Shown here in pieces: positions 1 to 23,726 of a DNA stretch of 23,726 bases. The DNA comes from a virus: positions 1-23,726 of the IMG/VR virus record IMGVR_UViG_3300017613_000094. One strand, given 5' to 3'. The translations under genes were made by a program, and so were the position numbers. The first letter of the stretch is position 1, and each line of letters starts with the position of its first letter. The notes beneath the pieces were generated by a model. The model was not told the origin of the DNA, did not search any database, and saw only the letters and a program-made list of their open reading frames with translations.

Positions 1-2
1 AC

Positions 3-386
3 ATGTTATCAGATATATTTGCCATTATTAGAAAGGTGGTACCAGATAGTGATGCAGGTGCTAAACTAGAGGCTCAGATACAAGAGTCATATGATAAGGC
101 ACTTATAGAAGGTGTTAAAGCGGACAAAGAGATTAGACTTGCAGAGATGAGTTCTAGTAATTGGTTACAATCGCGTTGGCGACCTATAGCAGCACTCATA
201 GTGTTTGGGGCGTTGTTTGTGAGGTTCCCCCTTTATCACACATTACTGCTAGCAGTTAATTGGTTTGATTTACCAATCTATTTACCAGACTTAGAAGATT
301 TACCTAGAGATTTTTACTTATTAGCTACAGCTTTTGTAAGTATTTATGCATATGGTAGGTCACAAGAGAAACGATTTAAAGGATAA
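3..386 (+). CDS. 3TM-type holin (GTA_holin_3TM-like)
   Basis: Probable holin, a small inner-membrane protein that forms lesions at the end of infection so that endolysin can reach the cell wall. The 127-residue protein has a charged amphipathic N-terminal half (residues 1-50) that includes VVPD, then the family's typical W-x4-RWRP stretch (NWLQSRWRP, 53-61). It continues directly into a hydrophobic span at about 60-86, and a second follows at about 103-117. This layout matches the 'holin of 3TMs, for gene-transfer release' family, although only two spans are clear to me. The ATG is only 3 bases from the window edge, so its ribosome binding site is not visible and an upstream start cannot be excluded. 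The N-terminal sequence does look like a natural family start. Two bases separate its stop from the kinase start. No endolysin is visible nearby. Confidence 0.75.
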   Translation: MLSDIFAIIRKVVPDSDAGAKLEAQIQESYDKALIEGVKADKEIRLAEMSSSNWLQSRWRPIAALIVFGALFVRFPLYHTLLLAVNWFDLPIYLPDLEDLPRDFYLLATAFVSIYAYGRSQEKRFKG

Positions 387-388
387 AA

Positions 389-943
389 ATGAAAAAACTA
401 TTAATTGGAATTTCAGGAAAAATGGGTACAGGTAAGAGTACCTTAGCACATATGTTAAAAGCAGCATTTGAGGAAACAGGTAAGGTCGCTATAAGCTCCC
501 TAGCCTCTCCTATATATACAGCCCAACACTTGTTGTATAATGAGTATAACCTAGAACTTAATGGTGATAAGGATAGAGATCTATTGTTAGCTATTGGTAA
601 ATGGGGAAGATCAAAGAATAAAGATTTTTGGTTAGAGCAGTTTGCTAGAACGTCTATTGAAAGTGCTTATGAGATAATTATATGTGATGATGTTAGAATG
701 AAAAATGAGGCAGACTTCTTTAAGAAGAATGGTTTACTATTCAGGATTGAAGGGGAACAGCGTGGTAGTAACGTGGATGAGTCTAAGGTAGATAACCCGA
801 CAGAGTGTGACCTAGATGACTATGAATTTGAACACATTATATCAAATAAACAAGCACCTGCTATGATGTGTCAAGAGATTGCACACATAATGTTAGGTAA
901 GGGAGCTGAGGATGGAGAGCAAGAAATCCAAAAAGTGCTCTAA
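389..943 (+). CDS. Deoxynucleoside monophosphate kinase (phage dNMP kinase)
   Basis: Predicted cytoplasmic enzyme that phosphorylates deoxynucleoside monophosphates with ATP, feeding dNTP synthesis during phage replication. The 184-residue protein opens with a beta strand and a perfect P-loop, GKMGTGKST (10-18). A DDVR motif follows a hydrophobic strand (IIICDDVR, about 96-103), as is usual where these kinases place the Walker B/substrate-side acid. It is followed by the NEA-DFF-KK-G-L-FRIE pattern common in phage dNMP kinases, and near the C-terminus by an LDDYEFEHIISN stretch also typical of them. AAAGGA at 378-383 gives good spacing to the ATG. The 3' end overlaps the endonuclease VII gene by 32 bases. 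Family assignment is firm; which dNMPs it accepts cannot be told. Confidence 0.85.
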   Translation: MKKLLIGISGKMGTGKSTLAHMLKAAFEETGKVAISSLASPIYTAQHLLYNEYNLELNGDKDRDLLLAIGKWGRSKNKDFWLEQFARTSIESAYEIIICDDVRMKNEADFFKKNGLLFRIEGEQRGSNVDESKVDNPTECDLDDYEFEHIISNKQAPAMMCQEIAHIMLGKGAEDGEQEIQKVL

Positions 944-1361
944 GTGTGAAGAAACTAAAACACTAGATAAGTTTAATAAACGATCAGCTAGTAAGGATGG
1001 TCTTAGCTCTAGATGCAAGGTATGTTTGAATACTAAAGCCATGCATGTTAGAACTAATAGACCTGATACTACCAGAGGACATAACCTAAAGAAACGCTTT
1101 AATATGAGTATTGCTGATTACAACATAATATTCTTAAAGCAGAAAGGTAGATGTGCTATATGCAATGAAGCTGAAACTAGTGTAGATACTAAAGGTAAAG
1201 TAAAGTGGTTAAGCGTAGATCATAATCATTCTACTGGTGACATCAGGGGGCTACTATGTAACTCCTGTAATACTGGTATAGGGTTGTTGGGCGATAGCCA
1301 AAGTGTACTAAAGAGTGCAATTAAATATTTGAATAAAAGAGGATCATATGGAAAAAAGTAA
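912..1361 (+). CDS. Recombination endonuclease VII-like HNH resolvase
   Basis: Predicted structure-selective endonuclease related to T4 endonuclease VII, which cleaves Holliday junctions and other branched DNA before packaging. The 149-residue protein has a first zinc-binding pair set, C9-x2-C12 and C35-x2-C38. The diagnostic endonuclease VII core comes next: C81-x2-C84, the DHNH motif (103-106), STGDIRGLLC, and C116-x2-C119-N120. The two inner CxxC pairs should bind the structural zinc, and D103/H104 with N120 correspond to the beta-beta-alpha metal active site. T7 uses an unrelated resolvase (endonuclease I), so the same task is met here by a different family. The start lies inside the kinase gene (32-base overlap), preceded by AAGGGAG, and the 3' end overlaps the exonuclease gene by 14 bases. 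Confidence 0.9.
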   Translation: MESKKSKKCSKCEETKTLDKFNKRSASKDGLSSRCKVCLNTKAMHVRTNRPDTTRGHNLKKRFNMSIADYNIIFLKQKGRCAICNEAETSVDTKGKVKWLSVDHNHSTGDIRGLLCNSCNTGIGLLGDSQSVLKSAIKYLNKRGSYGKK

Positions 1362-2220
1362 TGTATTGATAATTGATGGAGATATTCTTAACTTTACAAT
1401 AGGTAGAGTAACAGAAGATATCTCAGATTTTGATGGTCAAATATGTAAATCATTTGATGAAGAATCTATTGTTAGGTTACTAGATGAAGGTCTAGATAAC
1501 ATAGCTGAACAGTGTGGTTATGAAAGGTCTGAATTAATGTATGCAATCTCATGTGAGAAGAATTACAGGAAAGGACATTTCCCTACATATAAATCTAACC
1601 GTAAGGACGTAGTAAAACCTTTAGGGTTAAACTGGTTAAGGACTTATCTTAAAGAGAATGCTGAAAAGTATAACCTAGTATTACTGGAGAACTTAGAAGC
1701 AGATGACGTTATGGGCATCTTTGGTACAAGTGGTGACACTGGGGTATCAATTTATAGTCAAGATAAGGATCTTAAAACTATACCTGTGCGTCAATGGGAT
1801 TTCAAAAAGAAAGAGTTCTTTACTCCAACACCTTTGGAATCTATGAGATACTTGTATACTCAGGTGCTCACAGGAGACACTGTAGACGGTTACAAGGGAT
1901 GCCCACGTATCGGTAAGGTAAAGGCAGCAGCAGCACTTAAAGACTGTAAGAATGAACTTGAGATGCTAGAACAGTGTTACGTAAGGTTCCACAAGGTATA
2001 CAAAGAACATGATAAAGCTAAAGAAGAACTACTAGCTCAGATTGGGCAGGCTAGGATATTACATCAAATAGATTATTTAGCATTGGTACAATTTAATGAG
2101 ACTTATAATCCATTTAAGATAATGAATGTATGTGATGATATGCTTGTTGATTGGGCTTTTATGTATAATGAGAGTTTAATAAAGGCTAAGAAGCCAAAGA
2201 AGGTTAAAGATGGCATTTAA
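1348..2220 (+). CDS. 5'-3' exonuclease (T7 gp6-like, FEN family)
   Basis: Predicted metal-dependent 5'-3' exonuclease/flap nuclease, the T7 gene 6 counterpart. In T7 this enzyme degrades host DNA, removes RNA primers and helps process concatemers. Across 290 residues the FEN landmarks appear in order: IIDGD (8-12), with D10/D12 as first metal ligands; a Lys/Arg-rich arch segment, NYRKGHFPTYKSNRKD (72-87); LEADDV (116-121); SQDKDL (137-142); and the helix-three-turn-helix region GDTVDGYKGCPRIGK (176-190), which contains the last acidic ligands and DNA backbone contacts. The start has AAAGAGGA at 1336-1343 and overlaps the preceding gene by 14 bases. The last 11 bases overlap a small zinc-finger gene. 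Family and position both agree, so confidence is high. Confidence 0.92.
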   Translation: MEKSNVLIIDGDILNFTIGRVTEDISDFDGQICKSFDEESIVRLLDEGLDNIAEQCGYERSELMYAISCEKNYRKGHFPTYKSNRKDVVKPLGLNWLRTYLKENAEKYNLVLLENLEADDVMGIFGTSGDTGVSIYSQDKDLKTIPVRQWDFKKKEFFTPTPLESMRYLYTQVLTGDTVDGYKGCPRIGKVKAAAALKDCKNELEMLEQCYVRFHKVYKEHDKAKEELLAQIGQARILHQIDYLALVQFNETYNPFKIMNVCDDMLVDWAFMYNESLIKAKKPKKVKDGI

Positions 2221-2368
2221 GTGCAGTAAGTGTAAGAAAGAAGTTATGTTATTATGCTACTTATCTGAATATGGGCAGAGAAAATGTAAGAATAAAGATG
2301 GTAGAGACTACTGCCAAGAATGTTTTGACCTTAAATTCAAGGAAAAATTAGATGACAAAAACAAGTAA
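2210..2368 (+). CDS. Small zinc-finger protein (52 aa), function unknown
   Basis: This short reading frame encodes a 52-residue protein with two CxxC pairs (C5/C8 and C35/C38) plus lone cysteines at 16 and 26. That spacing is what a single treble-clef or zinc-ribbon module needs. Its KCSKC start and KDG-x4-C-x2-C end resemble the N-terminal module of the endonuclease VII-like protein encoded about 1 kb upstream (C9/C12 and C35/C38). It may therefore be a free-standing relative of that module. AAAGAAGG at 2196-2203 sits 6 bases before the ATG. The gene overlaps the exonuclease by 11 bases and the next gene by 17, so it sits in a chain of coupled genes, which favours a real gene. Whether it binds DNA or a protein partner is unknown. 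Confidence 0.65.
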   Translation: MAFKCSKCKKEVMLLCYLSEYGQRKCKNKDGRDYCQECFDLKFKEKLDDKNK

Positions 2369-2600
2369 AAGTGAACGTAAGTATGGGAAGGATAATGAGA
2401 AAGATCCACCGAAGAAGAGACAGAGGAGGGGTAAGGCTGAAGTGACAAAAGTACCAGAAAAGTTTAAAATATTAATTGATGGTTCAGGGTTCAGTAAAGC
2501 AATGTCCTATGAAGATTGTATTAAGGTGGTTAATAAGATGGAGTCAGCAGCTAAGAGGCTGAGACAGCCATTACCTAGTTTGATACTAGTTAAACAATAA
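2352..2600 (+). CDS. Hypothetical protein with basic N-terminus (82 aa)
   Basis: I do not recognise a family. The first 30 or so residues are very rich in Lys/Arg and probably disordered (KDPPKKRQRRGK-type sequence), which suggests nucleic-acid contact. The remaining 50 residues look folded, with a strand (FKILIDG) followed by a helix ending in a basic KRLRQPLP segment. AAGGA at 2339-2343 supports the start. The gene begins inside the zinc-finger gene (17-base overlap) and ends just before the gp6.7/7.3-position gene, a place where T7-like phages usually carry small unconserved genes (6.3-7.7). Nothing is visible on the opposite strand that would be a better call. Confidence 0.7.
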   Translation: MTKTSKSERKYGKDNEKDPPKKRQRRGKAEVTKVPEKFKILIDGSGFSKAMSYEDCIKVVNKMESAAKRLRQPLPSLILVKQ

Positions 2601-2609
2601 GGAGGAGAG

Positions 2610-3092
2610 ATGGGTGACTTGGCAAAAGGTGCAGAGAAAGCTGTACAAGATGTAGGTAAGACAATTGAAAAAGCAGGGCAAGATGTATGGGATACTGGTG
2701 GTAAAGCAATTAATGACACAGGTAAGGTAGCTACTGATGTAGGTACTTCAGCTCTTAAAGCGGTGGATGATACTGTTAGTACAGTTGATAAAGCAATAAA
2801 GGATACAAGTAGAGAAATTGGGAGATGGTCAGATGATGGTATATTCTTAGATCCACTTAGAGATCAGACTCAAGCTGCCAAGGACGCTGCAAAAGAACAG
2901 AAAGCAGCGCAAGAAGCAGGCATAGCTGCACAAGAAGCAGGTAGGATATCTCAAATAAAACAAAATGCGTCTAATAGGGGATCTAATGAAGGTTCTAGTA
3001 TTCTATTAGGTAGTAAAAGAAAAAAGAAAAAAGGTGGCTCTGTATCTTCTGGCATGGGATTGTCAAAAGGTGATACAGGTTTACAAGTATAA
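2610..3092 (+). CDS. Putative small virion/tail protein (T7 gp6.7/gp7.3 position)
   Basis: This 160-residue protein lies immediately before the portal gene. T7 genes 6.7 and 7.3 are nearby in that genome and encode small virion proteins released during infection. Residues 1-75 form a repetitive amphipathic segment with recurring K-A-x-x-D-x-G/T-K units (for example AINDTGK and AIKDTSRE), likely long helices. Residues 88-112 are Ala/Gln-rich helix. The C-terminus has SSILLGSKRKKKK, then a Gly/Ser-rich tail ending TGLQV, which recalls the Ser/Gly tail of T7 gp7.3. Sequence identity to T7 proteins is too weak to prove homology, so the role is inferred from position and composition. AAGGAGG at 2599-2605 gives a strong start. 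The stop codon directly abuts the portal ATG. Confidence 0.65.
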   Translation: MGDLAKGAEKAVQDVGKTIEKAGQDVWDTGGKAINDTGKVATDVGTSALKAVDDTVSTVDKAIKDTSREIGRWSDDGIFLDPLRDQTQAAKDAAKEQKAAQEAGIAAQEAGRISQIKQNASNRGSNEGSSILLGSKRKKKKGGSVSSGMGLSKGDTGLQV

Positions 3093-4613
3093 ATGAATAC
3101 TAAAGCAAGTAAGAGATATGATCAGCTATGTAAATCACGTAGTAATTATCTCAGAAGGGCAGAAGATGCCTCTAAATTAACTATACCTCAACTATATACA
3201 GGTAACTATGATAAAGAATCAGATGGTAATTCATATGGTAATCCTTATCAATCCCTAGGTGCCAGAGGCGTAAATAATTTAGCTAATAAGATCATTCTTA
3301 CATTATTCCCACCTGCAACTGCTTTCTTTAAAATGGGTATTGATCCATTGACTATGAAACAGATGCATAAAGGAGAAGGTGTCATTGATCAGGCATTACA
3401 AGTTCTAGAGAAGAGTATTGTGAATGAGATGGAAGTCTCACAATTAAGATCATCTCTAGTTGATATGCTAAAACAATGTATCATTGGTGGTTCAGCAATA
3501 CTACATGTACCTGTAAAGGATGATCCTAAAGTAATCAGCATGACTAATTTTGGTATTAAAAGAAGTAGAAGTAAGAAGATACTGGAGTTAATAATAAAAG
3601 AATGTCTAGTTTACTCAGAGTTGGATAAAGAAACAAAAGATCAGCTAGGTAAGTCACCTGAATTAACTGAAGAACATAAAAATGATAAGAAGCCTTTAGA
3701 TGTATACACAGTTGTTAAGAGACAAGAAGATGGTATGTATAAAGAACATCAAGAAATACTTTGTATGAAAATTGATGGCACGCAGGGTACATACAAGTCT
3801 ACTGATATGCCATACATATTTATACCTTTTGTAGATAGAGGTGAAGATTATGGTAGATCATATGTAGAGGATTTTATGGGTGATTTAAACTCTTATGAAG
3901 GTCTACGTAGATCAGTACTAGAGGCTGCAGCAGAGTCAGCTAGGATAATTTACCTAGTTAAACCTAATGCAACACTGACGGTCAAGAAGTTAACAACAGC
4001 TAGGTCTGGTGATGTACTTCAAGGTAATCCCGATGATGTAGGTGTGCTTCAAGCTGACAAGCGTTTGGACTTACAGATAGCTCAACAAGAGATGGAGATA
4101 TTAAGATTAGATCTTAGTACTATGTTTCTACTTGATAGCTCAGTAAGGCGTAATGCTGAAAGAGTTACAGCAGAAGAGATTAGAAGAGTATCACAAGAGC
4201 TAGAAGTAGCCCTTGGTGGTATATACTCTACACTAGCTAATGTATTACAGGAACCTTTGGTAATGTTATACCTAGGCAGATTGAAAGAGAAGGGCACCAT
4301 TAATGATGCACTTAAAGATTCAATTGGACTAGAAGTAACTACAGGTTCAGCAGCATTAGGTAGAGGTACGGAGTTTAATTCTATTAGCACATTCGTACAG
4401 TCCATGCAAGGAGTGCTAGGTCAAGAATTTGGTAGATATATTAAGATGCCAGAGCTAATTGCAAGAGTTGCAAACAGTTTAGATCTAAATACATCAGAGT
4501 TAATTAAAACAGAGGGAGAGTTACAGCAAGAAGCTCAAGCTCAGCAACAAGCTCAATTACAGCAAGCTGCAGTAGCACCTGCTATTAATGCAGCATCAAA
4601 ACCACAAAAATAA
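3093..4613 (+). CDS. Portal protein, head-tail connector (T7 gp8-like)
   Basis: This is the portal subunit. Twelve copies are expected to form the ring at one capsid vertex through which DNA is packaged and ejected, and to which the tail tube attaches. The 506 residues (T7 gp8 has 536) start with the typical YDQLCKSRSNYLRRAEDASKLTIPQL block. A YQSLGARGVNNLANKI-LTLFPP block follows at about 52-73, a signature of podovirus portals. A later region, about residues 325-390, holds the LDLSTMFLLDSS-RRNAERVTAEEIRR pattern, also characteristic. The C-terminus is a Gln/Ala-rich tail (about 475-500), probably the crown. No strong ribosome binding site precedes the ATG (the nearest AGG is 13 bases away). 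The start abuts the previous stop, so translation is probably coupled. Confidence 0.95.
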   Translation: MNTKASKRYDQLCKSRSNYLRRAEDASKLTIPQLYTGNYDKESDGNSYGNPYQSLGARGVNNLANKIILTLFPPATAFFKMGIDPLTMKQMHKGEGVIDQALQVLEKSIVNEMEVSQLRSSLVDMLKQCIIGGSAILHVPVKDDPKVISMTNFGIKRSRSKKILELIIKECLVYSELDKETKDQLGKSPELTEEHKNDKKPLDVYTVVKRQEDGMYKEHQEILCMKIDGTQGTYKSTDMPYIFIPFVDRGEDYGRSYVEDFMGDLNSYEGLRRSVLEAAAESARIIYLVKPNATLTVKKLTTARSGDVLQGNPDDVGVLQADKRLDLQIAQQEMEILRLDLSTMFLLDSSVRRNAERVTAEEIRRVSQELEVALGGIYSTLANVLQEPLVMLYLGRLKEKGTINDALKDSIGLEVTTGSAALGRGTEFNSISTFVQSMQGVLGQEFGRYIKMPELIARVANSLDLNTSELIKTEGELQQEAQAQQQAQLQQAAVAPAINAASKPQK

Positions 4614-4628
4614 TAAGGAAAAATAATT

Positions 4629-5324
4629 ATGAGTGACGAACAAACAAATTCAGAACAAAGTAGTGAACAAACAAATGATTCAATGGATCAATCAACTAGT
4701 GACAATCAGGAAGAAACTCAGCAAGCCTCCACAGGTCAGCAAGAAGATACTTCTCAAAGTATTGAGACTAATGGTAGTGAAGTAGGATTACAGAAAAAAA
4801 CAGAGGAGAGTGTGGACTCATCCGAAGATTTTTCTAAAGGGTTAAGTGATTTAGTAAGTAAAGCCTTAAATGGTAATCTCACTGACGAGCAAAGAGAAAT
4901 ATTAGACAAGCAAGGTCTTGGAGAACATTTCGATATGATCGTGGCAGGTCACAGAGCCAATATTGAAAGGAATGACGCAGAGATTATTGGTGTAGTAGGA
5001 GACAGGCAAGCATATGGTGAGCTTCAGGAATGGGGATCAGCAAATCTCAGTGATGAGGATTTTGACTCTTTTAACTACGCAGTAATAGAATCTGGTGACA
5101 TTCATTTAGCTAAATTAGCAGTTGAAGGTCTACAAGCTAGATATTTAAAAGCTAATGGACAAGCCCCTCAGAAAAGGATTGAGGCAGGTGGAACGGCTAA
5201 TGAAGCAAACAGACCGTACTCAAATAGAGATGAGTACATAAGAGAAACAATGTCTAATAAATATAGACAAGATCCTGAATATGCCGCACAAGTGGAGGCA
5301 AAAAGAAATATTTCAGGATTCTAA
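4629..5324 (+). CDS. Capsid assembly scaffolding protein (T7 gp9-like)
   Basis: Predicted scaffold that guides procapsid assembly and leaves before maturation. The call rests on position between portal and major capsid genes and on composition. The 231-residue protein has a strongly acidic, Gln/Ser/Thr-rich disordered N-terminal half (about 1-75), a central helical region (about 78-170), and a C-terminal end with basic and aromatic residues (RPYSNRDEYIRE, SNKYRQDPEYAAQ) as in other T7-like scaffolds, whose C-terminus contacts the capsid protein. The length is somewhat below the roughly 300 residues of T7 gp9. AAGGA lies 9 bases before the ATG. The gap to the capsid gene is 14 bases and carries that gene's strong ribosome binding site. 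Confidence 0.88.
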   Translation: MSDEQTNSEQSSEQTNDSMDQSTSDNQEETQQASTGQQEDTSQSIETNGSEVGLQKKTEESVDSSEDFSKGLSDLVSKALNGNLTDEQREILDKQGLGEHFDMIVAGHRANIERNDAEIIGVVGDRQAYGELQEWGSANLSDEDFDSFNYAVIESGDIHLAKLAVEGLQARYLKANGQAPQKRIEAGGTANEANRPYSNRDEYIRETMSNKYRQDPEYAAQVEAKRNISGF

Positions 5325-5338
5325 CTAGGAGGTAATTT

Positions 5339-6286
5339 ATGGCTTATAATTCAGGTGGTGAAAACAACGGTTCAGGAACGGCACGGGAACTATACCAACA
5401 AAAGGCAGCTACAGATGTACTTAGATATTTCAAAGTTACAAATGTTGCAAAAGAACTAATTACAAATGAAAGTATTTCTGATGGTAAATCAAAAGCTTTC
5501 CCAATTGTAGGTAACGCTACAGCATCTAGCAGAGATGAGAAAACTCTTGCAGAACTTTCTTTAGACTCTGTTAAAGCAACAGAGAGACTAATTGTTATTG
5601 AAGATATGACAGTAGCTCACTCTTGGATCTCAGATCTAGATCAAGCTATGGCTCACTATAACTCTAAGTCAGCACATATTGAGTCTATCGGGCGTGCATT
5701 AGCTAAGAAAGTTGATGAAGATATTATTGCTAAGGTTATTGAAGCAGGTCTTATTAATGATGGTACAGCAGCATCAGGTGCAGGTCTTAAAGACTTTGAT
5801 GATGATGTGTTCTCATCTGTTGCCCTAACATCAAATGCAGGTATCCCTACAATGACAGGGGCACAGGTTCAAGCTCAAATGGCAGACGCTATGACAGAAT
5901 TTAGAGATAAAGACTGTGTTGGTGATCCAGTATTTTTAGTTAGACCACAACCTTACTTTGCATTACTTAACAACCCTGCTCAGACAGGACTTACTTGGGT
6001 AAGTGATGAGTTTGCTCAAAGTGGTAAAGTACCTATGGTGCTTGGTGCAAGAGTTGTCTACTCGCCACACTTCCCTGCTATTGATGATTCAACATCAGGT
6101 GTACCTAATGCAGTAGGTGTTTTATTTGCTAAAGAATGTGTAGGTAGTCTAGAGCTATTATCAGTTAATATTAAAACTGATTATATTCCTCAAAGACTTG
6201 CAGATTTAATGGTTGGTAAAATGGCAATTGCTTACGGAATCTTAAATCACGGTTCAGCGATTACTTTTGGATATGTAAATCCATAA
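5339..6286 (+). CDS. Major capsid protein (T7 gp10-like, HK97 fold)
   Basis: This is the main shell protein of the icosahedral head. It is 315 residues long, close to T7 gp10A (345). The N-terminal arm (about 1-50) with ELYQQKAATDVLRYF leads into sequence typical of the family: a strand-rich ISDGKSKAFPIVGNATA stretch, then IVIEDMTVAHSWISDLDQAMAHYNSKSAHIESIGRALAKKVDEDI, the spine-helix area. The C-terminal half contains the RPQPYFALLNN and GKMAIAYGILNHGSAITF blocks. The start is marked by a perfect AGGAGG (5327-5332) with 6-base spacing, fitting high expression. Two stop codons in tandem follow, then a strong terminator. I see no sequence after the stop that could encode a frameshifted longer form like T7 gp10B. 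Confidence 0.95.
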   Translation: MAYNSGGENNGSGTARELYQQKAATDVLRYFKVTNVAKELITNESISDGKSKAFPIVGNATASSRDEKTLAELSLDSVKATERLIVIEDMTVAHSWISDLDQAMAHYNSKSAHIESIGRALAKKVDEDIIAKVIEAGLINDGTAASGAGLKDFDDDVFSSVALTSNAGIPTMTGAQVQAQMADAMTEFRDKDCVGDPVFLVRPQPYFALLNNPAQTGLTWVSDEFAQSGKVPMVLGARVVYSPHFPAIDDSTSGVPNAVGVLFAKECVGSLELLSVNIKTDYIPQRLADLMVGKMAIAYGILNHGSAITFGYVNP

Positions 6287-6291
6287 TAAAT

Positions 6292-6339
6292 AACTCCTCG
6301 GAGTTTTTAGGGGGAGGCTTAATTGCTTCCCCTTTTTTT
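6292..6339 (+). terminator. Tandem-hairpin intrinsic terminator after capsid gene
   Basis: Two hairpins follow the capsid stop. The first pairs AACTC (6292-6296) with GAGTT (6301-6305) around a CTCG loop and is followed by a short T run. The second is strong: GGGGAGGC (6311-6318) pairs with GCTTCCCC (6325-6332), 8 bp with one G-U, around the loop TTAATT, followed by seven T residues (6333-6339). It sits exactly where T7 has its T-phi terminator, between the capsid gene and gp11, and would reduce transcription into the tail genes. Confidence 0.92.
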
Positions 6340-6364
6340 GAAACTACAATATAAGGAGGATTAA

Positions 6365-6934
6365 ATGGCATTATTATCAGAATTAGAGGCAATCAATCAG
6401 ATACTAAGTGTAACTGGTGATGCACCTGTTTCCAATGTAAATAGCACATATGAGCAAGCAGTAGTAGCTCGAAGAATACTACTAGAGATTTCAAGACAGA
6501 AACAAGCCAAAGGTTATTGGTTCAATGAAGTTGATGAACAGCTATTACTTAAAGACAGTAATGGTCACATAAACCTACCTGCTGATACAATACGTGTAGA
6601 TGTACCAAGAGATGTTGGTAAATACGTACAGAGAGGTTTAAAGATTTTTAATAAAGTAGATAGTACATATGTATTTACAGATGACCTATATGTTAATATG
6701 GTGTCAGATTTAGTATGGAGCCTGTTACCACAGACATTTAGACAGTATGTAGTAGCGGTAGCTAGCCTTAGATACAATGCAGAATATTTTGGATCGCCAG
6801 ACTTAGAGCAAAGAATACAGTCAGATGTGTTTGAGAAGAAACTGGCACTTGATGCAGAGGATATAGATAATAGAGATTTAAATATGCTAAGCTCCACAAG
6901 AGCAAGTAATATAGCATTTAAAAATAGAAACTAG
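6365..6934 (+). CDS. Tail tubular protein A / adaptor (T7 gp11-like)
   Basis: Predicted gatekeeper/adaptor that forms a ring below the portal and connects it to the nozzle. The 189-residue protein (T7 gp11 has 196) shows the conserved family pattern. It opens with LSELEAINQILSVTGDAPV, then an ARRILLEISRQKQAKGYWFN segment, a strand region with INLPADTIRVDV, and LYVNMVSDLVWSLLPQTFRQYVVAVASLRYNAEYFGS, the helical bundle that docks on the portal. AAGGAGGA lies just upstream at the end of the terminator spacer, so translation does not depend on the capsid gene. Nine bases separate it from the nozzle gene, and that gap overlaps the next ribosome binding site. Confidence 0.92.
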   Translation: MALLSELEAINQILSVTGDAPVSNVNSTYEQAVVARRILLEISRQKQAKGYWFNEVDEQLLLKDSNGHINLPADTIRVDVPRDVGKYVQRGLKIFNKVDSTYVFTDDLYVNMVSDLVWSLLPQTFRQYVVAVASLRYNAEYFGSPDLEQRIQSDVFEKKLALDAEDIDNRDLNMLSSTRASNIAFKNRN

Positions 6935-6943
6935 GAGGTAACA

Positions 6944-9286
6944 ATGAGCTTAATTAGTAGAGTAATTAGAAGCCTCATAAATGGTGTATCACAGCAATCA
7001 CCTAGTGTGCGTTTAGATAACCAAGTTGAAACTCAGGATAATATGATACCTGATATTTCGGGTATACTTACTAGAAGATCACCTGCAATACTTGATGATA
7101 TTGTAGCTCATGACGGTTCTAGAATATATGATGATGAGCATGCTATGTTCACAATGACTATTGATGAGCAGAAAGTGTCTCTTGGTATTAAACCAGATGG
7201 TACAGTGTATAGGTTTGATGAGAACTTTGCCGATACAACTACACTAACTCAGTCTGCTAGTGTAAAAGCTTACCTATCTCATACAAATAAAAATTCTATA
7301 AGTACTGTTGAGACAAGTGACAGTATACTTATATTAAATAGAGATGTTACAGTTGGTAAGATTGCAGCACCACCTATATCTACTTCTACATATGGTAGGG
7401 GTTTGATATGGGTTACATCAGCATTTGAAGGTGCAACATACAATGTATATCATGTTAATAATGGCGGCACAAAAACTCATGTAGGTCAATATACATCAGG
7501 AGCTAAAGACACTCCTAAGTCAGTAGTTAAAGGATTGATTGATGGTACTATTGAGGTAGGGGCTACATCTACATTAAACATGACAGCAACAATACCGCTT
7601 ACCAAGACTTTTCACCAAGAGAATAACACTTGTATTGTTAGAAATGATCAGTTAGGTTATTTTGAAGTTGATTGCGATTATGGTACTCATATAAGAACAC
7701 TAACAGAGTCTAAGCCAGATAATTCTAAAACACTGACTAGCTCTAATCAGCTTCCACCTAAAATTGCAACAGGGGTGCCTGACACATTAACACCAACTGG
7801 CACAGAGAATTTCTTAGTAAGGATTAATCCAAGTATTACTGAAGATCTAACAACATACTATCTTAGGTATTCAGGGGAATATGACGCGTGGGTTGAATCT
7901 AGTAATGGTTATGTTAGTAGTTTAGATAATGAAACTATGCCAGTAAGGATTGCTAAAGATGGAGTAGCTACTTTAACAGTTGAGCATTCACCATTTGCTG
8001 CACCTTTAGTAGGTGATGATTTAAGTAACCCTGCACCAACTATTTTAGGTAGTCGAATTAAAGATTTAATCATATATAACTCTAGGTTAGGGTTTGCATC
8101 AGAGAGTACATTAGTATTTAGCACAATAGATGACTATTTTAACTTATATAGAACTAGTACTGCTAGTTTTCTTATAAGTGATGTGGTAGATTTAGAGTTA
8201 GATTCAAGTAAACTGGGTTATCGTAAGATTGATAATATATTTACTATGGATAATAACATAATAATCAACACAGGGTTATCACAAAGTATTCTAGCAATGC
8301 CTACTAATTTAGATATATCAGCAGCTATATTCGCTCAGATATCTTCATTTGACTTAGGAAGTAATTCCCCTACACCAGTACGTAGGGCAATGTATTTTCC
8401 AATTAAGCAAGGTAACTTTACAACATTTAAGTCATTTCAACAAGAAGTTGAGACAGGTGTTGGGTATACTGATAATGCTGTTACTAAACATTGTGAGAAG
8501 TATATTAAAGGCGAAGTAGTACAAACTGTAATATCAAATGACCTTGTTATGGTCAGGACTGACGACTCACCAAAGACGTTATATGTACAGCATACTTATG
8601 TAAGTGAGAATAAAGTCCTACAGAATGCATGGCACAAATGGACATTTAAATATAATATCAAATACATTTACCCAGATGGTGATGTTATTAAAATTATATT
8701 TGAGGACACACCAAACAATCAGACTATCTATTGTACTATGTCAATATTTCCTTCAGAGATTAGTGAGGATACAGATACACAAATTGGTTACATACCATAC
8801 TTAGATTATCAAACAGAGGATACAGCTCTGGCACTTAATCTATCTGATACAATATCAGTGGACTACAAGTTAGGTAAGTTAGTACCTATAGGCTCACCTA
8901 ATAGTATACAAGGTAATACATTTAATTCCATAGTGACATTAAGTGAGATAATACCTCGATCACAAGGTCAAGGTGGGGAGCAGACTAAAATTGGTTATGC
9001 TCTATTAATGCTCAGAAGAATGTCATTAACTGTAGGATACACTGGTAGATTAAATATTAGAGTAACGAGAACAAAGAGAGTTGTGTATAATCATACATTT
9101 ATACCACAATTACTAGGTAATATTGTAGTAGGTAGAGAGCCTGTAAATATTCGTGATGCTAGATTTCCTGTTAATGGAAGGTCACAGGATATTGAGGTAC
9201 AGATATCAACTATAAATACATTTACACCACTACAGATACTAAGTTTGGAGTGGCAAGGACAACTAATAAAAAAGGGTGGGAGGTAA
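6944..9286 (+). CDS. Tail tubular protein B / nozzle (T7 gp12-like)
   Basis: Predicted nozzle subunit that forms the lower tail tube and the platform for fibres. The length of 780 residues is very close to T7 gp12 (794). The N-terminus has the family signature: VIRSLINGVSQQSPSVRLDNQVETQDNMIPDISGILTRRSPA-type sequence over residues 7-48, the NGVSQQ block being highly typical. The rest is beta-rich. The blocks SRLGFASESTLVFSTIDDYFNLYRTS (about 377-402) and NNIIINTGLSQSILAMP (about 437-453) are also characteristic of the family. TAGGAGG precedes the start. The stop codon lies in the loop of a hairpin (9272-9300). Confidence 0.93.
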   Translation: MSLISRVIRSLINGVSQQSPSVRLDNQVETQDNMIPDISGILTRRSPAILDDIVAHDGSRIYDDEHAMFTMTIDEQKVSLGIKPDGTVYRFDENFADTTTLTQSASVKAYLSHTNKNSISTVETSDSILILNRDVTVGKIAAPPISTSTYGRGLIWVTSAFEGATYNVYHVNNGGTKTHVGQYTSGAKDTPKSVVKGLIDGTIEVGATSTLNMTATIPLTKTFHQENNTCIVRNDQLGYFEVDCDYGTHIRTLTESKPDNSKTLTSSNQLPPKIATGVPDTLTPTGTENFLVRINPSITEDLTTYYLRYSGEYDAWVESSNGYVSSLDNETMPVRIAKDGVATLTVEHSPFAAPLVGDDLSNPAPTILGSRIKDLIIYNSRLGFASESTLVFSTIDDYFNLYRTSTASFLISDVVDLELDSSKLGYRKIDNIFTMDNNIIINTGLSQSILAMPTNLDISAAIFAQISSFDLGSNSPTPVRRAMYFPIKQGNFTTFKSFQQEVETGVGYTDNAVTKHCEKYIKGEVVQTVISNDLVMVRTDDSPKTLYVQHTYVSENKVLQNAWHKWTFKYNIKYIYPDGDVIKIIFEDTPNNQTIYCTMSIFPSEISEDTDTQIGYIPYLDYQTEDTALALNLSDTISVDYKLGKLVPIGSPNSIQGNTFNSIVTLSEIIPRSQGQGGEQTKIGYALLMLRRMSLTVGYTGRLNIRVTRTKRVVYNHTFIPQLLGNIVVGREPVNIRDARFPVNGRSQDIEVQISTINTFTPLQILSLEWQGQLIKKGGR

Positions 9287-9300
9287 TACTCCCTACCTTT
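9272..9300 (+). terminator. Possible weak terminator or processing hairpin at end of nozzle gene
   Basis: AAGGGTGGGAG (9272-9282) can pair with CTCCC (9289-9293) and ACCTTT (9295-9300), with one bulged T at 9294, around the six-base loop GTAATA. The pairing is 11 bp including one G-U. The gene's TAA stop is within the loop and first stem edge. There is an A run before and only three T residues after, which already belong to the stem, so termination would be weak. An RNA-stability or processing role is equally possible. Confidence 0.4.
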
Positions 9301-9314
9301 AACGGAGGATAGCT

Positions 9315-9821
9315 ATGGCTGAAGATAAAGAATTAAAAGCACCAAGCATAACAAGTATAATTAGTGATTTTAGTAGTGATCTATGTCCTACACCAGAATT
9401 AAAAGCTGAAAGAAGGCAGGTTATATGCGAATTAGAAGCTAGGATGGGTACACTAGAAGGTAATTATGATATGGAAGAGTTTAATGAAGGTAAGATAAAA
9501 CATCATTATGCAACAGGTGTCTATGGTAGGGAACTATTCATACCAGAAGGTCAGGTTATAGTTAGTAAAATACATAAAGGTAAAACATTTAATATAATAA
9601 CAGAAGGTATGGTATCGGTAATATCAGAGATGGGTTTTCACACCTATACCGCACCTTACGTGTTTGTGTCTGATCCATTTACAAAGAGAGTTGTTATATC
9701 ACATATGGACACTGTATGGGTTACAGCACATGGCTCAGATAAAACAGATTTAAAGGACATAGAGGAAGAGATAATCGCAAGAGATTTTTCTGAACTTTAT
9801 GCAATAGAGGAGGGTAAATGA
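9315..9821 (+). CDS. Cupin-like phage protein (gp13 position)
   Basis: The 168-residue protein sits where T7 has internal virion protein A (gp13) but does not look like it. Residues 60-140 fit a small cupin-like jelly roll of a kind I have seen in other phages. HHYATGVYGRELFIPEG (63-79) leads to a strand with K85 and H87, a turn (TEG 96-98), then alternating short strands and a final TVWVTAHG (133-140), followed by an acidic helix. Metal-binding residues are incomplete compared with enzymatic cupins (H87 and possibly H130/H139). I infer a structural or accessory virion role rather than an enzyme. GGAGGAT precedes the start, and the stop overlaps the gp14-like start as ATGA, so the two products are probably made together. 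Confidence 0.65.
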   Translation: MAEDKELKAPSITSIISDFSSDLCPTPELKAERRQVICELEARMGTLEGNYDMEEFNEGKIKHHYATGVYGRELFIPEGQVIVSKIHKGKTFNIITEGMVSVISEMGFHTYTAPYVFVSDPFTKRVVISHMDTVWVTAHGSDKTDLKDIEEEIIARDFSELYAIEEGK

Positions 9822-10360
9822 CTTGGGTAGCGATAGGCACAGCAGGTGCAGGTATGCTTATGTCAGGTATGGCAGGAGCACAGGAGAGTTTAAATAAAGC
9901 TAGATTAATGAGGGCACAACAGGATGCTAAAATAAGGCAATTAAGTAAACAATTTGATTATGAAGCACAGAATGTACATAATAATAAAGTAGCAATAGAT
10001 CAACAAAAATTAACCAATGATGTTGCTATACAAGAGAATAAACTAAAGGCTGAAGATGCGTTTGCACAATCCTTTGCAGGATCAGGTGTTAAGGGTAGAT
10101 CAGTGGATGCTTTAGAGGCTCAGATTGCTAGTGGAACTGGAAAGGCACAAGCTGCTAATGCACAGCAAGCCACACAGCAGCATGATAGACAGTTTTTAGG
10201 TTTAATGCGTACTAATCTAAAAGCTCAAGACACTATTAGCCAGATAGAGATGTTTGATGCTAGTGCTGAGAAAGCAGCTAATGATATGGCTATGATGTCA
10301 GCAGGGGTTAATGGTTTCCTATCAGGTGGTGGTATGGAGATGCTTTTAAAAGACAAATAA
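9818..10360 (+). CDS. Internal virion protein B (T7 gp14-like)
   Basis: Predicted component of the internal core that is ejected into the cell envelope at infection and, in T7, helps form the channel across the outer membrane. It has 180 residues (T7 gp14 has 196). The N-terminus begins with a Gly/Ala-rich hydrophobic stretch (about 4-20), as in gp14. A long Ala/Gln-rich helical region follows, including an AEDAFAQSFAGSGVKGRSVDALEAQIASGTGKA-type segment (about 73-105) typical of the family. A Gly-rich hydrophobic end (NGFLSGGGMEMLL) closes it. Start is by a four-base overlap (ATGA) with the cupin-like gene plus a strong GAGGAGGG upstream. Confidence 0.87.
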   Translation: MTWVAIGTAGAGMLMSGMAGAQESLNKARLMRAQQDAKIRQLSKQFDYEAQNVHNNKVAIDQQKLTNDVAIQENKLKAEDAFAQSFAGSGVKGRSVDALEAQIASGTGKAQAANAQQATQQHDRQFLGLMRTNLKAQDTISQIEMFDASAEKAANDMAMMSAGVNGFLSGGGMEMLLKDK

Positions 10361-10378
10361 GTATAAAGGAGGTATATG

Positions 10379-12520
10379 ATGGCTAATGAATTTTTTAAGT
10401 CACCACAGTTAGGTCAAGCACAGTTAACTGATGCACAGCAGACTGGACTTACAGGTGAGGATAGAGCTGCAGTTACTAAAGCACAATTAGCTTCTCAAAG
10501 TATTCAAACATTACATAATATGGGAAAGAATGTTGTGCATAGTATTTCAGGTGTCTATCAAGATAATATTAAATATAAAAATAAAGTACAAAGTAAACAA
10601 CATCACAAATTCTTTCAAGCGGAGGTGAAGCAGAAGATAGCTAATACACCTAATTTTGAATCTATTGGTGATGAGGACTTGAAAAAAAAGTATTTAGAAT
10701 ATAGTGAAGAGTTTATGGAAGCTCATAGAGATAAACCCTATGCTGATACACTAGAGAAAGATCTAGCACTAATGGGTGATGATATGCTCGGTTTTATGAT
10801 AAAAACTAGAGGAGCTAAGCATACTCAAATTGTTACTGATGCAACAGCAGAAAGTGCTAATGGGCTTGGTCAAATGTTTACATCAGGTATGATAAGTGAT
10901 GAGCAATTTAATGGGCGTATAGCTGAACTACAGTATGATGCTACTTTTGGATTACAAGATCCTGCTAGTTCAAACTTACCCTTCAGTGATGAAGATAGGG
11001 CTAAGTATAGAGCTAATATAACAAGTAAACAATCATCTAAAGCTATACTAAAGGGGTTACTGATTCAAGCAGGTAATCCAAAAAATTCTAAATTAGCTGC
11101 TAAGATGAATACTCCAGAGTTTAGAAAATTTATGAATATAGATGATACGAATGAAGAGTATAATAAAAGTATGTATCTACTTGCTAAGAAAGGTCGAGCT
11201 GCTGATAAACTTAATTATGATAAAGGTATTGATGGTCTTAAAGAGACTCTATACACTATGACTAATCAAGGCTTACCAGTAAATATAGATAAACAGTTAG
11301 ATGGATTTAAGCAGCAAGGTAAAGCTATATCAGCACAGGATGAGCATAAGATAAGAAAAGCTTTTAAAAATGAGAATGACCTTGTAATTAAAACATCTAA
11401 CTACCTTGATGGTATGCAGAGTGGTAAGGATATTCTATTGAATGAAACCCCTAAAGTTAGAGAGGAGCATTTCAATAGGGCATTCTCTGACGCAGTAGGG
11501 CTTACAGGAGAAGTAATGTCTTTAGATAATATACACGCTAACGTGACTAGAGATGAGGTTACACAGGCTCGTCTAAAAGAGAACCTAGGTAATGGGGTAC
11601 CTTTACCAAAGAACATGACTAGGCTATTTGATATACCTGCAGGGAGTGATCCTGATAAATGGTTAAAAGCTAATGAGACTATACAAGTAATGTCTAGATT
11701 ATCTAAAGAAAGTGGTAGATCACTTACTAATTTCCTATCCCCAGAGGTAGTAGGCAAGGTTCGAGCAATATCAAATATACAAAGTAATCCTATACTGTCT
11801 ATTGAGCAAAAACAAGAGCAACACAATATGATATTAGATGATTACTCAAAGATTAATTCTAGAGGTTATATTAAGCCAATGGAAGGTTCTTCTATTGATA
11901 AAGATAAGTTAGCCAAAGCTTCTTCTGATGCTAAATGGACAACAGATAATTTAGAAGGTAGTAGACAGAACTTTGAAATCATGCAACATTATGCTTACCT
12001 GAACGAAAGAGCAGGTATGAATGGCGATGATGCATCAGAGTTAGCTATTCAGCAGTTTAATGATGGGCATAGTCAGCATGAGAACCCAGATGGTACTGAG
12101 ATAGCTATTCCTGTTGAGCATAAAAATTTAAATCCTACTGGACTTAAAATGTTTGCTAGAGGTAATAGAGATATATCTAATAGAATAACTGGTCAGAAAA
12201 TAGGTGGATTTAAGGACTATAGAATTGACAGACAAATTGGGATGAAGAAAGCCCCAGATTTTAATGTGTCTAAAGAATATCTACTTACATATGATGGTCA
12301 GGAAGTAATTGATGCTCGTTTTAAATATGAAGATTATACAAAATATATTAACGGATTAGATCCTAAACTACAGCGTCAAGTGAATAAGGCACTTAATAAG
12401 AGTAGACAAGAATCTATTGAAGATGGTATTAGACTAGGACAAAAGAGAAGAAAAGCAAGGGGAAGTAATAAAGCTGAAAAGTTTAGTTATGGGCAATTTG
12501 ACTTTGAATTTATTGAATAA
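10379..12520 (+). CDS. Internal virion protein C (T7 gp15-like)
   Basis: Predicted large internal core protein, the counterpart of T7 gp15, which is ejected and works with gp16 in moving DNA through the envelope. It has about 713 residues (T7 gp15 has 747), is almost wholly helical in appearance, and is rich in Lys, Asp, Asn and Gln. Direct sequence signatures are weaker than for other virion genes, so the call rests on position between gp14- and gp16-like genes, size and composition. Two ATG codons are adjacent (10376 and 10379). AGGAGG at 10367-10372 leaves only 3 bases before the first but 6 before the second, so I prefer 10379. The C-terminus is basic then acidic/aromatic, with RRKARGS-type and FDFEFIE-type segments. 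Confidence 0.85.
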   Translation: MANEFFKSPQLGQAQLTDAQQTGLTGEDRAAVTKAQLASQSIQTLHNMGKNVVHSISGVYQDNIKYKNKVQSKQHHKFFQAEVKQKIANTPNFESIGDEDLKKKYLEYSEEFMEAHRDKPYADTLEKDLALMGDDMLGFMIKTRGAKHTQIVTDATAESANGLGQMFTSGMISDEQFNGRIAELQYDATFGLQDPASSNLPFSDEDRAKYRANITSKQSSKAILKGLLIQAGNPKNSKLAAKMNTPEFRKFMNIDDTNEEYNKSMYLLAKKGRAADKLNYDKGIDGLKETLYTMTNQGLPVNIDKQLDGFKQQGKAISAQDEHKIRKAFKNENDLVIKTSNYLDGMQSGKDILLNETPKVREEHFNRAFSDAVGLTGEVMSLDNIHANVTRDEVTQARLKENLGNGVPLPKNMTRLFDIPAGSDPDKWLKANETIQVMSRLSKESGRSLTNFLSPEVVGKVRAISNIQSNPILSIEQKQEQHNMILDDYSKINSRGYIKPMEGSSIDKDKLAKASSDAKWTTDNLEGSRQNFEIMQHYAYLNERAGMNGDDASELAIQQFNDGHSQHENPDGTEIAIPVEHKNLNPTGLKMFARGNRDISNRITGQKIGGFKDYRIDRQIGMKKAPDFNVSKEYLLTYDGQEVIDARFKYEDYTKYINGLDPKLQRQVNKALNKSRQESIEDGIRLGQKRRKARGSNKAEKFSYGQFDFEFIE

Positions 12521-12537
12521 CAATTAGGAGGCGGTTT

Positions 12538-15500
12538 ATGAGTAAACCAAATATGAAACAGTTTGAAGAATTTCAAGCCAAAGCTGAGGAAAGAATAGGT
12601 AGATCCCTAACAGGAACTACTAGATCTTCTGGGCGTAATCATGGTGTTGATGGTGCATTAGACTTTGGTGTATCTAAAAATTCCCTTACGCATAAGGAAT
12701 ATCTTATACTAGGTCTAACAGCTAGGGAATATGGTTTTAGAGTTGGGGATGAGCGTGGGCATACACACAAAAGTGCGGTTAATCACATGCATGTGGATCG
12801 CCGTACCTATGAGCCTAAGAAATCTACATCAAAGGGTAAGTTACAACGAGATTTTGAAAGAGATCTTATAGATGGTACTGCTAGAAATGATGGTGGCTTA
12901 GGTATATTTACTAGGATGAAAGAGGAGATGGATAAAGGTATGAAGTTTGAGGATGCAATACACTGGGGATCACTTAATGACTTCAGCATGCAGATTGATA
13001 AATTTCAACCTGAACCTGAACCAGATATTGATATCAAAGAATTAACTACTGGTGTTCTAGCTTTAGATGCTTCAGATTATTTAGGTACAGAGCTATTTAA
13101 AGATGCAGCAGCTCTTAAACTTACAAATGTTAAAGAGAACCCTAATAGTATATCAGAGATACAGGAAATGGCACCTATTAAAGAAGTAAATTTTAGAAAA
13201 CCTAACAGTGTTCTAGAAGAGTCTCAGAGTGTTGTTACTAAACTGATGGCACAACCTACTGAGACAGAGCAGGAGCTGAGATACCCTATCAGACCTAATA
13301 AGCAGACTACACCTAGAGGTAAATCAAACTTCCAAGGTCAAAGTACTACTGGTATGGTTATAGATGCAATTTCAGATTGGGGCGGTCGCATGGCAGAGCA
13401 TGCTAAAGGTGAGAAAGACTTTACAGGTATGGGGGCTAACTTAGGTAATCAGGTTATTGAAGAATCTGCTGCAGGTCTTGTAGGACAAATACTACATAGA
13501 GATGCTATCACTACAGGTGTAGTTGATCCTGAGTTTAACCCTAAAAATAATCCTGAGGTATTAGAGCATGCAATCGAGGGTTTAAGTAATGAACAAGCTG
13601 AAAGCTTGCTGACAAACCATTCAAGTAATGAGCATGATTTTGTAGCTGTGAGTGAAGCAATGAAAGCGCAGAATCTTAGGAAAGCAGAGATTGATGAATA
13701 CTCTAAGGAGCACCCTGTGTTATCAGGAATTAACTTTGCAGGTAACATGTTAGGTGAGGCAGTAATGTTTGCACCATTAAACAGAGTTATAGCTGCAGGT
13801 GGCTTAGCAGTTACTTCTAAAGGTACATTTAAATCAGTCAGCGCTATGAAAGCTACTACTGCACTAGTTGGTGCTGAAGTTGTTGAAGGTGGTATTGGTG
13901 AAGCAATTCGTACAACACAGATGGAGAATTATGAATTTAATCCTTATATCTTCGGAACTGCTGTTGTACTAGGGGCTAGTGTTAATAAGTTAATGGATGA
14001 TGTAGCCCTTAAGCGAGGTGTTAGTGAGATATTAGAAAATGAAGATGGGTTTATTAAGATGTCAACTGCTCAAGCTAAACGTGTTGTAAAACAAGTAGCA
14101 AGTGAAGCTGATAGTTTAAATGCAAGTAAGATGGTAGATATGTTAATAAAGCGTAAAGGTGAGATTGCTAACACAATCAGAAAGTCTTTAAAGACTGACC
14201 ATGATACTTTGGTTAGTATGATTTCTAATTCTAAAAAGACTATGAAGGCAGCTCCAAAAGGCTCAGATGCATATAAGTTAGCTAAAGGTGATATGACTAG
14301 GGGTGTTAGAGAGTTGGCTAAATTGAAGAAGTCAATGCCTAAACAGTTCAAGTCAATTGCTGATGGTACACACCCATCATTTGCTATAGCACTTAACCCA
14401 CAAATAAGTACAAAAGCTATTGCTAAGGAGTTTAATATAGCACCAGATGTTCTAGATAACCCTGTGAAGTTAAGAGACTTCTTGGGGTTAAATGGTTCAC
14501 GTATTGGTGATGAAGTTTTAGTACAAGGTGAAAAGTCTTATGCTAATGTACTGCGTAGACAAGTTACTGAATTACAAAATAATAAAAGGTTAAATATGAA
14601 TACGTTCATGCAAGGTGTTTCTGAGACAATGAAAACATCACCTTTAGATATTAACAATTCAGTAAGTAATGTTCTTGAAGGTTTAGCTGATACTAATAGT
14701 GTTACATCAAAGTACATATTTAATAAAGGTAATTTGGTGTCTAGTGATAACCCTTTAATTGCAGGTTTTTATAACTTAATAGGATCTGATGGCGCAGGGA
14801 GACAAGGCATGTCTCAGATGAGAGCAGGACAGACACAACAAAAATATGCTAAGATCTTTGGTGGACAGTTAATGACTAACTATCGTACTAGAGGTGATGA
14901 GCTATATACTCACTTAATCAATAAAGATCAGGGAATGGATAAGCTTAAAACAAGAGCTGAAAACTTTTTAGATTATGAGAGTTATGAGAAAACAGTTAAC
15001 CCTATTTTAGAGGATAGGCTGAGATTAGGTAAAGTAGATTTTGCTAATAAATATGGTGAGGATTTAGAGATAATTAGGATAGCAGAGGATTTTGCATCTG
15101 ATTGGAATAAACTAAACCAAGATATTAATACATTACTTAAACGTAAGGGAGTTGAAGGAGTTGACTTTGAATCTTCAGAAGATTTTATCCATGCTAGTTG
15201 GGATTTTAACAAGGCTCGTGCTATGGACTTAGAAGATCTAGAAGATGGTTTATTTAACGGGATGGTTAAAAAGTTAGATGACAGTGGTATTGAATTTGAA
15301 GAGTCACTAATTAGGACTCAAGCTAAGAAGTTTGCTTTTGGTATCCGTAATGCTGATATCACTAAGAATTTAGAGGCTCAGAAGGGTTACATAGAGTTCC
15401 TAGAGAAGCTAGTAAAGCGTACAGATACTACTGAAGGCAAGGCTACATTAAACACTGAGATTAGAAGATTACAGACACAGAAGGCTGCTAATGAAGCAGG

Positions 15501-17148
15501 TGACTTGGGTAATAAATCTATGATAGATCTTAATGTTAATATTCCAAACACCAATGAGACATTATCTAGTCTAATGGAAAGTAACTTCCTTGTAACACAA
15601 AAGAAATATAATCAAAGAATGTCAGCTAGGATAGCGGCAGCAGAACACGGTATTAAAGATATTAACCAATTAGATGAGTGGGTTAATGATGCAGTTGATT
15701 CTGAGGTTAAGAAGCTCGCAGCTTCAGGTACTAGAGATCCCGATAGAGCTGTAAAGCATATCAGGGAATCTATGGAACAGGATCTTAAATCATTTAAGCA
15801 TGGTAACATGGCAGGTAGATCTGATTTACTTGAGCAGGATGCACATGATGTTGTTAGATTAGCTAATAAGTATAACTTTGCACGACTAATGCAGAGAGTA
15901 TCTATTGCCTCTATTGCAGAGCTTGGTGGTACTATTAATGAAGTTGGTTTATTCAATGCTAGTAAGGCGTATATAAATGAATTTAAGAATGTACTTAGAG
16001 GACTTAAGAAGTCTAACCCTAAAGGATATCAACAAGAGCTTACTGAAGCACTATCTAGCATCACTGGTATTGGTTTAGAAGATTGGGCTTTTACATCTAG
16101 AGGTGTCTCTGGTGGTGAAAGAATCTTTAAAGAAGGTGCAGCAGGTGGTTTTGAGAAATTTGTAGACGGAGTTGGTGCAGTAACACAGGGAACACTAGGT
16201 GGTATGGAGACATTTCACAGAAGGTTAACTATGAATGCTATTGCAAACAAACTTGGTAAACACTTTGTAGGCAAATCAGATGATAATTTTATGCCCCTAA
16301 TATTTGGTGGCAACAAGTTATCTACTAGATCTATGGAGAATATAGGACTAGGATCATACGATCCAGTCAGTAAGAAGTTAGTTACTAATGCTAAATATGA
16401 GGCAGTAAAGAGTAACTATATTAAACATGCTAAGCTAGATAAAGAGGGTAATCTTATGAACCTAAATCTTAAAGATTGGAATAAGGATGCCGTTGAAGAT
16501 TATGCTGATGCAATAGTAATGCAAGCTTCACATATAATGGTAGATCCTGACTCTGTAACTTCAGCTCTATGGCAGAATACTACAGTAGGTAAGATAGGTT
16601 CACAGTACCAATCATTCTCGAGAAATGCTAAGACTAAAGTATTTGGATATCATATGAATAATGCTGCTATTGGTTTAGAGCGTGGTGACTACCAAGAAGT
16701 TGCTAAACTGGCTAATGTTATGTACGTAAGTGCTTTAACAGGTTTAATAGCTATTAGCTTAAACTCAGAATTAGGTAATACAGGTAAAGGTGAAGGCTTA
16801 GGTGCTGATACTGCTGCACTATTCGATGATGGTGTATTACAAGCGATGGCAGTAGGGTTATCTAGAAGTTCTATGATAGGTGGTATTGATGTACTAACTG
16901 ATACAGTTGGTAGTTCTATGTTTGGTTATGATCCCATATTTACTGGAGCTTCCTTCACAAATAGAAGTAAGAACTTTGGGAACTTAGCTGCAACACCATT
17001 AGGGCAATTAGTGTCTGGCGGTATTAGTGCAACTACTGATTTAACATCAGGTGACTTTACAGGAGCAGGTAAAAAGGCTTTAAAATTATCTCCATTCCAA
17101 AGACAACTAGGAGTAGGGCAATTAATTAATTTCTTTTCACAAGATTAA
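12538..17148 (+). CDS. Internal virion protein D (T7 gp16-like) with N-terminal M15-type peptidase domain
   Basis: Predicted ejected core protein of 1536 residues, larger than T7 gp16 (1318), which carries an N-terminal lytic transglycosylase used to breach peptidoglycan. Here the first 90 residues look different. H35 and D42 stand in an H-x4-G-A-L-D-F arrangement, close to the SxHxxGxAxD zinc motif of M15 peptidases. After them come a helix (53-66), YGFRVG (65-70) and NHMHVD (82-87), matching the third ligand site (HxH-V-D/E). This fits a D-Ala-D-Ala carboxypeptidase or L-Ala-D-Glu endopeptidase fold. The central part is long and helical. Hydrophobic, Gly/Ala-rich segments occur near 390-455 and near 1390-1470. 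The C-terminal LSPFQRQLGVGQLINF resembles the ends of gp16 relatives. AGGAGG precedes the start. Confidence 0.88.
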   Translation: MSKPNMKQFEEFQAKAEERIGRSLTGTTRSSGRNHGVDGALDFGVSKNSLTHKEYLILGLTAREYGFRVGDERGHTHKSAVNHMHVDRRTYEPKKSTSKGKLQRDFERDLIDGTARNDGGLGIFTRMKEEMDKGMKFEDAIHWGSLNDFSMQIDKFQPEPEPDIDIKELTTGVLALDASDYLGTELFKDAAALKLTNVKENPNSISEIQEMAPIKEVNFRKPNSVLEESQSVVTKLMAQPTETEQELRYPIRPNKQTTPRGKSNFQGQSTTGMVIDAISDWGGRMAEHAKGEKDFTGMGANLGNQVIEESAAGLVGQILHRDAITTGVVDPEFNPKNNPEVLEHAIEGLSNEQAESLLTNHSSNEHDFVAVSEAMKAQNLRKAEIDEYSKEHPVLSGINFAGNMLGEAVMFAPLNRVIAAGGLAVTSKGTFKSVSAMKATTALVGAEVVEGGIGEAIRTTQMENYEFNPYIFGTAVVLGASVNKLMDDVALKRGVSEILENEDGFIKMSTAQAKRVVKQVASEADSLNASKMVDMLIKRKGEIANTIRKSLKTDHDTLVSMISNSKKTMKAAPKGSDAYKLAKGDMTRGVRELAKLKKSMPKQFKSIADGTHPSFAIALNPQISTKAIAKEFNIAPDVLDNPVKLRDFLGLNGSRIGDEVLVQGEKSYANVLRRQVTELQNNKRLNMNTFMQGVSETMKTSPLDINNSVSNVLEGLADTNSVTSKYIFNKGNLVSSDNPLIAGFYNLIGSDGAGRQGMSQMRAGQTQQKYAKIFGGQLMTNYRTRGDELYTHLINKDQGMDKLKTRAENFLDYESYEKTVNPILEDRLRLGKVDFANKYGEDLEIIRIAEDFASDWNKLNQDINTLLKRKGVEGVDFESSEDFIHASWDFNKARAMDLEDLEDGLFNGMVKKLDDSGIEFEESLIRTQAKKFAFGIRNADITKNLEAQKGYIEFLEKLVKRTDTTEGKATLNTEIRRLQTQKAANEAGDLGNKSMIDLNVNIPNTNETLSSLMESNFLVTQKKYNQRMSARIAAAEHGIKDINQLDEWVNDAVDSEVKKLAASGTRDPDRAVKHIRESMEQDLKSFKHGNMAGRSDLLEQDAHDVVRLANKYNFARLMQRVSIASIAELGGTINEVGLFNASKAYINEFKNVLRGLKKSNPKGYQQELTEALSSITGIGLEDWAFTSRGVSGGERIFKEGAAGGFEKFVDGVGAVTQGTLGGMETFHRRLTMNAIANKLGKHFVGKSDDNFMPLIFGGNKLSTRSMENIGLGSYDPVSKKLVTNAKYEAVKSNYIKHAKLDKEGNLMNLNLKDWNKDAVEDYADAIVMQASHIMVDPDSVTSALWQNTTVGKIGSQYQSFSRNAKTKVFGYHMNNAAIGLERGDYQEVAKLANVMYVSALTGLIAISLNSELGNTGKGEGLGADTAALFDDGVLQAMAVGLSRSSMIGGIDVLTDTVGSSMFGYDPIFTGASFTNRSKNFGNLAATPLGQLVSGGISATTDLTSGDFTGAGKKALKLSPFQRQLGVGQLINFFSQD

Positions 17149-17171
17149 CAATTTAAAATAGGAGGTAATAT

Positions 17172-18761
17172 ATGGCTTTTGCTAATGTATCTTATACAGC
17201 CAATGGGGCAGTCCAAACATTCGTGGTACCATTTGGCTATTTACAGCAATCTCACGTTAAAGTATTCTTAGATGATGTACAGACTATACTATACACATTT
17301 AATGGTAGCGGTGATATTGTTATGGACGCTATACCTGCTGATGGTGTAGTAGTGAAAATTCAGAGAGATTCTGATATTACACAAAAACTAGTAGCATTTG
17401 CAGACGGATCTAACTTAACAGAGGAAGATTTGAATGATGATGCTAGTCAAGGTATTTACTTACAACAAGAGACTAGAGATGAGATTGAAATAATCAATGC
17501 ATTAAATCAAGCACTAATTGCTGAACTTGAAACTAGTAATACAGCTATTGGAGATAACTCTACTGCTATTGTAAGTAAAGTTGATGGAGCAGGCAGCTCT
17601 ACTGACAACTCAATACCTAGATATGATGGAACAACTGGTACTATCTTACAAGACTCTGGGGTGACAATAAGTGACGAGGGTGATCTAGAAGGTATTAACA
17701 CTATTAGTGTTGAGCAGATAACTGCAACTAGAACATCAGAAGCAAATGGAGACAACCCATTCACACTAAGTGTTGATGCTGCAGGTTTTCAAGATATTAA
17801 TGTACTTGAGATAGACTATACAACAGGTGATATTACAGATGATGCAAATGAAGCTGTTATTAAAGCTGAGATTGATGATACACTTGCTTTAGGTGGTACT
17901 ATTAATGCACTTGAGGTTTCCTCAGTAGCAGGAGTTGCTGATTGTTTTGGGATCATGGCAGGTAATAATGTTAGCCCAATTGCTCAGGCATCTACTCAGT
18001 TTCTTAACCCGACTTCAGCTAAAGTTAACGGTGTTGATACATTCATGGATCTTATTGATGATAGTGTATCTACACCATGTTTTGTAGTTAAGGGTGATAC
18101 TATTACTACTGGGAGTATGGTTAAATTTACGTCATTGAAATTTGACTTTGTTGATGCCTCATATAGTGGTAACCTTACACCTACCTTTTGGTACTCAGAT
18201 GGTTCTGGAGGTTTTATACGCTTCTACCCTACAGATGGTACAAGTGGTCTTAGAGGAAGTGGTATTATATCTTGGGATATAACAGATACACCTCTATGGG
18301 GTAGGGATGTTAATAATGAGTATACTATCAGGGTTAACCATTCTAGAAATGCAGTCAAACCTACACGATACATGAAGCAAGTTCAGGTTCAAGGTATAGT
18401 TAGTTATAATTGGACTGAGATGGGCGATATCACCGCTAACAGTATACAGCTAGACTCAGGTGTTAGGGCTAATGTTATCCTAGATGAAGGTGATATGTCA
18501 TCAGATAGAAGTGATGCTCTTGCAACTCAGAGATCAATTAAAGAATATGTAGAGGCTAATGCAGGAGGAGCCTCAGAAGTAACACAGATAGAATTAGATT
18601 TAAAAGCTAATGCTATTGACTTTGCATTTGGATATCAGAATATTAATGTAACTACAGCTCAGAAGAATGCTTTAACTGCATCAGCAGGGCTTCAAGTTTT
18701 TGATACAGATCTAGGTAAGTTACAGGTCTATGATGGATCTACATGGATTAGTTTACATTAA
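17172..18761 (+). CDS. Tail fibre protein with T7 gp17-type N-terminus
   Basis: Predicted tail fibre that binds the host surface. Residues 1-105 match the T7 gp17 N-terminal tail-attachment domain: AFANVSYTANGAVQTFVVPFGYLQ at the start, VKVFLDDV, VKIQRDSDI, then NLTEEDLNDDASQGIYLQQETRDEI. The middle has the modular NSIPRYDGTTGTILQDSGVT segment (about 150-170) found in many phage fibres, then beta-rich sequence. The C-terminal block, about 506-529, contains GLQVFDTDLGKLQVYDGSTW, a common trimeric-fibre ending in which a short beta motif is followed by the terminus. At 529 residues it is similar in size to T7 gp17 (553), but only the N-terminal domain is recognisably related. AGGAGG with 7-base spacing sets the start. 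Confidence 0.9.
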   Translation: MAFANVSYTANGAVQTFVVPFGYLQQSHVKVFLDDVQTILYTFNGSGDIVMDAIPADGVVVKIQRDSDITQKLVAFADGSNLTEEDLNDDASQGIYLQQETRDEIEIINALNQALIAELETSNTAIGDNSTAIVSKVDGAGSSTDNSIPRYDGTTGTILQDSGVTISDEGDLEGINTISVEQITATRTSEANGDNPFTLSVDAAGFQDINVLEIDYTTGDITDDANEAVIKAEIDDTLALGGTINALEVSSVAGVADCFGIMAGNNVSPIAQASTQFLNPTSAKVNGVDTFMDLIDDSVSTPCFVVKGDTITTGSMVKFTSLKFDFVDASYSGNLTPTFWYSDGSGGFIRFYPTDGTSGLRGSGIISWDITDTPLWGRDVNNEYTIRVNHSRNAVKPTRYMKQVQVQGIVSYNWTEMGDITANSIQLDSGVRANVILDEGDMSSDRSDALATQRSIKEYVEANAGGASEVTQIELDLKANAIDFAFGYQNINVTTAQKNALTASAGLQVFDTDLGKLQVYDGSTWISLH

Positions 18762-18784
18762 AGTTTATTGATTAATATTAAAAC

Positions 18785-18816
18785 AGTGGTGTTAGCATTA
18801 ATATGTTAACATCACT
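18785..18816 (+). other. 14-bp hairpin in spacer between fibre and first adhesin genes
   Basis: AGTGGTGTTAGCAT (18785-18798) pairs fully with ATGTTAACATCACT (18803-18816) around a TAAT loop, with two G-U pairs that would be A-T mismatches at DNA level but pair in RNA. No T run follows, so it is not a standard intrinsic terminator. The 72-base spacer is the second-longest gene-free stretch in the window. It also holds an imperfect direct repeat (12 of 15 bases) at 18771-18785 and 18797-18811. The hairpin could be an RNA processing or stability element, or part of a phage promoter region. Confidence 0.5.
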
Positions 18817-18833
18817 ATAACTAAGGAGACAAT

Positions 18834-20495
18834 ATGGCAATAGTAACATTTAGTTCAGTGCTGAAAGGTTCAGATAATGTAGTCACATTAGATAAAGCTG
18901 AGCTTTCTGCGGATACAAAAGTTATAGCAGATCCTTACTTCAGCAACCAAGCAAATTGGAGCAAGGTAGCAGTAACATATAAAACAACAAGTGGTCAATT
19001 AAAAAACATTTTCTTTGACGCTTTACTGACGACACCTACTGGTAACTTTGATCCATCAATCTATGCAATGACGGATTGGTTAGTTAATGCATTAGTAGTT
19101 TATGGCGTTAATGATGAGATATTAATTCTAACTAGAAGTGATCTAAATACAGTTAATTTTGACATTACTTTAACAGAACCACCAGTAATATTACCACCTG
19201 CAAATGTTGGTTATGTTGGTGAGCCTTTTACATGGGATATAAATGTGGCAGTTTCACAGTTCCCTTCTGGTAATATAGGAAGTGCCATAGATAGTTATGC
19301 AATTGTGTCAGGAAGTTTACCCACAGGAGTTTCTTTAAACCCTACTACTGGTGAAATTAGTGGAACACCTACAGTGGCACAAGGTGCTACTTTCGTGACA
19401 ATTGGTGCATCTAATTCCGCAGGGGAACAGCACATAGTATTTGAAATTACTGTTATAGCAGTAGTTGTAAGTAATGCCCTGACATGGAATGAATTTGGTA
19501 ATGATTTCATAACTACGTCTAATGCATACATACATGATGAAGATGGTGCATTATACTACTTGATACAATCAAATGAGCAAATAAGTTCTGGGAGTTTTGA
19601 GCTTAAGTTTAAGACAACTCCTGTAATAAATCAACAGGTAGTAGGTTTAGACATAAGTCCTCATGCAAGTACTAATAATGATTACAACCTTATTGATTAT
19701 GGTTTCTCATTTAGTGGTGGTTCTTGGAGTATTTGGCAGAATGGTGGGGTTGGTGGTAGTCCTACTGGAGCTTTCAGTGATAATGATGAGTTTAAAATAG
19801 AAGTAGATACCGTAGCAGATGAAGTTAGGTACTATAAGGTGAACATGGTAACACCTGTACACACTACATCAATTGCAATGGTATTCCCAGTTAAACTAAC
19901 ATCAACAGCATACTCTACTACACCAAGGTCTATGACATTATATGATATAACTTTTGGTGATTATGGGGATACTGGGCAGACTTGGACAACTGAGGTATCA
20001 GATAATACCTCACCAACTATGACCATACTACAGGCAGGTACAACTATTCAGAAATCTGGAGGTACAAACTATAGTGGTGATAACAATTCTAGAACAATTA
20101 ATGAGATAATTAGTGGTGATGGCTTTGTACAGGTTACTGTTCCTGCAGGCTATGCATCTGGTGGTAACAGGGGTAGATTTGGCTTACAACACTCGGCACC
20201 TCTTACAGATCCCACATCAGCTACAGCCCCAATAGTAATGGATTATCAGTTATATATAAGAGGTACTGCACTTAGGGTGCATGAAGCTTCTGGTTCAATA
20301 GCACAGCATACTTCTGTAGCTGATGGTGACGTAATCAGGATTGAAATCTCTGGAACAGATGTTATATATTCAAAGAATGGTACAACATTTAGGACAGTAC
20401 CTTCAGCGACATTAAATTATCCATATGGTGCAGGAGTTGTTGTAGAGACAACAGCAGCACCACTTAGTGGTATAGAATTTAGTGGCACATCATAA
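18834..20495 (+). CDS. Putative adhesin A: shared N-terminal domain, Ig-like domain, two beta-sandwich modules
   Basis: Putative tail-associated receptor-binding protein of 553 residues. Residues 1-115 are homologous to the start of the next gene's product (roughly 45-50% identical by eye, with SKVAVTYKTT identical), so they probably form a common anchor or assembly domain. Residues 125-208 form a putative Ig-like domain of the He_PIG type, shown by LPTGVSLNPTTGEISGTPT (162-180). Two modules follow, at about 215-375 and 385-553. Each ends in strands such as DEFKIEVDT-ADEVRYYK or DVIRIEISGTDVIYSKNG, typical of lectin-like/concanavalin or SPRY-like jelly rolls that bind sugars. No signal peptide is seen. 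A strong AAGGAG precedes the start. The position after the fibre gene supports a role in host binding, but this is inference. Confidence 0.78.
   Translation: MAIVTFSSVLKGSDNVVTLDKAELSADTKVIADPYFSNQANWSKVAVTYKTTSGQLKNIFFDALLTTPTGNFDPSIYAMTDWLVNALVVYGVNDEILILTRSDLNTVNFDITLTEPPVILPPANVGYVGEPFTWDINVAVSQFPSGNIGSAIDSYAIVSGSLPTGVSLNPTTGEISGTPTVAQGATFVTIGASNSAGEQHIVFEITVIAVVVSNALTWNEFGNDFITTSNAYIHDEDGALYYLIQSNEQISSGSFELKFKTTPVINQQVVGLDISPHASTNNDYNLIDYGFSFSGGSWSIWQNGGVGGSPTGAFSDNDEFKIEVDTVADEVRYYKVNMVTPVHTTSIAMVFPVKLTSTAYSTTPRSMTLYDITFGDYGDTGQTWTTEVSDNTSPTMTILQAGTTIQKSGGTNYSGDNNSRTINEIISGDGFVQVTVPAGYASGGNRGRFGLQHSAPLTDPTSATAPIVMDYQLYIRGTALRVHEASGSIAQHTSVADGDVIRIEISGTDVIYSKNGTTFRTVPSATLNYPYGAGVVVETTAAPLSGIEFSGTS
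18963..18989 (+). repeat. 27-bp exact direct repeat, copy 1 (in adhesin A)
   Basis: These 27 bases occur again without a mismatch at 20645-20671 in the next gene, at the same place in the protein. They encode the KVAVTYKTT part of the shared N-terminal domain. The flanks diverge quickly. Either a recent partial gene conversion or strong constraint would explain it. Confidence 0.85.
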
Positions 20496-20515
20496 TAATA
20501 ACATAGGAGGCTATA

Positions 20516-21901
20516 ATGGCAATACTAACATTTGGTACAGTGGCGGAAACATCTGCTACTATATTCACACTTAACAAAGCCGATCTAGAGGCACATAACA
20601 TAGTAGCTGCAGATGATTACTTCAATGATGCAATAAATTTTAGTAAGGTAGCAGTAACATATAAAACAACAGTAAGTGATCAGTTAGAGAACTTTTTCTT
20701 TGACTATGCTTTAGATTATCCTACTCATACATTTGAACCACCAACTGGTACAACTGATGATTGGGAAGTTCAGGCAGTAGTAATCTATGATCATGATGGT
20801 GGTACATTAACCTTACGTAGGATTAATCTAGAGACAACTGATTTTGACTTCACTGTAGGAGATGCGGTTGCAACTGGTATTAGAATAACTCAGGATTTTA
20901 GACAGCCATATGATATTATAGCACCTCAAACTATACTTAATAGAATTGATGTGGAGGTGTATGATCAAAATGGTAACGATTTTGACATTGGTGGTGCAGT
21001 TGCTTGGAGAGTTAAACTTACAGGTGGAGCATATGGTGTTGAAGTGACAGGGGATACAGAAGTAAATTCTTATTCAAGTGGCTATGCTAGGTTTCAAAAC
21101 ATAGAGTTTGCAAGTGCCTATGGCTTTGCATCCCTAGAGTTTTCTATACCATCACGTCCTGATTTAGGTATTATAACATCAAAGACAATAAATGTCACAA
21201 ATGTACCCACAGTCGCAGGGCTAAGATTCAAAGTACACCCAGAAGGTGGAGCAGCGCCTAATGAATTATTACCTACCACACCAGTGGTACAGCTTATTGA
21301 CCAGTTTGGTAATGATATTTCACAGGCAGGTGTTGAGGTTATTCTAAAAGCTACTTATGCTCCTGATCAGTTTACCGACTTAGTTGGTGACACTCAGGTA
21401 ACTACTTTGTCTAACGGTACTGCGCCATTCCCAAGTGTATACTTTGATAAGGAATATGATGGATCTATATCAGCTTACTCACCTAGTGGACACTTAGGTT
21501 CAGTAACTTCAGATTTTTGGCTTAAATGTAGAGTGGCGCCAATACTATCTAATTTAGTATTCTCCCCAGAGCAAATTATTAGTGCTCCTGCAAATGCATC
21601 TCTATCTTCTTTTGATATACTATTAAAAGATCAGTATGGTGCTGAGTATATTACATCTGGTGATGAGTTTAATGAACAGAATGGCGGTACTAATAACGGC
21701 TACGTTTACATGGAAGTTGAATCTGGTAGTGGTAATATAGGTGGTGATTCTGCTGTAGAGTTGAATCTTGTAAATGGTACAGTTACTTTTGATGCTTTAT
21801 CATTAGACACAGCAGGAACATATCAAATCACAGCAACAGTTGTTAATACAAGTTGGTATGTGGTGGCAAGAGCTACATCTATACCATTCATAATAACATA
21901 A
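20516..21901 (+). CDS. Putative adhesin B: shared N-terminal domain and three Ig-like repeats
   Basis: Putative tail-associated protein of 461 residues. Residues 1-115 match the N-terminal domain of the preceding product. The rest consists of three tandem beta-sandwich repeats of about 105-115 residues (about 119-227, 231-337 and 344-461). Each carries a DQ-x-G strand-turn motif (150-153, 262-265 and 372-375), then a G-x-T/S element and an ARF, APF or VTF strand, as in bacterial Ig-like or invasin-type domains. Such repeats are usual stalk or adhesion modules on phage virions. No catalytic motif is visible. The start has TAGGAGG with 6-base spacing. Its product lacks the sugar-binding-like modules of its neighbour, which suggests a different ligand or a stalk role. 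Confidence 0.75.
   Translation: MAILTFGTVAETSATIFTLNKADLEAHNIVAADDYFNDAINFSKVAVTYKTTVSDQLENFFFDYALDYPTHTFEPPTGTTDDWEVQAVVIYDHDGGTLTLRRINLETTDFDFTVGDAVATGIRITQDFRQPYDIIAPQTILNRIDVEVYDQNGNDFDIGGAVAWRVKLTGGAYGVEVTGDTEVNSYSSGYARFQNIEFASAYGFASLEFSIPSRPDLGIITSKTINVTNVPTVAGLRFKVHPEGGAAPNELLPTTPVVQLIDQFGNDISQAGVEVILKATYAPDQFTDLVGDTQVTTLSNGTAPFPSVYFDKEYDGSISAYSPSGHLGSVTSDFWLKCRVAPILSNLVFSPEQIISAPANASLSSFDILLKDQYGAEYITSGDEFNEQNGGTNNGYVYMEVESGSGNIGGDSAVELNLVNGTVTFDALSLDTAGTYQITATVVNTSWYVVARATSIPFIIT
20645..20671 (+). repeat. 27-bp exact direct repeat, copy 2 (in adhesin B)
   Basis: This is the partner of 18963-18989 and lies in the same codon register of the shared N-terminal domain. Confidence 0.85.
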
Positions 21902-21918
21902 ACAAATAGGAGGGCTAT

Positions 21919-22092
21919 ATGCCAAGAAGAAAGAAACATAAATATTCTAAAAGAGAAAAATTTCAAGCAGGCATTCGTAAAGCTTTTAGTGGTGTTGGTC
22001 TAAAGAAGGCGAAACAGCGTAAAGAGAAGCAGAGCAAAGAGGAGCAGCGTAAAAGAGAAGCTGCCTACCTAAAAAAATTGGAGGACATGTAG
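21919..22092 (+). CDS. Small basic helical protein (57 aa), unknown function
   Basis: This short frame encodes a 57-residue protein that is about 40% Lys/Arg. The N-terminus is PRRKKHKYSKREKF, and residues 27-54 form a charged helix (KKAKQRKEKQSKEEQRKREA) with alternating basic and acidic residues. No membrane segment or cysteine is present. AGGAGG at 21908-21913 is 5 bases before the ATG. The gap to the next gene is 14 bases, which holds that gene's ribosome binding site, so the reading frame fills what would otherwise be an unexplained 200-base space. I recognise no family. Nucleic-acid binding or a role in packaging would be guesses. Confidence 0.7.
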   Translation: MPRRKKHKYSKREKFQAGIRKAFSGVGLKKAKQRKEKQSKEEQRKREAAYLKKLEDM

Positions 22093-22106
22093 ACACAGGA
22101 GGATAG

Positions 22107-22325
22107 ATGAATAAGGAGGAATACTATAAACGTATAGAAGATAAAATGGATAGACAAACTAAACTTCTTAATGATATTAAAGATGGTGTGCATGAGGAGT
22201 TTACGTTAATTAAGCTTGCACACCAGAAACTCAAATATGGTGTTATGGTTCTGACAGTAATGATCCTCGGGATCGCTGCGGAATCATACCCAAAGATTGC
22301 ATCTTTAATGAAGAAGTTACTATAA
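22107..22325 (+). CDS. Small one-pass membrane protein, candidate holin (T7 gp17.5 position)
   Basis: The 72-residue protein has a charged, probably helical N-terminal region (1-40) with a coiled-coil look (IEDKMDRQTKLLNDIKD), then one hydrophobic segment (about 44-60, GVMVLTVMILGIAA), and ends in a short basic tail (MKKLL). The layout resembles XhlA-type haemolysin/holin-associated proteins. It lies between the receptor-binding genes and the small terminase gene, exactly where T7 encodes its 67-residue type II holin (gp17.5). The role in lysis is therefore a positional inference, since sequence similarity to gp17.5 is not evident. AGGAGGA at 22097-22103 supports the start. A second GGAGG occurs just inside the gene (about 22116) but is not followed by a suitable start codon. 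Confidence 0.6.
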   Translation: MNKEEYYKRIEDKMDRQTKLLNDIKDGVHEEFTLIKLAHQKLKYGVMVLTVMILGIAAESYPKIASLMKKLL

Positions 22326-22334
22326 GGAGAAAAC

Positions 22335-22604
22335 ATGTCTGATGAAAAGAAGGACGTTGTTAAGGCTAACTCTGATGTACTGAATATGTTACATCAGATG
22401 GTAGCTCAGGATTTGATTGCGAGACTTAATAGTGGTGAAGCATCTGTACAAGATGTTAATGCTGCTATTAAGTTTCTTAAAGACAATAATGTAACTGCTG
22501 ATATTGAGTTTAATAAACCGTTGAAGCAAGTTGAACAAGCGGTAACACCAGTTGGTGAGTTACCGTTTATAGATGAGGATGAGGATAATGCAACTAACGG
22601 ATAA
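22335..22604 (+). CDS. terS: Terminase small subunit (T7 gp18-like)
   Basis: Predicted DNA-recognition subunit of the packaging motor. It is 89 residues long, the same length as T7 gp18, and lies directly before the large subunit. The sequence shows a helical core with DVLNMLHQMVAQDLIARLNSGEASVQDVNAAIKFLKDNNVT (about 14-54). The SGEASVQDVNAAIKFLKDN part is the typical signature of podovirus small terminases. An acidic tail follows (DEDEDN). AAGGAG precedes the start. The gene overlaps terL by 17 bases. In T7 the order is 18, 18.5 (Rz-type spanin), 19, so the spanin gene is missing at this site. Confidence 0.9.
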   Translation: MSDEKKDVVKANSDVLNMLHQMVAQDLIARLNSGEASVQDVNAAIKFLKDNNVTADIEFNKPLKQVEQAVTPVGELPFIDEDEDNATNG

Positions 22605-23726
22605 ACAAATTAAATCAATGAAAAAAGATTTTAGGAACTTTGCCCATGTAATATGGATGCATTTAGAGCTTCCTCCACTTACACCTGTACAGAATGATAT
22701 ATGCCATTATCTACAATATGGTGGTAGACGTACACAAACACTAGGCTTCAGAGGAGTAGGTAAATCATATGTTACCTGCGCATTTGCTGCTTGGTGCTTG
22801 TGGAAAGATATTGAAACAAAAATCATGGTAGTATCAGCAGGGCGAGATCGTGCTGATGCATTTGCAATATTCTTAAGAAATATCATTCGTGATGTACCTT
22901 TCTTAAAACACCTTGAGCCTGATAAGGCAAAGGGTGAAAGAGCCACACAGAATATCTTTGATGTGGCAGGCGTTAAACCCAGTGGTTCACCATCGGTTAA
23001 ATCGGTAGGTATCACAGGGCAACTAACAGGTACAAGGGCAGATGTAATTATTGCAGATGATATTGAGGTAGTACACAATAGTGCTACTCATGATCTAAGA
23101 GAGAAACTTGCTAGGCTAGTTACAGAATTTGATGCTGTTATTAAACCTAGTGGTAAGATTATATACCTAGGTACTCCACAAACAGAGCTATCTCTGTATA
23201 ATAATCTATATACCAAAGGTTATGATATGCGTATATGGTGTGCCAGAGTACCTACTGAGGAACAAGCTGCTAACTATGGAGCTAAACTAGCACCAATGAT
23301 TAGAGAAATGATAGGTGTTATAGATGAGGGTTTATCTACAGATCCTAAGCGATTTGATGAGGAAGATCTTGCTGAACGTGAACTATCTTATGGTAGGTCT
23401 GGTTTTGCACTTCAATTTATGCTAGATACATCATTATCAGATGGTGATAAGTTTCCACTAAAGATAAATGATTTAGTTATAGGTTCACTTAATGATAAGT
23501 TACCAGAAGAGATATATTGGTCTAATAGTCCACTTAATGTTCTCAAAGATGTTCCTAATGTGGCTATGGCAGGGCAGAAGTATTATGCCCCTGAGAAGCT
23601 CTCAGACTCCCATATAGATCCCCAAATGTCTATACTGTCTATTGATCCCTCTGGTAGAGGTAAAGATGAGACAGCGTATTCTGTGCTTAAATTACTTAAT
23701 GGTAATATATTTGTACCTAAGTTTGG
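22588..23726 (+). CDS. terL: Terminase large subunit (T7 gp19-like), cut off by window end
   Basis: This is the ATPase-nuclease motor of DNA packaging. The frame is open to the last base of the window, giving the first 380 or so residues of a protein expected to be about 580-600. The Walker A motif is GFRGVGKS (53-60), the Walker B region VIIADDIE (153-160), and the coupling motif YLGTPQ (193-198). The first nuclease motif is SIDPSGRGKDETAYSV (351-366), with D353 as the expected metal ligand. These are the typical motifs of the T7 gp19 family. The start overlaps terS by 17 bases, with GAGGATGAGGAT just upstream, so translation is likely coupled. The remainder of the RNase H-like nuclease domain and the C-terminus lie outside the window. 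Confidence 0.96.
   Translation, partial: MQLTDKQIKSMKKDFRNFAHVIWMHLELPPLTPVQNDICHYLQYGGRRTQTLGFRGVGKSYVTCAFAAWCLWKDIETKIMVVSAGRDRADAFAIFLRNIIRDVPFLKHLEPDKAKGERATQNIFDVAGVKPSGSPSVKSVGITGQLTGTRADVIIADDIEVVHNSATHDLREKLARLVTEFDAVIKPSGKIIYLGTPQTELSLYNNLYTKGYDMRIWCARVPTEEQAANYGAKLAPMIREMIGVIDEGLSTDPKRFDEEDLAERELSYGRSGFALQFMLDTSLSDGDKFPLKINDLVIGSLNDKLPEEIYWSNSPLNVLKDVPNVAMAGQKYYAPEKLSDSHIDPQMSILSIDPSGRGKDETAYSVLKLLNGNIFVPKF

Follow-up and report, generated by a model that had tools for sequence, protein, structure and literature searches.

A small module in the hydrolase slot of a gp16-like phage ejection protein: a possible divergent LAS-type zinc peptidase

Results

Layout of the locus and of the gp16-like protein

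The window, by which we mean the whole 23,726-base stretch of DNA that was analysed, is a virus record from a T7-like podovirus. It encodes an exonuclease, the portal, scaffold, capsid, tubular A and nozzle proteins, a short tail-fibre adhesin, gp14-, gp15- and gp16-like proteins, a fibre, the small terminase and a truncated large terminase. The ejection genes lie in the order gp14-like, gp15-like, gp16-like and are followed by the tail fibre, on which a PF03906 match was found (Table 1).

The initial annotation regarded the large product of this region as a gp16-type ejection protein. This is borne out by the gene order, by the PF24072 and PF03906 matches and by the last 430 residues of the protein, which are 22% identical (E 2e-8) to a putative internal virion protein of Rhizobium phage RHEph21. 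In its gene place, and in having its body in common with annotated internal virion proteins, the protein is of the T7 gp16 type, while the N-terminal SLT domain of that type was not found. We also looked for an SLT domain elsewhere in the protein, which would speak against a replacement at the N-terminus; neither this domain nor any other known hydrolase domain was detected, either in the rest of the gp16-like protein or among the further proteins of the window that were scanned. The second conserved block, at residues 116-152, gave no family match.

Table 1. Positions of the features of the window discussed in the text
Feature	Position	Strand	Basis
Holin-like membrane protein, left end	3-386		GTA_holin_3TM PF11351 (5.7e-12); phrog_3427 holin
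Recombination endonuclease VII gene	912-1361		PF02945 (2.5e-21)
Short tail-fibre/adhesin gene	9315-9821		phrog_12032 (4e-29)
gp14-like ejection protein	9818-10360	+	PF24072 T7_gp14, E 1.9e-8
gp15-like ejection protein	10376-12520	+	Position, relatives; hydrolase domain not found
Shine-Dalgarno AGGAGG, strong	12526-12531	+	Read directly; six bases 5' of ATG 12538
gp16-like ejection (internal virion) protein, 1536 aa	12538-17148	+	ORF, gene order, RHEph21 match
N-terminal module, residues 1-87, candidate LAS/M15-like zinc peptidase in wall-hydrolase slot	12538-12798	+	Sharp end at D87, AF2 order, slot comparison
H35, candidate first zinc ligand	12640-12642	+	Translation, L001 alignment
D42, candidate second zinc ligand	12661-12663	+	Translation, L001 alignment
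H83, first His of HxH, candidate catalytic base	12784-12786	+	Role by analogy, PMC4087270
H85, candidate third zinc ligand	12790-12792	+	Aligned ranges: third ligand of LdcB, Shh, VldE
D87, last residue of module	12796-12798	+	Translation
Second conserved block, residues 116-152 (GIFTRMKEEMDKGMKFEDAIHWGSLNDFS)	12883-12993	+	69% identity to L001; poorly conserved, fast-evolving linkers on both sides
gp16 body, from about residue 161	13018-17145	+	Common to relatives with other N-terminal enzymes
Ig/invasin-like protein, first of tandem pair	18834-20495		PF05345, weak PF09134
Ig/invasin-like protein, second of tandem pair	20516-21901		PF05345, weak PF09134
Small holin-like protein	22107-22325		Coiled start and one predicted membrane stretch

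Several other features of the window were recorded. The adhesin encoded between the nozzle and the gp14-like protein is 83% identical to its counterpart in the relative L015, and the gene is missing from the relative L001; around it, the window and L015 are 68% (nozzle), 56% (gp14-like) and 40% (gp15-like) identical. It has the look of a receptor-binding cassette that is exchanged on its own. The two tandem Ig/invasin-like proteins downstream of the tail fibre have similar N-terminal stretches and look like paralogues. One holin-like protein is encoded at the left end and another beside the terminase, and no endolysin gene was found within the window. The endonuclease VII gene lies directly 5' of the 5'-3' exonuclease gene and overlaps it.

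Comparison of the N-terminal slot among relatives

Further loci came from searches in which first the nozzle and later the gp16 body served as query. Eight other distinct gp16 proteins with a complete N-terminus have the body in common, but not residues 1-160. Their bodies are about 36-43% identical to those of the pair formed by the window and L001 and up to 81% identical among themselves, and none of the eight carries the module of the window in this slot. What they carry falls into five unrelated types, all glycan-cutting by family: Phage_lysozyme2 (tail lysozyme) PF18013 in L015 and L020 (E 6e-23 and 4e-23), GH108 PF05838 (5e-17) with a peptidoglycan-binding piece in L024, a GH24 phage lysozyme PF00959 (1e-13) in L025, an endolysin recognised by phrog_90 (9e-14) with no Pfam match in L026, and a transglycosylase-like module in L010, L017 and L030 (phrog_27932 'baseplate hub subunit and tail lysozyme', 1e-20 to 3e-24; PF06737 weak).

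The tree of the gp16 body is fully supported, and the window and L001 form a branch of their own with their own module. In two pairs, a body with PF18013 is joined to one with the transglycosylase-like module: L020 to L010, and L015 to L017, the bodies of the latter pair being 81% identical; L024, L025 and L026 bear three different module types on bodies that are 60-68% identical. Module types are therefore mixed among close relatives in a manner that shows repeated exchange. Judged from these comparisons, the N-terminal end of the gp16-like protein is an exchangeable slot for wall-cutting enzymes and, since relatives swap hydrolases in this same slot, the module of the window is very probably a wall hydrolase. 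This exchange is the best evidence for such an assignment and is independent of any M15 argument. It also agrees with the earlier proposal that the module sits in place of the T7 SLT domain, as the relatives have wall hydrolases exactly there.

The His/Asp motif and its conservation

The residues to which the initial annotation drew attention, H35, D42, H83, H85 and D87, are exact in letter and coordinate. Within residues 35-87, H35-x6-D42 is followed by H83-x-H85-V-D87 (translation ...SSGRNHGVDGALDFG...TAREYGFRVGDERGHTHKSAVNHMHVDRR). The likeness to the SxHxxGxAxD zinc motif holds in part: the H-x6-D spacing and an alanine two residues before the aspartate are present, whereas the serine at H-2 and the glycine at H+3 are missing, the glycine being shifted, as had been noted from the outset. 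Strict M15 spacing is not conserved, because the first pair in L001 is H-x5-D; a six-residue loop before HxH is also missing there. The rule given for LAS enzymes in the LdcB paper is H-X(3-6)-D...H with a second motif HxH, of which the first His is catalytic (PMC4087270), and both modules conform to it.

L001 is an IMG/VR relative whose whole gp16-like protein is 69% identical to that of the window. Between the two modules, H35, A40, D42, F43, H83, H85, V86 and D87 are invariant while their neighbours change. Residues 1-87 are 70% identical to L001 with a dN/dS of about 0.23, a rough ratio given that dS is high, and this 87-residue unit is under purifying selection. The linker that starts directly after D87 (residues 88-115) is 36% identical with no visible constraint, these ratios being equally rough. 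No module relative other than L001 was found in IMG/VR, no close one in cultured phages and none in GTDB genomes, which leaves two known sequences of the module.

The chance occurrence of the motif was assessed with 100,000 column shuffles of the module. The M15 order H-x6-D...HxH arose in 1.3% of the shuffles and the looser LAS order in both homologues jointly in 0.75%. The string H-x(3,4)-A-x-D-[FILV]...HxH-[VIL]-[DE], which was picked after seeing the sequence, arose in 0 of 100,000.

Other assignments of the same residues were tried and rejected. For M23 (LytM-type, H-x3-D), H35-G-V-D38 gives H-x2-D, one residue short, and L001 does not keep D38. An HUH nuclease could be read from HMHVD with Y91-x-x-K94, but the tyrosine is missing in L001 and lies too near HUH. 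An amidohydrolase or TatD enzyme, as read from HxHxD, requires a large barrel.

Sequence searches and profile comparison

The module gave no Pfam match even at E 10, no NCBIfam match, PHROGs matches at chance level only, and nothing meaningful in PDB sequence searches. PF08291 and PF13539 were matched in the controls HTVC010P and T5, and by nothing in the window or L001 records; Pfam M15_3 was not found in the records of the relatives. For profile comparison, an M15_3 alignment of 42 varied sequences from genomes was used, an 80-locus IMG/VR set being left out as too uniform. In hhalign the module scored 13.8 against this alignment; of 400 shuffles, 38 scored as high, and so did 8 of the 91 unrelated segments. 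The positive controls scored 42-162 (held-out M15 rows) and 27 (T5 lysin); the test has power. At the permissive setting used, H35, D42 and H85 were aligned on or next to the M15 ligands, but with this score, within the shuffle range. With no Pfam M15 match and a profile score within the shuffled range, the M15 membership originally proposed was not borne out, and we do not assign the module to this family.

Predicted fold of the module

AF2 models of the window and L001 proteins were built from two-sequence alignments. The window model (pLDDT 62) comprises H6-20, E40-43, H52-64, E68-73 and E82-87, and both models exhibit the same order of helix, strand, helix and two-strand hairpin. With the window model, VIA ranked LdcB first (Z 6.5, 89 residues, 4.2 A) and also returned many Hedgehogs (about Z 4.8), 1lbu (4.8) and VldE (4.7). 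These LAS matches, with Z of 4.5-6.5, are tied with phosphatase caps, ribosomal S6 permutants and designed proteins.

The end of the aligned range on 1lbu places H85 onto H197, which we take to be the third zinc ligand of that protein. The other range ends, which concern ranges and not residue pairs, place H85 onto H207 of LdcB, H183 of mouse Shh and H375 of VldE, all of which are third zinc ligands (PMC4087270, PMC4102407, PMC11667670). The start of the VldE range brings H35/D42 within about one residue of H301/D308. As these structures are mutually related, the LdcB, Shh, VldE and 1lbu matches represent one line of support and not four.

Foldseek placed ChiX (M15C) fourth for the window model (E 0.36), and a viral protein of 146 aa, A0A516M654, matched the module in structure in BFVD (E 3.3e-4, 34% identity). 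When the L001 model was used, the Hedgehogs returned in VIA, with LdcB, 1lbu and VldE absent among the best 50 matches, and no LAS member was present among the best 50 Foldseek matches. The matches of both programs also take in unrelated alpha/beta folds. The M15-like succession of helix and strand that had been described from the sequence is thus upheld to a degree: the AF2 order and some of the fold matches are compatible with a LAS/M15 core, but the low pLDDT and the tied Z scores weigh on the other side. At the level of the predicted fold, LAS-like is the most likely reading, and it is plausible that the module is an M15/LAS zinc peptidase.

Discussion

We propose, with moderate confidence, that residues 1-87 of the gp16-like protein are an interchangeable wall-hydrolase module and, in this phage, most likely a very small and highly divergent zinc peptidase of LAS type (M15-like). 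The bolder claim, that it represents a new minimal LAS zinc-peptidase family of about 87 residues which acts as the entry hydrolase and is the sole peptide-cutting module yet seen in a slot that holds at least five glycan-cutting kinds in related phages, strikes us as evenly poised. During T7 entry, gp16 is released from the capsid; the wall is opened by the enzyme at its N-terminus, and its remaining part contributes to the tunnel across the periplasm and to the pore in the inner membrane (PMC8954989). With timing analogous to that in T7, the module would be ejected into the periplasm with the gp16-like protein. Zinc would be held by H35, D42 and H85, H83 or a nearby acid may serve as the catalytic base, and peptide stems or cross-links would be cut to give a local hole in the wall.

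It is rather unlikely that the module is instead a wall hydrolase of another, unrecognised family, such as a glycosidase or amidase of unknown fold, in which the His/Asp pattern is not a LAS zinc site. Such an enzyme would accord with the five recognisable slot modules, which all cut glycan by family, with the failed M15 profile test and with the unspecific fold matches. Nevertheless, no library recognised a conserved Glu placed as in lysozymes or transglycosylases, and the size of 87 residues, together with the conserved His, Asp and HxH, fits a metallo-enzyme better. We find it improbable that the module is a degenerate LAS-like domain which does not cut, and which binds peptidoglycan or aids the packing or unfolding of gp16. 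The Hedgehog LAS zinc fold does serve without proven peptidase activity (PMC4102407), and the module is off consensus in its lack of S-x-H, its shifted glycine and the H-x5-D of L001, but HxH, H35 and D42 survive a loop deletion and many neighbouring changes, and a dN/dS of about 0.23 likewise speaks against this reading. That the N-terminus has a role other than wall hydrolysis, such as contact with gp15, gp14 or DNA, and bears the motif by chance, is equally improbable: in the T7-like marine phages HTVC119P, HTVC019P and CRP-113 no enzyme is recognisable at the N-terminus of the gp16-like protein, the bare pattern occurs in about 1% of shuffles and unrelated alpha/beta folds are among the fold matches, but a hydrolase-like module is present in every complete N-terminus examined in the close clade, and the His and Asp residues in particular are conserved.

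If the module is a LAS-type zinc peptidase, its presence in the gp16 slot would suggest that the ejection machine needs a local hole and not the cutting of a particular bond. Since M15 membership was not supported, the step from glycan to peptide bonds can reasonably be inferred but is not a result. Ejection proteins are already known to have varied hydrolases, and the domain may be on gp15 or gp16 (PMC8954989, PMC5380687); in a 2017 review, the enzymes listed for ejection proteins in Gram-negative podoviruses are glycosidases, and the one endopeptidase listed among Gram-negative phages is phi6 P5 (PMC5380687). Our search of the open-licence literature turned up neither a peptidase in a gp16-type protein nor an exchange of so many modules among such similar gp16 bodies. 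Five hydrolase types in one slot, on bodies up to 81% identical, amount to a general cassette exchange. Similar bodies with different modules, such as those of L015 and L017 with their unrelated enzymes, constitute a natural experiment in which one can ask whether the enzyme follows host wall chemistry, and the slot modules are a source of compact new candidate muralytic domains.

Comparison with known systems

Like T7 gp16 (PMC8954989, PMC5380687), the gp16-like protein is large, is encoded after gp14- and gp15-like genes and combines an enzyme-sized N-terminal module with a long body. In contrast to T7 gp16 with its N-terminal lytic transglycosylase, the window has no SLT, the 87-residue module has the His/Asp/HxH residues, and the likeness shown for the body is to phage relatives. 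The same body, gene place and slot are shared with the eight IMG/VR relatives L015, L020, L024, L025, L026, L010, L017 and L030, whereas their modules belong to glycan-cutting families. SP6 gp36, K1E/K1-5 gp35 and phiKMV gp36 resemble the window in having a hydrolase other than the T7 type in the ejection machine (PMC5380687, PMC8954989), but all are lysozymes, sometimes on gp15 or C-terminal, and none is described as a peptidase.

The Peptidase_M15_3 endolysin gp37 of Pelagibacter phage HTVC010P has H-x-x-G-x-A-x-D-F, a helix and a strand with H-[VI]-[DS], a compact layout that resembles that of the module; unlike the module, it is encoded by a separate lysis gene with a clear Pfam match, and the module is without the SGYR..N..GG loop. 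LdcB (M15B, 4nt9), 1lbu (M15A) and Sonic Hedgehog (1vhh) match the AF2 model with Z of 4.7-6.5 and 16-17% identity. The P5 endopeptidase of phi6 is an entry peptidase in the virion of a Gram-negative phage (PMC5380687), as proposed for the window, although phi6 is a dsRNA phage in which P5 lies on the nucleocapsid surface as part of an unrelated machine.

Motif 3 of the TM4 tape measure and MT3 of VldE are LAS peptidases with H-x6-D and HxH, as in the window (PMC1796659, PMC11667670). They differ in that the former is in the tape measure of a long-tailed mycobacteriophage and VldE is a cell protein, and neither matches the module in sequence. VldE, the pneumococcal counterpart of TM4 motif 3, is an L,D-endopeptidase (PMC11667670). 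TM4 motif 3 is an earlier case of a phage entry protein with a LAS peptidase domain (PMC1796659), and both TM4 and T7 show that enzymes of this kind are most important when the wall is that of stationary cells, with more cross-links.
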